Below, in pieces: positions 1 through 64,000 of a stretch of 64,000 nt of DNA (position 1 is its first letter; every line of letters starts with the position of its first letter). The translations under genes and the position numbers were made by a program. The notes beneath the pieces were generated by a model that searched no databases, was not told where the DNA came from, and was given only the letters and a program-made list of their open reading frames with translations. Source of the stretch: Parasphingorhabdus marina DSM 22363 (lineage in GTDB: Bacteria; Pseudomonadota; Alphaproteobacteria; Sphingomonadales; Sphingomonadaceae); the NCBI RefSeq assembly GCF_900128895.1, contig NZ_FSQW01000002.1:744001-808000 (forward strand), read 5' to 3'.

Positions 1-252
1 CAGAGGTTTGACGACGGGCTGCAACGAAAATTCCGGGCGATATTCGCCTTTCGGACGCCCGAAATGCGCCAGAAGCAGGACCCGGGCGCCCTTGTCGGCC
101 AGTTCGGTTACCGTCGGCACCACGGCCTGCAGCCGCGTGTCATCGGTGACTTTGCCGTCGGCCATCGGCACGTTGAGATCCACCCGGACAAGGGCTGTCT
201 GCCCGGCCAGCTGGCCGAGATCACTCAGTGTCTTGAAGCTGTTTGCCGCCAT
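1..252 (-). CDS. pgk: Phosphoglycerate kinase, N-terminal part (cut by window edge)
   Basis: This is the first 84 codons of phosphoglycerate kinase, which makes ATP and 3-phosphoglycerate from 1,3-bisphosphoglycerate in cytosolic glycolysis. The protein starts MAANSFKTLSDL and then shows the family signatures VRVDLNVP and LLAHFGRPKG, which line the 3-phosphoglycerate site. The reading frame stays open to base 1, so the C-terminal domain lies outside the window. It begins 16 bases after the gapA stop on the same strand, completing a tkt-gapA-pgk block that is common in alphaproteobacteria and suggests one transcript. Confidence 0.93.
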   Translation of the reverse strand, partial: MAANSFKTLSDLGQLAGQTALVRVDLNVPMADGKVTDDTRLQAVVPTVTELADKGARVLLLAHFGRPKGEYRPEFSLQPVVKPL

Positions 253-268
253 TGCGCGTCCTTTCGGA

Positions 269-1273
269 TCAGAGCAGGCCCGCCATGACCTTGGCCGTAT
301 CGATCATCCGGTTGGAAAAGCCCCACTCATTGTCATACCAGCTGACGACACGCGCCAGCTTGCCTTCCATCACTGAGGTTTCGAGACTGTCGACCGAGCT
401 GCTCGCAGGCTGATGGTTGAAATCGCTGGAAACCAGAGGCTTGTCTTCGAAGACCAGCACGCCTTTCATCGGACCTTCTGCTGCGGCCTTGAGCGCGGCA
501 TTGAGCTCCTCGGCCGTGGTATCACGGCTGGGCGTGAACACCAGATCAACAAGGCTGACATTTGGCGTGGGAACGCGAACCGAAGAACCGTCCAGCTTGC
601 CGTTCAGTTCCGGCAGCACCAGACCCACGGCACGCGCCGCACCAGTGGTGGTCGGGATCATGTTCACGGCACCTGCCCGGGCCCGGCGCATGTCGCTGTG
701 CATCTGATCGAGCATCCGCTGGTCATTGGTATAACTGTGGATCGTGGTCATGAACCCGCGCTCGATGCCGACCGTGTCGTTCAGGACCTTCGCTACCGGC
801 GCCAGGCAATTTGTCGTACAAGATGCATTGGAAACAATGACATCCGATGACGTCAAGACATCGTGATTGACCCCATAAACGACGGTCTGGTCGACATTTT
901 TCGCCGGAGCGGAAATGAGCACACGTTTTGCGCCGGCATCGATATGCGGTTGCGAAGCTTCCTTGGACTGGAAGAAGCCGGTGCACTCCAGAACGATGTC
1001 CACACCCATTTCGCCATGGGGCAGATCGCCAGGATTGCGTTCCGACGTCACGGCAATCTTTTTGCCATCGACCATGATATGATCACCATGCGCGCTCACT
1101 TCGCCCGGGAAGCGGCCGTGAACGCTGTCATAGGCGAAAAGCAGCGCATTTGCGTCCGCATCGGCAAGATCGTTGATCGCGACCAGTTCGAGATTGTCAT
1201 CGTTCCGCTCGAGGATTGCCCGTGCCACCAGGCGTCCGATACGACCAAATCCGTTAATTGCTACTTTTGTCAT
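269..1273 (-). CDS. gapA: Type I glyceraldehyde-3-phosphate dehydrogenase
   Basis: This 334-residue enzyme oxidises glyceraldehyde-3-phosphate to 1,3-bisphosphoglycerate with NAD. The Rossmann start INGFGRIGR is at residues 6-14, the catalytic cysteine is C152 in SNASCTTNC, and an acidic residue (D35, in AIND) where the cofactor ribose binds favours NAD over NADP. I start at the ATG at 1273 because an AAGGAG lies about 11 bases upstream and the protein then begins directly with the Rossmann fold. An upstream in-frame ATG at 1297 would add eight residues not seen in the family. The gene lies between tkt (36-base gap) and pgk (16-base gap). Confidence 0.96.
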
Positions 1274-1309
1274 GGAATTTCGTGCTCCTTTGATCAAATG
1301 CTCGGCTAT

Positions 1310-3277
1310 TCAGCCAATTTTCTCTATTATCTGTGGTGTAATCGCATCGGCGGTCAGGCCGAAATGTTCAAAAAGATCGGCAATCGGTGCCGAAGCCCCG
1401 AAACTGTCAATTCCGAAGCGCAACCCGCCGAGACCCGTATACCGCTCCCAGCCATAGGTCGTTCCGGCTTCGATCGATACTCGCAATATTCCTGAGCCGC
1501 CGAGCAGTTCGTCCTTGTAGGCACTATCCTGGCTGTCAAACAGCTCCGTGCAGGGCATGGAAATGACATCAGCTCCATGTCCAGCGGCTTCCAGTTTGGC
1601 GGCAACATCAAGCGCGAGTGATACTTCCGACCCGGTTGCAATCAACGCAACCTTTTTGGTGCCTTCCGCCGCTTTCAAACGATAAGCGCCTTTTTCACAA
1701 TGGTTTACATCGACGTCATGACGGACGGGCGGGAGGCCCTGCCGGGTCAGCGCCAGGGTGGAAGGGCCATTCTGGTTCTTGATGGCTAGTGCCCAGCACT
1801 CCGCTGTTTCGATGGCGTCCGCCGGCCGGAAAACCAGCATGTTGGGCATGGCCCGCAGGCTCTGCAAATGCTCGACGGGCTGATGGGTGGGCCCGTCTTC
1901 GCCCAGTCCGATACTGTCATGGGTCATGACATAGATGGAACGGGTGTTTTGAATCGCCGAAAGCCGCATGGCCCCGCGGCAATAGTCGGTAAACACGAGG
2001 AATGTGCCGCCATAGGGGATGATCCCGCCGTGGAGCGCCATGCCGTTCATCGCCGCAGCCATGCCAAATTCGCGAATACCATAGTAGATGTAGCGGCCCG
2101 AATAATCATCTTTTGTCAATGGTTTGGTGGAAGGTGTTTTGGTATTGTTTGAACCTGTCAGATCCGCACTTCCGCCCAGCATGTCCGGGAGGGCGGCGGT
2201 AATTGCACCAAGCGCCATTTCCGATGCTTTCCGGGTTGCCACCTTGGGTGGGTCCGCGGCCAGATCCGCCAGATAGGCTTGCATCGCGCTGCCATCAGGT
2301 AGTTCACCGGCCATGCGGCGTTGAAATTCGGCCTTTTCGGCATGGCCTTCCAGCCGCTCCTGCCAGCTTTTGTGCGCTTCCTGGCCCTTTTTGCCGAGTT
2401 CAAGCCAGGCAGCCTTGATATCGTCTGGCACCACAAAGGGCTCATGCTCCCAGCCCAGTGCCTCTCGCGTACCGGCGATTTCGTCGTCACCAAGCGGCGC
2501 ACCGTGCGTGGCCGAGGTGCCCTGTTTGGTGGGCGCCCCATAGCCGATTATGGTCTTGCAGGCGACGAGAGAGGGCCGCGGATCATCCTGTGCTTCCACC
2601 AGTGCCCGCCGAATATCGTCGAAATCATGGCCATCGCAGGACACCACATGCCACCCGGACGCCCGGTAGCGGGCAGGAATATCCTCGCTGGTGGATAAAT
2701 CGGTGCCGCCATCGATGGTGATATCATTATCATCCCACAAAACGTTCAGCCGTCCGAGCTGCAAATGGCCGGCAAGTCCCACAGCTTCGTGGTTTATGGC
2801 TTCCATCAGACATCCGTCACCGGCGATGACCCAGGTTTTGTGATCGACCAGCCCATCGTCAAATACCGCGTTCAGGTGGCGTTCGGCGATGGCCATGCCC
2901 ACTGCCATGGCAAACCCTTGCCCCAGCGGCCCTGTGGTGGCTTCCACTCCGTCCAGCTTGAAGTTTTCGGGATGCCCGGCGCACGGCGACGAAAGCTGCC
3001 GAAAGTCCCGGATATCCTGCATGTTCGGGCGGTCATAGCCGGTCAGGTGCAGGAGTGAATATATCAACATCGACCCGTGACCAGCGGAAAGCACGAACCG
3101 GTCCCGATCCGCCCATTTTGGCGCGGCCGGATCAAATTTGAGAAAATCCTTGAACAAGACCGTAGCCACATCCGCCATACCCATTGGCATGCCCGGATGT
3201 CCGCTTTTTGCTGCCTGTACCGCATCCATTGACAACGCACGAATGGCATTTGCCATCATTTTCTCGGAAACGGTCAT
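1310..3277 (-). CDS. tkt: Transketolase
   Basis: Transketolase moves two-carbon units between sugar phosphates in the non-oxidative pentose phosphate pathway, using thiamine diphosphate and a divalent metal. The 655-residue length is usual for the family. Visible signatures are SGHPGMPMG near the N-terminus, the thiamine-site stretch GDGCLMEG-like (GDGCLMEA), DDNDITIDG, and EDGPTHQPVEHL in the pyrimidine-binding domain. The start is placed at the ATG at 3277 (MTVSEKMMANAIRALS), which matches family N-termini; a GGGGGA lies about 12 bases upstream. It is the first gene of the tkt-gapA-pgk block and is divergent from zauP-zapA. Confidence 0.96.
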   Translation of the reverse strand: MTVSEKMMANAIRALSMDAVQAAKSGHPGMPMGMADVATVLFKDFLKFDPAAPKWADRDRFVLSAGHGSMLIYSLLHLTGYDRPNMQDIRDFRQLSSPCAGHPENFKLDGVEATTGPLGQGFAMAVGMAIAERHLNAVFDDGLVDHKTWVIAGDGCLMEAINHEAVGLAGHLQLGRLNVLWDDNDITIDGGTDLSTSEDIPARYRASGWHVVSCDGHDFDDIRRALVEAQDDPRPSLVACKTIIGYGAPTKQGTSATHGAPLGDDEIAGTREALGWEHEPFVVPDDIKAAWLELGKKGQEAHKSWQERLEGHAEKAEFQRRMAGELPDGSAMQAYLADLAADPPKVATRKASEMALGAITAALPDMLGGSADLTGSNNTKTPSTKPLTKDDYSGRYIYYGIREFGMAAAMNGMALHGGIIPYGGTFLVFTDYCRGAMRLSAIQNTRSIYVMTHDSIGLGEDGPTHQPVEHLQSLRAMPNMLVFRPADAIETAECWALAIKNQNGPSTLALTRQGLPPVRHDVDVNHCEKGAYRLKAAEGTKKVALIATGSEVSLALDVAAKLEAAGHGADVISMPCTELFDSQDSAYKDELLGGSGILRVSIEAGTTYGWERYTGLGGLRFGIDSFGASAPIADLFEHFGLTADAITPQIIEKIG

Positions 3278-3505
3278 GATTTCTTGGATCCCCCGACAGC
3301 AAATCTGGTGAACGGGCGGTCGAATTGACGGTCCGATTCGGAAATTTGCCACCTCCTTTGATGGCCTAAGTTCCCGGCGTCAAGTAGCGGGTCCGTTCGT
3401 CTGCAAAATGGCACATGTTTACAACTTGCGGGGCATCTCCTGTTTACGGATCAGTGCCTGCTTGGTACGGATGAAACAGACAAACTGACAAGTCGGGAAC
3501 AAGTC
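3278..3505. promoter_or_regulatory. Divergent intergenic region between tkt and zauP
   Basis: These 228 bases must carry the promoters for tkt (leftward) and for zauP-zapA (rightward). I see no RNA gene or convincing open reading frame, and I cannot assign -35/-10 boxes with confidence. Confidence 0.4.
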
Positions 3506-3697
3506 ATGGAAAATGAACGTGTGATCCTAGCAATCGGACGGATTGAGCGGGCGCTTTCGCGCATCGAGAATGCCCAGGTCACACCTCCGCAGATGCCTGT
3601 CGATGACGGGCTGGAGCAACGCCATGAAGCCCTGAAGCTGGAAATGCAGGAAGCAATACGGACGATTGACGGCCTGATTGCCAAACAGGAGAACTGA
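3506..3697 (+). CDS. zauP: ZauP-like coiled-coil protein upstream of ZapA
   Basis: This 63-residue protein has two predicted amphipathic helices (ILAIGRIERALSRIE, then LEQRHEALKLEMQEAIRTID) joined by a proline-containing linker. There is no signal peptide or membrane segment. Its place immediately before zapA, one base apart and clearly co-translated, matches ZauP (ZapA-upstream protein). In Caulobacter ZauP partners ZapA to focus the Z-ring; related short coiled coils in other alphaproteobacteria are labelled DUF4164. Sequence identity in such short coiled coils is weak evidence, so the assignment rests mainly on position, size and helix pattern. Confidence 0.7.
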   Translation: MENERVILAIGRIERALSRIENAQVTPPQMPVDDGLEQRHEALKLEMQEAIRTIDGLIAKQEN

Positions 3698-3698
3698 T

Positions 3699-4034
3699 AT
3701 GGGTCAGGTCAAGCTGGAGATTGGCGGACGCTCGTTCATGGTCACTTGCCAGGACGGCGAGGAAGCGCATTTGGGCAAACTGGCTGCCATGGTCAGCGAA
3801 AAAGCTGGAGAAGCCGGTGATCCTGCCGGTTTGACGGAAAGCCGGATGTTGCTGTTTACCTCGCTTTTGCTGGCAGATGAGCTGCATGCCCAGAAAAAGG
3901 CACCACCACCCGCTGCGCCCGCAAGTGCATCCTCGGGGCTGGCGGATGAAAAAACCGTCGCTGCGCTTGAAAAACTTGCGGAAAGAGCGGAATCCTTCGC
4001 AAATAGCCTTGAGCAGGCCACAGATAGCGCCTAG
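3699..4034 (+). CDS. zapA: Cell division protein ZapA
   Basis: ZapA is a cytosolic protein that bundles FtsZ filaments at the division site. The 111-residue product starts MGQVKLEIGGRSF, the usual ZapA globular head, and ends in a helix (KTVAALEKLAERAESFANSLEQ) expected to form the dimer coiled coil; a Pro/Ala-rich linker sits between them. The start at 3699 has AGGAGAA about five bases upstream, while an earlier in-frame codon would overlap zauP. The order zauP-zapA-6S RNA-fthC is widely conserved in alphaproteobacteria and supports the call. Confidence 0.9.
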   Translation: MGQVKLEIGGRSFMVTCQDGEEAHLGKLAAMVSEKAGEAGDPAGLTESRMLLFTSLLLADELHAQKKAPPPAAPASASSGLADEKTVAALEKLAERAESFANSLEQATDSA

Positions 4035-4044
4035 ATAGTTCCCC

Positions 4045-4222
4045 GACGGGTACTGTCTTGCACGAGCTAGAAAGCGAACATCCCTGAGGCGATATCACAA
4101 CATAGGGAGCCGTCCCTGCCCGGATTGCGGATTTTTAGGAAATCGGGTTCGATGCATATGGCGCCCACCTGACGTAATAGGCGTCAGAGGATTTTCCGGC
4201 AAACGACTCTGATGGTCCCGTC
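4045..4222 (+). ncRNA. ssrS: 6S RNA
   Basis: The zapA-fthC gap is the classic location of 6S RNA, the promoter mimic that holds the sigma-70 RNA polymerase holoenzyme in stationary phase. The segment can fold into a long rod: GACGGG at 4045-4050 pairs with CCCGTC at 4217-4222. It also contains the strongly conserved GGCGCCCACCT (4160-4170) that follows the central bubble in alphaproteobacterial 6S RNAs, then a short CTGACG/CGTCAG hairpin (4169-4187). The ends are estimated from the closing stem and could be off by ten bases or more. Confidence 0.8.
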
Positions 4223-4237
4223 ACTATTTCCTAGAAA

Positions 4238-4831
4238 GTGTTATATTTGAACGTGTTACAGGAAAATAAGAAGATTCTACGTGAAGAATATCGGCGACGC
4301 CGGGATGCGTTTGTCAGCCAACTGGACGCGCCGACACGCAATCTTGCCTTCCGGCGCCCTCCCTCACCACTCGCAGCGCTCCTGCAGCAGAACAATGATG
4401 TTGCCCTGTACAGTGCCATTGGTTCGGAAGCCCCCACATCGAGGCTGGCGGAATATCTGGCTGATGAAGGAAAAACCTTTGCTTTTCCGGTTGCTACACC
4501 GAATGCACCGCTGATTTTCAGACGCGTCCCTGCCATGGACATGCTGGTTTCTGGTTACAAGGACATCCCCGAACCTGGTCCGGAATGCCAGCAGGTCGAT
4601 CCCGATCTGATCATTGCGCCACTGGTAGCTTTCGACCGGTCTCTCAATCGGCTTGGTCAGGGTCAGGGACATTATGACCGGACGTTCGCAGAATATCCCG
4701 GTGCCACCCGTGTCGGGCTGGCCTGGTCAGTTCAGGAAACCGATTCTGTACCGGTTAACGATAACGATATCCGGTTGCATATGATTGTAACGGAAAGTGA
4801 AATAATTCAAGAGGTTAATCCGACGCCATGA
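4238..4831 (+). CDS. fthC: 5-formyltetrahydrofolate cyclo-ligase
   Basis: The enzyme (YgfA/FAU1 family) converts 5-formyltetrahydrofolate to 5,10-methenyltetrahydrofolate using ATP. The 197-residue length fits. Visible signatures are the N-terminal basic KKILREEYRRRRDAF, the central PDLIIAPLVAFD, and LGQGQGHYDR, the substrate loop usually written LGxGxGYYDR. The start is uncertain: GTG at 4238 gives the listed protein, TTG 4247 and GTG 4253 are close alternatives, and none has a strong Shine-Dalgarno. It lies just after 6S RNA, which can share its transcript as in E. coli, and overlaps the next gene by ATGA. Confidence 0.92.
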   Translation: MLYLNVLQENKKILREEYRRRRDAFVSQLDAPTRNLAFRRPPSPLAALLQQNNDVALYSAIGSEAPTSRLAEYLADEGKTFAFPVATPNAPLIFRRVPAMDMLVSGYKDIPEPGPECQQVDPDLIIAPLVAFDRSLNRLGQGQGHYDRTFAEYPGATRVGLAWSVQETDSVPVNDNDIRLHMIVTESEIIQEVNPTP

Positions 4832-5067
4832 CAGCAGAAAATGGTAACAATTCCCCGGATTCTCCGAGTTGGCGGAAACCATTCGGCATGATTTTGATTC
4901 TGTTAATCATTCTGGTCTGGTGCGGGATCGTGGTCAGTCTCATGGACTGGATCGACACCCTGAATTTCTGGCTGCAGCTTCCGATATATCTGATCGCCGG
5001 AATAATCTGGATATTTCCGGTCAAGCCATTGCTTTTGTGGATGAATACCGGAAAGTTCCGGCTTTAA
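4828..5067 (+). CDS. DUF2842 family inner-membrane protein
   Basis: This 79-residue protein has a polar N-terminus, two hydrophobic segments (about residues 20-38 and 46-64) and a short basic tail ending KPLLLWMNTGKFRL. That pattern matches the alphaproteobacterial DUF2842 family, whose function is unknown. The start ATG overlaps the fthC stop (ATGA, 4828-4831), so translation is probably coupled to fthC. The gene is followed by tRNA-Asp on the other strand. Confidence 0.82.
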   Translation: MTAENGNNSPDSPSWRKPFGMILILLIILVWCGIVVSLMDWIDTLNFWLQLPIYLIAGIIWIFPVKPLLLWMNTGKFRL

Positions 5068-5092
5068 ACCGCCAAAACCCTTTTTCAGGGAA

Positions 5093-5169
<77 letters not shown>

Positions 5170-5199
5170 TAATGCTTCTGCATGAGCAGTAGAGCAGCG

Positions 5200-5228
5200 C
5201 AAGTAGAAGAGCGCTGCACGGCTGTCAA
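5200..5228 (-). promoter_or_regulatory. Candidate promoter of tRNA-Asp
   Basis: On the reverse strand a perfect TTGACA (5228-5223) is followed after 17 bases by TACTTG (5205-5200), a weak -10. Transcription would start about 25 bases before the tRNA. The -35 box is convincing; the -10 box is poor. Confidence 0.4.
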
Positions 5229-5570
5229 CTCTGCTCTTGCAATGAAGGCAAGAAAATTTGGAAGACCTTCAATGTTTGGCAAAAATTCAAAGTCGCCGAA
5301 CCTGGAACACCTCCGTCTGATCGGTCCCTTTCCCTCGTTTCCAAACGCTCTCATTCGAGAATCCGAATTTGCATCAGTTTGCAAACGTTACTTATTGTTA
5401 CAGTTAAAATACCGTTAACCAGAAGCCAAAAAATCTCCCCATTCTGAACCTATATCCTTAGATTTCCGCCGTTTTCTGCCATGTTGGCGTCATCAAAAAC
5501 GTGACGTCATCTTTACGAAATATTTGCCTTTGTCGGCCATAAAACCGTCATGAATTTTATGGAGGCATCC
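5229..5570. promoter_or_regulatory. Long upstream region of the DUF11 operon
   Basis: About 340 bases without a supported gene. It is AT-richer than its surroundings and carries a CtrA-type box (5404-5420, listed separately) and a perfect palindrome TGACGTCA at 5502-5509 preceded by the related GCGTCATC at 5488-5495. No -35/-10 pair stands out; TATATC at 5450-5455 is a possible -10. Confidence 0.45.
5404..5420 (+). promoter_or_regulatory. CtrA-type binding box
   Basis: The sequence TTAA, seven bases, TTAACC exactly matches the TTAA-N7-TTAAC consensus bound by the alphaproteobacterial cell-cycle regulator CtrA. It sits about 150 bases before the start of the first DUF11-like gene. The match is seen directly; binding is inferred. 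Confidence 0.55.
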
Positions 5571-6587
5571 GTGACCAGTGGACTGATCCATCGGGCAAAA
5601 ACAGGTTTTGCAGGTGGGAAGATCCTGTGTCTGGCAAGCGCTACGGCGTTGCTGGCGGCGATCTCCCCTGTGCAGGCAGCGGGGACGATTGCAGGCACCG
5701 ACATCGTCAACGTTGCGCAGGCATCTTATGACGATGGCGGCGGCGGCACGATCACCGTGGACTCCAATCCCGTGACAATCACCGTGGATGAACTGCTGGA
5801 CGTAACCGTCGTCTCCAGTGATACCGGTGACGTACCCGTCAGCCCCGGAGCAACCTCCCAGGTGCTGACATATCAGGTGACCAATACCGGTAACGGCACC
5901 GAGGCTTTCACGCTTTCTGCTGATACCGCGCGGACCGGCGACGATTTTGACACCGTCTTTGAGCAGATTGTCCTCGATACCAACGACAATGGCGTTTATG
6001 ACCCCGGTGTCGACACCATCTACACGCCCGGTACCAATGATCCTTCACTGGCAGCTGATGAAAGTGTCACGGTTTTCGTACTTTCCGAAATTCCTGCGGC
6101 AGCAAATGATGCCGAACGGGCCGAAGTTGAACTGTCTGCCGTTGCCCTGACCGGCAGCGGAACGCCGGGCACCACCTTCACCGGTCAAGGTGACGGCGGC
6201 GGTGACGCGGTCGTTGGCTCTACCGGGGCGGATGCCGGAGACAGTGGCTTTTTTGTGGTCCAGGTCGCCGATGTCGCCCTGGTAAAAAGTGCTACAATTG
6301 TTGATCCGTTTGGTGGCACCGAAGCGGTCCCCGGAGCAACGATCACCTATCAGCTGGTCGCCACGACCTCAGGTACTGGCACGCTGAACAATCTCACCAT
6401 TGCTGACGATATTCCCAATGACACCACCTACGTTACCGAGAGCATCACCCTCGAAGGTGGCGCTTTGACCGACAGCGATGCCGATGCTGATGAAGGGTCG
6501 TTTGATGGCTCCCAGATTGCCGTTGCGCTGGGCAACATCGCCGGTGGCCAGACCCGCACAATCACATTTCAAGTTACGATTGACTAG
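5571..6587 (+). CDS. Secreted DUF11-like repeat protein (first of operon)
   Basis: A 338-residue exported protein. A signal peptide of about 30 residues ends at PVQAAG, followed by a module with the pattern I-x-N-x-A-x-A-x-Y...GGG...SN...ITV that recurs in two later proteins of this operon. Next come a beta-sandwich stretch, a calcium-loop-like DTNDNGVYDPGVD, and a C-terminal DUF11-type domain (VALVKSATIVDPFGG...GATITYQLVATTSGTGTLNNLTIADDIP). I start at GTG 5571, with GGAGG at 5561-5565, instead of the earlier ATG 5550, which has no Shine-Dalgarno. There are no membrane helices beyond the signal. The function is unknown; it is probably a periplasmic or surface structural protein acting with the downstream outer-membrane protein. 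Confidence 0.78.
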   Translation: MTSGLIHRAKTGFAGGKILCLASATALLAAISPVQAAGTIAGTDIVNVAQASYDDGGGGTITVDSNPVTITVDELLDVTVVSSDTGDVPVSPGATSQVLTYQVTNTGNGTEAFTLSADTARTGDDFDTVFEQIVLDTNDNGVYDPGVDTIYTPGTNDPSLAADESVTVFVLSEIPAAANDAERAEVELSAVALTGSGTPGTTFTGQGDGGGDAVVGSTGADAGDSGFFVVQVADVALVKSATIVDPFGGTEAVPGATITYQLVATTSGTGTLNNLTIADDIPNDTTYVTESITLEGGALTDSDADADEGSFDGSQIAVALGNIAGGQTRTITFQVTID

Positions 6588-6596
6588 GAATAATCC

Positions 6597-7073
6597 ATGA
6601 AATTCAATATTTTAAGGAAATTTTCGCTGATTTTGGCGCTCGTCTCGCCGGCCCCGTTGCTGGCAGCCAATGAGGTTGCCCTGTCGAGCGATGTTTTCGT
6701 CGAACGCAATGTGCAAAAGCCGGACGGCAAAACGGCAGTTGTCCTGGAACAGCCCACCCGGGTCATTCCGGGCGACAAGCTCGTTTTCGTCGTCAAATAC
6801 AAAAATGTCGGCGATACGCCGGCGACCGATTTCTCTGTCACCAATCCGCTCCCCAAGGCGGTGGCGTTCAATGGAACGTCTGATGGCACCGAAATTGTCT
6901 CCGTTGACGGAGGCAAAAGCTGGGGACCGTTATCGGACCTCAAATTCACCCGTGAAAATGGCGAGGTTCGCCCCGCCCTCATGAGTGATGTCACCCATGT
7001 GAAATGGACGTTCAATCAATCACTTTCAGCGGGATCTGAAGGAAAATTGGTTTTTCGTGGGACCGTCAGGTGA
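6597..7073 (+). CDS. Small secreted DUF11-like protein
   Basis: A 158-residue exported protein with a signal peptide ending near LLAANE (about residue 24), then a single immunoglobulin-like domain. PGDKLVFVVKYKNVGDTPATDFSVTNPLP is the typical start of a DUF11 ('conserved repeat') domain, and KLVFRGTV is its closing strand. It starts nine bases after the previous stop with TAGGAA just upstream, so it belongs to the same operon. Being one domain long, it could be a polymerising subunit or cap for the larger neighbours; that is inference only. Confidence 0.75.
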   Translation: MKFNILRKFSLILALVSPAPLLAANEVALSSDVFVERNVQKPDGKTAVVLEQPTRVIPGDKLVFVVKYKNVGDTPATDFSVTNPLPKAVAFNGTSDGTEIVSVDGGKSWGPLSDLKFTRENGEVRPALMSDVTHVKWTFNQSLSAGSEGKLVFRGTVR

Positions 7074-7139
7074 CCACAAACCGTATCGAATTGCCGCGGG
7101 GTTAAGGCAGTTCATTTTAAGTGAGACAGGAGATCAGTT

Positions 7140-8261
7140 ATGACCAGTAAACTGAGATTTCTCGTGACCACAGGTACTATAAGTGCAGCAATGCTGGGTG
7201 CAAACCCGGCATTTGCCGCAGGAACCAGCGCCGGTGACACGATTACCAATAGCGTAAGCGTTGCTTACGAAGTCGGAGGCGTCGCCCAGACGGCGGAAAC
7301 CGATTCAGACACGTTTACGGTTGACCGTAAACTGGATATGACAATCGCTGAAACTGATGGTGCTGCACGCCCCGTATTTCCGGGTCAGACCGCAGCAGAT
7401 TCACCAGGCAACCCGCCAGCTTATCTGACCTTCACCGTCACCAACGATTCCAACGACGAAGTCGACTTTGCCCTGTCTGCTACCCAGCTGACAACCGGTA
7501 CAGCGACACCGTTCAGCGGAACTGACGATTTTGATGTCAGCTCGCTGCAGATATTCGTGGATAGCAACGGCAATGGCGTTTATGATGCCGGTGTCGATAC
7601 CGCGACCTTCATTGATGAACTTGGCGAAGACCTGTCGGTTGAAGTCTTCATCGTTGGCGATATTCCGGTTTCCGCAGTCAATGGCGATTCCAGCGGTATC
7701 ACGCTGACCGCCTCCATTCGCCAGGGTAATGACGGCGTGACGGGCGGCGCAATTGGCGGCGCGTATAGCGACGACAGTGGTAGCGCAAACACCGAGGATG
7801 GCACCGTTAATGCGGCGAATATTGACAATGTTTTCGTCAATATCAGCGATTCCGCAACTGACAATTTCGTCATCGATTCCGCAAATATTGCGGTTGCAAA
7901 AACCAGCACGGTTCTGTGGGATCCGATCAACGGTAGCACCAATCCGAAGTCGATTCCGGGTGCTGTTGTGGAATATTGTATCGCTGTTACCAACAGTTCC
8001 ACCACAACCGCAGCAACCAATGTTGCAATCACCGATAACATCTCGGCACTGGATGTTTCGTTCTACGGAACGACCATCCCGTCCGGACCGGCAACGATCC
8101 CGACGGCCAACGGGGTGATTTCGGCGACTGCCTGTGACGGAACCGGCACAAATGCTGACGCTTCCGGACTGGGCGAGTCCGGCGGAACCATCAGCGGCAA
8201 CCTGGGCGACGTGGCTGCTAGCAGCACCGAAACCCTGCTGTTCCGCGTGACGGTTGACTAA
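7140..8261 (+). CDS. Secreted DUF11-like repeat protein (paralogue of the first)
   Basis: A 373-residue exported protein with a signal peptide ending PAFAAG (about residue 27). Its layout copies the 5571 gene: the N-terminal I-x-N-x-x-x-x-Y..GG module, a beta domain with a calcium-loop-like DSNGNGVYDAGVD, then a C-terminal DUF11-type domain (IAVAKTSTVLWDP..., GAVVEYCIAVTNSSTTTAATNVAITDNI) ending LLFRVTVD. The two proteins are clearly duplicates that have diverged. AGGAG lies eight bases before the ATG. A strong terminator-like hairpin follows 10 bases after the stop. Function is unknown. Confidence 0.78.
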   Translation: MTSKLRFLVTTGTISAAMLGANPAFAAGTSAGDTITNSVSVAYEVGGVAQTAETDSDTFTVDRKLDMTIAETDGAARPVFPGQTAADSPGNPPAYLTFTVTNDSNDEVDFALSATQLTTGTATPFSGTDDFDVSSLQIFVDSNGNGVYDAGVDTATFIDELGEDLSVEVFIVGDIPVSAVNGDSSGITLTASIRQGNDGVTGGAIGGAYSDDSGSANTEDGTVNAANIDNVFVNISDSATDNFVIDSANIAVAKTSTVLWDPINGSTNPKSIPGAVVEYCIAVTNSSTTTAATNVAITDNISALDVSFYGTTIPSGPATIPTANGVISATACDGTGTNADASGLGESGGTISGNLGDVAASSTETLLFRVTVD

Positions 8262-8271
8262 AAGACAGGAA

Positions 8272-8318
8272 CGCGGCGACTGATCGGGTAGTCCGGTCGG
8301 TCGCCGCGCCCCCTTTTT
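8272..8318 (+). terminator. Terminator-like hairpin just before the 1699-residue gene
   Basis: CGCGGCGAC (8272-8280) pairs perfectly with GTCGCCGCG (8300-8308) around a 19-base loop, followed by CCCCC and five T (8314-8318). This is a good intrinsic terminator. The T run ends only two bases before the ATG of the large downstream gene, so it may attenuate that gene. Confidence 0.75.
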
Positions 8319-8320
8319 AG

Positions 8321-11300
8321 ATGAAGCGGTTAACCAAAATCTTTAAGTCCCTTGGACTTGCACTGGCTGCAGGCAGTTTTGTCGCGCCTGTGTCCATGGT
8401 GGCCGCCCAAACGCAAACTCTTCCCCTGATATCCAATATTGCACAGGCAGAATGGGATGTCGGCGGCCAAAGATTGCAAAAACCTTCAAACCGCATAGAT
8501 ATCCAGGTCGTGCCACCCCCCGTGGTTCCACCGGAAATCAGCTTTTTCCATTTCGATGACCCTCCGGGTGCGGAACAATTGTCTCTACCGGGAACCATCT
8601 GTCGTGGTTCCGGTGGCGATATTCCTGTCCAGCTTATGGGCGTTTTTGCCGGTACGAGCACCGATCCGGCTTCGCTTGCGCCTACAACCCATATCAGGGC
8701 CGGCGAACCGCTGATTGTTTCAATCCTTGCCCCAAACAAGAATTTGAGCAGCGCTGCGCTGGACCGGTTTGATATTGTGCTGACCACTCCTACGGGAGAT
8801 GTCGAAACGATCAGCGTCGGCGAAACGGCAGAGAATAGCGGCAGATTTGTGGGCATGATCAATACGGCCGCGATCCCGCCAACCCCGGTTCAGGGAGACT
8901 GCACCCTGTCAGTGCGTCCCGGAGATACGCTCGATGTGAGTGTTGACGAGTCCGGAGGCCTGCCGCTGGGCACGGTCGAACTGGGGATACTGATCGATCC
9001 GTTCGGCGAAACATTTGACAGCGGTGATGGCTCGCCGGTTTCCGGTACGCGGGTTACGCTCATTGATGTGGCAACGGGACAACCTGCCGATGTCTTTGGC
9101 GACGACGGCATGTCAATCTTCCCAAGTACGATCATATCCGGTGGAACCGTTACGGACAGTGGCGGCAACGTCTATGATTTTACCGACGGGTTCTACCGCT
9201 TCCCCTTTGCCCGTCCGGGACAATACCGGCTGCTGATCGAGCCCCCAGCCCCTTACACGGCTCCATCACAGGCAACGCCCGAACAATTGGCGGGATTCCG
9301 GCGGACTGACGGACAACCGTTCACGATCGCGGACGGATCCTATGGCGGCATCATAATCCTCAATGACCCGGCACCGGTGAGGATTGATATTCCACTCGAC
9401 CGACCGGGCGTGCCGATACAGATAACCAAGACGGCTTCGACAACCGTCGCGGCACCTGGGGATGCTCTGCAGTACCGGATTACCGTCCAGAACACCGATC
9501 CGGTGCGAAATACGGGCACGGTGACCATTGAAGACCAGTTGCCGGTATCCATGCGGCTCCAGGTGGACACGATGCGCTATAATGGCGCACTGGTTACGCC
9601 TGTCGTTCAGCCCAACGGCCGAAATTTCTCTGTTTCGGTCCCCGCCCTGCCACCGGCGGGCACCGGAATATTGACCTATTTGACCGAAATCCGACAGGAT
9701 GCACGTCCGGGCGACGCTATAAATACGGCACAGGCCCGCGACAATCGCGGAGCAGAAAGTGCCATCGTCGATGCATCGGTCCGCATCGAACGGGATGGCA
9801 TATCCGAGAGATTTACCATCATCGGTCGAATTACCGATGGCGGATGCGACGTTGATCCCCGTGAAGCCAAGGGAATTGGCGGCGTTCGGGTCATGCTGCA
9901 GGACGGAACCTATACGGTTACCGATCCCGATGGCCGCTATCATTTCGAGGGTATCCGCCCAGGTCTGCATGTGGTCCAGGTGGATCCTTCGACCTTCCCG
10001 GCCGATCTCGCCCCGATCGACTGTGCGCAGAACACCCGTAGCGCGGGCAGCGATATCTCCCGTTTTGTGGAAGGCCGCGGCGGCGCGCTGAAACGCGCGG
10101 ATTTCCGGGCGCACAAAGTCGCGGAGCGCGCTGTCAACCGTTTGCCGGAGTACCAGAAACCCGAAATATTGACCGATCCGCAAGCTGCCGGTGCCGAAAC
10201 CGACTGGCTCGCAGGACAGGATCAGGGTGTGGACTGGGTGTTCCCGGCCGAGGACTACAACCCCCGTGTCAAATCGCTGCGTGTAGCCGTCAAGCATGGC
10301 CGAGGGCACAAGGTGGAGCTCACGGTCAACGGCAAAGCGGTCAATCCGCTGAATTTCGATGGCAAGGAAAAGAGCGCCGACGGGCAGATCGAGGTCAGCG
10401 TCTGGCGTGGACTGGATATCGAAACGCGGAAAAACCTGCTGGTCGCCAAAGTTACCGACAAATCCGGCCAGCTGATCAAGGAATTGCGCCGGGAAGTCCA
10501 TTATTCGGCCAGCCCGCTCAACGCCGAACTGCTGAAGGACAAGTCCGTGCTTGTGGCAGATGGTGTGACCCGTCCGGTTATCGCGGTTCGCCTGACCGAT
10601 CGCGATGGTCGTCCGGCGCATCATGGTGCTGTGGGCGATTTCAGCGTCCCTGCGCCTTATCTGCCCGCAATCGAGGTCGATGCACAGCAGGCCAACCAGC
10701 TATCCGGGCTCGAGCGCGGACGCCCGGTCTGGCGGGTCGAGGGCGACAACGGCATCGCCTATATCGAGCTCGCACCGACAACGGCTTCGGGTTCGCTGAG
10801 CATCACATTCCCGCTGCGTGACGGGGAAGTCACCCGCGAACAGCGCATTGAAACCTGGCTGGATCCCGGAGATCGCCCGTGGACCGTCGTCGGCTTTGCC
10901 GCTGGTACCGTCGGCTTCAATACGCTGGATGAGCGGCTGGAAGACCTTGTGGACGAAGATGACAATATCAACGTGGATGGCCGGGTGGCCCTCTACGCCA
11001 AGGGTCGTGTAACCGGAAAATGGCTGATGACCCTCGCCTATGACACGGACAAGGAAGAAGACGAAACCGATTTCGCCGGGATCATCGATCCGCGCCAATA
11101 TTACACGGTTTATGCCGACCGCGCAGAGCAGCGCTATGATGCGGCATCCGTGCGCCGGCTCTATCTCAAGCTGGAGCGCCCGCAATTCTACGCGCTGTTC
11201 GGGGACTATGAAACCGGGATCAATGAACCGGAACTGGCACGCTATCAGCGGACCTTCAACGGCATCAAGGCCGAGTATCGCAATGAACAGGTCAGCGCCC

Positions 11301-13420
11301 TCGCCTTTGGCGCGGATGCTGCCAACCGTTTCCGCCGCGAAGAAATCCAGGGCAATGGCCTGTCGGGGCCCTATGCGCTCGCCAGCCGGGATATCCTCTC
11401 GAACAGTGAACGGATCACGCTGGAAACCCGTGATCGGTTGCGGTCCGACCGGATCCTGGATCGGCGTGAGCTGACCCGGCATATCGATTATGATATCGAT
11501 TATCTGGCAGGCACATTGCGCTTCCGGGAGCCGATTCTGAGCCGTGGCAGCGGCTTTGACCCGCAGTTCATCATCGCCGAATATGAAGTTCTCGGCGTCG
11601 GCGGACGTGATCTCAACGGCGGTGGCCGGGCGACCTGGCAGACCGCCGACAAGAAGTTCAAACTGGGCACCACATTTGTTCATGACGAAGATGAGACGGT
11701 AAAAACCGATCTGCTGGGCGTTGATGTCCGCTACCGTCCGAGCCTCAAGACGGAATTCCGCGCCGAACTGGCTGCGACCGACAATCAGGCGAAAACGGTG
11801 GGGGCACTGACCGGAACGGCCAGTGCCGGCGACTCCGCAACAGCCTGGCTGATCGAAGCCGAACATCACGGGTCGACATTTGATGTGCTGGCCTATGTCC
11901 GGCGCCAGTCTGCCGGCTTTGGCCTCGGCCAGCTCAATTCCGTGGAAAGCGGGACCCGCAAGTTCGGTCTCGACACCCGGGTGCGGATTACCGACAAACT
12001 CTCGATCACCGCCACCGGTTATCAGGAGAATTTCCTGACTAGCGGCGCCCGGCGACGCGCGGGAACGGCGGAACTCGAATATCGCAGCCAGGAGACCGCC
12101 TTCCGTGCCGGACTGACTCATGCTGAGGATCGCTTGTCAGATGGCAGCGTCAATCGCTCGACCCTCGTACGGCTGGGCGCCACACAGAAACTGTTCGATG
12201 GCAAACTGGAACTCGATGCACAGACCGAATTCGCACTCGGCGGCGAGGATGAAAGCATCGACTTCCCGGCCCGGCACAGTCTGACGGCGCGTTACGCGAT
12301 CACAGATTCGATCAAGCTGGTCGGAACCTATGAAATCGCGGATGGCGAGAATATCGATGCGCGGACTGCTCGCCTGGGTGTTGATGTTGCGCCCTGGGAC
12401 GGGGCCCGGATCGTGGCCAGCGCCAATCAGCAGGAAATTACCGAATTCGGACCGCGGACTTTCGCCGCCTACGGCCTGACCCAGTCCATTCCGATTGATG
12501 AGAAATGGACCGTGGATTTCTCCCTCGACGGCAATGAGACGCTGGGTGGATTTGATCGCGCAGACGTCATAAGTCCCGCACAACCGGTTGCATCCGGCGG
12601 TTTTCTGGGCAGCGACGGCTCGCTGACCGAGGATTTTGTCGCGGTTACGGCCGGGGCAACTTTCCGGTCGAACGACTGGAGCTGGGTCAGCCGCGCAGAA
12701 TATCGCGATGGAGATACCACCGAACGCTACGGTTTCACGTCCGCCGTTCTCAAGCAGATTGGGGAAGGCCAGGCTCTGGGTGCGGTTGGCAGCATTTTCC
12801 ACGCGGAAGATGACAATGGAGTCAGTACCCGGGTGATCGAGGCCGAGGCCAGCTGGGCGCATCGTCCGGCCGACAGCCAGTGGTCCTGGTTGCAAAAACT
12901 CGAATTTCGCGAAGACAAGGTCCGCAATGCCACCGCTGGCCAGTCCGGCCCGATTGGCGGCGCGCCGCTGCTTGTCAACGGCAACGTAACTTCGCGCAGG
13001 ATTATCAACAGTTTAAGCGTCAATTATACGCCGATTGACGCGGATGACGGAATTTTCACCGAGGCGGGCGAATATAGTGTCTTTTGGGGAAGCCGCTACG
13101 TGTTCGACCGGTTCGGGGAAGATGATGTCGAAGGCTGGAGCAATGTGATCGGAGCGGACGTCAAGTTCGACCTGTCCGATACCATTGATGTCGGCGGACA
13201 GGCGACCGCGCGCATAGGCAAGGACTTTGATACCATTGCCTATAGCGGGGGACCGAGTGTGGGGATTACACCGTTTAAAAACGGCTATATTTCCGTCGGT
13301 TACAATGTGGTGGGATTTGAGGATCGGGACTTTGAAGAAAGTCGCTACACCAGAGATGGTCCGTTCATCACCTTCCGCCTGAAATTCGACCAGGAAACCT
13401 TCAGCAGTTTGGGGCTGTAG
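8321..13420 (+). CDS. Giant DUF11 / outer-membrane beta-barrel protein
   Basis: A 1699-residue exported protein. The signal peptide spans about residues 1-29 (VAAQ). The N-terminal module (LISNIAQAEWDVGG...SNRIDI) matches those of the two smaller operon proteins. There follow beta-rich domains, a DUF11 domain at about 368-485 (VPIQITKTAS, YRITVQN), a carboxypeptidase-regulatory/SdrB-like domain near 495-560 (GGVRVMLQDGTYTVTDPDGRYHFEGI), and an Ig-like region (about 640-890). From about residue 890 to the end, short alternating strands with many aromatic and charged residues end in FITFRLKF, which reads as an outer-membrane beta-barrel. The ATG lies two bases after a terminator-like hairpin and has no visible Shine-Dalgarno. 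It is probably a surface anchor or secretion channel for the upstream proteins; that role is inferred. Confidence 0.8.
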   Translation: MKRLTKIFKSLGLALAAGSFVAPVSMVAAQTQTLPLISNIAQAEWDVGGQRLQKPSNRIDIQVVPPPVVPPEISFFHFDDPPGAEQLSLPGTICRGSGGDIPVQLMGVFAGTSTDPASLAPTTHIRAGEPLIVSILAPNKNLSSAALDRFDIVLTTPTGDVETISVGETAENSGRFVGMINTAAIPPTPVQGDCTLSVRPGDTLDVSVDESGGLPLGTVELGILIDPFGETFDSGDGSPVSGTRVTLIDVATGQPADVFGDDGMSIFPSTIISGGTVTDSGGNVYDFTDGFYRFPFARPGQYRLLIEPPAPYTAPSQATPEQLAGFRRTDGQPFTIADGSYGGIIILNDPAPVRIDIPLDRPGVPIQITKTASTTVAAPGDALQYRITVQNTDPVRNTGTVTIEDQLPVSMRLQVDTMRYNGALVTPVVQPNGRNFSVSVPALPPAGTGILTYLTEIRQDARPGDAINTAQARDNRGAESAIVDASVRIERDGISERFTIIGRITDGGCDVDPREAKGIGGVRVMLQDGTYTVTDPDGRYHFEGIRPGLHVVQVDPSTFPADLAPIDCAQNTRSAGSDISRFVEGRGGALKRADFRAHKVAERAVNRLPEYQKPEILTDPQAAGAETDWLAGQDQGVDWVFPAEDYNPRVKSLRVAVKHGRGHKVELTVNGKAVNPLNFDGKEKSADGQIEVSVWRGLDIETRKNLLVAKVTDKSGQLIKELRREVHYSASPLNAELLKDKSVLVADGVTRPVIAVRLTDRDGRPAHHGAVGDFSVPAPYLPAIEVDAQQANQLSGLERGRPVWRVEGDNGIAYIELAPTTASGSLSITFPLRDGEVTREQRIETWLDPGDRPWTVVGFAAGTVGFNTLDERLEDLVDEDDNINVDGRVALYAKGRVTGKWLMTLAYDTDKEEDETDFAGIIDPRQYYTVYADRAEQRYDAASVRRLYLKLERPQFYALFGDYETGINEPELARYQRTFNGIKAEYRNEQVSALAFGADAANRFRREEIQGNGLSGPYALASRDILSNSERITLETRDRLRSDRILDRRELTRHIDYDIDYLAGTLRFREPILSRGSGFDPQFIIAEYEVLGVGGRDLNGGGRATWQTADKKFKLGTTFVHDEDETVKTDLLGVDVRYRPSLKTEFRAELAATDNQAKTVGALTGTASAGDSATAWLIEAEHHGSTFDVLAYVRRQSAGFGLGQLNSVESGTRKFGLDTRVRITDKLSITATGYQENFLTSGARRRAGTAELEYRSQETAFRAGLTHAEDRLSDGSVNRSTLVRLGATQKLFDGKLELDAQTEFALGGEDESIDFPARHSLTARYAITDSIKLVGTYEIADGENIDARTARLGVDVAPWDGARIVASANQQEITEFGPRTFAAYGLTQSIPIDEKWTVDFSLDGNETLGGFDRADVISPAQPVASGGFLGSDGSLTEDFVAVTAGATFRSNDWSWVSRAEYRDGDTTERYGFTSAVLKQIGEGQALGAVGSIFHAEDDNGVSTRVIEAEASWAHRPADSQWSWLQKLEFREDKVRNATAGQSGPIGGAPLLVNGNVTSRRIINSLSVNYTPIDADDGIFTEAGEYSVFWGSRYVFDRFGEDDVEGWSNVIGADVKFDLSDTIDVGGQATARIGKDFDTIAYSGGPSVGITPFKNGYISVGYNVVGFEDRDFEESRYTRDGPFITFRLKFDQETFSSLGL

Positions 13421-13450
13421 CAAGGCAAAAGGTCAAATCTTCGCTGCCTT

Positions 13451-14773
13451 TCAGTCGGCGAAGAGTAAAACGGGCGTTTCAAGCAGATGCTTGAGCGACT
13501 GCACATAACTGGCGGCATCATGGCCGTCTACGACCCTGTGATCACACGAGATCGACAGATTCATCAGCTTGCGCGCGTGAATCTCGCCGTCAATGATCAC
13601 GGGGCGCTCGACGATCTTGTTGGGGCCGATAATGGCCACTTCTGGCCGGTTGATAACCGGTGTCGTCGCAATGCCCCCCAAAGGCCCCAGAGACGTCAAT
13701 GTAAGCGTGGAACCGCTGAGTTCGGCGGCTTTGGCTGTTCCGGCCCGTGCCGCCTCTGCCAGACGGCTGATTTCGGCGGATAACTGCCAGATATTCCTGT
13801 CCTGGGCATCCCGGATGACCGGAACCATCAGTCCCTGCTCCGTCTGCGTCGCCATGCCGAGGTGGACAGAGCCGTGCCGGGTTACCACGCCCGCCTCATC
13901 ATCAAATGTCGCATTGAGCATCGGAAATGCCGGCAAACTGCGGCAAATTGCCGCGATCATCAGCGGTAACATGGTCAGTTTCGGCCGTTCGCCGCGATTG
14001 GCGTTCAGATCCTGACGCATATCCTCCAGTTCGGTCATGTCGATCTCGTCGACATAGGAAAAATGCGGGATATTTCGCTTCGATTCCGCCATGTTCTGGG
14101 CAATCTTGCGCCGCATGCCGATGACCTTGATCGTCTCGTTATCCCGCCGCAGAGAAGCGCCGGCAGGACGATAGCCCTGGCCGCTGCCATAGCTCAAAAA
14201 CGCATCCAGATCGCTGTGCCGGACATGCTCGCCCTGGGCTTTGACCTGGGTCAGATCAACCCCGAGATCCGCGGCCCTTTTCCGGACAGCGGGGGTTGCG
14301 AGGACCTTCGTCACCGGCCCGGTTTGGGGCTGTTCGACGGGGTTTTCTGGAACAGCTGGACGCTTGTTTGCCGCTGGAGCCGGCTCTTTGACATTTTCGG
14401 CCACTTCGGATTTTTCAGATGTTTTTTCAGGAACTTCCGGCGACGTCATGGCGGCAGTGGGGGCCGTTTCAGTCGACTCTGTCCCCACCTGTTCTTCGAC
14501 TTTTGCTTCGAGCTCTTCAACATCGACATCGCCTTCGACCTCGATCTCGACCAGCATCGATCCGATCGGGATGATATCCCCTTCTTCGCCCGCCATGGCG
14601 ATGATTTTTCCCGACACGGGCGCTTCCATTTCGACGGTGGCCTTGTCGGTCATGACATCCGCCAGCTGGTCATCTTCCTCGACCATATCGCCAACCTTGA
14701 CGTGCCAGGCAACGATCTCTGCTTCAGCAATGCCTTCACCGATATCGGGAAGGTTGAATGTGAACTTGCTCAT
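13451..14773 (-). CDS. bkdB: Branched-chain 2-oxoacid dehydrogenase E2 (dihydrolipoyl acyltransferase)
   Basis: This 440-residue E2 subunit carries the lipoyl arm and transfers the acyl group to CoA in breakdown of valine, leucine and isoleucine. One lipoyl domain (residues 1-78) contains the lipoylated lysine in MTDKATVEM. An acidic/Pro-Ala linker follows, then a peripheral-subunit-binding domain (ATPAVRKRAADLGVDL), then the catalytic domain with SCDHRVVDG near the C-terminus. The start is ATG 14773 (MSKFTFNLPDIGEGI), which overlaps the E1beta stop as ATGA. Pyruvate or 2-oxoglutarate E2 is possible, but the E1alpha/E1beta partners and the linker favour the branched-chain type. Confidence 0.9.
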   Translation of the reverse strand: MSKFTFNLPDIGEGIAEAEIVAWHVKVGDMVEEDDQLADVMTDKATVEMEAPVSGKIIAMAGEEGDIIPIGSMLVEIEVEGDVDVEELEAKVEEQVGTESTETAPTAAMTSPEVPEKTSEKSEVAENVKEPAPAANKRPAVPENPVEQPQTGPVTKVLATPAVRKRAADLGVDLTQVKAQGEHVRHSDLDAFLSYGSGQGYRPAGASLRRDNETIKVIGMRRKIAQNMAESKRNIPHFSYVDEIDMTELEDMRQDLNANRGERPKLTMLPLMIAAICRSLPAFPMLNATFDDEAGVVTRHGSVHLGMATQTEQGLMVPVIRDAQDRNIWQLSAEISRLAEAARAGTAKAAELSGSTLTLTSLGPLGGIATTPVINRPEVAIIGPNKIVERPVIIDGEIHARKLMNLSISCDHRVVDGHDAASYVQSLKHLLETPVLLFAD

Positions 14774-15792
14774 GATTTCAGTTCCCTGACAATTTTCTCC
14801 AGCGCTTCGCCGATCCGTACCGGTCCGGGGAAATACGCCCATTCGAGACTGTGCGGATAGGGCGTGTCAAATCCGGTCACCCGCTCGATCGGGGCTTCGA
14901 GATGATAGAAGCACCGTTCCTGGACCAGCGCCGACAGCTCGGCGCCGAAACCGCTGGTGCGGGTGGCTTCGTGGATGATCAGACAGCGGCCGGTCTTTTT
15001 TACCGATTCCTCAATCGTTTCAATATCGAGCGGGACCAGTGTGCGCAGATCGATAATCTCGGCGTCGACATCATGCTCTGCAACCACGGCAGCGGCTACA
15101 TGGACCATCGTGCCATAAGCCAGAACCGTCACCTCTTCCCCTGCCCTGACAATATTCGCCTTGCCGAGCGGAATCTTGTAATAATCGTCGGGAACCTCTG
15201 CCGCGTCAAATTTCGACCAGGGCTCCACCGGCTTGTCATAATAGCCGGTGAAGGGCCCGTTGTAGATCCGCTTCGGTTCGAAAAACAGCACGGGATCATT
15301 ATCTTCGATCGCCGAGATCAGCAGCCCCTTCGCGTCATAAGGTGTGGAAGGAATGACAGTCTTCAGCCCGGAAACATGGGTGAACATCGCCTCCGGTGAC
15401 TGGCTGTGGGTTTGCCCCCCAAAAATGCCGCCGCCAAAGGGGGATCGCACGGTGAGTGGCGCAATGAAATCGCCGGCGGAACGATAGCGCAACCGGGCCG
15501 CTTCGGAGATCAGCTGATCCATGCCTGGATAGATATAGTCGGCAAACTGGATTTCCGGGACCGGCCGCAGGCCGTAGGCCCCCATGCCGACCGCCGCGCC
15601 GATGATCCCGCATTCGGAAATTGGCGAGTCAAAGCAGCGGGTCTTGCCATATTTTTCCTGGAGGCCCGCCGTCGCACGGAAGACGCCGCCAAAATAGCCG
15701 ACATCCTCGCCAAGAATGACGACATTGTCATCGCGTTCCATCATGTTGTCGAGACCCGAATTGATCGCCTCAATCATGTTCATCGTGGTCAC
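14770..15792 (-). CDS. bkdA2: Branched-chain 2-oxoacid dehydrogenase E1 beta subunit
   Basis: This 340-residue subunit forms the transketolase-like pyrimidine and C-terminal half of the thiamine-dependent E1 heterotetramer. Signatures include GEDVGYFGGVFRAT, CGIIGAAVGMGAYGLRPVPEIQFADYI and RSPFGGGIFGGQTHSQSPE, typical of BCKDH-beta. The start is GTG 15792: GGAGG lies ten bases upstream and the codon overlaps the E1alpha stop as GTGA. An ATG at 15783 is the alternative. It is the middle gene of a tightly overlapped three-gene operon. Confidence 0.92.
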   Translation of the reverse strand: MTTMNMIEAINSGLDNMMERDDNVVILGEDVGYFGGVFRATAGLQEKYGKTRCFDSPISECGIIGAAVGMGAYGLRPVPEIQFADYIYPGMDQLISEAARLRYRSAGDFIAPLTVRSPFGGGIFGGQTHSQSPEAMFTHVSGLKTVIPSTPYDAKGLLISAIEDNDPVLFFEPKRIYNGPFTGYYDKPVEPWSKFDAAEVPDDYYKIPLGKANIVRAGEEVTVLAYGTMVHVAAAVVAEHDVDAEIIDLRTLVPLDIETIEESVKKTGRCLIIHEATRTSGFGAELSALVQERCFYHLEAPIERVTGFDTPYPHSLEWAYFPGPVRIGEALEKIVRELKS

Positions 15793-17081
15793 TGTTCAGG
15801 TGCCTCCGCATCGGGCCATTTGATTGCTCTTTCTTTGTCGGCCTGGACCCGTTGTTCCTGAAGATGCCAGGGCATTTCCTCGAACACATCCTGGAACATG
15901 GTTTCAAACGGCTGGTGCAGACCGTGACCGAGAATGCCGTTCCGGGCGGCTTCCTTGACCGCCGCCTTCACCGCATCGACACATTGCCAGTCCAGCTCCT
16001 CCTGTTGCTCGACGCTCCACACCCCACGCTGGATCAGGTGTCGCTTGAGCCGCATGATCGGATCGCCAAGCGGCCATTCCTCGCGTTCCTGGGCACTGCG
16101 GTAAGCGGTTGGATCATCCGACGTGCTGTGTGCGTCAGCGCGATAGGTGAAATGCTCGATCAGGGTTGGCCCCTGATTGGTCCGCGCTCGCTCGGCCGCC
16201 CATTGTGTGGCAGCATAGACGGCAAGCGGATCATTACCGTCGACCCGCAGACCGGCGATGCCATATCCTGCTGCTCTTGCCGCAAAGGTGGTCCGCTCGG
16301 ATCCGGCAAATCCCGAAAAGGAGGAAATCGCCCACTGATTGTTGATCACGTTCATGATCACCGGCGCATTGTAGACCGCCGCAAAAGTCATCGCAGCGTG
16401 AAAGTCGCCTTCGGCTGTCGATCCTTCCCCGCACCAGACGGCCGCGATCCGGTCGTCGCCTTTGGAGGCGCTGGCCATAGCCCAGCCCACGGCCTGCGGA
16501 TATTGCGTGGTCAGGTTGCCCGACACGGTAAAGAAATTCAGCTCGCGCGAACTGTACATGATCGGCAACTGGCGGCCCTTCAGCTTGTCCTCGCGGTTCG
16601 AGAAAATCTGGTTGACCATTTCGACCATGGGATAACCGCGGGCAAACAATATGCCCTGCTGCCGGTAGCTGGGGAAACACATGTCTTCCTTGTCCAGCGC
16701 CATGGTTGCCGCAACCGATGTGGCCTCCTCGCCCGTGCATTTCATGTAGAAGCTGGTCTTGCCCTGACGTTGCTGGCGATGCAGCCGGTCGTCAAAGGCC
16801 CGCACCTGCGCCATGGTCCGCAGCATTTCGAGCAGTTTGTCATCGTCCAGCCGGGGATCCCACGGACCGACGGCCTTGTAATCATCATCCAGGACGCGGA
16901 TCATGTCATAGACCATGTCGCGCATGGCTTTTGGCTCGGTATTTGTGTCTGGCCTGGCCTGCTCACCAGCATTCGGAATGTCCAGATCGCTATAATCGAC
17001 CGCGTCGCCGGGCCGGAACCTGGGTTCGGGAACATGCAGAGACAAAGGCGGCAAATTGCTCTTCGATTTTCCGTCGGCCAT
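15789..17081 (-). CDS. bkdA1: Branched-chain 2-oxoacid dehydrogenase E1 alpha subunit
   Basis: This 430-residue subunit binds thiamine diphosphate and decarboxylates branched-chain 2-oxoacids. The thiamine motif is seen as CGEGSTAEGDFHAAM...NNQWAIS. The phosphorylation-loop-like region HSTSDDPTAYR and the long N-terminal arm (about 60 residues) are typical of bacterial BCKDH-alpha. ATG 17081 has AGGAG nine bases upstream. It is the first gene of the operon E1alpha-E1beta-E2; no lipoamide dehydrogenase (E3) gene lies in this window, so E3 is presumably shared from elsewhere. Confidence 0.92.
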   Translation of the reverse strand: MADGKSKSNLPPLSLHVPEPRFRPGDAVDYSDLDIPNAGEQARPDTNTEPKAMRDMVYDMIRVLDDDYKAVGPWDPRLDDDKLLEMLRTMAQVRAFDDRLHRQQRQGKTSFYMKCTGEEATSVAATMALDKEDMCFPSYRQQGILFARGYPMVEMVNQIFSNREDKLKGRQLPIMYSSRELNFFTVSGNLTTQYPQAVGWAMASASKGDDRIAAVWCGEGSTAEGDFHAAMTFAAVYNAPVIMNVINNQWAISSFSGFAGSERTTFAARAAGYGIAGLRVDGNDPLAVYAATQWAAERARTNQGPTLIEHFTYRADAHSTSDDPTAYRSAQEREEWPLGDPIMRLKRHLIQRGVWSVEQQEELDWQCVDAVKAAVKEAARNGILGHGLHQPFETMFQDVFEEMPWHLQEQRVQADKERAIKWPDAEAPEQ

Positions 17082-17151
17082 CCGGCGTCTCCTGTTACAT
17101 CACTTGTCGATGCGAGCGTTCTCGCAGTGATTTTTATTTCAATCGATTATT

Positions 17152-17180
17152 ATATTATTATATGCAGATTAAAAGGTCAA
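17152..17180 (-). promoter_or_regulatory. Candidate promoter of the bkd operon
   Basis: On the reverse strand TTGACC (17180-17175) is followed after 17 bases by TAATAT (17157-17152) in a very AT-rich stretch, about 70 bases before the bkdA1 start. Nearby TATAAT-like hexamers make the exact -10 uncertain. Confidence 0.45.
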
Positions 17181-17206
17181 TATAGCTGTCCTATCGCTCT
17201 TCCCAC

Positions 17207-17236
17207 AAAAAAGGGAGCATATCATGCTCCCTTTTT
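17207..17236 (-). terminator. Intrinsic terminator of the autotransporter gene
   Basis: AAAAAGGGAGCAT (17208-17220) and ATGCTCCCTTTTT (17224-17236) form a perfect 13-pair hairpin with a three-base loop and a T run on either strand. It sits 18 bases after the autotransporter stop and before the bkd promoter. Confidence 0.88.
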
Positions 17237-17254
17237 CGTCACTATCCCCCGTGG

Positions 17255-20200
17255 TCAGAAGCGCATCGACATGTTCACCACGGCCCGGTCATCGCGGTAG
17301 ACCTGCTGACCCATGCGGGTTTCCACCGCCGCACCGATGCGCATGACACCGTTTGTCAGGCTGAATCCGCCCTTGATTTCACCATAGGATGCATCCTGCA
17401 AACCAATCGGCAAGGCAAAAGGCACATTCTCTGCATCCAGAAAACGAACCAGGAAGCTCGTGTCGTTCCCGGACAGACGGTTGACATAGTCCAGCTTCAT
17501 TTCCGGCTGGAACGCCCAGGATGATGCAAAGCTCACCTGAGAGGAACCGGACAACTTCAGTCCGACCCGGGCGTCCACACCCGCCCGGCTGATTTCATCA
17601 ACCGCCATGGCAAGGCTGCTACCGCTGCTGCGGAAACCGTCCACATTATAGGAAGAATAGCCAATGGCAGCTCGCGGTGTCAGCATCATGCCATCCACCT
17701 CGACATTATAGCCCGCTTCGATTTCTCCGGCAAATCCCAGGGAATTTGTGTTGAGATTGCCGACCGAAGCGACACCGGTTGCCCGACTGGAAGAGTCGAT
17801 GCGCGAATGTGTCACATTCGCCTGACCACCGACATAGAAATTGCCGCCGAGCAGATAGTTGCCATAAACCGATGCCTGGTTGGTTTCGACACTGGCAAGG
17901 GTACCGCTGACTTCCTGCGTACCCCGGGCATAGCCGAATGCAGTTCCGAGCGTTGCGCTATTGTCGAGCGCATATTCCAGACCCATGGCAATATGCCAGC
18001 TGCCCTGGTTTGCACCGCTGCCCGGATCAGAAAACGCGAGCGTGCTTCTGTCATAGCCGGATGACATGAAACCGGACATGTTTTCCGGCAACCGCACCGC
18101 ATTCCAGTCGGATGACTGATATTTGGCCGCAAAGCTGATTTGCGCTGCGGCTGTTTCATTCAGCCCGCCATTGCCTCCAATCGTCCTCGACGAACCAATG
18201 ATCTGGAATTTCCCAGCTCCGGAACGGCTGGTTCCCATGACCGACAGCCGATCCGCAACGAGCGAACGCATGGCTGCGCTTTGCTGTTGATCAAGCGTGG
18301 TGGTCCGTCCGGCCTGAGCTGCCGAAAGGCTCTGGAACGTCGCATTGAGCTCCGCCACTTCCATCACATCAATCAAACCGTAAACATCGGCCAGATCGTT
18401 GTAGGAACTGGTCCGGGTCAAATCCAGAGCCGAACCGAATGCCAGCGAGAAGGGATTGCGCACCCCATTTTGGCTGAAGAAATCCGAGAACCGGATCGCC
18501 CGCATCCGCGCCGTTACCGTATTGGTGCCATATTCCAGTTCCGGATAAAGCACACCGATGCGGCCGACGACGTTGTCGAACACATTCTGCACACCGCCTT
18601 CTGCGGTGATGATATCGAACCTCTGTCCGAAGCGTGCGCCTCTGCGGCCAAATTTGTTGATGACCGCCGCGGTGCCGCCGAGCGAGATGATTCCGGGATT
18701 GTCCTCATCTCCGACAACTGCCAGCAAGTCTCCGCCCCGGCGTCCCACATCGAAGTAGGTCAATGCACCCGAAGACAGAATGACATCACCGGCTACGGTG
18801 AGAGTCCCTATGTTACCAAGCCGGCTGCCGGGAGCGATCGCCCCCTGGACAACGGTCAGGAAAGTTGGATCTACTAACCCGTTGCCTGACAGAAGTCCGG
18901 CGCCAAGGAATGCTTCCCCGGTTGTCAGCGAGCCATTTGCCTGAACCCAGCCACCGGTCTGGGTGTAGTCACCCCAGACTTTCAGTGCGCCGCTTTTGCG
19001 GATTTTCAGCGCAGCGAGACCTTCAACGTTCAACCGGTCAATCGTGATGTTGCTGGTCAGACGTGTTGTGCCAATGGCATCAAGCGTCACCTCATAGTAA
19101 CGCGGCCCGGCGCTGCTTCCGGCGGTGACAGCGACATTGTTGGGCACGAAACCGGTGCTGCCAGGGCCGCCTTCCACAAATATGCTGTTCGGATCTCCTT
19201 CCGGCAAGGCAACGCTGCCCGCCGAAAGATCAAGACAATCGTCGAGGAAGCAGACATTGCCGAATTTCGGCGTGTCGCCCGTTACGCCTGGCTCTGCAAA
19301 GCCGGGCAATGCATTTACCAGTTCGCCGTCGACATCAATCACATAGGCTGGATCCATGTCCTGTTCCCAGTGATTGGGGTTTTCCCAGTTGCGATTGCCT
19401 GCCTTGGCCGAAGCGTAAACATAGTTGTTGTTCGCCACAATCGATTCCCAGAACATGAACAGCGGCTGGTAAAAGGATTGCGTCCCGTATGAAGAGAAAG
19501 GCTGGAAGGTGTTCGGATCATTCTCGTCGTTTCCGAAGAACCGCGAGCCACCCGAAAGCACACCGGCAACGACCGGAGTATCATATTTCTCATCCACGAT
19601 CAGCGGCCCGCCAGAGTCGCCACCGGCTGTGGTACCTTCACGTGGCAAGGCCGGGCCGTCAAACAGGTCAAAATCAAACAGACCGTTGTTGGAATCAAAA
19701 ACCTCTTCGCCGGCCGGACTGTCAAAGTCCAGGCTGTAGAGCGATTGCGGCAATCCATAATCGCCGGGTCCGAAGAGAAACTCGTTGCGTTCATTCAATG
19801 AACTGAGCGACGAGAGCACATTTTCGGCAATACGACGACGGAAGTCAATACCGATCGGACCTTCAGACCCGATTCCGCGCGAACCATAACCGTTGATCGT
19901 TACATGCGTTTCTTCTTCCAGCGGAGAGAACAGAAGCGTCCATGTCGGAATGTTGCCAGCATGCGTGTCCAGCGTTGCAATGGCGACATCGGCCTCCAGA
20001 AAACTCAGTGGTACCGAGCGCTCATCATACCAGACATGTTCGACATTGTAGATCGCAAAATCTTCGTCGGTCGCATTCGCCGTGCCGCCATCAAGGCCAA
20101 CCCACCGCCGTATGCCTGGCAGGTTGTCCGCACTGAAACCAAAGCTGATGGCTGTGCCACCCTTGTCAAATCCGTAGCTTTCGGCAGGCTGGTCGTTCAC

Positions 20201-20569
20201 ACAATGCGCGGCAAAAAGCACGGTCCGGGGGTTGATCAACGTACCGGTACACAGGCCAAGGCCAAAGGAATTCTGGTCCGGGCGGGTCGCCATTTGCCCG
20301 ACGCCGGTTATGTCCACCACATTGTCAAGCGCACCTGTCGGCGGCCCTTCATCGGGAGAAAGATCATCCCGGATCACAATCCTGTTACTGTCTTCGACCA
20401 TAATCGGTGCGGATGCCTGGCTTGAAGCTCCGCCTGCTGTCGAGGTGAGAACCGACCCACCAGACGTGTTCGCCGCCACTTGCGCATGAGCCGGAGCGGC
20501 CAGTGCAGCAATGCAGGCGGTTGAAGAAGCACCAAGAAGCAAAAAACGATTAATATGGGCGAACGACAT
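17255..20569 (-). CDS. Trypsin-like serine protease autotransporter
   Basis: A 1104-residue type V secreted protein. The signal peptide spans residues 1-30 (APAHAQ). An S1 peptidase domain follows with a full catalytic triad: H122 in FAAHC, D194 in DVAIATLD and S319 in GDSGGP. A beta-helical stalk region (about 520-660) contains an autotransporter-associated repeat (LSGNGLVDPTFLTVVQGAIAPG). The C-terminal barrel (roughly 820-1104) ends in an aromatic strand, VNMSMRF, as required for Bam insertion. ATG 20569 has a strong GGGGAGGGG four bases upstream; an earlier in-frame codon at 20608 has none. The gene stands alone with its own terminator. The substrate is unknown. It is not a SPATE-type enterobacterial toxin by length or motif. 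Confidence 0.92.
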   Translation of the reverse strand: MSFAHINRFLLLGASSTACIAALAAPAHAQVAANTSGGSVLTSTAGGASSQASAPIMVEDSNRIVIRDDLSPDEGPPTGALDNVVDITGVGQMATRPDQNSFGLGLCTGTLINPRTVLFAAHCVNDQPAESYGFDKGGTAISFGFSADNLPGIRRWVGLDGGTANATDEDFAIYNVEHVWYDERSVPLSFLEADVAIATLDTHAGNIPTWTLLFSPLEEETHVTINGYGSRGIGSEGPIGIDFRRRIAENVLSSLSSLNERNEFLFGPGDYGLPQSLYSLDFDSPAGEEVFDSNNGLFDFDLFDGPALPREGTTAGGDSGGPLIVDEKYDTPVVAGVLSGGSRFFGNDENDPNTFQPFSSYGTQSFYQPLFMFWESIVANNNYVYASAKAGNRNWENPNHWEQDMDPAYVIDVDGELVNALPGFAEPGVTGDTPKFGNVCFLDDCLDLSAGSVALPEGDPNSIFVEGGPGSTGFVPNNVAVTAGSSAGPRYYEVTLDAIGTTRLTSNITIDRLNVEGLAALKIRKSGALKVWGDYTQTGGWVQANGSLTTGEAFLGAGLLSGNGLVDPTFLTVVQGAIAPGSRLGNIGTLTVAGDVILSSGALTYFDVGRRGGDLLAVVGDEDNPGIISLGGTAAVINKFGRRGARFGQRFDIITAEGGVQNVFDNVVGRIGVLYPELEYGTNTVTARMRAIRFSDFFSQNGVRNPFSLAFGSALDLTRTSSYNDLADVYGLIDVMEVAELNATFQSLSAAQAGRTTTLDQQQSAAMRSLVADRLSVMGTSRSGAGKFQIIGSSRTIGGNGGLNETAAAQISFAAKYQSSDWNAVRLPENMSGFMSSGYDRSTLAFSDPGSGANQGSWHIAMGLEYALDNSATLGTAFGYARGTQEVSGTLASVETNQASVYGNYLLGGNFYVGGQANVTHSRIDSSSRATGVASVGNLNTNSLGFAGEIEAGYNVEVDGMMLTPRAAIGYSSYNVDGFRSSGSSLAMAVDEISRAGVDARVGLKLSGSSQVSFASSWAFQPEMKLDYVNRLSGNDTSFLVRFLDAENVPFALPIGLQDASYGEIKGGFSLTNGVMRIGAAVETRMGQQVYRDDRAVVNMSMRF

Positions 20570-20623
20570 TATTCCCCTCCCCGAGGTTAGATTGAATCCA
20601 AATAACACACTTTTACCAAGACT

Positions 20624-20640
20624 TAGAGCGACTCGCTCTA
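20624..20640. promoter_or_regulatory. 17-base palindrome with central GACTC upstream of the autotransporter
   Basis: TAGAGCGA-C-TCGCTCTA is a perfect inverted repeat 55 bases before the autotransporter start. Its centre contains GACTC (20630-20634), a GANTC site of the CcrM methylase; a second GANTC (GAATC) is at 20594-20598. It could be an operator sensitive to methylation. Confidence 0.5.
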
Positions 20641-20769
20641 GTTACACGGGATATCACTTTTCAACGCAAAATTATATCCATCCACAGCAAAAAAATGATC
20701 CAAAATGATTATTTAGGTTCAACCGGGCCTTTTTTTTCCGCTGTCCCAAAGCCCTTGATCGCGCTTTTA

Positions 20770-21717
20770 TCAGACCGCAACAGGCGCGGGAATATGGGCC
20801 TGTGGCGAATAATCACGGACTTCGAAGTCTTTGATTTCATAAGCAAAAACCGATTCCGGTTTGCGCAGCAAGTGAAGGGTGGGCGCACCCGACGGGGTCC
20901 GGGCCAGTTGCTCTTCAACCAGCGCTTCGTGATTAAGATACAAATGGACATCACCGCCATTCCAGATGAGCTCTCCTGGCTCCAGATCGCACTGCTGGGC
21001 CACCATTCGGGTCAACAGGGCGGCGGAAAAGACATTGAAGGGAACGCCGAGCGCGAGATCGCAACTGCGCTGCTGGAGCAGGGCCGACAATTTGCCGTTG
21101 GCCACATAAAACTGATAGGTCTTGTGACAGGGCGGCAAAGCCATCCTGTCCAGTTCGGCCACATTCCATCCGGTAAATATGTGGCGCCGTGACCCGGGAT
21201 TGCTCCGGATGCCCTCCACCAGCAGCGCGATCTGGTTTATGCCTGTCTCCGCCTTGTGATACAGCCCGTTACCGGCGGGTTCATAAACCGGCCAGTCAAC
21301 CCATTGCTTGCCGTATACCGGGCCAAGATCACCCCACTGCTCAGCAAATTCCGGGTCCTCAATGATCTTCTGCTCGAAGCTGTCGCGATCAATATCTTCA
21401 CCGGTCGCCCGCCGGTATTTGTCGAGCGGCCAGTCGGTCCAGATATGGACTTTCTGTTTCACCAGTTCCCGGATATTTGTATCGCCCGTGAGGAACCACA
21501 GCATCTCCCGCGCGGCGGTTTTCCAGTAGACCCGCTTGGTCGTCAGCAACGGGATTGCATTGTCTGACAGATCGAAACGCATGGTCGCACCGAACATCGC
21601 CCGCGTGCCGACACCGGTCCGGTCGACCCGTTCGTCGCCGGCTGACCAGATATGGCGCATAAGATCCAGATATTGCTGCTCATAATGCGACGGGTCGAAT
21701 TGCGGCTGGGGAATCAC
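20770..21717 (-). CDS. thyA: Thymidylate synthase
   Basis: ThyA methylates dUMP to dTMP using 5,10-methylenetetrahydrofolate. Signatures are DRTGVGTRAMFG, LLTTKRVYWK, the catalytic cysteine in LPPCHKTYQF, RSCDLALGVPFN (dUMP binding) and the conserved C-terminal valine. The 315-residue form starting at GTG 21717 has GGAG nine bases upstream. A TTG at 21747 would add ten residues and is the alternative. It contains the roughly 50-residue insertion after HIWTDWPLDKYRRATGEDI seen in long ThyA forms. It is transcribed alone, divergent from tRNA-Pro. Confidence 0.95.
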   Translation of the reverse strand: MIPQPQFDPSHYEQQYLDLMRHIWSAGDERVDRTGVGTRAMFGATMRFDLSDNAIPLLTTKRVYWKTAAREMLWFLTGDTNIRELVKQKVHIWTDWPLDKYRRATGEDIDRDSFEQKIIEDPEFAEQWGDLGPVYGKQWVDWPVYEPAGNGLYHKAETGINQIALLVEGIRSNPGSRRHIFTGWNVAELDRMALPPCHKTYQFYVANGKLSALLQQRSCDLALGVPFNVFSAALLTRMVAQQCDLEPGELIWNGGDVHLYLNHEALVEEQLARTPSGAPTLHLLRKPESVFAYEIKDFEVRDYSPQAHIPAPVAV

Positions 21718-21799
21718 TTGTTCTGTCTCCGGCAGGGTGGACAGCAACGCTATACGCCGCCGGAAAGATGCTCAACCGGTGAGTGCAAATTTCTTGGGC

Positions 21800-21828
21800 T
21801 TGATCAAGGCGGCCGACCCTCCTATGGA
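21800..21828 (+). promoter_or_regulatory. Candidate promoter of tRNA-Pro
   Basis: TTGATC (21800-21805), 17 bases, TATGGA (21823-21828), about 30 bases before the tRNA 5' end. Spacing is ideal and both boxes match moderately. Confidence 0.45.
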
Positions 21829-21857
21829 GCGGGGGAAATGACAGCGCGAGACGCCGT

Positions 21858-21934
21858 CGGGAAGTAGCTCAGCCTGGTAGAGTACTGCCTTCGGGAGGCA
21901 GGGGCCGGAGGTTCGAATCCTCTCTTCCCGACCA
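21858..21934 (+). tRNA. tRNA-Pro (CGG)
   Basis: A full cloverleaf: acceptor CGGGAAG pairs with CTTCCCG, anticodon stem CTGCC/GGCAG has loop TTCGGGA (anticodon CGG), and the T arm is GAGGTTCGAATCCTC. CCA is encoded at 21932-21934. Confidence 0.96.
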
Positions 21935-21963
21935 TTTCCCCCTTCAGAACCGGAAATGAGTCG

Positions 21964-22446
21964 TCAGATCCGGGCCGACAGATCGACACCGGGCGAGCGT
22001 TTGACTTCCTCCATCACCGGAAAGGTCGTTGTCTGGTACACGCCCGGCAGATTGTTGATGCTGTCGGTCAGGATCACCCGATATTCTTCCATGTTCCGGC
22101 AGCGCACTTTCAGCAGATAGTCATAACCGCCGGCCATCATGTGGCAGGACTGGATCGCGTCCATCTTCCGCACGGCGCGATTGAACTGTTCGAGATGCCG
22201 TCGGCTGGTGCCCTCAAGTTTCACCTGAATGAACACCACATAGTTTTTCCGGATCATGCGCATGTTGAGACGGGCATGATAGCCGGTGATGAAACCTTCG
22301 TCTTCCAGCCGACGCAGGCGGATCTGGCAAGGTGTCCGGGACAGGCCGACCTTCTCCGAGAGATCGGCCAGCGAGATTTTGCCGTCGGCCTGGACCGCAT
22401 CAAGAATGCGCCAGTCATGCCGGTCCAATATTCTGTCTTCCGTCAT
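21964..22446 (-). CDS. putR: Lrp/AsnC-family regulator, probable proline-utilisation regulator PutR
   Basis: This 160-residue DNA-binding protein has an N-terminal winged helix (LDRHDWRILDAVQADGKISLADLSEKVGLSRTPCQIRLRRLE, residues 7-50) and a C-terminal RAM ligand domain containing GGYDYLLKVRC. It is divergent from putA with 105 bases between them, the arrangement of PutR, a proline-responsive Lrp-type activator of putA known in alphaproteobacteria. The PutA here lacks its own DNA-binding domain, which supports separate regulation. The assignment to putR is by context. Confidence 0.82.
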   Translation of the reverse strand: MTEDRILDRHDWRILDAVQADGKISLADLSEKVGLSRTPCQIRLRRLEDEGFITGYHARLNMRMIRKNYVVFIQVKLEGTSRRHLEQFNRAVRKMDAIQSCHMMAGGYDYLLKVRCRNMEEYRVILTDSINNLPGVYQTTTFPVMEEVKRSPGVDLSARI

Positions 22447-22551
22447 AGTCCAGTATCATTTTCCTATTCTTCTTCAGATAATTGGTAATATGTCCTGCCA
22501 AAAAGCACAAGTCGGACAGAAACGCCTGAACTGCGCTGATAGCTTGTGGAC

Positions 22552-25500
22552 ATGAACCAGCACCGCAGAATTGATTCGGCCACCCGGGATTTGCGCGACC
22601 AGATCGCCGAATCCACTTTGCGGGATGAAGAAGAGCTGTTTCGTGAATTGTCTGATTATCTCGGCCTCGATGAAGAGCGCTGGCAAGAAATAGCGGTCAG
22701 CAGCCGCGAACTCATCGTCAACTTGCGTGCGGGTCAAGGTCGACCGTTGATTGACCAGTTCCTGACCGAATATGGCTTGTCCAACGACGAAGGTGTTCAG
22801 CTGATGCGGCTGGCAGAAGCCCTGTCGCGGACCAGCGATTCCTGCACCGCTGACGAGCTGATCCGGGACAAGATCGCAGGCAGAAACTGGCTGGCCCATA
22901 CCGGTGCCGGCCGCTCCTTGCCGATGCGCCTGTCCGGGCATGCGCTGAACCTGACTGACAAGTGGCTGGGCTGGTCCGGCAAGCCACTTCCCTTCCCCCT
23001 CCGGCAGATCGGGCAATGCGGCAATGCCCTGATCCGCTTCGGCACCCGCTTCGCGATCCGGGCACTTTCCGGGCAATTTGTTTTTGCCGAGACGCTGGAG
23101 AAAGCGCTGAGCCGGGCCCGCCAATATGGCCGCAAAGGCTATCTGTTCTCGTTTGACATGCTGGGAGAAGCCGCGCGCACGAAAAGTGATGCAGAAGGCT
23201 ATTATGCCGCCTATGTCAGGGCACTAGACAATGTCTGCACCGATGCCCGTTCGGCTGATCCCCGGCATAATCACGGGATATCTGTGAAATTGTCCGCTCT
23301 CCATCCACGCTATGAATTTGCCCAGGCCGAGGACGTCGTTCCGGAAATCGCCGACCTGCTCGTCCCGCTCGCGGTGAAAGCCCGGGCGGCCAATGTCCAG
23401 ATGACCATCGATGCCGAAGAGGCCGAGCGGCTGGATATTTCGATGGACGTACTGTCTTCGCTGATCTCCCGACCGGAGCTGAAAGGCTGGCATGGCCTCG
23501 GCTTCGTTGTTCAGGCCTATCAGCGCCGGGCGATGCCTCTGCTCTTCTGGCTATCGGAGCAAGCGGAACGTCTCGGCGCACCGCTTTTCATCCGCCTCGT
23601 GAAGGGCGCCTACTGGGATAGCGAAATCAAGGGTGCGCAGGAAATGGGGCTGGACAGTTACCCCGTATTCACGCGCAAGGAAATGACCGACCTCAGCTAC
23701 CTCGCCTGTGCGAAAAAGCTGCTCGCCCACCCTGACCGGTTTAGCCCGCAATTCGCTACGCATAATGCCCATAGCGTCACCGCCATCCGCGCACTCGCCG
23801 GAGATGACCGCGATCTCGAATTTCAGCGCCTGTTCGGAATGGGTCAGCAACTGCACGACACAATCCTCGCAGAGCCGAACATCATCAGCCGCATCTATGC
23901 GCCGGTCGGAACCCAGAAAGATCTGCTCTCCTATTTGATCCGCCGATTGCTGGAAAATGGTGCCAACAGTTCTTTCGTCAACAAGCTGGCAGATCCCGCT
24001 GTGGATGCATCGCTACTGTCACGTGATCCGGTCAACAGCCTGAACCGGTATAATGATATTCCCAATGCGAATATCCCTCAACCGCGGCAATATCTCCGCA
24101 AGACACGGGAAAGCGCCCGCGGCCGGGATCTGTCCTGTCCGCTGGATCGCCGGAAATTTGCCGACGGTATAGCTGGCGCACGCCAGGTAAAGTTCACTGC
24201 CGTCCCGCTGATCGGCGGACGACGTCATGACGGCACCGCCGAAAATGTGCGAAATCCTGCAGTCCGCAGCGAGGTCGTCGGAGAAGTCCAGGCAGCCTCC
24301 GCGGAAACAGCAGAACTGGCAATCCAGACCGCTGACTCCGCATTTGCATCTTGGTCCGGTCGGCCTGCAGCAGAACGCGCAGACATATTGGACCGCGCAG
24401 CGGGACTGCTGGAGGAGCAAGCCGACATCTTCCATGATCTGGCCATCAGGGAGGCCGGAAAGACCTGGCAAGACGCAATTGACGAAGTCCGCGAAGCGGT
24501 CGATTTCTGCCGCTACTATGCCGCGCAGGTCCGCAGCGAGACGTTTTCGAACCGCCATTCGCTGGGTGTGGTTGTCTGCATCTCTCCGTGGAATTTCCCG
24601 CTGGCCATTTTTCTCGGCCAGGTCGTCGCCGCATTGGCAGCCGGCAACACTGCCGTCGCCAAGCCGGCCGAACAAACGCCTCTGATCGCGGCGCAGGCCG
24701 TGAGACTGCTGCACGAAGCCGGGATCCCCGCCGAAGTCGTCAATTTTGTCCCGGGCAATGGTGCTCTTGTCGGTGAAAGTCTGGTTGCCCACCCGAAAAC
24801 GGCCGGTATTTGTTTCACCGGTTCAACCGCTACAGCCCGGCGGATAGCCGCACGCATGGCCGAAACAGGTCGGGCCACGGCGCCCCTGATTGCCGAGACC
24901 GGGGGCATAAACGCCATGATCGTGGACTCCTCCGCCTTGCTGGAGCAGACAGTGGACGCCGTGATATCCTCTGCCTTTCAGAGCGCGGGTCAACGCTGCT
25001 CGGCGTTGCGCATCCTGTGTGTCCAGGAGGATATTGCCGATGAGATGATCCGTTTGCTGGGCGGGGCAATGGCGGCACTGACCGTCGGTGATCCGGCCAG
25101 TCTCGCCACCGACATCGGCCCGGTCATTGATGCAACTGCGCGGGACAATATTGCCGATCACATCAACCACCTGGAACAATCCGCAAGCAAGATCGGAGAA
25201 GCACCGGCAACATCCCTGCCGGACGGAACCTTTATTGCTCCGGTGGCCTATGAGCTCGACAAATTTGCAGATCTCCAGCGCGAGATCTTCGGTCCGGTCC
25301 TTCACGTCGTGCGCTTCCGGGCAAGTGAGAGAATGCAGGTTATCGAGCAGATCAATGCCAGCGGATATGGTCTGACCATGGGCGTGCAGAGCCGGATCGA
25401 CACGATTTGTCGGGACATGGCGGAACGCGCGCATGTCGGGAACATCTACATCAACCGCAATCAGATCGGGGCGATCGTTGGCGTGCAGCCCTTTGGCGGT

Positions 25501-26265
25501 GCCGGGCTCTCGGGGACCGGTCCGAAGGCCGGCGGGCCGCTCTATCTCAACCGGTTGAGCAAACCACCCGCGAACACAGCACAACCAGCCGTGCTGCCAA
25601 AATTCGGCAAAGCCGGAGCTTCTAAACATGGCGACATCGGCGAGTTGATCGCCCGAGCCAAGACCGCCCAAAAGAATTGGGGCCGCCGGATGCCTGCCAT
25701 GAACATGCCGGATTTGCCGGACAATGTTCCGGACGGTGACTGGCGGAAACTCCTGGATCAGCAAGCCCAGCCCATCAGCCAGTTCATGGCGGCTGAGACC
25801 ATTCTGCCCTCACCTGCCGGTGAAACCAACCAATACCATCTGCGCGGTCGCGGTGTGGTGCTTTCACTGATCAGCGACGCCGAACGGGCCATCCCCGCCT
25901 GGACCCGTTCAATCCTGACAGGAAACGCCGTGGTCCACATTTGTACAAGTGATCACAACCTGGTGGATCAGGGGGAGTTTAGCATTTTCGGCCAACTCTT
26001 TGAGAACCCAGATATCCTTCAGGTTGCCAGCTTGCCGGACCCGAAAGACTTGCGGGATATCTTGCTGAACCAGCCAATTGATGCTGTTCTCCTCGATCAA
26101 GACGATCCGGAAATTCTCGAAATCGGCACGATATTGGCCCAAAGAAAGGGCGCAATCATAGCGATTTTGCACCCGGATGACAGCTGGGATCGTTATGTCC
26201 ATGAGCAGACCGTGACGGACAATATCGCCGCGGCCGGTGGCGATGTAAAATTGCTCAACGCGTAG
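22552..26265 (+). CDS. putA: Bifunctional proline dehydrogenase / glutamate-semialdehyde dehydrogenase PutA
   Basis: PutA oxidises proline to glutamate in two steps, using FAD then NAD, with the intermediate channelled inside the protein. The 1237-residue form has an N-terminal arm and alpha domain, a PRODH barrel with RLVKGAYWDSEIK and YAPVGTQKDLLSYLIRRLLENG, and an aldehyde dehydrogenase domain with FTGSTATARRIA and catalytic C816 in SAGQRCSA. A shorter C-terminal ALDH-like domain follows. It has no ribbon-helix-helix DNA-binding domain, unlike E. coli PutA (about 1320 residues). ATG 22552 is preferred; GTG 22546 adds two residues. No strong Shine-Dalgarno is visible. Confidence 0.95.
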   Translation: MNQHRRIDSATRDLRDQIAESTLRDEEELFRELSDYLGLDEERWQEIAVSSRELIVNLRAGQGRPLIDQFLTEYGLSNDEGVQLMRLAEALSRTSDSCTADELIRDKIAGRNWLAHTGAGRSLPMRLSGHALNLTDKWLGWSGKPLPFPLRQIGQCGNALIRFGTRFAIRALSGQFVFAETLEKALSRARQYGRKGYLFSFDMLGEAARTKSDAEGYYAAYVRALDNVCTDARSADPRHNHGISVKLSALHPRYEFAQAEDVVPEIADLLVPLAVKARAANVQMTIDAEEAERLDISMDVLSSLISRPELKGWHGLGFVVQAYQRRAMPLLFWLSEQAERLGAPLFIRLVKGAYWDSEIKGAQEMGLDSYPVFTRKEMTDLSYLACAKKLLAHPDRFSPQFATHNAHSVTAIRALAGDDRDLEFQRLFGMGQQLHDTILAEPNIISRIYAPVGTQKDLLSYLIRRLLENGANSSFVNKLADPAVDASLLSRDPVNSLNRYNDIPNANIPQPRQYLRKTRESARGRDLSCPLDRRKFADGIAGARQVKFTAVPLIGGRRHDGTAENVRNPAVRSEVVGEVQAASAETAELAIQTADSAFASWSGRPAAERADILDRAAGLLEEQADIFHDLAIREAGKTWQDAIDEVREAVDFCRYYAAQVRSETFSNRHSLGVVVCISPWNFPLAIFLGQVVAALAAGNTAVAKPAEQTPLIAAQAVRLLHEAGIPAEVVNFVPGNGALVGESLVAHPKTAGICFTGSTATARRIAARMAETGRATAPLIAETGGINAMIVDSSALLEQTVDAVISSAFQSAGQRCSALRILCVQEDIADEMIRLLGGAMAALTVGDPASLATDIGPVIDATARDNIADHINHLEQSASKIGEAPATSLPDGTFIAPVAYELDKFADLQREIFGPVLHVVRFRASERMQVIEQINASGYGLTMGVQSRIDTICRDMAERAHVGNIYINRNQIGAIVGVQPFGGAGLSGTGPKAGGPLYLNRLSKPPANTAQPAVLPKFGKAGASKHGDIGELIARAKTAQKNWGRRMPAMNMPDLPDNVPDGDWRKLLDQQAQPISQFMAAETILPSPAGETNQYHLRGRGVVLSLISDAERAIPAWTRSILTGNAVVHICTSDHNLVDQGEFSIFGQLFENPDILQVASLPDPKDLRDILLNQPIDAVLLDQDDPEILEIGTILAQRKGAIIAILHPDDSWDRYVHEQTVTDNIAAAGGDVKLLNA

Positions 26266-26374
26266 CACTGCGATCCGGCAGGAACAGCTTCAGGCGGACC
26301 GGGCACAAAACCGGCATTTTTAGCACCAAACTGATGTTAACCTTATTTTGATTATCGGCAGCTAATGCCAACCT

Positions 26375-28531
26375 ATGACAACGCGCGTTCTGATTGTGGA
26401 TGACAGGCCGACAAATCTCCGGATTTACGCCCAGTTTGTGACGATAATGGGAGAGAAATACTCTGCCGTTACGTTCGCTGATCCTGTCGAAGCCTTGCAC
26501 TGGCTGCGCAACAACAGCGCAGATCTGCTGATTGTCGACTATCGCATGCCGCAAATGAACGGTGCGGAGTTCATCAAAAAAGTCCGCTCGATGTCGACCG
26601 GCAATGATGTTCCGGCCATCGTCATAACCGCTCATCAGGACCGCGAATGTCGCCTCTCGGCGCTTGATGCCGGGGCCACGGACTTTCTGCAGAGCCCGGT
26701 ATCCCATGTGGAATTCTGCAACCGGGCGATGTCCTTGCTGAGCAAGAGCGAAAAGAGCGTCAATCTGCGTCAGCGTGCCTCGGAGATCGAACGCAAGCAC
26801 GCTGCTGTCGGCGAGCAGGCCGAGGACACCAATACCGGCAAAAGCATGCTCGAGCAGATCATCGACACGATCCCGATCATGATCAACGCGACGGATCGAT
26901 CAGGCAAATGCCTGTTCACCAATGCCTACCAGTCCGCCCTGTTTGACAAGACGCCGGATCAGATGGTCGGCCATGAATTCAGTGATTTTCTGGAACCGCA
27001 GCTGAAGCGGAATTCCGATCGCCGCAATGATATCGTGCTCAAGTCCGGACAGGCGATCCCGCACTATGAGGAAAAATTCACCAGCGATGGTGTCGACCTG
27101 ATCTTCCACTGTAACAAGTCGCCGCTGCTCAACCACAAGGGTGAAACCATTGGCGTCCTCACCACCGCGGTCGATATCACGGCCCGCAAGTTCGCCGAAG
27201 AACACCGGACGCATCTCGCTCTGCACGACATGCTGACCGGCCTGCCCAATCGGGTATTGCTCGCGGAGAAAGTGCGGACGGCGATAGAAACCTGCACCAA
27301 CAGCGAGGAAGAGGCGGCATTGTTGCTGCTCGATCTGGACCGGTTCAAAACCATCAACGATACCCGGGGTCACCATACCGGGGACACGCTGCTGCGCGAA
27401 GTGGCCGAACGGCTGACCTCCATCCTCGGGCCCAGTGATTTCGCGGCACGTATCGGGGGCGATGAATTTGCCATCATTCTCAACAATATCAGCGGCGCCG
27501 AGACGATCAATTCCCGCTGCCTCAAGATCCTGTCCGCGATCAACGAACCTTATTCGATAAGTGGTGTCGACCAGGTTATCGGTGCCAGCATCGGTGTCAG
27601 CCTGATTCCCGAAGATGGCAACGAATATGAAGAGCTGCTCCGCATGGCGGACCTCGCCATGTATGATGCCAAGGCCAATGGCCGCAATTGTCATCGCTTC
27701 TTCTCTGAAGGCATGAACCAGATCGCTCAGGCCAATGCTGCGCTGGAAAACGAGCTGCGGGATGCCATTTCGCAGAAACAGTTTGCCCTGGAATATCAGC
27801 CGATCGTCGATGCGAAGTCCCTCGAATATGTCGGACTGGAAGCGTTGATCCGCTGGGATCACCCGAAAAAAGGGCGCCTGTTGCCGCAACAGTTTATCCA
27901 GGTGGCCGATGATACCGGGCTCATGGACATTCTTGGCAAATGGGTCATTGGCGAAGTCTGCCGCCAGATCCGCGTGTCCGAGGAAGATGGCATCATTCTG
28001 CCGCGTGTTGCGATCAATGTTTCGCCGCGCCAGTTCCAGAACCAGAATGTCTGCGAAGAAATCCTGCGCAATATCGAAGAGAATGGCATTGAGCCCTCCA
28101 AGATTGTCGTGGAAATCACGGAAGAGCTGTTGCTCGACAACAATGAACGGGTCAGCAACACGCTGAACAAGCTGCGCAATGCCGGTGTCGGTATTTCCAT
28201 CGATGATTTCGGTACCGGATATTCCTCGCTGCAATATCTGAGGGATCTGCCGGCGAACTGCCTCAAAATCGACCGGACCTTCATTTCCCGGATCGAACAC
28301 TCACCGGCAGACCGCGCGATTATCGGAACCATTGCCCATCTCGCCCATGCGCTCGATATGCGGGTTATTGCCGAGGGTGTGGAGAATGACGCCCAGCTGG
28401 AACTGCTCAAGGTTTCGGGCTGTGACGAAATTCAGGGTTTCAAGATTGCCCGTCCGCAAAAGGCGGACGATCTGCCCCGGCTTTTTGAAAATGCAGGCTT
28501 TGGAACCGCACGGTCCGCTGGTGGATCATAA
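26375..28531 (+). CDS. Response regulator with PAS, GGDEF and EAL domains (Rpf locus)
   Basis: A 718-residue cytosolic c-di-GMP enzyme. REC spans residues 1-120 with phospho-acceptor D55 (LIVDYRMP) and acidic D9-D10. A PAS domain follows at about 160-275. The GGDEF domain has an intact GGDEF at 361-365. The EAL domain, from about residue 465, carries LEALIRW, EITEELL, DDFGTGYSSL and EGVE, so it looks able to hydrolyse c-di-GMP. Both outputs may therefore be active. It ends two bases before the RpfC-like kinase, so the two are cotranscribed and D55 is the natural target of that kinase. It occupies the role played by RpfG (REC-HD-GYP) in Xanthomonas, while PAS-GGDEF-EAL recalls the Burkholderia DSF receptor RpfR. 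Signal binding by its PAS is untested. Confidence 0.9.
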   Translation: MTTRVLIVDDRPTNLRIYAQFVTIMGEKYSAVTFADPVEALHWLRNNSADLLIVDYRMPQMNGAEFIKKVRSMSTGNDVPAIVITAHQDRECRLSALDAGATDFLQSPVSHVEFCNRAMSLLSKSEKSVNLRQRASEIERKHAAVGEQAEDTNTGKSMLEQIIDTIPIMINATDRSGKCLFTNAYQSALFDKTPDQMVGHEFSDFLEPQLKRNSDRRNDIVLKSGQAIPHYEEKFTSDGVDLIFHCNKSPLLNHKGETIGVLTTAVDITARKFAEEHRTHLALHDMLTGLPNRVLLAEKVRTAIETCTNSEEEAALLLLDLDRFKTINDTRGHHTGDTLLREVAERLTSILGPSDFAARIGGDEFAIILNNISGAETINSRCLKILSAINEPYSISGVDQVIGASIGVSLIPEDGNEYEELLRMADLAMYDAKANGRNCHRFFSEGMNQIAQANAALENELRDAISQKQFALEYQPIVDAKSLEYVGLEALIRWDHPKKGRLLPQQFIQVADDTGLMDILGKWVIGEVCRQIRVSEEDGIILPRVAINVSPRQFQNQNVCEEILRNIEENGIEPSKIVVEITEELLLDNNERVSNTLNKLRNAGVGISIDDFGTGYSSLQYLRDLPANCLKIDRTFISRIEHSPADRAIIGTIAHLAHALDMRVIAEGVENDAQLELLKVSGCDEIQGFKIARPQKADDLPRLFENAGFGTARSAGGS

Positions 28532-28533
28532 TC

Positions 28534-31149
28534 ATGCTGACCAGCAAACATGCCGGAAAAGGGAAATCCGGCAAACATCATTCGCACCGGCATAACGGAC
28601 ACAAGGGCCACCACGGACATCGTGGCCACAAGGGCCATCATGCCGGGCTGGGTCATGCCCAGGACCGCGAACATGAAATGATCATCAACCGGATCGTGCT
28701 GATCATCATCGCATCGTCGATCGCATGGTTTCTTGATGCGGCCCCCGACATCATGATCGCGTTCCAGATCCACTTCATGGTCAGCCTGATGATTGCCATC
28801 GCCTACCGGTTCGACCGGCGTCCCAGCACGGTGCGCCGGCTGGCGGGCATCATCAATGATTTCGGTGCTGGTACCTATCTGTTCCACGTTGGCGGTGCCA
28901 GCCTGGCCGCACTCTATCCGATCTATCTCTGGGTTATCCTGGGATATGGTTTTCGCTTCGGCATAAGCTGGCTGTTTGTGGCCACCGGTCTGGCGACGCT
29001 GTCATTCGGCTGGACAGTATATAATGTCCCCTACTGGCAGGAGAATCTGTCACTGTCGATCGGGTTGCTGATCGGTCTGGCAGTCATTCCCTCTTACTGT
29101 TCCACCCTGATCACGAAACTCTCCCAGGCGAAAGAAGAGGCAGAAGCGGCCAACAAATCGAAGAGCCTGTTCCTCGCCAGCATCAGCCACGAGCTGCGGA
29201 CCCCGCTCAATGCGATTATCGGCTATGGTACGCATTTGCTGGGCATGAAAATGCCGGAAAGCCAGCAGCAGATGATCAGCACCAGCGTGTCCGCCGGTCG
29301 CCACCTGCTGCATCTGATCAATCAGCTGCTCAGCTTCGCCAAGTCGGACTCCCAGGAAGAATTGCCCGAACCGGTAGATTTTTCGATAGTCGATCTGCTC
29401 ACCGACGTTCGCGACATCATGCAGATTGCCGCCGAGGAAAAAGGCCTGGTCATCCATTTGCAGGCCGAACCCATGAGCGATCGTATCGCCGTCGGACAGG
29501 TCGATCATATCCGCAACATCCTCATCAACCTCACCAGCAATGCGGTCAAGTTTACCGACAGCGGATTCGTTCTGCTGAAATGCGGATATGAGGAGGACAA
29601 GGATGGCGACAGTCTCTGGTGTTCTGTCGCCGATACCGGTCCCGGCATTGCCGAAGATGCGCAGGAGCGCATATTCGGCGTGTTCCAGCAAGCCGATGAC
29701 TCTGTCGTCAGCAAATTCGGTGGCACCGGTCTCGGCCTTGCCATCTGCCGGCAACTTGCCCAGCAAATGGGTGGCGACGTTTCGCTGTCGAGCAAAACCG
29801 GCGTCGGCAGCGTTTTCACCCTGTCCTGTCCCATCGCATTCGCCGATACCGAACAGGCCGGGCGCGACAGTGACGCGGAAAAAGTTCATATTCTCTCGCT
29901 GGGCAACTCACCCGAGGCCCCGCAGATTGACATTGCCGACGGCCAGTCCGTCCGAATTGATCATGTCATGCATGTGCCGGGAACCGACATCCTCCAGCTG
30001 ATCGGGAACCGGGATCTGGCGGACTATGACGTCGCGGTTCTGGGCGGAGAATTTGCGGCGCAATATGATGAGGAACATGCACTCTGGTCCATCTTCAGGG
30101 AGGCGAAACTGCCACCTGTGCTCCTTTCCGGCTCGGGCAGCCGTGACCTTGAGGATATCGAGCTTCGTGCGGCATTTGCATCCGTGCTGCCGTCAACACC
30201 CGACTTTGAAACCATCCGCAGCGTTGTCCAGATCGGTTGCTCGTTCAATCGCAGTCTGAAGTCTGCCGAGGATGTCAGTGAGAATATCTTCCTCGAAGCC
30301 CGCCCGCAACGCGTGCTGGTCGCCGACGACAACCGCACCAACCAGATGGTTCTGGAAACCATCCTCAGCAATGCGGGCCATTCCGTAACCGTGGTTCCTG
30401 ATGGTGAAAAGGCGCTGGATGAGCTGGAGAACGAGGCCTTTGACATTGTCTTCCTCGATGTGAACATGCCGCGCCTCGGGGGCATTGAATGTTGCAAGAT
30501 GTGGCGGCAGATTGAAGGATCGCGGGCCCATGTTCCGATCATTGGCCTGACAGCGGACTCGACCGACGAAACCGAAAAAAGATGTCTCGATGCCGGAATG
30601 GATCTCAGACTCACAAAACCGGTCGAAGCTGGGCCGCTGCTGGAAACGATTGTACGCCTGACCAGCAGCGAGGTCAGTCCGGATGTGGTCGATGCAACAA
30701 CCGATCCGTTCAGCACCGTCACCCGGATAACCGACAAAGGCGTTGCGGAGCAACCGGTTTCCATCGATCCGAGCCAGCTAAACTATCTGCGCTCCATCGG
30801 GGACGGGGATTTCGTCCAGTCGATCATCGATGCCTATCTGGAAGACACGGCCACCATCATGGAGGCCCTCGAAAAAGCCGTTGCTGCCGGGAATATCGAC
30901 GAATTCCGTTTCCATGCGCACGCCTTCAAGAGCGGCGCGAACAATGTCGGCGCCATGATGCTCTCGAAAATCTGCGCGCGACTTGAGGTCATCACCGAAC
31001 CGGATTTTGCCGCACATGCGGAAGAACATCTGGAACTGGTCCGAAGCGAGGTCGGACAGATTACGGAATATTTCCGCAATATGGATGATGCCGTGTCGGG
31101 TGAGGATACAGAATCCTCCGATGACGATGCCGTGCGACAATCCGGTTGA
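28534..31149 (+). CDS. rpfC: RpfC-like hybrid sensor histidine kinase with His-rich N-terminus
   Basis: An 871-residue inner-membrane kinase. Residues 1-47 hold 14 histidines in HKGHHGHRG-type repeats. About five membrane helices follow (residues 50-195), and their sequence closely tracks the RpfC sensor (TVRRLAGIINDFG, YPIYLWVILGYGFRFG, PYWQENLSLSIGLLIGLAVIP). HisKA has H219 in ISHELRTPLNA, and the ATPase has DTGPGI and GGTGLGLAI. A divergent receiver-like region (about 450-585), a true REC with D642 in FLDVNMP, and an HPt with H796 in HAHAFKSG complete the phosphorelay. The family detects cis-2-unsaturated fatty acids (DSF). It is cotranscribed with the REC-GGDEF-EAL gene and ends eight bases from the convergent rpfF-like gene. 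Confidence 0.88.
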   Translation: MLTSKHAGKGKSGKHHSHRHNGHKGHHGHRGHKGHHAGLGHAQDREHEMIINRIVLIIIASSIAWFLDAAPDIMIAFQIHFMVSLMIAIAYRFDRRPSTVRRLAGIINDFGAGTYLFHVGGASLAALYPIYLWVILGYGFRFGISWLFVATGLATLSFGWTVYNVPYWQENLSLSIGLLIGLAVIPSYCSTLITKLSQAKEEAEAANKSKSLFLASISHELRTPLNAIIGYGTHLLGMKMPESQQQMISTSVSAGRHLLHLINQLLSFAKSDSQEELPEPVDFSIVDLLTDVRDIMQIAAEEKGLVIHLQAEPMSDRIAVGQVDHIRNILINLTSNAVKFTDSGFVLLKCGYEEDKDGDSLWCSVADTGPGIAEDAQERIFGVFQQADDSVVSKFGGTGLGLAICRQLAQQMGGDVSLSSKTGVGSVFTLSCPIAFADTEQAGRDSDAEKVHILSLGNSPEAPQIDIADGQSVRIDHVMHVPGTDILQLIGNRDLADYDVAVLGGEFAAQYDEEHALWSIFREAKLPPVLLSGSGSRDLEDIELRAAFASVLPSTPDFETIRSVVQIGCSFNRSLKSAEDVSENIFLEARPQRVLVADDNRTNQMVLETILSNAGHSVTVVPDGEKALDELENEAFDIVFLDVNMPRLGGIECCKMWRQIEGSRAHVPIIGLTADSTDETEKRCLDAGMDLRLTKPVEAGPLLETIVRLTSSEVSPDVVDATTDPFSTVTRITDKGVAEQPVSIDPSQLNYLRSIGDGDFVQSIIDAYLEDTATIMEALEKAVAAGNIDEFRFHAHAFKSGANNVGAMMLSKICARLEVITEPDFAAHAEEHLELVRSEVGQITEYFRNMDDAVSGEDTESSDDDAVRQSG

Positions 31150-31157
31150 GGGTCAGG

Positions 31158-32111
31158 TCAGACGGCGCGAAGTGATCGTTGAATACGACGTTCCTGCGCC
31201 AGAGCCAGCCGCTCCATTTTGCGGACATCCGCATCCTCAAGATACAGCGCCGTTTCTGCCCACATGTCCGTGACTTCGAGCAGTTCGTCGAGACTGACCG
31301 GATTGGTAATCTTGCGCGCCCGGTAAACGGCGCGTTCTGCGTGAAAACGCTTATCGTTTTGCCGGGTATAGTTGATGATGGCTGCTTCGCCTTCTCCATC
31401 TTCGGCGAGAATATCCACGACACCCATCTCGTACAGTTCTTCGGCCGTGAACAGTTTGCCTTCGAGAATGAACCGCTCGGTATCCTGCCGTCCCAGTCGC
31501 TGCCGCAAAAAGCTGTAGGCTCCCATTCCCGGGAACAGATTGAACAGGATTTCGGGCAGGCCGAGGCGGGCACTTTTCTCCGCAACGATGATATCAAATG
31601 CCAGCGCATGTTCGAATCCGCCGCCCAGTGCGTCGCCCTGAACCAGGGCCATGGTAATGATCGGCGCGCCAAAACCGGTGCTGTTGGCATGCTGCATGTG
31701 TACACAGGTGCGTGCATATTTCCGCAGAGCGCCAAGATCACGCCGCCGGATGCAGTCGGCAAAATGCTTCAGATCTCCGCCCAGATTGTAAATTCCAGGC
31801 GTCCGTGAACCGCATACGAAATAGCGCAACGGATCCCGACTGTTGGTCACGTCAAATCCGTAATTGGTGTTGATCCAGTCCTGCACCGACTGAATTTCAT
31901 CACCCAGTTCATAAGTGTAGCTGGGACGGGATTTCTGGTTCATGAAACACCAGAAAATCTGATCAGAACGATCAAACCGCAATTCGATTTCGTTGAATTT
32001 CTGATCGAGGATATCGGATCCGTAGACCGGATCGGACTGGATCAAAGACTCGGTCGTGTCAAAGAGCGCATTCTGCTCCCGATCATTGGCGGCCCGACCC
32101 CTGAATTCCAT
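31158..32111 (-). CDS. rpfF: RpfF-like DSF signal synthase (crotonase family)
   Basis: This 317-residue crotonase-fold protein is of the type that dehydrates and cleaves 3-hydroxyacyl-ACP to make cis-2-enoic acid signals (DSF). Diagnostic segments are STGFGAPIITMALVQGDALGGGFE, IVAEKSARLGLPEI and LFNLFPGMGAYSFL. The two glutamates needed in Xanthomonas RpfF (E141, E161) correspond to E167 and E187 here, with the same 20-residue spacing. I start at ATG 32111 because GGAG lies seven bases upstream; the longer open frame to 32222 has no such signal. The N-terminus is about 28 residues longer than in Xanthomonas. The C-terminus faces rpfC eight bases away, the same convergent layout as in Xanthomonas. 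Confidence 0.9.
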   Translation of the reverse strand: MEFRGRAANDREQNALFDTTESLIQSDPVYGSDILDQKFNEIELRFDRSDQIFWCFMNQKSRPSYTYELGDEIQSVQDWINTNYGFDVTNSRDPLRYFVCGSRTPGIYNLGGDLKHFADCIRRRDLGALRKYARTCVHMQHANSTGFGAPIITMALVQGDALGGGFEHALAFDIIVAEKSARLGLPEILFNLFPGMGAYSFLRQRLGRQDTERFILEGKLFTAEELYEMGVVDILAEDGEGEAAIINYTRQNDKRFHAERAVYRARKITNPVSLDELLEVTDMWAETALYLEDADVRKMERLALAQERRIQRSLRAV

Positions 32112-32395
32112 ATCTACTCTCCACATCATGGGCTGATCGACGAAACTTCGGCCTATCATTTCCCAATCCGGTTGGAAGAGAATTTTATGGGCCGCCCCAA
32201 AAAGAAGCAAGCAAAACTGCAAGTGTTGACCAGCATGCTTAACACCACGGATTATATGCTTATCTTTACGCCAGTTAGCACCAATTTCGGGCGTTAATAT
32301 TCGTTAACAGCCCCGTTTTGGTCCAAGTAGTTCCTGCGCTTGTTTGCCACTCTCGGCCATGGATGATCAAAACCGGTTGCAAATGTTTCCAAATA
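32112..32395. promoter_or_regulatory. Upstream region of rpfF with TTAA-type repeat and TATAAT
   Basis: This 284-base gap separates gpsA from rpfF. On the rpfF strand a perfect TATAAT occurs at 32256-32251, about 140 bases from the ATG, without a clear -35. TTAA-N6-TTAAC at 32294-32308 resembles a CtrA box but has six instead of seven spacer bases. No gene is seen. Confidence 0.4.
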
Positions 32396-33397
32396 CTAGC
32401 CCGCGTCCGACTCAGCGCCAGCCGACGCGCGGATCAGCCCCCGATAGGCCTGAACCGCCGAGCGATTGCCCTTGGTCACTTCAAAAACGTCCTCTGCAAT
32501 GGGCATGGCCACGCCATGTTCCTTTGCCAGGGCCATGACGGTCGGTGCGCTTTTGACGCCTTCCGCCACCATCAGCATGTCGTCAATAATCTCGTCGATC
32601 TTGCGGCCCTTGCCCAACTCGACACCAACATGCCGGTTTCGACTGAGCGGACTGGTACAGGTGGCGATCATATCGCCCATGCCGGTAAGCCCGGCAAAGG
32701 TCTCTGGCCGTCCACCCATCGCCACGCCGAGACGAGTAATCTCGGCCAGACCGCGGGTGATCAGTGCCGATCTGGTATTGTCCCCTGCCCCCAGGCCATC
32801 GCCCATGCCAACCGCGATGGCGATAATGTTTTTCAGCACCCCGCCCAGTTCACATCCCAACAGATCGGTATTGGTGTACACCCGGAACAAACCGGAATGA
32901 AAAAGCTGTTGCAGCTGTTTGACGATGATCTCGTCTTCCATCGAGATTACGCTGGCTGCCGCCTGCCCGGCCATGATCTCCCGCGCCAGATTGGGGCCGG
33001 TCAACACGCCGACCGGATGTCCCGGCAGAACGTCCTCGATCACTTGGGTCATCCGCTTGCCGGTCGACAATTCCAGACCCTTGGTCAGGCTGATTACCGG
33101 GACCCAGGGACGCAGATATTGTTTGGCTTCTTCCAGGACCGCCCGGAAATTGCTCGATGGTATTCCCATCACCAGCACATCCGCATCCGCCACTGCTTCG
33201 CCCAGATCGCCGGTCGCTTTCAGTTCCCTGGGCAGAACGCTGTCGGGAAGATATTTGCTGTTGCGGTGATTGCTGTTGATATCATCAACCGTTTCCGCAT
33301 CCCGCGCCCAAAGCTTGATCGGCGCGTTGCGGGACACCAGCGAAGCCACCGTAGTTCCCCAGGATCCCCCACCCAGCAATCCAACACGCAGCTTCAT
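32396..33397 (-). CDS. gpsA: NAD(P)-dependent glycerol-3-phosphate dehydrogenase
   Basis: GpsA reduces dihydroxyacetone phosphate to sn-glycerol-3-phosphate, the backbone of all glycerolipids. The 333-residue protein starts with the Rossmann motif GLLGGGSWGTTVA and shows LTGPNLAREI (family LSGPSFA-type), ELGGVLKNIIAIAVGMGDGLG with the catalytic lysine, and GNTRSALITRGL-like (DNTRSALITRGL). ATG 33397 follows AGGGGAGAGG by four bases. It closes a seven-gene same-strand block of lipid genes, supplying substrate for the PlsB-type enzyme encoded upstream. Confidence 0.95.
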   Translation of the reverse strand: MKLRVGLLGGGSWGTTVASLVSRNAPIKLWARDAETVDDINSNHRNSKYLPDSVLPRELKATGDLGEAVADADVLVMGIPSSNFRAVLEEAKQYLRPWVPVISLTKGLELSTGKRMTQVIEDVLPGHPVGVLTGPNLAREIMAGQAAASVISMEDEIIVKQLQQLFHSGLFRVYTNTDLLGCELGGVLKNIIAIAVGMGDGLGAGDNTRSALITRGLAEITRLGVAMGGRPETFAGLTGMGDMIATCTSPLSRNRHVGVELGKGRKIDEIIDDMLMVAEGVKSAPTVMALAKEHGVAMPIAEDVFEVTKGNRSAVQAYRGLIRASAGAESDAG

Positions 33398-33456
33398 TAT
33401 CCTCTCCCCTTGCACGGCTCCCTGACGGAACTCTTGGGCTCAGACTGGCGAGGTTT

Positions 33457-34386
33457 TCACTGTTTGGCAAGAAAAGCCAGATGCACGCTCGCGGATTCTT
33501 TGGGCTTTTCAATCATCGGAATATGACCGGTCTTTTCAAATATCACCGATTCGCTGTTTTCGATACCGTCAGCGAGAACCTTCACACAGCTGACATCGAT
33601 AAGCCGGTCATGGCGCCCCCAGATGATCAGGGTTGGCGCCTTAACATCACCAAGACGGTCGTTCAGTGGATCATTGAGGCCCGATCCGGCAATCTGCCAG
33701 AAAATCTTGTCGAGCAGTTCCTTGTGGGCATTGGCTTCTTCGAAAAACAGCTTCCGAAACTGTCCCGGCATCGCCACCGGCTTGTACGCCACAAACTTCA
33801 TCAGACGTGTCGTGTCCTCCACCGAAGTCAGAGCGAGAACATTTTTGCCGTCTTCCGCGGCAATCTGCAGCTCGCTTTTGTCTTCACCAACAACACCGGC
33901 ATTGTTGAACAATGTCAGAGATGCCACCATGTCCGGGTATTCGAGGGCAAACTGCAAGGCGATGAACCCGCCCATGCTGTTTCCGCCGAGATGGCATTTT
34001 GTAATGCCCATCGCATCGAGAAAGGCCACCAGCCGATGGCACTGGGAAGCAATGTCATAGTCGCGATCCAGCGATCGGTCATTTTCTCCAAAACCAGGGA
34101 GATCCGGCGCAATCAATCGATGGGTTCCGGTAATATGCGCTGCATAGACGGACCAGTTGTCCTTGTCCCCGCCAAATCCGTGTAAAAGCACGACAGGGAC
34201 GCCCTCCGCAGGCCTGCCTTCCAGAAACGGCCAGACATGATCACCTACAGTGATGGACTTTTCAACCAGGCCGCCTCGCCGTCGCAGCATGTTGCGCAGA
34301 CCGCCATAAAGGGCTTTTGGAAAAGCAAAATAGACAATCAACATGGCGGCAATCAGCGCCAGAATTATGTAAAGCAATGTCGTCAT
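33457..34386 (-). CDS. Membrane-anchored alpha/beta hydrolase (ABHD6/monoacylglycerol-lipase-like)
   Basis: A 309-residue hydrolase. One N-terminal hydrophobic helix (residues 4-22) without a cleavage site suggests an inner-membrane anchor. The alpha/beta core has the oxyanion HGFGGDKDNW, nucleophile S137 in GNSMGG, acid in WGRHDRLID and histidine in KTGHIPMIEKP. This layout resembles ABHD6-type lipases of Moraxella and Psychrobacter that act on mono- or lysoglycerolipids. It lies 27 bases after another hydrolase and 59 before gpsA in the lipid block. The exact substrate cannot be told from sequence. Confidence 0.82.
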   Translation of the reverse strand: MTTLLYIILALIAAMLIVYFAFPKALYGGLRNMLRRRGGLVEKSITVGDHVWPFLEGRPAEGVPVVLLHGFGGDKDNWSVYAAHITGTHRLIAPDLPGFGENDRSLDRDYDIASQCHRLVAFLDAMGITKCHLGGNSMGGFIALQFALEYPDMVASLTLFNNAGVVGEDKSELQIAAEDGKNVLALTSVEDTTRLMKFVAYKPVAMPGQFRKLFFEEANAHKELLDKIFWQIAGSGLNDPLNDRLGDVKAPTLIIWGRHDRLIDVSCVKVLADGIENSESVIFEKTGHIPMIEKPKESASVHLAFLAKQ

Positions 34387-34413
34387 GCAAACCGCCCCCG
34401 TGCCGGTCGAAAT

Positions 34414-35268
34414 TTATTGAGCGAGGATCCTGTCGATCCAGTCGGTCATGTCCGACAGAACCTGCTCTTTTTCAGGTTCATTGAATATCTCATGATACAG
34501 GTCCGGGTAGATCGTGAGCTTCTTTTCGCTCGAGGAAACGTTCTCGTGCAGAAACGTCGACCCTTCGGGTGCGGCAAGGCTGTCCTCGCTGCCGTGCACA
34601 AGCAGCAATGGCAATGTGATCTTGCCGGCTTCCGCCTGGATTTGTTCCATGCGCTTCATCATTTCCAGACCAAGTCGTGCGCTGATTTTCTGACCCGAAA
34701 CCAGGGGGTCAGCCAGATAATCAGCCACGACTTGCGGATCCCTGCTGACCGCATTTGCATCCAGACCAATAACGCCCATTTTCGGGGTCAGCCGCGACAG
34801 AATTTTACTGAGTGCCTTCAGTGTAGCCGACGGTTCTTCGGCCGCCTTGATCGCAGGCCCCGACAAAATGGCTGCCTGAAAACGAGTCTGATGTTCCAGC
34901 AGATATGTTGCTGCAATCAGCCCTCCCAGGCTGTGACCGACCAGAATTTTTGGCACATTGGCAAGAACTTCCGGGATATCGGCGAGAAGCGCATCCAGCC
35001 CATCATGATAAACCGAAAATCTGGGTACAAAGCCGTTTACGCCGGTCGACTTGCCATGCCCCCAGTGGTCGAGCGCCAGGACCGCCAGTCCCCGGTTCAC
35101 GCAATGCTCGGCAAAATGGTGATAACGACCGCTATGCTCGTCATAGCCGTGGACGAGAATTATGACCGCCCGCGCCTTGGTGTCGGGCAGCCACCTTTGC
35201 TGAAACAGGCTGGCGCCCGCCGCTTCCGAGCCGGCTGGCAGGGTCAGCGTCCCTTCACTGTGGATCAA
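34414..35268 (-). CDS. Monoacylglycerol lipase / lysophospholipase-type hydrolase
   Basis: A 284-residue cytosolic alpha/beta hydrolase of the Hydrolase_4 (serine aminopeptidase S33-like) family. It shows VHGYDEHSGRY, DHWGHGKS, nucleophile S113 in GHSLGG, acid in HGSEDSL and histidine in YHEIFNEP. These are the signatures of monoglyceride lipases and PldB-type lysophospholipases. Translation starts at TTG 35268, overlapping the patatin stop as TTGA, with GAGG nine bases upstream, so it is coupled to the patatin gene. In context it would finish triacylglycerol breakdown. Confidence 0.85.
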   Translation of the reverse strand: MIHSEGTLTLPAGSEAAGASLFQQRWLPDTKARAVIILVHGYDEHSGRYHHFAEHCVNRGLAVLALDHWGHGKSTGVNGFVPRFSVYHDGLDALLADIPEVLANVPKILVGHSLGGLIAATYLLEHQTRFQAAILSGPAIKAAEEPSATLKALSKILSRLTPKMGVIGLDANAVSRDPQVVADYLADPLVSGQKISARLGLEMMKRMEQIQAEAGKITLPLLLVHGSEDSLAAPEGSTFLHENVSSSEKKLTIYPDLYHEIFNEPEKEQVLSDMTDWIDRILAQ

Positions 35269-36761
35269 GCGATTTTCCTCTTCATCGCATTGTCCTGGGC
35301 GTGCGCCAGTTCATGGTCATGCGCCAGTTCGGTTTCATATTCGAACAGAATGCGATCGAGGGTCTGACTGATTTTTGTCTGCGTCCGGACCATTTCGATT
35401 TTCGGCCAGGTTGTGCGCTCACCGAGATCGATCAGCTCACTGATATCCTCGATCGGCAGGTTGCTGAGAATCTTGGACGGGCTCCAGAACATGGTCGGGC
35501 GAATGATGTTGATGTCGCCCGTATAGTCCTGATTAATCACCGACAGCGTCATGTTCGCGAGGCTGTTCAGCCGGGGGAAGAAAGACAATGGCTTTTGCAT
35601 GATCGAGACATTGGCATTGAGCCAGGCCTTCATCGTTGCGGTCGATGCGTTGCGAATGGCCGACATTGCGGTTTTCTGCTGGCTTACGTCGCTGGCAAAA
35701 GGCGTGATCAGCGGATTGGCCTGACTGACAATGTGGTGATTGACACCATAGAGCCGCGCCAGTCGTTTTGCCGGCAAATCATGGGTGACAGATCCGTCCA
35801 CCCATTTGCGGTTGGGCAAATAGGGTACACGCTCGCCCTTGTGATCTTTCGCAGCCAGAGTCACAGGCGGATAAACGCCCGGAACGGCACAGGATGCCAT
35901 CACCGCTTCCCGGATATAGACGTTCGGTGAAGCGATCGCATTGAGGAGCCGGGATGTCTGGTGCTTTTCTGCCGGAGCGATGGACACGTTGAGATGCCGA
36001 CCGGTCAGCTCATAGGCTTCCTGGAAGGTCAGGTCCGGAAGCATTTCGGACAAACGGGCTTCAATCTCGTCGGCGCGCATCCGGTTCGAACCGCCGAACA
36101 ATCCGCCGAAGCCACCATCATTCTCGGGCTCTTCATCTCCCATCACCAGATTTTCCGGCTCAAAATACGGTTCCATGTCTTCATCGACATGCGTGCTGAT
36201 CAGCGCACCAACTACCGAACCTCCACTGGAGCCCGACATGATATGCGGCAGCAGACCCTGACGCCACAGCGCCTTGGCCACGCCGAGGTGAAAATAGAGA
36301 AAAGCCCCCGATCCGCTCATCAAAAAGGCCGAGCGCCCGTAACAATGCTGCGCCCGCCGGAAGAAATCCAGTTTCTCCTCGAACGGAATGTCCGTAACCT
36401 TGTCGCTGGCGAGATATTCCAGCGAATTGACGATGGCATCCACATAATCCTGGATCAGGCGCTTGGTGCCAAACCGGGCTTTTTCATGGAGCCGGGCATT
36501 GCCCATTCCATCCATATTCCCGTGAATGCCTTCGTTCAGCGCATAAAGCAGCCCGGCATTGTCCTGGCTTTTCCAGAGCTTCGACAGCCGCTTCAGCCGG
36601 CGACGGATCGATTTGTGGTCAAAATGCTTGCTTTCGTCCGACTTGACCCAGAGATCCACGCCAGTGGACTTGTCATGGGCCTTGGCTGCCTTGGACCATT
36701 CACCATAGCTTTGCGCCTGGGCCATGGCCTTTTCCATTTTCAGGGTTGTATTCAGAATCAT
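35265..36761 (-). CDS. DUF3336-patatin lipase (TGL3/SDP1-like)
   Basis: A 498-residue protein with an N-terminal DUF3336 region (about 15-135), found in yeast TGL3/4/5 and plant SDP1 triacylglycerol lipases, followed by a patatin domain. The oxyanion segment is GSGAFLYFHLGV, the nucleophile is S179 in GSSGG, and the dyad aspartate is D322 in VDGS. There is no signal peptide, so it is probably cytosolic and acts on lipid bodies. The start at ATG 36761 has only a weak GAGTGAG upstream. It is preceded by an 86-base leader containing two hairpins and followed by a coupled hydrolase gene. Confidence 0.88.
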   Translation of the reverse strand: MILNTTLKMEKAMAQAQSYGEWSKAAKAHDKSTGVDLWVKSDESKHFDHKSIRRRLKRLSKLWKSQDNAGLLYALNEGIHGNMDGMGNARLHEKARFGTKRLIQDYVDAIVNSLEYLASDKVTDIPFEEKLDFFRRAQHCYGRSAFLMSGSGAFLYFHLGVAKALWRQGLLPHIMSGSSGGSVVGALISTHVDEDMEPYFEPENLVMGDEEPENDGGFGGLFGGSNRMRADEIEARLSEMLPDLTFQEAYELTGRHLNVSIAPAEKHQTSRLLNAIASPNVYIREAVMASCAVPGVYPPVTLAAKDHKGERVPYLPNRKWVDGSVTHDLPAKRLARLYGVNHHIVSQANPLITPFASDVSQQKTAMSAIRNASTATMKAWLNANVSIMQKPLSFFPRLNSLANMTLSVINQDYTGDINIIRPTMFWSPSKILSNLPIEDISELIDLGERTTWPKIEMVRTQTKISQTLDRILFEYETELAHDHELAHAQDNAMKRKIA

Positions 36762-36783
36762 TCGCTACTCACTCACTCTGGGA

Positions 36784-36822
36784 CCAGCTTGCATGCTGGC
36801 CTTCGTCAGCACGTCCGTGCTG
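36784..36822 (-). repeat. Two tandem hairpins in the patatin leader
   Basis: CCAGC/GCTGG (36784-36799) and CAGCACG/CGTGCTG (36807-36822) form two adjacent short stems between the acyltransferase stop and the patatin start. They have no T run, so they are more likely a processing or stability element than a terminator. Confidence 0.45.
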
Positions 36823-36847
36823 GTTACCCTTTCGTCTCCGCTCCTCG

Positions 36848-38413
36848 CTATTTCTTGCTTTGCTTTGCGGTGCGCCGTGTCTTTGACACCTTCCGGTACA
36901 TCACGCCGGCGTCACCCTTTGCCGCAGCCTTTTTGGCCGTCGGCCGCTTCGTTGTGCCCTGTTTCGTACCCCCCTCAGGCTTGGCTTTACGTAGCTCTTC
37001 GAAACTCTTTTGGAGGCATTCCCGGAAAAACTCAATATCCGGCATGATTTTTCGGTCGGAAATGATGCTGAACGAGATTGTGCCATTATAGCTCGGCGTG
37101 GCGATAAACAGCCCCATGCCATGGGCCAGCGGGGCCAGACCATATTGATGTGTCAGCTTTGCGCCATTCATGTAGAGCTGCATTTGCGGCCCGGGAACGT
37201 TGGAAACCATCAGGTTGTTCATCTTCGGCGCAAAGCGTTCGTCGGTGAGGATCCGGGACAAGCCGGACATGGGCGCACCGGGTATGTGCTTGGTCAGATC
37301 TGTCATGATCCGCGCGCTCAATCCCGACTTGGCTGCCTTGGTCTCGCGTGTGGTATCGCGAATGGCTTTCAAACGCTGCACCGGATTGGCGATATTGGAC
37401 CAGATTTTGACTGTCATCGCCGAAATATTGTTGCCTGGATTGGATTCCTCGCCGGACCGGCTCCGCGCGTTGACAGGCGCAACGGCAACCAGAGATTCCT
37501 TCGGCAACTCCTTGTGTTTCATCAAATATTTGCGCACGCCACCGCTACAGATTGCGAGTACGATGTCATTGATTGTGGACCCTTCGGCCAGCGCCCGCAT
37601 CTTTTTCAGCTCTTCGAGATCAAAGGTGATGGCATCGAACATTTTGTGCGGCGTTACAGCGCTGTTGAACCGCGTGTCCGGAATACTGCTGTCGCGCTCT
37701 TCGCTTCCATTGAGCAGGTTTTGCTGCGTATTCGAAACAATGGCCGGGGCAAATTTCATGAAGGCCTGCGCCAGTTTCACGGGAGATGTCACGGTGCTGT
37801 TGATCGCCCGGTTCAGAATTTCCGTGGCGGTTGGCAGTTCCGGCGGTTTTTCAGTGTTTTCGGGCATCGGGATAGCCGGTGTTCCCTTGGTATCCTTGTC
37901 GGACAACGCGGCAAAAAAGTGCGCGCCTGACGTGCCGTCAATCGTGGAATGATGAATCCGGGTCAGAATGGCGTAGCTGCCCTTCGCATATCCCGGAATA
38001 TTATCGAGACCTTCAATGACATACATGTCCCAGAGCGGCCGGTTCATGTCCAGCGGTTTGCTGTGATGACGTGCGACCTGGATACAGAATTGCCGCCAGT
38101 CCCCCGGTTCTGGAAGGCGGCTGTGTGAAATATGCGCCTCGAGATCAAAATGCTCGTCTTTAACCCAATAAGGATGGTCTATGTCGAGCGGCAGACGATA
38201 CAATTTGCGCTGAAACATCGGCGAGATGTGCAGGCGGTTGCGCACATGTTCGATAATGTCCTTGAACCGGACCTTGCCGCCCGGCGCGGTTGACGGGTCA
38301 TAGATGTAAACCGCCATGACATGGGTCAGATTGGTGGCAGACTGGATGTACAGAAACTGCGCATCCTGGGCGCTGAGCTGACTGATATGTCTGTCTTCGC
38401 TGCTGTCTGTCAT
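36848..38413 (-). CDS. Wax ester synthase / diacylglycerol acyltransferase (WS/DGAT)
   Basis: This 521-residue enzyme joins acyl-CoA to diacylglycerol or fatty alcohol to form storage triacylglycerol or wax ester. The catalytic HHxxxDG motif is HHSTIDG at 154-160. The second family motif appears as NVPGPQMQLYMNGAKL, and PLWDMYVIEGL is also typical. The C-terminal 45 residues are Lys/Arg-rich (KPEGGTKQGTTKRPTAKKAAAKG), probably a tail for membrane or lipid-body surface. ATG 38413 has AAGGA six bases upstream; ATG 38419 is too close to it. It lies between plsB-like and patatin genes in the lipid block. Confidence 0.92.
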   Translation of the reverse strand: MTDSSEDRHISQLSAQDAQFLYIQSATNLTHVMAVYIYDPSTAPGGKVRFKDIIEHVRNRLHISPMFQRKLYRLPLDIDHPYWVKDEHFDLEAHISHSRLPEPGDWRQFCIQVARHHSKPLDMNRPLWDMYVIEGLDNIPGYAKGSYAILTRIHHSTIDGTSGAHFFAALSDKDTKGTPAIPMPENTEKPPELPTATEILNRAINSTVTSPVKLAQAFMKFAPAIVSNTQQNLLNGSEERDSSIPDTRFNSAVTPHKMFDAITFDLEELKKMRALAEGSTINDIVLAICSGGVRKYLMKHKELPKESLVAVAPVNARSRSGEESNPGNNISAMTVKIWSNIANPVQRLKAIRDTTRETKAAKSGLSARIMTDLTKHIPGAPMSGLSRILTDERFAPKMNNLMVSNVPGPQMQLYMNGAKLTHQYGLAPLAHGMGLFIATPSYNGTISFSIISDRKIMPDIEFFRECLQKSFEELRKAKPEGGTKQGTTKRPTAKKAAAKGDAGVMYRKVSKTRRTAKQSKK

Positions 38414-38434
38414 CGTCATTCCTTTGCTGGGGGA

Positions 38435-40777
38435 TCAGTCAAAAATCTTGTCGGCGAGGCTGAGAACTTCCAGGCGCGATTTCTCCATGCGTCGTGACAG
38501 CGCCCGGAACTTGCGCAACAGCGCTTTGCGCGCAGCAATGGACTCGTCCGTGGTCTCTCCGGTCAGCCCCTGGCTGGCAGCCATCCGGAAACCATTCTCA
38601 AACAGGATCTTCCCGATCGACGCCTCACTGGTGATCCGGCGCAACAGATAGAGTTGCCGGCCTTCGACCAGAGCTTCCTCAACACAGGTCTTCCGGTCAA
38701 TCACCTGCCCTTTTTCCAGACGGCTCAAGATGTCCAGAACAACGGTATAGGATTCGACGAAGGGCAGAAATACAGCGTGGCCGATCAACGGCTGAAACCG
38801 GTTGGTCAGGCTTTTCAGCATCGGACCACCGGTTTGCAATTTCTCTTCCCAGTCCGGACAGGCTCTTGCCAGCTCCGCTTTCAGATTTTCGCGAAACTCC
38901 TCTTTCGACGGATAGAAAAATTCGAACTTGAACAGGTCGCGCAACCGCTCGGTTTCCGACCAGAAAACCTCTTCGGCTTTCTTGTCCCGCTCTTCGCGGG
39001 CCTTGAGAATCGACAGTTCGATGATCGCCTTGTCGAGGAAATGATGGATTATCGAATTCCGGTAATAGCTCGCCAGCGGATGTTTGTCGGGCTCGATGCC
39101 GTAAACGGTGGTCGAGCCCTTGTCATAGCGGACAAACAATCCGCTATTGACCAGCGTGTCGACAATGCCCTGAACGGTCTGGAGCTTTTCCGTCGTGAGA
39201 TCCTCACTGATCCGGATGTCCCGGTCTTGCGCCCATTTTACGAAAAATGTCAGCGCCGAGCGCAATTCCTCGGCCGTCATCGCTCGCGGCGCCGTGCCCA
39301 GCAGACACAGGCACATCAGCGATGTCATGGTCAGTGGTGTGGCCCGATTGGCTTCGACCGCGACTTCAAAGGCAATTTTTGACAGGTTGAGCCGGTCATC
39401 CGGTTCCGGCGCCTGATCCACGATAACCGGCTCGCCGAAATCGACATAGACCTTGCCCATGGGTTCACGCAGGCTCCGCAGATATCCAAAGAACCAGCCC
39501 AGTGACTCCGCCTTTTTTACTCTGCCAGTCTGTTCGGAAGCATATTCCTCGACATCACGGATCAGATCAAAGCTGGTCACAACCGGGATGATATGGACAT
39601 TTCTGATGTCATTGGCATTGGCGCTGTCCATGACATATTTGAGCAGCCCATAACGGGGCGGCATCAGCTTTCCAAGACGCGAACGGGTGCCTTCGAAAGC
39701 CCAGGTCATCGGGAACCGTTTTTCCAGCAAATAGCTGACATAGTGACGCAGCACGAGCTTGTAGAGCGGGTTGTTCTCGAAGCTCCGGCGGATGAAGATC
39801 GTGCCGGCGCGGCGCAGCATGAACCCGAGTCCGAAGAAATCGAGATTGATCCCGCCGAACACGTGCACCATTGGCAGGTCGTTCTGATAAGCGAGATCAG
39901 TTGGCGTCACGCCATCAATATAGGTCTTGTGGGTGAACAGCAGCAATGTCGGATGATCCCGCATGGTTCGCCGCAGACGCGCCAGTTCATTCTTGTTGAA
40001 CACCACATCGTCTTCATATCCCTGCGACAGCATGAACCGGTCCAGCCGAGCTTTCATGTCAATAAACAGCGCACTGGGCCGGGCGATCAGCTCCTTCATA
40101 TATTTGCCGGCTTCTTCGTAGAGCGCGGATTCCGGCTTGCCGAGGTCTTCCGACAATTCGGTTACCGCTGCGCGGAATTTCGGACTGGTGCGCAGGCTGT
40201 CCGCGACAAATTTTGGAACCTTGTAGCGCCGCCCCCGGAGACCGCGCTCTTCAATATCCAGCACCAGGCCCGCCTGGCGAACGACAAAGCGGGCAAATTC
40301 CGTCTCACCGGGATTTTCGCCTGATATGTCCTGCTGTTCAAAACGCTGCCGGAGTTCACCGATGGTGGCGGGCTGCCCGGTCAGGCAATGGGCCCGGCGC
40401 TTGTTGCGCCACAAAATGGTCTTGGCGCGAAAGCTGCCCGGCGTCCGGGGATCACCGAACAGGATATGCCGCATCTTCAGCGCCCGGCTTTTTTCAAAAT
40501 TCGGAATGCGCCAGGCAATACGAACCGGAATCACCAGCGTATCGGGTTCACCCTCCAGTTTTTCTTCCAGTGATTTCAGTCTGAGCCGCGCCCGTTCATC
40601 GGATATCGGGAGGCTGACCCAATTGATTTCGCGGCCGGGGCCACCTTCTGCGAGACTGGTATGCAGCCAATCCAGAAGATAGCGGCGTTCTACCCCGTTG
40701 CGGGCGTCAATGATAAACAGCTTTGGCCCCTGTCTGACCAGGGGTAAGGTTCTGGCTATTGCCGCCGCTTCATCCAT
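38435..40777 (-). CDS. plsB: Glycerol-3-phosphate 1-O-acyltransferase (PlsB type)
   Basis: A 780-residue peripheral membrane enzyme that acylates position 1 of glycerol-3-phosphate. The acyltransferase blocks are present: H283-x4-D288 (HKTYID), GGINL with 308-312 in block II, and FEGTRSR at 361-367 in block III, followed by KLMPPRYGLL. Length and motifs are close to the mycobacterial PlsB2 type. The start ATG 40777 is nine bases after the stop of the HAD-PlsC gene, so the two are cotranscribed. It supplies lysophosphatidate to its neighbour. Confidence 0.9.
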   Translation of the reverse strand: MDEAAAIARTLPLVRQGPKLFIIDARNGVERRYLLDWLHTSLAEGGPGREINWVSLPISDERARLRLKSLEEKLEGEPDTLVIPVRIAWRIPNFEKSRALKMRHILFGDPRTPGSFRAKTILWRNKRRAHCLTGQPATIGELRQRFEQQDISGENPGETEFARFVVRQAGLVLDIEERGLRGRRYKVPKFVADSLRTSPKFRAAVTELSEDLGKPESALYEEAGKYMKELIARPSALFIDMKARLDRFMLSQGYEDDVVFNKNELARLRRTMRDHPTLLLFTHKTYIDGVTPTDLAYQNDLPMVHVFGGINLDFFGLGFMLRRAGTIFIRRSFENNPLYKLVLRHYVSYLLEKRFPMTWAFEGTRSRLGKLMPPRYGLLKYVMDSANANDIRNVHIIPVVTSFDLIRDVEEYASEQTGRVKKAESLGWFFGYLRSLREPMGKVYVDFGEPVIVDQAPEPDDRLNLSKIAFEVAVEANRATPLTMTSLMCLCLLGTAPRAMTAEELRSALTFFVKWAQDRDIRISEDLTTEKLQTVQGIVDTLVNSGLFVRYDKGSTTVYGIEPDKHPLASYYRNSIIHHFLDKAIIELSILKAREERDKKAEEVFWSETERLRDLFKFEFFYPSKEEFRENLKAELARACPDWEEKLQTGGPMLKSLTNRFQPLIGHAVFLPFVESYTVVLDILSRLEKGQVIDRKTCVEEALVEGRQLYLLRRITSEASIGKILFENGFRMAASQGLTGETTDESIAARKALLRKFRALSRRMEKSRLEVLSLADKIFD

Positions 40778-40786
40778 GGCGCCTCA

Positions 40787-42490
40787 CTATGCTTTCCCGG
40801 CTCCTGCTTTTTTGGCCCCGGCCTTTGGTGATCTGCGTTTGGCCGGTTTCTTGACAGTTTTTCGTTTGGCTCCCGGTTTCGCCGCAGCATGCCGGGTCGT
40901 CGACTTTTTCCGCACGGTGGTTTTCCTGGCGGGCACAGCCTTTTTCTTGACCGAAGCCGCTGTCTTCCCACGACTTTTGGCGGGCGTGGTTGCCTTTACC
41001 GTTTTCCTCGCCGCTGCTTTGCGGGCGGGTTTGCTCGTCAGCGCTTCCAGTGCCGCTTCCTCATCATCCTGCCCCAGCGCCTCAAGGAACATGCCCCGGA
41101 CTTCGGCAACATGCTGGTCAATGGTTTTGACCGACCACTCGCTGGTGTCCACCGCCGGCAGGACATCCACTCGTACTTTCGCCGGGCGCATCACAAATTC
41201 GTTCTTCGGCGCAATGTCGCCGGCATTGTGGATCACGATCGGGACGATCGGCACACCCGCCTGCATCGCCATGTGAAACGCGCCTTTCTTGAAGGGCCCA
41301 AGCCGCGGCGACAGGGTCCGTGTGCCCTCTGGCGCAATCACAATCGATTTCCTGTCGACTTCAATTGCTTCAATCAGGGGTTCCATGGCCTTGATCGCAC
41401 TTTTGGCGTTTGCACGATCGATAAACACCGTGCCTGCCAGTTCCATCAGTTTGCCAATGACTGGCGTATCCCGGATCTCTTTCTTGCCGACGCCGCCCAT
41501 GTCCTTGCGGATCAGCTTGGCGAGGATCATGACGTCCGCCTTGCTCTGGTGATTGAACACAAAGATGCAGGGCCGGGCATTCCACAGATTGGCTTCGCCA
41601 TGAACCTCCAGCTCACAGCCGGTCAGCGCCGTCGCAAAATCGCCGAACAATCCGGTCGAGAAATTCATCGCTTCGCGCTGCGATCCGGTCAGCGCCCAGA
41701 TCGGCAGCGAGGCCACGGCGGATCCGATCAGCGAACCGGTGGCATAGATGGTCCGGACATAGTCCACCGGTTTCACCTGGCCACGGCTATCAAATTTCTG
41801 GATCGGCCAGCCCCGCTCTTCAGCCACTGCAGTCAGCTTGCTGTTGGGATTGAGCGGCCGCGGCTTGCCGACATGTTCGAGCAGCTCGATATCGTCATAG
41901 CTGTCAGAATAGAAATAGCTTTTGGAAAGATCGAGATTCTTCTCCTGGGCCAGCTTTTCCGCGGCCAGCACCTTGCCCTCACCAAAACAAAGCGGGCGGA
42001 TAATCTCTCCGGTAAACTCGCCATTTTCCACTTCATATTGCGAGCACAACACATGTTCGATGTTGAGATCGCGTGCGGTCGGTTCGATCTGGTAGATGGT
42101 CGCCGAGGAAACAATCGCCACCGTATGCCCTTTGGCAAGATGGGCGTCGATCAGCGCCCGCGATTCCGGATAGACCTTCCGTGCGATATGCTTTTCGTAA
42201 AGCTCCTCGCCAAATTCGAAATAGCTGTCTTCGGTGACGCCCTTGAGCAAGCGGGAGGCCGAGGACATCAGGCCCGAAAAGCCCATGTTTCCCATCGAAT
42301 ATTGCGCCATGACATTGGCTGTCTCAACCAGTTCTTCGGCAGACATCTCGCGGCGCTTGATCTTTTCCCAGAGCAGCGCGGTCGCCGAATATCCGGCGAT
42401 AATGGTCCCGTCAAAATCAAAAAGGGCACCGATATGGGGACCTTCCGGCGCGTTCAGTACATCCTGCAAATGGGAGTCGTGATCAGCCAT
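40787..42490 (-). CDS. HAD hydrolase-PlsC fusion with lysine-rich tail
   Basis: A 567-residue two-domain enzyme. Residues 18-225 form a HAD phosphatase of the SerB-like type (D25 and D27 in FDFDGT; YFYSDSYDDIELL late motif). Residues about 285-450 form a 1-acylglycerol-3-phosphate acyltransferase with NHQSKAD at 313-319 and EGTR at 388-391. From about 490 to the end is a histone-H1-like tail of Lys, Ala, Pro and Arg. Such HAD-LPAAT fusions occur in mycobacteria and could both make phosphatidate and dephosphorylate a lipid or serine intermediate. ATG 42490 follows GGGACGGAC. It is the first gene of the lipid block. Confidence 0.88.
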   Translation of the reverse strand: MADHDSHLQDVLNAPEGPHIGALFDFDGTIIAGYSATALLWEKIKRREMSAEELVETANVMAQYSMGNMGFSGLMSSASRLLKGVTEDSYFEFGEELYEKHIARKVYPESRALIDAHLAKGHTVAIVSSATIYQIEPTARDLNIEHVLCSQYEVENGEFTGEIIRPLCFGEGKVLAAEKLAQEKNLDLSKSYFYSDSYDDIELLEHVGKPRPLNPNSKLTAVAEERGWPIQKFDSRGQVKPVDYVRTIYATGSLIGSAVASLPIWALTGSQREAMNFSTGLFGDFATALTGCELEVHGEANLWNARPCIFVFNHQSKADVMILAKLIRKDMGGVGKKEIRDTPVIGKLMELAGTVFIDRANAKSAIKAMEPLIEAIEVDRKSIVIAPEGTRTLSPRLGPFKKGAFHMAMQAGVPIVPIVIHNAGDIAPKNEFVMRPAKVRVDVLPAVDTSEWSVKTIDQHVAEVRGMFLEALGQDDEEAALEALTSKPARKAAARKTVKATTPAKSRGKTAASVKKKAVPARKTTVRKKSTTRHAAAKPGAKRKTVKKPAKRRSPKAGAKKAGAGKA

Positions 42491-42713
42491 GTCCGTCCCT
42501 TGATCCTTCAATCTCGCCAAGCCAAATTCCTTTGTGCCAAAATTATGCTGCATTTCCCACCCTTTATTGGGTTAGGCGGGGATTAATTGCCCGGAATGGC
42601 TTCTCTGTCCGGAAATGGTTCAGTTTTGATGAAAAATCCGCCGAAATCCGCAAAAAGCGGAAACTGCAAGCGCGGGTTTCCTCTTCCGCGTCCAAAACGC
42701 CCCGCGAACAGGG

Positions 42714-42741
42714 TTGCAGAACCGGGCCGCTGCGGTTAATG
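42714..42741 (+). promoter_or_regulatory. Possible promoter of tRNA-Ser
   Basis: TTGCAG (42714-42719), 16 bases, TTAATG (42736-42741), ending 17 bases before the tRNA. The match is modest. Confidence 0.3.
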
Positions 42742-42758
42742 GGACGCGCTGTTAGTGA

Positions 42759-42849
42759 GGTGCGTTGGCTGAGTTGGTCGAAGGCGTCGCACTCGAAATG
42801 CGAAGTACGTTCACGCGTACCGAGGGTTCGAATCCCTCACGCACCTCCA
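42759..42849 (+). tRNA. tRNA-Ser (CGA) with unusual discriminator
   Basis: A class II tRNA. The acceptor GGTGCGT pairs with ACGCACC, anticodon stem TCGCA/TGCGA has loop CTCGAAA (anticodon CGA), the long variable arm is GTACG/CGTAC, and the T arm is GAGGGTTCGAATCCCTC. The base before the encoded CCA (42847-42849) is T, where serine tRNAs usually have G73. Confidence 0.93.
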
Positions 42850-42923
42850 TCTAACAGCTTCCGCAAACCGGCCCCTCCAAGGCGCGCTCTTGCATATCCC
42901 CCGTATCGGCTTAAATTGATGGC

Positions 42924-43304
42924 ATGACAGCAACCAGACATTTGGTTTCGACCAACCCCCTGCCCAAAGGCACTCCTCCTGTTCTTGACGCGCGCTTTGC
43001 CATTGGCGACGTGGTGCGCCACAGGCTGTTCGACTTTCGCGGGGTGATTTACGATATCGATCCCGTATTTGCGAATAGCGAGGAATGGTACGAGTCGATC
43101 CCCAAAGACCTGCAACCCGCCAAGGACCAGCCGTTTTACCACCTGCTCGCGGAAAATGCGGACAGCAGTTATGTCGCTTATGTGAGCCAGCAGAACCTGC
43201 TGGAAGACGATAGCGGGGAGCCGGTCATGCATCCGGAAGTCGGACGGATGTTTCATGCACTGGCCGATGGCAAATACCGGTTGCACAGCATTCACCGCCA
43301 TTGA
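42924..43304 (+). CDS. hspQ: Heat shock protein HspQ
   Basis: A 126-residue cytosolic protein of the YccV/HspQ hemimethylated-DNA-binding-like fold. In enterobacteria HspQ acts as a specificity factor that enhances Lon protease. Signatures are FAIGDVVRHRLFDFRGVIYDIDP, FANSEEWYESIP and PFYHLLAENADSSYVAYVSQQNL. A 25-residue N-terminal extension precedes the domain. It is convergent with the ABC permease gene and follows tRNA-Ser. Confidence 0.92.
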   Translation: MTATRHLVSTNPLPKGTPPVLDARFAIGDVVRHRLFDFRGVIYDIDPVFANSEEWYESIPKDLQPAKDQPFYHLLAENADSSYVAYVSQQNLLEDDSGEPVMHPEVGRMFHALADGKYRLHSIHRH

Positions 43305-43337
43305 GGGCCAGAATCTCGGGATCGTAGAAGCCCGGCG

Positions 43338-44195
43338 CTAACTTTTGATTTTCCAGCCTTTTTTCAGCAGGTAATAGCAGATCGCCGTAAGCAGCAGGTT
43401 GATCACCAACAGCACCACCGAACCGGTTACAATCGGCGAATCGGATTCGCCCAAAAATCCGTACCGGAACCCCGAGATGGCGTAGAAAAACGGATTGGCA
43501 TGACTGAAGGCCTGAACCGCGGGTGACAGGCGGTCGATCGAGTAAAAGGTTCCGGACAGCAGCGCCAGCGGAGCCACGACAAAATTGGTGACGGCAGCAG
43601 CATGGTCGAATTTCTCCGCCCAGATCGATGTCAGCACGCCGAGAAGCGCAAGCATGACCGATCCCATCAGGCCAAACCAGATCACTGCCCACCAGTGGGT
43701 TACGGAAACCTGGACTCCCGGCCACAGCGCCATGGCCAGCCAGACCGCAAAGCCGACCAGCGCCGCCCGGGTTACGGCGGCCGCGACCAGACCACCCAGC
43801 AACTCGCCAATGGACAGAGGTGGCATCAGGTAATCCACAATTGTCCCCTGGATCTTGCCGACAAGCAGGGAAAAACTGCTGTTTGCAAAAGCATTCTGGA
43901 TCATGCCCATGCAGATCAGGCCGGGGGCAATGAAATCGGCAAAGGGAACGCCAAGAACCATCCGGTCCCCGCGCCCCAATGCCACGGTAAAGATCACCAG
44001 AAACAGCAATGTGGTTATCGAAGGGGCCCAGACCGTTTGCAGCTGAACCTTGAAAAACCGGCGCACTTCCTTCCAGTACAGGGCCAGAAAACCACCCCAG
44101 TTGACCCCGCGAATAACCGCGACACCCGGCTCGTTATAAGTGGGTCCGGCATTTTGCGGAACGGAGGTATTTGCATTTTTGGGCTGGTCTGACAT
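43338..44195 (-). CDS. ABC-2 type transporter permease
   Basis: A 285-residue inner-membrane protein of the YadH/NodJ-type ABC-2 permease family with about six membrane helices starting near residue 50. Typical features are the amphipathic start WKEVRRFFKVQLQTVWAPSI, GDRMVLGVPFADFIAPGLICM and PLALLSGTFYSIDRLSP. ATG 44195 is chosen as the start because the earlier frame to 44258 lacks family resemblance. No ATP-binding subunit gene lies beside it in the window, so its partner is encoded elsewhere. The substrate is unknown; family members export polysaccharides, lipids or drugs. Confidence 0.88.
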   Translation of the reverse strand: MSDQPKNANTSVPQNAGPTYNEPGVAVIRGVNWGGFLALYWKEVRRFFKVQLQTVWAPSITTLLFLVIFTVALGRGDRMVLGVPFADFIAPGLICMGMIQNAFANSSFSLLVGKIQGTIVDYLMPPLSIGELLGGLVAAAVTRAALVGFAVWLAMALWPGVQVSVTHWWAVIWFGLMGSVMLALLGVLTSIWAEKFDHAAAVTNFVVAPLALLSGTFYSIDRLSPAVQAFSHANPFFYAISGFRYGFLGESDSPIVTGSVVLLVINLLLTAICYYLLKKGWKIKS

Positions 44196-44343
44196 GGGCT
44201 TTTCGCCTATCGGCTCTGGCGAACCAGCACAACCCCATAAAATACACTGTATCGGCAATGTCCGAAACCGTGCCTAAGTAACATTGATCTGCGTCCGAGA
44301 GCGCTTATATGGGACGCAAGGAAGAAACGAGAACGGAAACTAT

Positions 44344-45018
44344 ATGGCCTGGACCGACGAACGCATCGATCACCTCAAGAAAATGTGGGAAAAAGGCTTG
44401 ACCGCCAGCCAGATCGCGGAAGAACTGGGCGGAGTGAGCCGCAACGCCGTGATCGGGAAAGCGCACCGGCTGGGGCTGAAATCCCGTCCCTCCCCGGTGA
44501 AATCCAAGGCGAAGACCGCCAAAGGTGCGAAACCGGCAGCCAAACCGAAAAAGGCAGCGAAGAAAACCGCCAAAGCCAAAAAGCCCAAGGAAGAACATGT
44601 GGCCCGGCGCGCCATGCCGCCGCCAACGCCGGCTGCACGCACCCATGCTGCCCAGCAGTCCAAGGCGCCCAAACAGGACGGCCCCAAAATCGTCTCCGTT
44701 GGTCCAGGCGGCTTTTTGCGTCAGGGTCCCGGCGATCAGCAGGCCCCGATCCCGCCGGCACCGCCCCGGCGACTGGTTCCGGCCAAGCCGAGCGAGGAAA
44801 TTGCGGACAAGACCAGCCTGCTCGATCTCAACGACAAGATCTGCCGCTGGCCGATGAATCACCCTGGTGAACCGGATTTTCATTTCTGCGGCAAGGAAGT
44901 GAATCCGGGCTTTCCCTATTGCGTTGAGCATTGTGGCCGGGCGTTCCAGGCCCAACTGCCGCGCGGCACCCGCCGTCCGCCTCCGCCACTGCCATTTGGT
45001 GGTCCACGGGTCCGTTAA
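44344..45018 (+). CDS. gcrA: Cell-cycle regulator GcrA
   Basis: GcrA is an alphaproteobacterial transcription factor that binds sigma-70 RNA polymerase and activates promoters carrying methylated GANTC sites. The 224-residue protein has the N-terminal DNA-binding helix-turn-helix (MAWTDERIDHLKKMWEKGLTASQIAEELGGVSRNAVIGK). A long basic Lys/Ala/Pro linker (about 50-150) follows, then a C-terminal sigma-interacting domain with CRWPMNHPGEPDFHFCG and the cysteine-rich YCVEHC. ATG 44344 begins exactly at the conserved N-terminus. Its presence ties the organism to the CcrM/GcrA cell-cycle circuit. Confidence 0.94.
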   Translation: MAWTDERIDHLKKMWEKGLTASQIAEELGGVSRNAVIGKAHRLGLKSRPSPVKSKAKTAKGAKPAAKPKKAAKKTAKAKKPKEEHVARRAMPPPTPAARTHAAQQSKAPKQDGPKIVSVGPGGFLRQGPGDQQAPIPPAPPRRLVPAKPSEEIADKTSLLDLNDKICRWPMNHPGEPDFHFCGKEVNPGFPYCVEHCGRAFQAQLPRGTRRPPPPLPFGGPRVR

Positions 45019-45042
45019 TCTGACACAAAAGTCATGCTGATC

Positions 45043-45082
45043 GCAGGAGGCTGAACAAGCCTCTTGCCAGCAAGACTCCTGC
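45043..45082 (+). promoter_or_regulatory. Overlapping alternative hairpins between gcrA and parE
   Basis: GCAGGAG (45043-45049) can pair with CTCCTGC (45076-45082), while GAGGCT (45047-45052) can pair with AGCCTC (45058-45063). The two stems share bases and exclude each other. No T run follows. It could be a weak terminator for gcrA or a leader switch for parE. Confidence 0.4.
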
Positions 45083-45100
45083 GCTCTTATAGGATCATCC

Positions 45101-47089
45101 ATGTCAGATGATCTTTTCGGCGACGAGCCGCCCAAACAGTCCAAATCCGGTGAATATGACGCGTCCGCGATCGAGGTTCTGGAGGGACTGGAACCGGTCC
45201 GCAAACGGCCCGGCATGTACATTGGCGGCGTCGACGAGCGCGCGCTGCACCATCTCGCAGCCGAAGTGATCGACAACAGCATGGACGAAGCGGTAGCGGG
45301 ACATGCCAGCCGCATCGAAATCACGCTGGACAGCGAAAACCGTCTGACCGTGACCGACAACGGGCGCGGCATTCCGGTCGATCCGCACCCGAAATTCCCT
45401 GAAAAATCTGCTATGGAAGTCATTATGACCACCCTGCACTCGGGCGGGAAATTCACCAACGACGCCTATGCCACATCGGGCGGGCTGCACGGCGTCGGGG
45501 TATCGGTTGTCAACGCGCTGTCTTCCGAAACCATTGTCGAGGTCGCCCGCAACAAGACCATTTATCGCCAGGCGTTTTCGCAGGGCAATGCCACGGGCAA
45601 GCTGGAGGAAGTGGGCAGCACACCCAATCGGCGCGGGACCACCATTTCTTTCATCCCCGACACCGAAATTTTCGGTGAAGGCAACAGGTTCAAGCCCGCG
45701 CGGCTGTTCAAACTGGCCCGGTCCAAAGCCTATCTCTACGCAGGCGTTGAAATCCGCTGGAAATGCGATCCCGAACAGGCCAGTGATGACGTCCCGGCCG
45801 AAGCTGTTTTCCAGTTCCCCGGCGGCCTTTCCGATCATTTGCGCGAACAGCTCAGCGGCCGCGAATGTGTCACCACGGAGTTTTTCTCGGGCAATCAGGA
45901 CTTTCCGGGCGATGCCGGTCGCGTCGAATGGGCGATCACCTGGCCGATCTGGACCGAAGGCAGCTATAGCTGGTATTGCAATACCATCCCGACACCCAAT
46001 GGCGGCACGCACGAGACCGGCCTGCGCAACGCGCTGGTCAAGGGCATGCGCGCCTTTGGCGAGCTGGTGCAGCTGAAAAAGGCCTCGCAGCTAACCGCCG
46101 ATGACATCATCTCGGGCGGAGAAATGATGCTCTCCGTTTTCATCCGCGATCCGCAGTTCCAGAGCCAGACCAAGGACCGCCTGACCTCACCAGAGGCTGC
46201 GAAGCTGGTCGAGAATGCAGTGCGCGATCATTTTGACCATTTCCTCACCGACAATATGGACCGCGGCAAGGCGCTGCTCGGCTTCGTCATGGAGCGCATG
46301 GAAGAGCGGCTGAAGCGCAAGGCCGAGCGCGAGGTGAAGCGCAAGACGGCGACTTCCGGTCGCAAGGTACGCCTGCCCGGCAAACTGACCGACTGCTCCG
46401 GCAATGATCCGGACGGGACGGAACTGTTCATCGTCGAAGGCGACAGCGCCGGCGGCTCGGCCAAACAGGCCCGCAATCGCAAGACCCAGGCAATCCTCCC
46501 GATCCGCGGCAAGATCCTCAATGTGGCTTCCGCCAACAGCGCCAAGATTCTCGCCAACTCGGAAATAGCCGACCTCATCCTCGCTCTCGGATGCGGCACG
46601 CGCAAGGACTGTGATCCCGACAATCTGCGTTATGAGCGGGTGATCATCATGACCGATGCCGATGTTGACGGCGCGCATATCGCGACCTTGCTGATGACCT
46701 TCTTTTTTCAGGAGATGCCGGAACTGGTCCGCCGCGGGCACCTCTATCTGGCGCGACCACCGCTTTATCGCCTGACCGCAGGCGGCAAGAGTCTCTATGC
46801 CCAGGACGATCATGCACGGGCGGAAATCGAGGCCGGCCCATTCAAGGGCAAGAAGGTTGAAGTCAGCCGGTTCAAGGGCCTTGGCGAAATGAATCCCGGC
46901 CAGCTCAAGGAAACCACCATGGATCCGGACACGCGATCGCTCTACCGGGTGACGCTGCCACAGGAATATGAGCATCGCGCCGGCGTCAAGGATCTGGTCG
47001 ACCGCCTGATGGGCAAGAACCCGGAACATCGTTTCAATTTCATCCAGCAAAACGCCGCCAGCCTCGACGAGGAAGCGATTGATGCCTGA
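45101..47089 (+). CDS. parE: DNA topoisomerase IV subunit B
   Basis: ParE is the ATPase subunit of topoisomerase IV, which unlinks daughter chromosomes. The 662-residue length and the short insertless form distinguish it from GyrB (about 800 residues). Visible motifs are GLEPVRKRPGMYIGG, the Bergerat ATP fold EVIDNSMDEA and DNGRGIP, LHSGGKF, GLHGVGVSVVNALS, and the TOPRIM signature LFIVEGDSAGGSAKQARNR with DADVDG. AGGA lies six bases before ATG 45101. Its last eight bases overlap the next gene's start. Confidence 0.96.
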   Translation: MSDDLFGDEPPKQSKSGEYDASAIEVLEGLEPVRKRPGMYIGGVDERALHHLAAEVIDNSMDEAVAGHASRIEITLDSENRLTVTDNGRGIPVDPHPKFPEKSAMEVIMTTLHSGGKFTNDAYATSGGLHGVGVSVVNALSSETIVEVARNKTIYRQAFSQGNATGKLEEVGSTPNRRGTTISFIPDTEIFGEGNRFKPARLFKLARSKAYLYAGVEIRWKCDPEQASDDVPAEAVFQFPGGLSDHLREQLSGRECVTTEFFSGNQDFPGDAGRVEWAITWPIWTEGSYSWYCNTIPTPNGGTHETGLRNALVKGMRAFGELVQLKKASQLTADDIISGGEMMLSVFIRDPQFQSQTKDRLTSPEAAKLVENAVRDHFDHFLTDNMDRGKALLGFVMERMEERLKRKAEREVKRKTATSGRKVRLPGKLTDCSGNDPDGTELFIVEGDSAGGSAKQARNRKTQAILPIRGKILNVASANSAKILANSEIADLILALGCGTRKDCDPDNLRYERVIIMTDADVDGAHIATLLMTFFFQEMPELVRRGHLYLARPPLYRLTAGGKSLYAQDDHARAEIEAGPFKGKKVEVSRFKGLGEMNPGQLKETTMDPDTRSLYRVTLPQEYEHRAGVKDLVDRLMGKNPEHRFNFIQQNAASLDEEAIDA

Positions 47090-48395
47090 CCGGCTGATCC
47101 GGCTGCTGGCCGGGTCGCTGCTTGCAGGCATGCTTGTGATTGCCACGCCAGCACCTGTACACGCGCAGGAACCGGACGTGGTTGCTCCGGAATATCAGGC
47201 CAAAGCTTCAGAACTGCTCGACATTTTGCAGGGATCGGAACAGGAGGAGCGTTTCTTTGCCGCCTCGTTCCTTGACGCCATTCCCATAGCGCGTTTTCGC
47301 GAGCTTGTTGCACAATTGACTGCGCAATATGGAGAGGTGCGGGCGATCAGCCAGATCCGGCCGGCTTCGCGCACCGACGGCACTGTGGAAATCACCTATG
47401 CGAAAGCGATAGTGGCGATGCGGATGGTACTGGATGACGCCGCACCGTTTCCGGTCATCGGTCTGCAGGTCACCGGTGCACAAACAATCGGGGACAGTCT
47501 GGAACAGGTCCGATCCGAGATAGCTGAACTGCCCGGTATTACCGGCTTCCAGATTGCCGAAATCTCAGGTGCAACGCCGCAGGTCATTCTGGATCACAAC
47601 CCAGCTCAACAACTCGCCATCGGATCCACATTCAAGCTCTATGTGCTCGCCGAACTGTCCCGCCAGATCCGTGCAGGCAACCGCAAATGGGATGATGTCG
47701 TGCAACTGGACCGCAAGTCCCTGCCCTCCGGCCTATTGCAGAACTGGCCCGATGGCAGCGCCCTGACCCTGCAGACCCTGGCGACATTGATGATCTCCAT
47801 CAGCGACAACAGCGCGACCGACATGTTGATCGCGCAGCTGGGCCGGTCGAATATCGGGACTCTGGTGCGGCGCTCAGGACATACGCGGCCCGACCGCATG
47901 CTGCCCTTGCTGACCACGCTGGAAGCCTTTGCTCTAAAAATGCCCGCCAATGCCGATCTGCGCGATATATGGACCAAGGCATCTGAGGCCGCGCAGTCAG
48001 ATTTGCTTGATCAGAATCAGGAGAGGCTGGGACTGGATGATGTGTCAGCCGCCAATCTGGCGACAGCACCGCGCCATATCGACACGGTGGAATGGTTCGC
48101 CTCCCCGTCGGACATCACGCGGCTGTTGCAAATGTTGCATCAGACGGATGACCCCGTTGTCCGGCAAATTCTTGCAATTAACAGCCTGATCCCGCCGGGC
48201 GATGCGCTGCGCTGGGACCAGATTGGCGGCAAGGGCGGATCGGAACCCGGTGTCGTGGCCTTTGCCTTTCTGGCGCAGGCCAGGTCCGGACAGATCCATG
48301 CCGTGTCAGGCAGCTGGAACAACAATCGAGAGCCGGTCGACAATGCGAAATTTCTGGCGCTGATGAACCGGCTACTAAACTTGTTGGCGCGGTAA
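47082..48395 (+). CDS. Exported beta-lactamase-like serine hydrolase
   Basis: A 437-residue protein with a signal peptide (about residues 1-27, PVHAQE), an N-terminal domain of roughly 120 residues, and a class A beta-lactamase-like domain. The active-site motifs are S182-TFK185 (SxxK), S241-D-N243, and K384-G-G in place of the usual KTG. The SDN-to-KGG distance (about 143 residues) is longer than in true class A enzymes, so a penicillin-binding-like hydrolase or peptidase is as likely as a lactamase. ATG 47082 has GAGGAAG upstream and overlaps the parE 3' end by eight bases, so the two genes are translationally linked. Confidence 0.85.
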   Translation: MPDRLIRLLAGSLLAGMLVIATPAPVHAQEPDVVAPEYQAKASELLDILQGSEQEERFFAASFLDAIPIARFRELVAQLTAQYGEVRAISQIRPASRTDGTVEITYAKAIVAMRMVLDDAAPFPVIGLQVTGAQTIGDSLEQVRSEIAELPGITGFQIAEISGATPQVILDHNPAQQLAIGSTFKLYVLAELSRQIRAGNRKWDDVVQLDRKSLPSGLLQNWPDGSALTLQTLATLMISISDNSATDMLIAQLGRSNIGTLVRRSGHTRPDRMLPLLTTLEAFALKMPANADLRDIWTKASEAAQSDLLDQNQERLGLDDVSAANLATAPRHIDTVEWFASPSDITRLLQMLHQTDDPVVRQILAINSLIPPGDALRWDQIGGKGGSEPGVVAFAFLAQARSGQIHAVSGSWNNNREPVDNAKFLALMNRLLNLLAR

Positions 48396-48405
48396 CGCCC
48401 GGTAA

Positions 48406-49203
48406 TCAGCCTTCGGAAAGCGCCGCGACGAGCGCCTTGACCTTTTTCTGGCGCCATTGCGGCAAAGGCGCCACCAGCCAGTAGCCGCGCGAAGATTTGC
48501 TGTCCTCGCCAATCACCACAACGCGTCCCGATGCGAGATCCCGCTGAACGAGCATTTTCGGGACCCAGGCATGGCCAAAGCCATTGGCGGCCGCTTCGAT
48601 CGCCAGACCGCCATCGGCTACCCGCATCAGCGTTTCTTCGCCCTTTGAAATCGGACAGCCGGGCCAGTCGATTTTCTGTCCGGGTTCGTCAGCGCTGGCA
48701 GCCACTTTCACAAAATTGGTATCGCCAATCAGCACGCCTTCCTGCTCGCCCGGGCCGTCAGTCAGGCCGATGGCAACGTCGAGATTGGCTTCGGTAAAAT
48801 CGGCACCGCCTTCGGATGCGACCAGTGCGAAGCTGACATCGGCATTATCCGCAGAAAATTTCGCGAGCCGTTCGTTCAGCCATTTGGTGGTCAGGTCGCG
48901 TGGGGCCGCGATGGTCAGCATATGCGACGACTGCCCCGCCTGCATCGCGCGAACCGACTCCTCAAACTGCAGAAAGCCCGACCGCAGGGCATCGAGGCCC
49001 GCCTCCGCTTCGTCGGTCAGCTCCAGTCCCTTGGGGGTCCGCCGGAACATCACAACGCCGAGCATGTCTTCCAGCGCCCGGATCTGCTGTCCGACTGCCG
49101 CTGGCGTGACCGCCAGTTCGTCAGCCGCACGCGTGAAGCTGAGATGACGCGCTGCGGCGTCGAGGACCCTCAGGCCATTGAGAGGCAGATGCGTTCTTTT
49201 CAC
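48406..49203 (-). CDS. LysR-family transcriptional regulator (GcvA/AmpR-like)
   Basis: A 265-residue regulator with an N-terminal winged helix (LNGLRVLDAAARHLSFTRAADELAVTPAAVGQQIRALE), as in the GcvA/AmpR branch, and a LysR substrate-binding domain. It starts at GTG 49203 with a poor Shine-Dalgarno, ten bases after the apaG stop on the same strand. It is convergent with the beta-lactamase-like hydrolase gene; AmpR-type regulators control lactamases, but they are normally divergent from them, so a link here is only a possibility. Confidence 0.88.
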   Translation of the reverse strand: MKRTHLPLNGLRVLDAAARHLSFTRAADELAVTPAAVGQQIRALEDMLGVVMFRRTPKGLELTDEAEAGLDALRSGFLQFEESVRAMQAGQSSHMLTIAAPRDLTTKWLNERLAKFSADNADVSFALVASEGGADFTEANLDVAIGLTDGPGEQEGVLIGDTNFVKVAASADEPGQKIDWPGCPISKGEETLMRVADGGLAIEAAANGFGHAWVPKMLVQRDLASGRVVVIGEDSKSSRGYWLVAPLPQWRQKKVKALVAALSEG

Positions 49204-49213
49204 GGGAGCGGGC

Positions 49214-49612
49214 TCAGGGTTCGACCGTCGGCATGTTCAGCGGAAACTGCGGAATGCGAACTGCGAAGGGTTCGGGAGCCGCTCCGTTGAACATGAAATG
49301 GCCTTCCATCGCACCATGGGGCGTATTGAGCGGGCAACCGGACACATAATCATGCGACTTGCCTGGCTGGATAATCGGCTGTTCCCCGATCACGCCTTCC
49401 CCGTCCACCTTGTGCAGTCCGCCATGTCCGTCACTGATCCGCCAGTGCCGGGTCAGCAGTTGTACCGCGGTATCGCCGTGGTTCTCGATCCGGATATGAT
49501 AGGCCCAGAACCAGCGCAGGCCATCAATGTCCGATTGCTCGGGCAGGAAGGTGACCGAAACCCGGATGGTGATGCCCTCGGTGGTTTCGGAATATGGGAA
49601 AAAAGAATCCAT
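49214..49612 (-). CDS. apaG: ApaG protein
   Basis: A 132-residue ApaG (DUF525) protein with a fibronectin-type beta fold. Signatures are VSVTFLPEQSD, FWAYHIRIEN, LLTRHWRISDGHG and GVIGEQPIIQPGKSHDYVSGCPL. Its precise role is unsettled; in enterobacteria it is tied to cobalt/magnesium resistance and Ap4A metabolism. The ATG at 49612 follows TAGGGG. It lies 15 bases after metZ on the same strand. Confidence 0.93.
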   Translation of the reverse strand: MDSFFPYSETTEGITIRVSVTFLPEQSDIDGLRWFWAYHIRIENHGDTAVQLLTRHWRISDGHGGLHKVDGEGVIGEQPIIQPGKSHDYVSGCPLNTPHGAMEGHFMFNGAAPEPFAVRIPQFPLNMPTVEP

Positions 49613-49627
49613 GCCCCTACGATAGCG

Positions 49628-50836
49628 TCAAAGGCCGATGGACGAAAGAGCCTGATCCAGGTCATCGATCAAATCCATCGGGTCTTCCAGTCCAACGTTA
49701 ATCCGTACCATGTCCTCGGTAATGCCGACCTCGAGCCGCGCCTCTTCCGCTAGACCATAATGGGTGGTCGAAGCCGGATGGCACATGAGCGAACGGCTGT
49801 CGCCGATATTGTTTGAAATATCGATTAGTTTCAATGCGTTGAGCAGCCCGTGTGCTTCTTTTCGGCCGCCACCCACATGGAGGGAGAATATCGGTCCAGC
49901 GGCCTCCATCTGACTCATTGCGAGATTGTGCTGGGGATGGCTGGGCAGACCAGGATAGAGAATTTTCTCCACCCGCTGCTCGAGGAATTTGCCCACTTCC
50001 AGCGCATTCATTGTCTGTCGGCGAATGCGAAGGTCCAGGGTCTCCAGTCCCTTGAGCACGACCCAGGCGTTGAACGCGCTGAGCGTCGGTCCGGTATTGC
50101 GGGTGAAGGCGAGCAAGGTCTCTTCGATAAACTCCTCGGTCCCGCAAACGGCGCCCGCCAGCACGCGTCCCTGCCCGTCCATCATCTTGGTGGCGCTATA
50201 GGCCACAACATCTGCGCCAAACTCCATCGGCCGCTGCAACACATTGGTGGCGAACGCATTATCGACCACCGTCGTGATGCCTTTCGCTTTGGCGAGATCA
50301 CAAACGGCGCGCAAATCGATGACATCCATTGTCGGATTGGCCGGAGTCTCGAAGAAAAACACTTTGGTGTTCGGCTTCACGGCCTGTTCCCAAAGAGCAA
50401 TTTCCCGCCCGTCGATCACCGTCGCCTCGATCCCGAATTTCGGCAGCAGGCTGTCGACCAGCCAGCGGCAGGATCCGAACAGCGCACGGCTTGCCACGAC
50501 ATGATCTCCGGTTTCCAGCTGACAAAGCAAGGCGGCGGTCATCGCGGCCATGCCCGATGCCGTGGCCCGGCAGGCTTCGGCACCCTCCATGACCGCGATC
50601 CGCTCTTCGAGCATGCGCACCGTCGGATTTTGCAGCCGGCTGTAAGTCATGCCCTCCTGCTCGCCGGCAAAACGCGCGGCGGCATCTTCGGCGCAATCAT
50701 AAGTATAGCCGGATGTCAGAAACAGCGCCTCGGACGTCTCGCCGAATTCCGTGCGCATGGTTCCGCTGCGCACGGCCTGTGTCGCCGGTCGCCAGTTTTT
50801 CGTGGTTTCGCGATTGCTGCCCGTATCTTTTTTCAT
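49628..50836 (-). CDS. metZ: O-succinylhomoserine sulfhydrylase
   Basis: A 402-residue PLP enzyme of the Cys/Met metabolism family that makes homocysteine from O-succinylhomoserine and sulfide. It shows YSRLQNPTVRMLEERIA, the phosphate-binding ASGMAAMTAALL, and the PLP lysine in AYSATKMMDGQGRVLAGAV, typical of MetZ; a C-terminal HPASTTHYGL also fits. The ATG has AGGA eight bases before it. Only 26 bases separate it from leuB, so there is no room for a dedicated methionine riboswitch. Confidence 0.93.
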   Translation of the reverse strand: MKKDTGSNRETTKNWRPATQAVRSGTMRTEFGETSEALFLTSGYTYDCAEDAAARFAGEQEGMTYSRLQNPTVRMLEERIAVMEGAEACRATASGMAAMTAALLCQLETGDHVVASRALFGSCRWLVDSLLPKFGIEATVIDGREIALWEQAVKPNTKVFFFETPANPTMDVIDLRAVCDLAKAKGITTVVDNAFATNVLQRPMEFGADVVAYSATKMMDGQGRVLAGAVCGTEEFIEETLLAFTRNTGPTLSAFNAWVVLKGLETLDLRIRRQTMNALEVGKFLEQRVEKILYPGLPSHPQHNLAMSQMEAAGPIFSLHVGGGRKEAHGLLNALKLIDISNNIGDSRSLMCHPASTTHYGLAEEARLEVGITEDMVRINVGLEDPMDLIDDLDQALSSIGL

Positions 50837-50862
50837 GGATTGCTTCCTAAAGCGGTTCGCGG

Positions 50863-51912
50863 TCAGCTGGCAAGCTGCGCGACGACGGCGTCTCCGATTT
50901 CGGAGGTTGAGGCACTGCCGCCGAGGTCCTGCCCAAGCACCCCCTGTTCGAGAACCTGGGCCACCGCCGCTTCCAGCCGGGTCGCTTCGGTTTCCATGCC
51001 AAAACTGTGGCGCAACATCATCGCGGCGGACAGGATCATCGCGGAGGGATTGGCAATCCCCTGCCCCGCAATGTCCGGGGCACTGCCGTGAATCGGTTCG
51101 TACAGCCCCCGTGTGCTAGTTCCGAGCGAAGCGGATGCAAGCAGGCCGATTGAGCCCACGCACATGCTCGCCTGATCCGACAGGATATCGCCAAAAATGT
51201 TACCGGTCAGCACCACGTCAAACTGACCCGGATTCCGCACCAGCTGCATCGCGGCATTGTCGACATACATGTGGCTCAGTTCCACATCCGGATATTCTGC
51301 AGCGACTTCTTCCACCACCTTGCGCCACAGCACCGAGGTTTGCAGGACATTGGCCTTGTCCACCGAACAGAGCTTCTTGCGGCGGCCTTGCGCGGCGCGA
51401 AAGGCGACGTGGGCAATCCGGCTGACCTCATCTTCGTCATAGGCCATGACATCATAGCCTTCGCGGCGACCGGCTTCGGTCGTGCGCTGGCCCTTTTCAC
51501 CGAAATAGACATCGCCGGTCAGCTCCCGCAGAATCAGCAGGTCAATCGCGCCAGCTACTTCCGGCTTCAGCGCAGAGAGATCTTCCAGTCCGGCAAAGGC
51601 CTTGGCCGGGCGCAGGTTGGCAAACAGCTGCAATTCCTTGCGCAGACCCAATACCGCGCTCTCCACGCGAAGTTCCCGGCGGAGGCCATCCAGCTCGGGA
51701 TCACCAACCGCGCCGAACAGGATCGCATCCGCGGTTTTCGCCAGCTCCAGCGTTTCTTCAGGTAGCGGCCGGCCATGTTTGCGATAGGCGACACCGCCCA
51801 CATCCGCATGGTCGAGACGCAGGTCGTCCAGACCCAGTGCGTCGAGCGCCCGCAAAGCTTCCGTCATGATTTCCTGTCCGATGCCGTCCCCGGCCAGTAC
51901 CGCAATATGCAT
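50863..51912 (-). CDS. leuB: 3-isopropylmalate dehydrogenase
   Basis: LeuB oxidises and decarboxylates 3-isopropylmalate with NAD in leucine synthesis. The 349-residue protein has [56 protein letters not shown] and [13 protein letters not shown], plus [21 protein letters not shown] 51912 is preferred because GAGGA lies six bases upstream; ATG 51918 abuts that element. No leuC or leuD is in the window. Confidence 0.95.
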
Positions 51913-51974
51913 GCCCATTCCTCTGTTATCGGAACGATCTCCTGCCGTGTGAATCGCGATTAGGCAACCGGTGT

Positions 51975-52709
51975 TTAAGCCTCTATCCGCTTTAGCCGGT
52001 CCACGAGCACAGCACGCGACGCCATGACGTCATTTCGGCGGTCGGCGAAAAAATGGCGCTGGAGGAAAAATCCGGTGACTTTCAGGCCGTCAAAAATCGC
52101 ATTCCAGTCGGGCTGTCCGGGAGATCGGAGGAAATCCGGCAAAGGCAGTAGTCGTTCGCGATAGCTCTCTCCCGCCGCAGAGCTAACCGCCGCCGCGCTC
52201 TTCGGACTGATGAAGACCAGATCCTCTTCGCTGCCGCTGACAATGCATTTGTCGAGCGCCAGCCCGAAACCGAGTTCCGACAGCAAAAGCAATTCATAGC
52301 GGACCAGCGCAACCGCCCAGCCTTTGGCAGAAGGTGCCTGGCAGATCGCGTCGAGCAGGGCCGAGAGAGCGCTGTGCAGCCGGGGATAGCTATGCTCCTC
52401 CGGCAAGATGGCGGCCGTCAGCGCCGTCGCCCAGTTCAGTCCCGCACTGGCCAGCGGTTCACCCAGCCAGGCGCCCCGGCTTTGCACCAGTTCCGCCGTC
52501 ATCGATGCCAGTTGATCTTCCGTTCGCGCGCGATAATCTGCCTGCACGATGTTGGAAGGAATCAGCACAGGCCGCATGGTCCGCGACCGGGCGCCCCGGA
52601 CATAGCCCGCGACCAGTCCGTTTTCCGGCGTCAGCGACCGCACCACCGCACCATGTTCGCCATGCGGACGGACCGAGCAGATGATGGCAGATGTGCGAAG
52701 ATGGGCCAC
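51975..52709 (-). CDS. recO: DNA repair protein RecO
   Basis: RecO loads RecA onto single-stranded DNA coated with SSB in recombinational repair. The 244-residue protein has an N-terminal OB fold ([35 protein letters not shown]) and a helical C-terminal domain with [18 protein letters not shown]. The zinc-finger cysteines are not all present, as in many alphaproteobacteria. It begins with GTG 52709, 41 bases after uvrC. Confidence 0.93.
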
Positions 52710-52750
52710 TCCGCTACCCTCCCCGCAAGCAGGGAAGATGGGTGGGACCT

Positions 52751-54688
52751 TCAGCCATGGAAATAGTCATAAACTTTCTGCGCCACGGTCTTCGATACGC
52801 CCGGTGCGCCCTGGAGATCGTCCAGTGATGCGTTCTTCACCGCGCGGGCGGTGCCGAAGTGGAGCAGCAGCGCCTTTTTCCGCGCCGGTCCGATGCCGGG
52901 CACATCGTCGAGCGAGCTGTGACCCACCGACTTCGCACGCCGGGTGCGATGCGCGCCGATGGCGAAACGATGGGCTTCGTCGCGCAGGCGCTGGAGATAG
53001 AACAATACCGGGCTGTTCATCGGCAGGTTGATTTCGCGGCCATCCATCATATGGAAGGTTTCCCGCCCGGCATTGCGATCCGGCCCCTTGGAGACCCCGA
53101 TCATCAGCACATCCTCGACACCGATTTCCTGCAGCGCATCCTGCGCCGCACTCATCTGGCCCTTGCCGCCATCGATCAGCACCAGGTCCGGCCATTCGCC
53201 CCGCGCCCGGTCGGGATCTTCCTTTTGTGCCCGGGCGAATCGACGCTCAAGCACTTCCTTCATCATCGCAAAATCATCCCCGGGGGCGATATCCGGGTTT
53301 TTGATATTGAATTTGCGATAGGCGTTTTTCCGGAATCCTTCCGGCCCCGCGACAACCATGCCGCCGACCATGTTGGTGCCCTGGATATGGCTGTTGTCGT
53401 ATATCTCGATCCGGTCGGGGACCGCATCCATGTCGAACAACTCGACCATTTCGCGCATGATTTTCGCCTGGGTCGACGATTCTGCGAGCCTGCGGTCTAG
53501 GGCTTCCTGCGCATTGCGGCTTGCCTGTTCGAGCAGTTTGCGACGATCCCCACGCTGGGGCTTTGATACGCTGACCTTATATTCCGCCTTGGTGCCTAGC
53601 GCTTCGGCCAGCAGGTCCGCATCGGGCAACTCCCGATCGAGCAGCACCAGTTTCGGCGGCGGCATGCGGTCATAGAATTGCATCAAAAAACTCGAAAACA
53701 CATCCTCGATCTCGACATGGCTGGTATGGGCCGGGAAAAAGCTGCGATGCCCCCAGTTCTGACCACCGCGAATGAAGAAAGCCTGGATACAAACGGTCGC
53801 GCCCTTGGACGCCAGCGCGAAAATGTCGGCGTCGGGTAATCCTGCTGCATTGACCGCCTGATTGCCCTGAATGAAGGTCAGTGCCTTCAGCCGGTCCCGG
53901 TAAACCGCCGCCATTTCGAAATCGAGCGCTTCGGAGGCCTTTTCCATCTGCTCACCGAGCTTGCCTTGCACTTCAGTCGACTTGCCGGAGAGAAAATTCC
54001 GGCTGTCTTCAACCAGTTCCGCATAGTCCTCTTTGCTGATCCGGTCGACGCAGGGCGCCGAGCAACGCTTGATTTGATAGAGCAGACAAGGCCGTGAACG
54101 GTTGTTGAAGAAGCTGTCAGTACAGCTCCGCAGCAGAAACAGTTTTTGCAACGCATTGAGTGTCTGGTTGACCGATCCCGCACTGGCAAAGGGTCCGAAA
54201 TATTGTCCCTTGGCGCGTCGGGCGCCGCGGTGTTTCTGGATACGCGGAAAATCATGATCCTCGCGCAGCAGAATGAACGGGAAGCTTTTGTCATCCCGCA
54301 GCAGGACATTATAGGCCGGCCGGAATTTCTTGATCAGCTGCGCTTCCAGAAGCAGCGCCTCGGCCTCGCTGCCGGTCGTGACGATCGTCATCGATCGGGT
54401 TTGCGCAACCATGCGGAGCAGACGCTGCGGCAATCGCGCCATTTGCACATAGGCACCAACCCGGGCCTTTAGCGAACGGGCCTTGCCAACATAAAGCACA
54501 TCCCCTCGCTGATCCTGCATCCGGTAAACGCCCGGACGGGTCGGCAATGTCTCCAGAACCTCGCGGATCGCCGCCATGCCGGTTTCCAGGTCCGGCGTGT
54601 CCCCCTCCCCGCGCACCGCATAGGTCGCCTTCTCCTCGTTAAACCGGGAAGCGGCATTGGGCTGGTCGGGACGGTCGGCCTTGGACAT
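52751..54688 (-). CDS. uvrC: Excinuclease ABC subunit C
   Basis: UvrC makes both incisions in nucleotide excision repair. The 645-residue protein has a GIY-YIG-type N-terminal nuclease (GVYRMQDQRGDVLYVGKARSLKARV, about 55-80), a UVR motif, an RNase H-like C-terminal nuclease region with YDNSHIQGTNMVGGMVV and LVLIDGGKGQ, and a helix-hairpin-helix tail (VPGIGPARKKALLLHFG). A poorly conserved 35-residue N-terminal extension precedes the domain. No clear Shine-Dalgarno is seen at ATG 54688. Confidence 0.95.
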   Translation of the reverse strand: MSKADRPDQPNAASRFNEEKATYAVRGEGDTPDLETGMAAIREVLETLPTRPGVYRMQDQRGDVLYVGKARSLKARVGAYVQMARLPQRLLRMVAQTRSMTIVTTGSEAEALLLEAQLIKKFRPAYNVLLRDDKSFPFILLREDHDFPRIQKHRGARRAKGQYFGPFASAGSVNQTLNALQKLFLLRSCTDSFFNNRSRPCLLYQIKRCSAPCVDRISKEDYAELVEDSRNFLSGKSTEVQGKLGEQMEKASEALDFEMAAVYRDRLKALTFIQGNQAVNAAGLPDADIFALASKGATVCIQAFFIRGGQNWGHRSFFPAHTSHVEIEDVFSSFLMQFYDRMPPPKLVLLDRELPDADLLAEALGTKAEYKVSVSKPQRGDRRKLLEQASRNAQEALDRRLAESSTQAKIMREMVELFDMDAVPDRIEIYDNSHIQGTNMVGGMVVAGPEGFRKNAYRKFNIKNPDIAPGDDFAMMKEVLERRFARAQKEDPDRARGEWPDLVLIDGGKGQMSAAQDALQEIGVEDVLMIGVSKGPDRNAGRETFHMMDGREINLPMNSPVLFYLQRLRDEAHRFAIGAHRTRRAKSVGHSSLDDVPGIGPARKKALLLHFGTARAVKNASLDDLQGAPGVSKTVAQKVYDYFHG

Positions 54689-54993
54689 GGAAAGGGTTTA
54701 GGCTCGCCGGAAACTCAAATCCAGCACTACGTTCGTCTCGAGCGAAGCCGAGAGATGCCATGTTGCGCAAATCGGCTGTGTGCCGACCACTCTCGACAGG
54801 AACTCGTTCGAAAGCCTGGAATTTTCCCTTCCCGCGAAAGCGGTAACAAACTTGCGGGGTTGCAATAGGTATCACGCGAAGACGCAAAGTCGCAAAGATC
54901 ACCATGCAAAGGAGAAACTTCGTGACTTCGCGTCTTCGCGTGAGAATTTTCTGCGCTGAACTCCCGCCTGCGCGGGGAGATGACGGGGCGAGT
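54689..54993. repeat. Dispersed-repeat island between uvrC and atpF
   Basis: These 305 bases hold no gene. They contain a TTCCCGCGAAAGCGG segment (54830-54844), the long inverted repeat listed next, and a second inverted repeat TGAACTC/GAGTTCA (54957-54963 and 54990-54996) around CCCGCCTGCGCGGGG. The last arm covers the atpF stop codon. This looks like a cluster of intergenic REP-like elements. Confidence 0.6.
54872..54943. repeat. Long inverted repeat (REP-like, GCGAAGACGC units)
   Basis: The 26-base arms 54872-54897 and 54918-54943 are complementary with only three mismatches around a 20-base loop. Each arm is built of CGCGAAG-type heptamers. It may act as a transcript-end or mRNA-stabilising structure for the ATP synthase operon, and its sequence type is one I associate with multicopy repeats in sphingomonads. 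Confidence 0.7.
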
Positions 54994-55524
54994 TCAGTTG
55001 ACCGTCTTGCCAATATCGCCAATGGCCTTGTCGACCAGCGATTTGTCAGCCGAAGCATCATGCTTGGCGGAAATCAGGGCTTCCGCAGCCTGTGTTGCAG
55101 CTGTAGCGGCTTTGGCCCGTACCGCGGCAATCGCCGAACGTTCGGCGGCGGCAATTTTTTCTTCCGCCATTTTCTTGCGACGGGCCACCAGTGCCTTTGT
55201 ATCCACTGTTGCCTGTGCAACCAGCGCTTCAGCCTCTTTCTCGGCGCTCGCCATCAGGGCTTCGGCCTCGGCCTGTGCGCCAGCGGTTTTGGCTTCATAT
55301 TCGGCTTTCAGCGCTTCGGCTTCCTTGCGCAGGTCCGCAGCTTCGTCGAGCGTTTTCTTGATTTCCGCAATCTGCTTGTCGAGCATGCCGCCAACCAGTT
55401 TCGGAACCTTGGCCCAGATCATGATGCCGAATACGATCAGCATGCCGACGGCCACCCAGCCGGTTGCGTCGAGATAAAGAGCGGTCGGCTTTGCGCCTTC
55501 TGCCAAAATGGTGATGAGCATCAT
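54994..55524 (-). CDS. atpF: ATP synthase F0 subunit b
   Basis: Subunit b is part of the peripheral stalk that holds F1 against the membrane sector. The 176-residue protein has one N-terminal membrane helix (about 20-38, TGWVAVGMLIVFGIMIW) and a long charged, Ala-rich coiled coil. Its stop codon lies inside a repeat arm. ATG 55524 or the next ATG 55521 both fit the AAGGAG upstream. It is last in the operon order atpI-B-E-X-F. Confidence 0.9.
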   Translation of the reverse strand: MMLITILAEGAKPTALYLDATGWVAVGMLIVFGIMIWAKVPKLVGGMLDKQIAEIKKTLDEAADLRKEAEALKAEYEAKTAGAQAEAEALMASAEKEAEALVAQATVDTKALVARRKKMAEEKIAAAERSAIAAVRAKAATAATQAAEALISAKHDASADKSLVDKAIGDIGKTVN

Positions 55525-55544
55525 CTATCTCCTTGCCCGGTCGC

Positions 55545-56030
55545 TCAGAAAGCGGCCTTGACGGCCTTTTTCGCGTCCGCCGCCGATACCTTTGTGCCGG
55601 ATACGGTAGCCACAATGTCCCGGGCCGCTTCGGCAGCAACGGACTCGATTTCCTTCAGGGCGTCAGCCTGTGCTGACTTGAGCGCAGCATCGGCTTCCTC
55701 AGCCTTTTTGGCGATGCTGGTGTCTGCCCGCTTGACCGACGCTTCGTTCTTCTTGGCGGCCTCGGCCTTCGCAGCGGCGATGGTTGAAATCGCATCCGAT
55801 TTCGCATCGTTGATCCGCGTCCGATACTCTTCCTCAATCTGATCCGCCCGGTCTCGCGCGGTTTGTGCCGCCTCGAGGTCGTCACTGATCCGCTTCTGCC
55901 GATCGTCCACGGTCTTGCTGATTTTCGGAACCATGTTTTTGGCGATACCAAAATAAATGATCCCGATAACAATCAGAAGCCAAAAAAACTGACTGCCGTA
56001 AACTTCCATGAGCTGAGCAATTTGAGGCAT
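55545..56030 (-). CDS. atpX: ATP synthase F0 subunit b' (AtpG/AtpX)
   Basis: This 161-residue protein is the second, diverged b-type subunit (b') found in alphaproteobacteria and photosynthetic bacteria, forming a b-b' heterodimer stalk. It has an N-terminal membrane helix (SQFFWLLIVIGIIYFGIA) followed by a coiled coil (RQKRISDDLEAAQTARDRADQIEEEYRTRI). It lies between atpE and atpF, the usual place. The gene is also called atpG in some genomes. Confidence 0.9.
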   Translation of the reverse strand: MPQIAQLMEVYGSQFFWLLIVIGIIYFGIAKNMVPKISKTVDDRQKRISDDLEAAQTARDRADQIEEEYRTRINDAKSDAISTIAAAKAEAAKKNEASVKRADTSIAKKAEEADAALKSAQADALKEIESVAAEAARDIVATVSGTKVSAADAKKAVKAAF

Positions 56031-56113
56031 TATTCACCCGTTGGTTCGAAACGCTTGGCCGACAAATGCCGGCGCAATATCGGAGCGACCGAAGCCGCTC
56101 CGGAAGTTCGGTC

Positions 56114-56350
56114 TTACGCTGCTGGCGGAGCGTAGAGAATGATCATCGCAACGGCGAAAGCGATCAGGCCGAGCAATTCAGCAGCCGCGAAGCCGATGAA
56201 GAGACGTCCCTGCTGGCCGTCAGCCGCAGATGGGTTACGCAGAGCACCTTCGAGGAAGGAACCGAAGACGTTACCAACACCGGTAGCCGCCGCGCCAACG
56301 CCGATTGCCGCAAGGCCGGCGCCGATTACTTGTGCAGAAGAGAGATCCAT
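56114..56350 (-). CDS. atpE: ATP synthase F0 subunit c
   Basis: The 78-residue c subunit forms the rotating ring. It has two membrane helices joined by the polar loop GALRNPSAADGQQ. The proton-carrying carboxylate is E58 in FAAAELLGLIAF. The glycine-rich first helix GAGLAAIGVGAAATGVGNVFG is typical. CGGAG lies 11 bases before the ATG. Confidence 0.95.
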   Translation of the reverse strand: MDLSSAQVIGAGLAAIGVGAAATGVGNVFGSFLEGALRNPSAADGQQGRLFIGFAAAELLGLIAFAVAMIILYAPPAA

Positions 56351-56396
56351 TTTTGTACTCCGTTTTTCTAATCTAGATATGGTTATTGAAAGTGAC

Positions 56397-57179
56397 TTAG
56401 TGAAGGTTTTCCGCGTCGTTTATGTAGAGCGACGTAAGAAGAGCAAAAACATAGGCCTGAATGGCACAAACCAGCAATTCGAGCGCACTCACGAACGCAA
56501 TGAACACAATGCTGAGCCCGGCAACCAGCAGGCTGGCACCACCCGCATCAATTGACTGGATAACGAAATTGGCGAACACCTTGACCAGAATATGGCCCGC
56601 GATCATCGCAACGAACAAACGCAGTGCGAGGCTAAACGGACGCACCATGAATGACAGCAGCTCGACCATGAAGATTAGCGGGATCATCGGCAGTGGCGTA
56701 CCATGCGGGATAAAGAGGCTGAAAAACTTGAAGCCATGCTTCCAGAAGCCGACAATCAGCACGATGGAAAAGCTGATCGCGGCCAGCAGGCCGGTCACGG
56801 TGAATTGGCTGGTAACAGTGAACGGGTGAATACCCGCGATTCCAACGGGCATCATGCCCCACCAGTTGGCGAACAGGATGAACATGAACAGGGTGAATAC
56901 CCAGGGCGTGTATTTCTTGCCGTTGGGACCGATGCTGGTGTCGATGATATTGTCGACAAAGCCGATCACGCCTTCAACCATCAGCTGCCAGCGGCCGGGA
57001 ACCAGTTCCCGCTTCATGCCGCCGCGCATGAACAGATAAATGGTGATCAGAACCACAAACATCCACAAGGCGCTGTTGGTGAAATTGATTTCCTGTCCGA
57101 ACAGGTTGAAACCCAACCCTTCAATAATCGGCTGCACCTCAAACTGGTGCATTGGATCAATTTTGCCTTCTTCAGCCAC
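56397..57179 (-). CDS. atpB: ATP synthase F0 subunit a
   Basis: Subunit a forms the proton half-channels. The 260-residue protein has about five or six membrane helices and the essential arginine in SLALRLFVAMIAGH. The start is taken as GTG 57179 (protein MAEEGKIDPMHQFEV), with AGGGG eight bases upstream and the codon four bases after the atpI stop. Upstream in-frame ATG codons (57197, 57221) would overlap atpI and do not match family N-termini. Confidence 0.94.
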   Translation of the reverse strand: MAEEGKIDPMHQFEVQPIIEGLGFNLFGQEINFTNSALWMFVVLITIYLFMRGGMKRELVPGRWQLMVEGVIGFVDNIIDTSIGPNGKKYTPWVFTLFMFILFANWWGMMPVGIAGIHPFTVTSQFTVTGLLAAISFSIVLIVGFWKHGFKFFSLFIPHGTPLPMIPLIFMVELLSFMVRPFSLALRLFVAMIAGHILVKVFANFVIQSIDAGGASLLVAGLSIVFIAFVSALELLVCAIQAYVFALLTSLYINDAENLH

Positions 57180-57183
57180 GGAT

Positions 57184-57537
57184 TTACCCCTGATCATCTT
57201 TCGGTACGTCAGCCTTTGCATCGCGCGCGGACTGCGTGGAAATTACATAAATCTTCCTGAATGCCACTCCCGTTCCGAGGAAAAAGAACAGCAACAGAAA
57301 TAATGGCGTTGTTCCCAGCCAGGTGTCAAAAGCCCACCCGAGAAGAAAACCGGCAGCCACGCCTCCGACCAGATAGCTCAGCACCCGGGCTCCGAGACGC
57401 TGATTTTCATCAGGTCCGCGGTTCCGGTGCCCCTGCCTGACCCTCTCTTTGTCCTGTGCCCGTTTCAATCGCTCTTCGAGCGCCGAAACCCGCACATCTT
57501 CTTCGAGTGGATCCTGATCAGATTCGCTTGCCGCCAT
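57184..57537 (-). CDS. atpI: ATP synthase protein I
   Basis: AtpI is a small membrane protein that helps assemble the c ring. The 117-residue product has a charged N-terminal half (EERLKRAQDKERVRQG) and two membrane helices (LSYLVGGVAAGFLLGWAFD and TPLFLLLFFFLGTGVAF), the AtpI/AtpZ pattern. ATG 57537 has AAAGGG six bases upstream. It is the first gene of the F0 operon. Confidence 0.9.
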   Translation of the reverse strand: MAASESDQDPLEEDVRVSALEERLKRAQDKERVRQGHRNRGPDENQRLGARVLSYLVGGVAAGFLLGWAFDTWLGTTPLFLLLFFFLGTGVAFRKIYVISTQSARDAKADVPKDDQG

Positions 57538-57613
57538 TTTTGCCCTTTCAATGCCCCGAAAGTCACGAAAAAGTGCCATAAACAACAGCAGGCCGACCCG
57601 CCAAGGCGCGGCC

Positions 57614-57642
57614 CGTTTAGGAAAGCCCGCGCGCCAAGTCAA
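57614..57642 (-). promoter_or_regulatory. Candidate promoter of the F0 ATP synthase operon
   Basis: On the reverse strand TTGACT (57642-57637), 17 bases, TAAACG (57619-57614), about 77 bases before atpI. The remaining intergenic bases up to 57866 show no other gene and must also contain the P450 promoter. Confidence 0.5.
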
Positions 57643-57866
57643 CAGCCATGCTGCATTGCGAAAAAAGACATGTTTTCTGCAGCAGTTTCCGGGCCGTTCG
57701 GCGGAATGTCATCATGCGCCCCGTTCGGGATTTCGGGTTGGACTTTTTCCCGGGGCGCACAACGAAGAAATGCCTTTTGCATTGATATGCTAGTGGTCAA
57801 TCTCCGGCAAATATGATTGAGACAAACCAGACAAACAGCAGAGACTGTGCGAAAGGAAAGGTCATC

Positions 57867-59135
57867 GTGGCAACGACAGCTCCCATCAACATTTTTGACC
57901 CGGATGTTCTGGTCAACCCCTACGAAGCCTACCGGCAATTGCGCGATGGGCCCGCCCTGCACCATGTGCCGGAGATGAATGTTCATGTCGCCACGCGCTA
58001 TGATATCGTGCGGGAGATCATCCGGGATACGGAAGTGTTTTCCAGCGAATATACTGTCTTTTTCGAGCAGTTGCGCGCGGTGGGCATCGCTTCCGCCACA
58101 CCCGAAGTCCGGGCAGAACTGGAGCGACTCGAGCAACAGATCATACCACCAGTGCCAACCATGCTGACGCTGGATGAACCCGGCCACACCCGGTACCGTT
58201 CGCTGGTCAGCGCGCTGTTCACTGTGAAAGAAACGCGCAAGTCCGAGGCCGCAGTCAATCAGGTTGTCGAGGAAACCATCGCATCCCTGGGTGATGCCGG
58301 CGCGATCGAATTCATGGAAGCTTATGCCGCCCCTATCCCGCTCCGGGTCATCGGTCAGCGACTGGGTATTCCGGAGGAAGATGTCGCGATGTTCAACCGC
58401 GGTGCGACAGCTGCGGCGAGCGGCCTCCGCCTGACTCCCCTGACCGGCGACCAAATGATCGAACGCGCGCAAACCGCCGTCGATTTGCAGAATTTGCTGG
58501 TCCGTCTGATCGAGGAACGGCGCAGCCATCCGACAGAAGACATGATTTCGATACTCGCCAATTCCCGGCTGGAAGACGAGAATCGCCTGCTCAATCATGG
58601 CGAAATCCTGAGCATCCTCGGTCAGTTTCTCGTGGCCGGACATGAGACCACCACCAGCGCATTTGGCTGGGCGATGTTGCTGTTATGCCGGAATCCGGAG
58701 ATCGAGAAGAATATCGCGTCCGATCCGAAGATGCTGGCCACATTCATTGAAGAATCACTGCGTCTGGAGGCACCCGTGCAAGGGCTGCCACGGCTGGTCA
58801 CCAGGGACACGGCGGTGGAGGACTATAAGCTGAAAGCCGGAGATATCGTGTTTCTGCGCTATGGCTCGGCCAATCGGGATGACCGCAAGTTTGAAGATGC
58901 CGACCAGTGTGATCTGCAGCGCAAAAAGGCCGGTGCGCATTTTGCGTTCGGGGCCGGCGTTCACGCCTGTATCGGCGCGCCGCTGTCGCGGCAGGAGCTG
59001 CAGCTGGGCTGGACCGCGCTGTTGCGTCACGGCAAGAATTTCCGCCTGGCGCCCGGCAAACCGGAACCCCAGGCGGAAATGAGCTTCATTTTAAGAAACC
59101 TGCCCGAACTCCATGTAGAGTTTGATCTGCGCTAG
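57867..59135 (+). CDS. Cytochrome P450
   Basis: A 422-residue soluble bacterial P450. It has the I-helix oxygen motif AGHETTT, the K-helix ExxR in ESLR, and the haem loop FGAGVHACIG with ligand C368. GTG 57867 is favoured because AAAGGAAAGG lies just upstream; an ATG at 57813 would add 18 residues. No ferredoxin or reductase gene is adjacent, so it must use a partner from elsewhere. The substrate is unknown. It is transcribed alone and is divergent from the ATP synthase operon. Confidence 0.92.
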   Translation: MATTAPINIFDPDVLVNPYEAYRQLRDGPALHHVPEMNVHVATRYDIVREIIRDTEVFSSEYTVFFEQLRAVGIASATPEVRAELERLEQQIIPPVPTMLTLDEPGHTRYRSLVSALFTVKETRKSEAAVNQVVEETIASLGDAGAIEFMEAYAAPIPLRVIGQRLGIPEEDVAMFNRGATAAASGLRLTPLTGDQMIERAQTAVDLQNLLVRLIEERRSHPTEDMISILANSRLEDENRLLNHGEILSILGQFLVAGHETTTSAFGWAMLLLCRNPEIEKNIASDPKMLATFIEESLRLEAPVQGLPRLVTRDTAVEDYKLKAGDIVFLRYGSANRDDRKFEDADQCDLQRKKAGAHFAFGAGVHACIGAPLSRQELQLGWTALLRHGKNFRLAPGKPEPQAEMSFILRNLPELHVEFDLR

Positions 59136-59144
59136 CGGATCCGA

Positions 59145-59540
59145 TCAGGGACAGCGAGAGTCGCGCACTGGATTACCGGCATCGCGTGTGTTCCAGGTTC
59201 CGGTCGGAGTCTGGTATTTCTCGCCGGGCACGGTCCGCATGATCAGGTTACAGCCTGACGTGAACGCAAATTGCTCGACGGTCGAATTGGTTTCCTGAGC
59301 CTTGCGTGTGTATGCGGCCTTGCGCTTGATGTTGAGGTCCTCAACCAGCGCCTTGATCGCCGGTGAAGGGGCCGTCACATAACCGAGATAACCATCCGGT
59401 TTCTCGCCAATTTTCCCGGATGCCCGCGCCGCCTGATAGGCAGGATCACGTTGCGCCATGACCGGCGCTGCCACTACAGCGACCAGAGACAGGCCACCCA
59501 GAGCGGCCAAAGCTTTGTTTTTCTTCATAAACTCATACAT
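59145..59540 (-). CDS. ydbL: YdbL-family periplasmic protein (DUF1318)
   Basis: A 131-residue exported protein with a signal peptide ending VMAQRD and a DUF1318 domain (AYQAARASGKIGEKPDGYLGYV, then IKALVEDLNIKRKAAYTRKAQET). In E. coli YdbL is linked to the YdbH-YnbE pair that moves phospholipids to the outer membrane. The start overlaps the ynbE stop by one base (TAATG, 59538-59542); MKKNK at 59528 is the alternative start. Confidence 0.85.
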   Translation of the reverse strand: MYEFMKKNKALAALGGLSLVAVVAAPVMAQRDPAYQAARASGKIGEKPDGYLGYVTAPSPAIKALVEDLNIKRKAAYTRKAQETNSTVEQFAFTSGCNLIMRTVPGEKYQTPTGTWNTRDAGNPVRDSRCP

Positions 59541-59722
59541 TAGAAAATATCCGCTTCCTCGTTGATCAAATCTTTTGCATCGCCATCCAGGCGATACACC
59601 ACTTCCTGTTTGATATTGATGTTGAGGTTGATGACAATTGGCTTGTCAGGTGCAGAAACCTGCACGCAGGCCGTCAGGCCCATTGCCCCGCTCAGGATCA
59701 AACCGGTGGTTAAACTCCTCAT
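59540..59722 (-). CDS. ynbE: YnbE-family outer-membrane lipoprotein
   Basis: A 60-residue lipoprotein: signal with lipobox LTAC (C19), then PDKPIVINLNINIKQEVVYRLDGDAKDLI, the YnbE signature. E. coli YnbE (61 residues) caps YdbH at the outer membrane to complete a lipid bridge. ATG 59722 gives the family length; ATG 59779 has a better Shine-Dalgarno (GGGAAAG) and would add 19 residues, so the start is open. It sits between ydbH and ydbL on one transcript. Confidence 0.82.
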   Translation of the reverse strand: MRSLTTGLILSGAMGLTACVQVSAPDKPIVINLNINIKQEVVYRLDGDAKDLINEEADIF

Positions 59723-59804
59723 ATTCCGGCGAATCGCATTATACGCACGATCCGTCAATCGGCTTGTCTTGTAAAACATTGTCGCTTTCCCGTCGCTGAA
59801 TGGG

Positions 59805-62800
59805 CTATTCATCATTATCTTCCAGCTGTTTGGCGGCAGCTCTGGCCCGTGCTTCCTGCGCCCGAAGCAGTGCCGGCAAATTCTGTCCAACGAGGATTTC
59901 CGGTTCGTAGAATGCCTTGGCGCTGCTCATCAGCTGCATAAAAGGCGCCTGAATCCGGACATTGAACTCAATCGGGATCTGGGCGAGCTGCTTGGTGATG
60001 AAATTGCGGCTGGCATCATCCCCCTGCTGAAGGCCGGCAAATTTCACTTCGGTAATGATCTCGCCGTCAATCGCGCCTTCCATCCCGATGGTGAGATTGC
60101 GATACTTGATCGATTTCAGCGCGTTGAAGGCGTAATTGGCCATCGTGCCCATATCTTCGTAGGTCAGCTCGCCGATATAGGCCAGCGTGCCACCTCCCCG
60201 GCGGGCTTCGAGATATCCGCCAACAATCCGGCCCCCATCCTGGTCGAAGACCATCGGCAGCTGACCATCAAATATGCCGGTGGCGCTGAGATTTTCAAAC
60301 TCAAACTTGGTCAGAAACTGGGCCGCATCCACGCCAACTACAGTAAACTCCAGTCGCCGTTCGGCTTCCTCACCCAGATCGAAAACCGTCGGCTCCAGAT
60401 AAAGCATGCCGCCGGCAAAGGGCCATTGCCCGCCCTCGACCTCCATCTTGCGATCCGGCAGCAACCGATAGCTGAGCACCCCGTTAAACGCCGGTACCCC
60501 CGGATTGACTTCGGCCATCCGCACTGTCTGGCCCGGCTCGGTCTCGAGCCCGAGCAGATCAGAGAAACGGATATTGCCCTTGAGCCCCGTCACCGGTCCG
60601 AATGCCGCGGCCAGATCGAGTCCGCGGGTTGCAAACTCGCCGATACTGCGCACGCCGTCGCCCGACTGGTCCCAGTTGATCCGTCCGCTGCCGGTAATGG
60701 TGCCCTGGACATTGGCCACAATGCCGAGTGTCAGCGGGGTCAGCATTTCCGGCTGCAGCTCGTCATCGAAGGTCAGCCAGCCGACATCCAGCAGCGCCGC
60801 GCCCGTGCTGTTATCCAGCGAGTGCCGCATATCCACCGTGGTGATTTCACGCTGTGTTTCCGGCTCGCGCAATATGCCCGTCGCCGTGATCATGCCGTTC
60901 GCAAAGATGATTTTGGCATCATTGCTGATCAGCGGCCGGAACCGTTCGACCTGTTCCTCGTCCCGCACCCGGAGGCCGGTATCGGCTTTAAATGCACCGC
61001 CCTCATAGGACCATTCGCCATCGATGTTTTCCAGCAAGAGCGGCACATTGGCGACCTGACCGCTTGCCCCGGAAATGCGACCTGTCAGCGACTCTCCCAG
61101 CGTCATGGTGAACTCGCCAATCTCCATTTTCGAGACATTGCCCGGTACCCCGAACCGGATCGCAACATCCTGTGCCATCAGGCCATTTCGGGTTGTATAG
61201 CCGAACCGGCCGCCACTCAGATTGAGCGGGCTGTCGCCGACACGGGCCGTCAGATCCAGCCCGGTCGTGCGCGCAGCCACTTCCGGACCTGAGCGCCCGC
61301 TGCGAACAATAGCCGTGCTGGCATCCGGGCAAAGCGTCGCCCTGGTTGGACCGGCTTCCAGAGTTGACAGTTTCAGGCTGGCGAAGCGAACATCGACGCA
61401 TTTCCGGAACAGCGCGTAGTTCCCGTTGCGATCAATCCGGGCATTGATCGGCACTTGCAAACCGGTCAACCGGCCATCTGCCAGCGGCCCGGACAGCAAT
61501 ATCCGGCCATCTATCGCCGTCCCGCCATTGCCGGTTGGGAAAAATCGCATTTCGGGCACGGTAAGCCTGGCATCCTCGGCGGTATAGGACGCCATTTGCA
61601 ATTGCCCGGCAAAGCCGTCCGAAACGCTGCCGTCAAACAGGGTCAGCCGGGAATTTGGCAGGCCGCCGCCCTTCAGGCTGACGGTGCCGTCTGCCAAAAT
61701 CGCCAGCCCGTCTGGTGTGAAGTCGAGGAGCAATGGATCATCCAGCGTCAGCTCGGCGCCGGACCGGGATTGCACATCCAGACTGTTGAGCGTCAGACGC
61801 ACGCCCCGATTGCCTGAGGAAAAGCGGACAGTGCCGGCGATATCCATCGCCCCGCCCGCCTGACGGATCGCATCCGCAATCGATCCGGCCACCGGACCAA
61901 CGGGCGTTCCATCCAGCGAACCCGCGCCATTGTTGATGCTGCGCAGCATGTCGGCAGACAACCGGGCCTTGCGGATCACTGGATCTCCCCGGAAACTTGT
62001 CGTGATTTCATCGCCGCCATATTCCGCGGTAAACAACCCATCCAGCTCCGCAGTCTCGGCACCGCCAAGGGGCATCGCGACCCCGCTCGCGGTCAGTTTG
62101 ATGACCCCTTTGCTCTGTTCCATATCTCCCGAAAAATCGAGCGATGAGCGGATTTCCTGTGCGGAATTTCCCGCCTGGCGCAGCGGTCCGCCAATTGTCC
62201 CCAGGCTCCCTTCCCAGCTCGCCAGATCCTTGCCCAGACGAAGGTTGAGGCGGCTCGCCATGTTCTCAGCTGCAAATCCGGCCTCGTCACATTTCACGTC
62301 CGGCAAACGCAAAGGGCCACGCATTCGGGGCTGCCCGATGCTGATCGAGATATCTGCAAACAATGTCGGTTCGGAAATCAGGCAGGACCCCAGATCAATT
62401 TCCCGGGAGATCGCGGCCAGCTTGCCCTTGAACCCGTCCTTCAGATTGCCTTCGCCGTTGAGCGACAGGCCGACTACGCCATAATCACTCTCGATCCGCA
62501 TTTGCGCCTTGTCCAGCCCCAGCCAGATGTCCGGCAGAGCCAGTGGACTGTCATCGTCGGGATCCATGAATTTTTCGAGCTCGCCCAGCGACAGTTTGCC
62601 ATTCACATATCTGGCGAACAGCTTCACCCCGCTCGCCCTCACCCAGTTGACGCCGGCACCATCCGTGGACACGGAATTCCCGATCTCGACCAGCTCCGCC
62701 GTGAGGTCGGGATTCTCCGGATCACCGAGGACGAGGTTGCGGATAATCTGTTTGTCAAAGCCGATATCATCAATCTCGAACGCCGCCTCGACATCCAGCC

Positions 62801-62954
62801 GCTCGAGTTCCTGCCGCGCATAGTCGTCGGCAAGATCCACCCGGTTGAACCACAATATCGCGAAGCCGAAAAGCAACAGCACGCCAAGCGCGGCCAGCAC
62901 GATGGTCAATCGCGACCTTGGCTGTCCCGTTTCAGGTTCCGGCGTCTCCTCCAT
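59805..62954 (-). CDS. ydbH: YdbH-family intermembrane lipid transport protein (AsmA-like)
   Basis: A 1049-residue protein with a short cytosolic N-terminus, one membrane helix (about 16-36, LTIVLAALGVLLLFGFAILWF) and a very long periplasmic beta-rich region, the AsmA/TamB/YdbH pattern. The C-terminal part (GGYLEARRGGGTLAYIGEL, YRNLTIGMEGAIDGEI) matches the YdbH domain. Such proteins form a hydrophobic groove spanning the periplasm. ATG 62954 begins just before the helix; the earlier frame to 63164 is unlikely because it overlaps the divergent radC start region. It is the first gene of ydbH-ynbE-ydbL. Confidence 0.9.
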   Translation of the reverse strand: MEETPEPETGQPRSRLTIVLAALGVLLLFGFAILWFNRVDLADDYARQELERLDVEAAFEIDDIGFDKQIIRNLVLGDPENPDLTAELVEIGNSVSTDGAGVNWVRASGVKLFARYVNGKLSLGELEKFMDPDDDSPLALPDIWLGLDKAQMRIESDYGVVGLSLNGEGNLKDGFKGKLAAISREIDLGSCLISEPTLFADISISIGQPRMRGPLRLPDVKCDEAGFAAENMASRLNLRLGKDLASWEGSLGTIGGPLRQAGNSAQEIRSSLDFSGDMEQSKGVIKLTASGVAMPLGGAETAELDGLFTAEYGGDEITTSFRGDPVIRKARLSADMLRSINNGAGSLDGTPVGPVAGSIADAIRQAGGAMDIAGTVRFSSGNRGVRLTLNSLDVQSRSGAELTLDDPLLLDFTPDGLAILADGTVSLKGGGLPNSRLTLFDGSVSDGFAGQLQMASYTAEDARLTVPEMRFFPTGNGGTAIDGRILLSGPLADGRLTGLQVPINARIDRNGNYALFRKCVDVRFASLKLSTLEAGPTRATLCPDASTAIVRSGRSGPEVAARTTGLDLTARVGDSPLNLSGGRFGYTTRNGLMAQDVAIRFGVPGNVSKMEIGEFTMTLGESLTGRISGASGQVANVPLLLENIDGEWSYEGGAFKADTGLRVRDEEQVERFRPLISNDAKIIFANGMITATGILREPETQREITTVDMRHSLDNSTGAALLDVGWLTFDDELQPEMLTPLTLGIVANVQGTITGSGRINWDQSGDGVRSIGEFATRGLDLAAAFGPVTGLKGNIRFSDLLGLETEPGQTVRMAEVNPGVPAFNGVLSYRLLPDRKMEVEGGQWPFAGGMLYLEPTVFDLGEEAERRLEFTVVGVDAAQFLTKFEFENLSATGIFDGQLPMVFDQDGGRIVGGYLEARRGGGTLAYIGELTYEDMGTMANYAFNALKSIKYRNLTIGMEGAIDGEIITEVKFAGLQQGDDASRNFITKQLAQIPIEFNVRIQAPFMQLMSSAKAFYEPEILVGQNLPALLRAQEARARAAAKQLEDNDE

Positions 62955-63100
62955 GACCGCAGAAATGCAGAAGTCTTCCTTAAGTTGCAATGTACAATAG
63001 GGATTTGCCCGGAATAATTCCGGATGAACAGAATCGGTCATATTCGGCCAAACGGGAAATTTGTGCTGCCCTGCCGACCCGGCGTCTGTATGTTCGCTAT

Positions 63101-63805
63101 ATGTTCTCTCACAATAACAACCAGGGCAAACGCGGTGGTTCCGATGCTTCGACTTACCGCGCATCTCGCCAGAAACTGCGCGATGATCTCGGGGAAAGCC
63201 TCACGGATCACGAGCTGTTGTGCTGTTTACTCCATGTCGCCTCACCCCGAAGTGATGCGGATACAATCGCCCGGAGTCTCCTGTCCGAATTTGAGAGTTT
63301 CGCGACCCTCATCACTGCCAGCACCGCGCTTCTCGATCAGGTGCCCGGTCTGACCGACAATCAGCTGTCCGCGCTCAAAATTGTCCGGACCGGCGCCATT
63401 CGCATGTTGTCAGAGCCAGTCCGTCGGCAACCCCTGCTGGCGAGCTGGACCGCGCTTCTCGATTATCTGCGGGCCGATATGGCGCTTCTGACGACGGAGC
63501 GGGTCCGGATTCTGCATCTCGATACGAAAAACCGTTTGCTCCGGGATGAACTTGTCAGTGAAGGGTCCGTCGACGAAGCTGTGATTTTTCCACGCGAGGT
63601 CCTCCGGCGGGCGCTGGAGCTGGGTTCGGCCGCGATCATTCTCGTGCACAATCATCCGAGTGGCGATCCGACACCCAGCCAGCAGGACATCGCCCTTACC
63701 CGAGACATTGCGCTGGCGGGTGAAAAACTGGGCATCACGGTCCATGACCATATCATCATTGGCCGGGCAGGTCATGTTTCGTTGCGGAGCAAAGGCCTGA
63801 TCTGA
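63101..63805 (+). CDS. radC: RadC family protein (JAB domain)
   Basis: A 234-residue protein with an N-terminal helix-hairpin-helix-like region (SLTDHELLCCLLHVASPRSD...) and a JAB/MPN domain with HNHPSGDPTPSQQD, the metal site of a putative metalloprotease or nuclease. The name is historical: the true role of RadC is not settled, and the radC102 DNA-repair phenotype was traced to recG. It is divergent from ydbH. ATG 63101 is chosen; the frame is open upstream to 62990 without a Shine-Dalgarno. Confidence 0.92.
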   Translation: MFSHNNNQGKRGGSDASTYRASRQKLRDDLGESLTDHELLCCLLHVASPRSDADTIARSLLSEFESFATLITASTALLDQVPGLTDNQLSALKIVRTGAIRMLSEPVRRQPLLASWTALLDYLRADMALLTTERVRILHLDTKNRLLRDELVSEGSVDEAVIFPREVLRRALELGSAAIILVHNHPSGDPTPSQQDIALTRDIALAGEKLGITVHDHIIIGRAGHVSLRSKGLI

Positions 63806-63820
63806 CCCAGATTGCAGAAT

Positions 63821-64000
63821 CTATCCTCCGCTGTCCTTCCCGGTGATCAGCCGTATGCCAAGCTGCAAGGTGAAATAGGACCATATCCAGTTCACCAGCA
63901 CCGAAATCCGGTTCCGCATGCCCGACAGGAAGCCGACATGGACAGCCCCCCATAGCCACCAGGCCGGGGCGCCGTGCAGCTTCATGAATCCGAAATCCGC
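63821..64000 (-). CDS. ndh: Type II NADH dehydrogenase, C-terminal end (cut by window edge)
   Basis: The last 59 codons of a non-proton-pumping NADH:quinone oxidoreductase, ending at TAG 63823-63821. The visible segment (GAPAWWLWGAVHVGFLSGMRNRISVLVNWIWSY, then GIRLITG) is the characteristic C-terminal membrane-binding hairpin of NDH-2. The rest of the gene is outside the window. It is convergent with radC, 15 bases apart. Confidence 0.88.
   Translation of the reverse strand, partial: ADFGFMKLHGAPAWWLWGAVHVGFLSGMRNRISVLVNWIWSYFTLQLGIRLITGKDSGG

Follow-up and report, generated by a model that had tools for sequence, protein, structure and literature searches.

Most of what is known about DSF signalling comes from a small number of gamma- and betaproteobacteria. 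A preliminary description predicted a complete DSF-type (Rpf) locus at positions 26375-32111 of the window (the whole 64,000-nucleotide stretch of Parasphingorhabdus marina DSM 22363 DNA analyzed here), which raises the question of what kind of signalling system this region encodes. Judging from the sequence, it is quite probably a working DSF-family module of an alphaproteobacterial type.

Organization of the locus

ORF calls and domain searches identify three genes in this region:

26375..28531, plus strand: 718-aa REC-PAS-GGDEF-EAL protein, a response regulator with c-di-GMP output, in the position that RpfG occupies in xanthomonads (ORF, Pfam domains)
28534..31149, plus strand: RpfC-type hybrid histidine kinase, 871 aa, with sensor, HisKA, HATPase, REC, and HPt (Pfam, alignment to RpfC)
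31158..32111, minus strand: 317-aa homologue of RpfF-type DSF synthases, its gene facing that of the kinase (ECH_1; PRK08788, 352 bits, cut-off 177)

The regulator gene lies 5' of the kinase gene, from which it is separated by 2 bases, and the kinase and rpfF genes are convergent, with exactly 8 bases between their stops (31150-31157). The ORF calls thus bear out the predicted face-to-face arrangement of an RpfC-like kinase and an RpfF-like synthase with eight bases between stops, as well as the c-di-GMP enzyme gene beside the kinase. The likeness to the convergent order in Xanthomonas also stands: RpfF and RpfC are homologous to the xanthomonad proteins, whose genes likewise face each other. 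However, the set is not "complete" in the Xanthomonas sense, as the REC-PAS-GGDEF-EAL protein occupies the place of RpfG and the locus has no RpfB. Promoter and terminator scans of the locus came out near the shuffle level (5 versus 3.5 and 7 versus 5.3) and were left unused. The upstream neighbor, recognized by eye, is thymidylate synthase (window 20770-21747), which is also found in L038-L041.

The RpfF homologue

Both catalytic glutamates are present:

31611..31613, minus strand: Glu167, corresponding to catalytic Glu141 of RpfF (Glu in 157 of 157 RpfF rows)
31551..31553, minus strand: Glu187, corresponding to catalytic Glu161 of RpfF (Glu in 156 of 157 RpfF rows)

Glycines 85, 86, and 137 are found in all 157 RpfF rows and Gly138 in 156. 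The window protein has all four residues (Gly86, Gly138, Glu141, and Glu161) that are named as key residues of RpfF in the available part of PMC9040811. Its best solved relatives are 7zq7, 3m6m, 6dgn, and 5fus, at 1.1e-46 or better, with the next crotonase at 1.3e-14; 3m6m and 6dgn carry the RpfF name from their depositors. In the tree, which included two of the three intended hydratases (L002 and L003, not L004) and came with a warning of long branches meeting, the two enoyl-CoA hydratases from the same genome split from RpfF on a 100* branch. The grouping with ordinary enoyl-CoA hydratases that the preliminary description had singled out for checking was therefore not seen for the two tested, and the matches to solved structures point the same way. 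With the separate branch and the RpfF entries far ahead of the next crotonase, an identity as an ordinary enoyl-CoA hydratase was rejected.

PRK08788 gives 412 bits each to a xanthomonad-type RpfF and an RpfF linked to an RpfR-type gene, against 352 for the window protein. In the NCBI RpfF equivalog NF053515, the window protein scores 221 bits, below the cut-off of 550, and so does the RpfF beside the RpfR-type gene of L144, with 184. That cut-off is passed in just 3 of 398 genomes and so marks a narrow branch.

The RpfC-type kinase and its sensor

The following features are recognized in the kinase:

28534..28656, plus strand: N-terminal tail rich in His, which makes up 13 of its 41 residues (sequence)
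28648..29166, plus strand: membrane sensor, six long predicted helices (AF2, pLDDT 93.4; loop charges, hydropathy)
28657..28692, plus strand: juxtamembrane motif AQDREHEMIINR, which corresponds to RpfC residues 15-26, with D17 and E19 kept and R15, S18, and Q22 changed (alignment; residues from the available part of PMC5391125)
29161..29832, plus strand: HisKA and HATPase_c, phospho-acceptor His in SISHELRTPLN by eye (Pfam)
30313..30651, plus strand: kinase receiver, Asp in FLDVNMP by eye (Pfam; 3m6m_D, 1.1e-21)
30823..30996, plus strand: HPt domain (Pfam)

With its membrane sensor, histidine kinase, REC, and HPt, and with rpfF adjoining, the protein has the architecture of an RpfC. Its receiver matches 3m6m_D (1.1e-21), an RpfC receiver that shares its entry with RpfF. 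The sensor shows 33 to 43% identity (tblastn E values of 1e-17 to 2e-20) to the RpfC beside rpfF in L127-L129, the three loci whose RpfF clears the NCBI cut-off, and 27 to 40% (4e-22, 5e-20, and 5e-08) to the RpfC of three further HD-GYP-type loci, L130-L132. Alignment of the sensor with RpfC helices, which had been proposed as a check, is thus observed. The segments TVRRLAGIINDFG, YGFRFG, and PYWQENLSLSIGLLIG are present and match xanthomonad-type RpfCs column by column, so that the claim that the helices follow RpfC segment by segment holds for the quoted segments but not for the helix count, which is six rather than five in the AF2 model. The His-rich tail is also found in the window's clade.

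The published RpfC scheme has five helices and a putative periplasmic DSF-binding end. The AF2 model has six long helices, and judging by the loop charges the DSF-binding end faces the cytoplasm (loop charges and hydropathy over 88 rows instead of 83, owing to short paralogues of three loci that entered under locus names). The best solved match of the model in Foldseek is Cya (7yzk_A; probability 0.97, TM-score only 0.47, E value 0.15), and no PDB match reaches E ≤ 0.001. The CqsS quorum receptor and the Rv1625c/Cya cyclase are described as having six membrane helices, and the N terminus of Cya as cytosolic and positively charged, in the available parts of PMC4821796 and PMC9433096. The window sensor model resembles these anchors in its six membrane helices; the sensor sequence has 0 matches to solved chains up to an E value of 10, and a sequence link to the cyclase anchors was rejected on this ground.

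DSF sensing by Xanthomonas RpfC needs R15, D17, S18, E19, and Q22, as stated in the available part of PMC5391125. Two of these five (D17 and E19) are kept in the window kinase, and the others are replaced (R15 by A, S18 by R, and Q22 by M). With part of the binding motif altered, the kinase may recognize a ligand other than DSF. In kinases with a GGDEF-EAL partner, the position of Gln22 is Met, Ile, or Leu in 54 of 55, and E19 is kept in 54 and D17 in 47 of the 55; Gln22 is kept in all 18 kinases with a kinase-type or HD-GYP partner (partner classes come from self-built profiles of few sequences each, and partners are hidden at contig ends). On the tree, which excluded L208, L209, and L223 (repeats), L152 (cut), and short sensor-kinases without REC, Q22 changes 3 times and partner class twice (5 times if rows without a recognized partner count as others), which leaves at most one informative independent pair. 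With so few inherited events, the association is not statistically shown; the Q22 difference appears to be largely one inherited change, and residue 22 versus partner type was rejected as independent evidence.

The response regulator and counterparts of RpfG and RpfB

The regulator consists of four domains:

26387..26722, plus strand: receiver, phospho-acceptor Asp in DYRMPQMNG by eye (PF00072)
26864..27190, plus strand: PAS_4 (PF08448, 1.2e-11; AF2 model, pLDDT 86.5)
27218..27688, plus strand: GGDEF (Pfam)
27749..28456, plus strand: EAL (Pfam)

The GGDEF, EAL, NVSP, EITE, DDFGTG, KIDR, and AEGVE motifs are all intact. The receiver clusters with RpfG receivers, the three partner classes falling on one side of a branch with SH-aLRT 99.8, in a tree of only 121 columns with 25 GGDEF-EAL-class and 11 RpfC receivers picked by hand and 23 other receivers, from which the own-genome matches L244 and L250 were left out. 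This grouping suggests that the output domain was swapped on an RpfG-type receiver. The PAS of RpfS is likewise described as PAS_4 in the available part of PMC4504480. In Foldseek, the PAS_4 model has 617 PDB matches at E ≤ 0.001; the 50 listed are PAS domains that bind a wide range of ligands, and the search is therefore silent on the ligand of this PAS; the domain as a proven fatty-acid pocket was rejected.

RpfG has a receiver followed by HD-GYP; in the window regulator, REC is followed by PAS-GGDEF-EAL. The whole genome contains one HD_5 domain (446-aa open frame, G000:C2:393906-394382), and none of the 25 receivers found lies near it; an RpfG encoded elsewhere in the genome was rejected for this reason. 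No RpfB match occurs within 6.5 kb of the window rpfF, and all six loci L127-L132 have one; the window does not have the Xanthomonas-type rpfBFCG arrangement with rpfB beside rpfF. Elsewhere in the genome there are 15 RpfB-related acyl-CoA ligases, with identities of at most 36 to 40% (the best, 36% over residues 48-571 of 576), so that one of them may have an RpfB-like role outside the locus.

Phyletic distribution

The synthase-sensor system is not peculiar to sphingomonads and recurs through alphaproteobacteria. Among the best 80 of at least 575 relatives, from which the named loci are drawn and whose shares therefore lean toward window-like loci, the triad of regulator, kinase, and rpfF is found in 50, convergent in 48 of them, and 45 of the 50 are labelled alphaproteobacteria. 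Searches of 296 genomes of the order with the sensor profile gave 7 strong matches (E value of 1.7e-57 or better), each beside RpfF. Chance neighborhood was rejected on these grounds, as the strong sensor matches all adjoin RpfF and the triad recurs in distant genomes. Full-length RpfF is found in 60 of the 296 genomes, 5 of them with the triad; in 41, neither an RpfC-type kinase nor a membrane GGDEF-EAL protein lies beside it, so RpfF alone is no proof of such signalling. Two of the 41, L044 and L048, both near contig ends, carry REC-PAS-HK. Related sensors in open frames of 561 to 642 aa occur in 6 genomes without a listed full-length RpfF. Among the titles and abstract openings listed in searches of open-licence PMC papers, none is on an alphaproteobacterial system of RpfC and REC-PAS-GGDEF-EAL.

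Comparison with known DSF systems

The rpfBF and rpfGHC genes of Xanthomonas and Stenotrophomonas share with the window the homologous RpfF and RpfC, the convergence, the sensor-HK-REC-HPt kinase, and a regulator gene 5' of it with a related receiver. They differ in the HD-GYP output (PAS-GGDEF-EAL in the window), in rpfB beside rpfF (absent there in the window), and in Gln22 and Ser18 of Xanthomonas RpfC, which are Met and Arg in the window kinase. In RpfF-RpfR systems of the Burkholderia/Cronobacter type, convergent and close RpfF and PAS-GGDEF-EAL genes are found in one of three loci (L144; the RpfR label of L142, L144, and L145 was assigned from architecture). However, RpfR is itself the sensor, without a receiver and without RpfC, whereas in the window the GGDEF-EAL protein carries a receiver and is encoded beside an RpfC-type kinase; identity with RpfR was rejected. 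As described in the available part of PMC8357829, the Leptospirillum rpfFCG cluster also combines RpfF, an RpfC homologue, and a response regulator outside the xanthomonads, but this regulator is an HD-GYP RpfG and the cluster runs in a single direction.

Proposed mechanism and alternatives

On the best reading, the synthase-sensor pair is functional and would control c-di-GMP, perhaps in response to a ligand other than DSF. RpfF, to judge by its family and the conservation of its catalytic residues, would make a cis-2-unsaturated fatty acid from 3-hydroxyacyl-ACP. The six-helix membrane sensor of the kinase would bind this signal, followed by autophosphorylation, and the phosphate would pass via the REC and HPt of the kinase to the receiver of the regulator encoded immediately 5' of it. 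The domain order and intact motifs suggest that the regulator would then alter the amount of c-di-GMP, with its EAL phosphodiesterase as the likeliest route. The kinase REC probably also restrains RpfF, as in Xanthomonas.

RpfF might instead be a crotonase with another duty, such as acyl-ACP thioesterase or membrane lipid upkeep, that partners the kinase receiver and regulates by contact, with no diffusible signal. Its score under the NCBI RpfF cut-off, the 41 of 60 RpfF genomes of the order without an adjacent RpfC-type kinase or membrane GGDEF-EAL protein, and the catalysis-dead Xylella RpfF variants that still support signalling (available part of PMC4504480) would fit such a role. It is nevertheless unlikely, given that the thioesterase/catalysis glycines and glutamates are kept in nearly all RpfF rows and that an RpfC-type sensor adjoins RpfF in 7 of 7 strong cases in 296 genomes.

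Alternatively, the kinase might sense a cue other than a DSF-family acid (membrane state, exogenous lipid, or metal via the His-rich tail), with only indirect input from RpfF. The altered R15, S18, and Q22, the His-rich tail of the window's clade, and the related sensors in the 6 genomes without a listed full-length RpfF are consistent with this, but the retention of E19 (54 of 55) and D17 (47 of 55) in the class and the conservation of the RpfF neighborhood over distant genera make it quite improbable.

Implications

On sequence grounds, the locus is a variant of known DSF systems with an altered output enzyme and an altered signal-binding site. A broader reading, possible but rather doubtful, is that alphaproteobacteria hold a third core DSF branch, with an RpfG-type receiver refitted with PAS-GGDEF-EAL and an altered RpfC ligand site (Gln22 to Met, Ile, or Leu, and Asn at 25) tuned to another fatty-acid dialect. 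RpfC-type sensors in general would then follow the six-helix, N-inside design of CqsS and the cyclase anchors and receive ligand from the inner leaflet or cytoplasm, not the periplasm, at the conserved cluster Glu8-Arg15-Arg63-Arg64-Asp71-Arg103 (model numbering), and RpfF docked on REC could hand over its product directly. Because RpfC is the model DSF receptor, the six-helix model also calls into question how it is currently held to be oriented in the membrane. The difference at residue 22 offers a named handle on ligand choice, and the DSF synthase-sensor pair recurs in many alphaproteobacteria with a c-di-GMP output different from that of Xanthomonas.

The RpfF locus

The window encodes an RpfF homologue facing an RpfC-type hybrid kinase, which is preceded by a response regulator gene:

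26375-28531, + strand: REC-PAS-GGDEF-EAL gene (Pfam Response_reg, PAS_4, GGDEF, and EAL)
28534-31149, + strand: hybrid kinase, two bases after the GGDEF-EAL gene (HisKA, HATPase_c, Response_reg, and Hpt)
31158-32111, - strand: RpfF homologue (ECH_1), with eight bases between its stop and that of the kinase

The open reading frames agree with the preliminary description in the positions of all three genes and in the eight-base gap. Its start codon for rpfF at 32111 is plausible from the window sequence, because GGAGAG lies five bases 5' of this ATG. A scan of the genome (3.55 Mb, two contigs) found a single full-length RpfF and 11 further matches, all partial and with E values of 6.5e-12 or higher.

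RpfF

The closest solved structures are 7zq7 (8.9e-55), 3m6m (2.5e-54), 6dgn (8.3e-47), and 5fus (1.1e-46); two of them, 3m6m and 6dgn, bear the name RpfF, and the next crotonase follows only at 1.3e-14. The protein scores 352 bits against NCBIfam PRK08788 (cut-off, 177) and falls below the cut-off of the NCBI RpfF equivalog (221 versus 550 bits). The latter score reflects only distance from the xanthomonad branch, because RpfF of locus L144, adjoining an RpfR-type gene, scores just 184 bits (412 with PRK08788). The xanthomonad-type RpfF of L129 scores 580 bits (412 with PRK08788) and, by eye, hardly differs from 7zq7 in the printed part. Passages of PMC9040811 name G86, G138, E141, and E161 for thioesterase activity and catalysis; G85, G86, G137, and E141 are conserved in all 157 aligned RpfFs, and G138 and E161 are conserved in 156.

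The preliminary assignment to RpfF rather than to ordinary hydratases holds in a tree of these 157 RpfFs and two hydratases from the same genome, which stand apart with support of 100. Sphingomonadales occupy three places: a 54-row clade whose neighbouring gene is a membrane GGDEF-EAL or none recognised (one row, L139, lies outside the order); four rows whose loci include REC-PAS-HK (L042, L044, L045, and L048); and the window's clade, including Sphingomonas jatrophae, amid alphaproteobacterial RpfFs mostly accompanied by RpfC-type kinases. The tree contains a large 39-row clade of the window's family (L053-L096 minus L060, L062, L066, L067, and L074) that keeps the catalytic residues and has no recognised sensor nearby.

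Partner genes and phyletic distribution

A scan of named genomes yielded at least 575 RpfF relatives, the best 80 of which were classified by profiles. Fifty of these 80 encode the RpfC-type kinase with REC-PAS-GGDEF-EAL (48 convergent with RpfF), 8 the kinase with REC-PAS-HK, 1 with HD-GYP, and 7 with neither partner recognised; among those without the kinase, 2 have a membrane GGDEF-EAL gene and 12 none of these genes. RpfF and kinase are convergent in 61 of the 66 kinase-bearing loci among these 80, and the median gap separating their stops is 35 bases. The 50 triad loci are labelled alphaproteobacteria (45, with genera including Ancylobacter, Roseomonas, Inquilinus, Microvirga, Aureimonas, Gluconacetobacter, Sphingomonas, and Novosphingopyxis), no class (3), a Burkholderiales MAG (1), and Mycobacterium (1). 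In L165, L166, and L189, the GGDEF-EAL gene is separated from the full kinase by one or two extra short kinases with RpfC sensors. Trees place L189 with Inquilinus despite its label, Mycobacterium sp.

Within the order, full-length RpfF is found in 60 of 296 genomes (the window's and 59 fetched), with the window's triad in 5, kinase plus REC-PAS-HK in 2, and membrane GGDEF-EAL in 12; 41 have neither kinase nor membrane GGDEF-EAL, two of them (L044 and L048) with REC-PAS-HK. The triad is therefore a minority arrangement in the order, yet common among the alphaproteobacterial loci nearest the window RpfF.

In L042 (7820-9886, +), L045 (7019-8911, -; repeated as L223), L044, and L048, the C terminus of RpfF continues into an iron redox domain of the haem-oxygenase-like type (PF14518; E values of 2.2e-19 and 2.6e-21 in L042 and L045, seen by profile in the others). 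The fusions adjoin REC-PAS-HK, and L042 and L045 also have an RpfC-type kinase. Fatty acids are substrates of some iron enzymes of this type, so the signal may be modified further.

In 15 loci (L043, L046, L047, L049-L052, L060, L062, L066, L067, L074, L139, L213 from Sphingomonas paucimobilis, and L221), RpfF converges with a membrane-anchored GGDEF-EAL protein, without a recognised RpfC; spacing ranges from a 70-base overlap to 48 bases apart. By our profiles, the membrane part of these 15 proteins is not the RpfC sensor, and they are candidates for a further class of DSF receptor.

Kinase sensor

The window sensor is 33-43% identical (E values of 1e-17 to 2e-20) to RpfC adjoining rpfF in L127-L129, whose RpfFs pass the NCBI cut-off, and 27-40% identical to RpfC in the HD-GYP-type loci L130-L132 (4e-22, 5e-20, and 5e-08). 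The three RpfC segments quoted in the preliminary description are in register across an alignment of 20 sensors. A profile built from nine sensors matches 13 of the 296 genomes of the order: seven matches at 1.7e-57 or better all adjoin RpfF, and six at 1e-22 to 1e-32 lie within open frames of 561-642 residues. The genomes of the latter list no full-length RpfF, and profiles found none in 14 kb around each. These six RpfC-related sensor-kinases (L231-L236), five without a receiver by our profiles, are possible listeners to others' signals. A His-rich tail (5-13 His in at most 45 residues) precedes the signal-binding motif in the window kinase (28534-28656) and in L147, L149, L150, L151, and L162; among the scanned kinases it is found only in the window's clade and is a possible metal input.

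The five membrane helices described initially become six in an AlphaFold2 model (57 sequences; mean pLDDT, 93.4), with long helices at 8-28, 33-55, 61-89, 91-104, 106-126, and 134-172 and a five-residue turn at 128-132. Mean hydropathy over 88 rows gives six matching peaks, as does the HD-GYP class. Mean Lys plus Arg is 5.11 in the N-terminal tail, 0.56, 3.07, 0.00, 1.47, and 0.36 in loops 1-2 to 5-6, and 3.17 on the C side; positive charge is thus found at both ends and in loops 2-3 and 4-5, which fits six spans with a cytoplasmic N terminus. The published RpfC scheme has five spans and a putatively periplasmic N terminus; in the available passages of that paper topology fusions are not reported and PhoA is absent from the text. 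The short helix 91-104 could be re-entrant. On balance, the six-span reading appears moderately likely. Among solved structures, Foldseek ranks the cyclase Rv1625c/Cya, which also has six spans, as the best match to the model (7yzk_A; probability, 0.97; TM-score, 0.47; E value, 0.15); no match reaches 0.001, and sequence comparison with cyclase anchors and solved chains gave no match. A resemblance between such anchors and CqsS-type six-span quorum receptors has been described (PMC4821796); neither that paper nor PMC9433096 names RpfC. Kinship of the modelled sensor with cyclase anchors is a lead.

Signal-binding motif

According to passages of PMC5391125, Xanthomonas RpfC needs R15, D17, S18, E19, and Q22 for DSF sensing. 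Of these five, the window kinase retains two, D17 and E19; R15, S18, and Q22 are lost. Position 19 is Glu in 82 of 83 kinases. In the REC-PAS-GGDEF-EAL class, position 22 is Met, Ile, or Leu in 54 of 55 (one Thr), position 25 is Asn in 54 of 55, and position 18 varies (Ser 17, Thr 12, Arg 13, Gly 9, others 4). Position 22 is Gln in 9/9 kinases of the REC-PAS-HK class and 9/9 of the HD-GYP class, and in both of these classes position 25 is Ile, Val, or Leu; the 10 kinases without a recognised partner have Gln (6) or Met (4) at position 22. On a kinase tree built without sensor columns, residue 22 changes three times and partner class twice (five times if partner-unrecognised rows count as others). 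With so few changes, residue 22 is a shared inherited mark, not a repeated co-change.

Receivers and c-di-GMP output

In a receiver tree of 79 receivers and 121 columns, which is not a fine tree, a branch with an SH-aLRT of 99.8 separates the 45 partner receivers (25 picked REC-PAS-GGDEF-EAL, 11 REC-PAS-HK, and 9 REC-HD-GYP) from 11 RpfC receivers and 23 others from the window's genome. The split supports a putative single receiver lineage with exchanged outputs, the other receivers compared coming from this genome alone. Elsewhere in the genome there is one HD_5 domain, with no receiver nearby among those scanned. The window REC-PAS-GGDEF-EAL protein has intact GGDEF and EAL motifs; 54 of 57 such partners have GGDEF or GGEEF, and 52 have the tested EAL set.

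From the full DSF set proposed initially, the synthase-sensor pair stands and the Xanthomonas set does not, the partner being REC-PAS-GGDEF-EAL; this is a different set. The locus encodes a DSF-type synthase and sensor, whose ligand may differ from DSF, joined to a c-di-GMP output of alphaproteobacterial type; the pair is real, conserved, and most likely functional.
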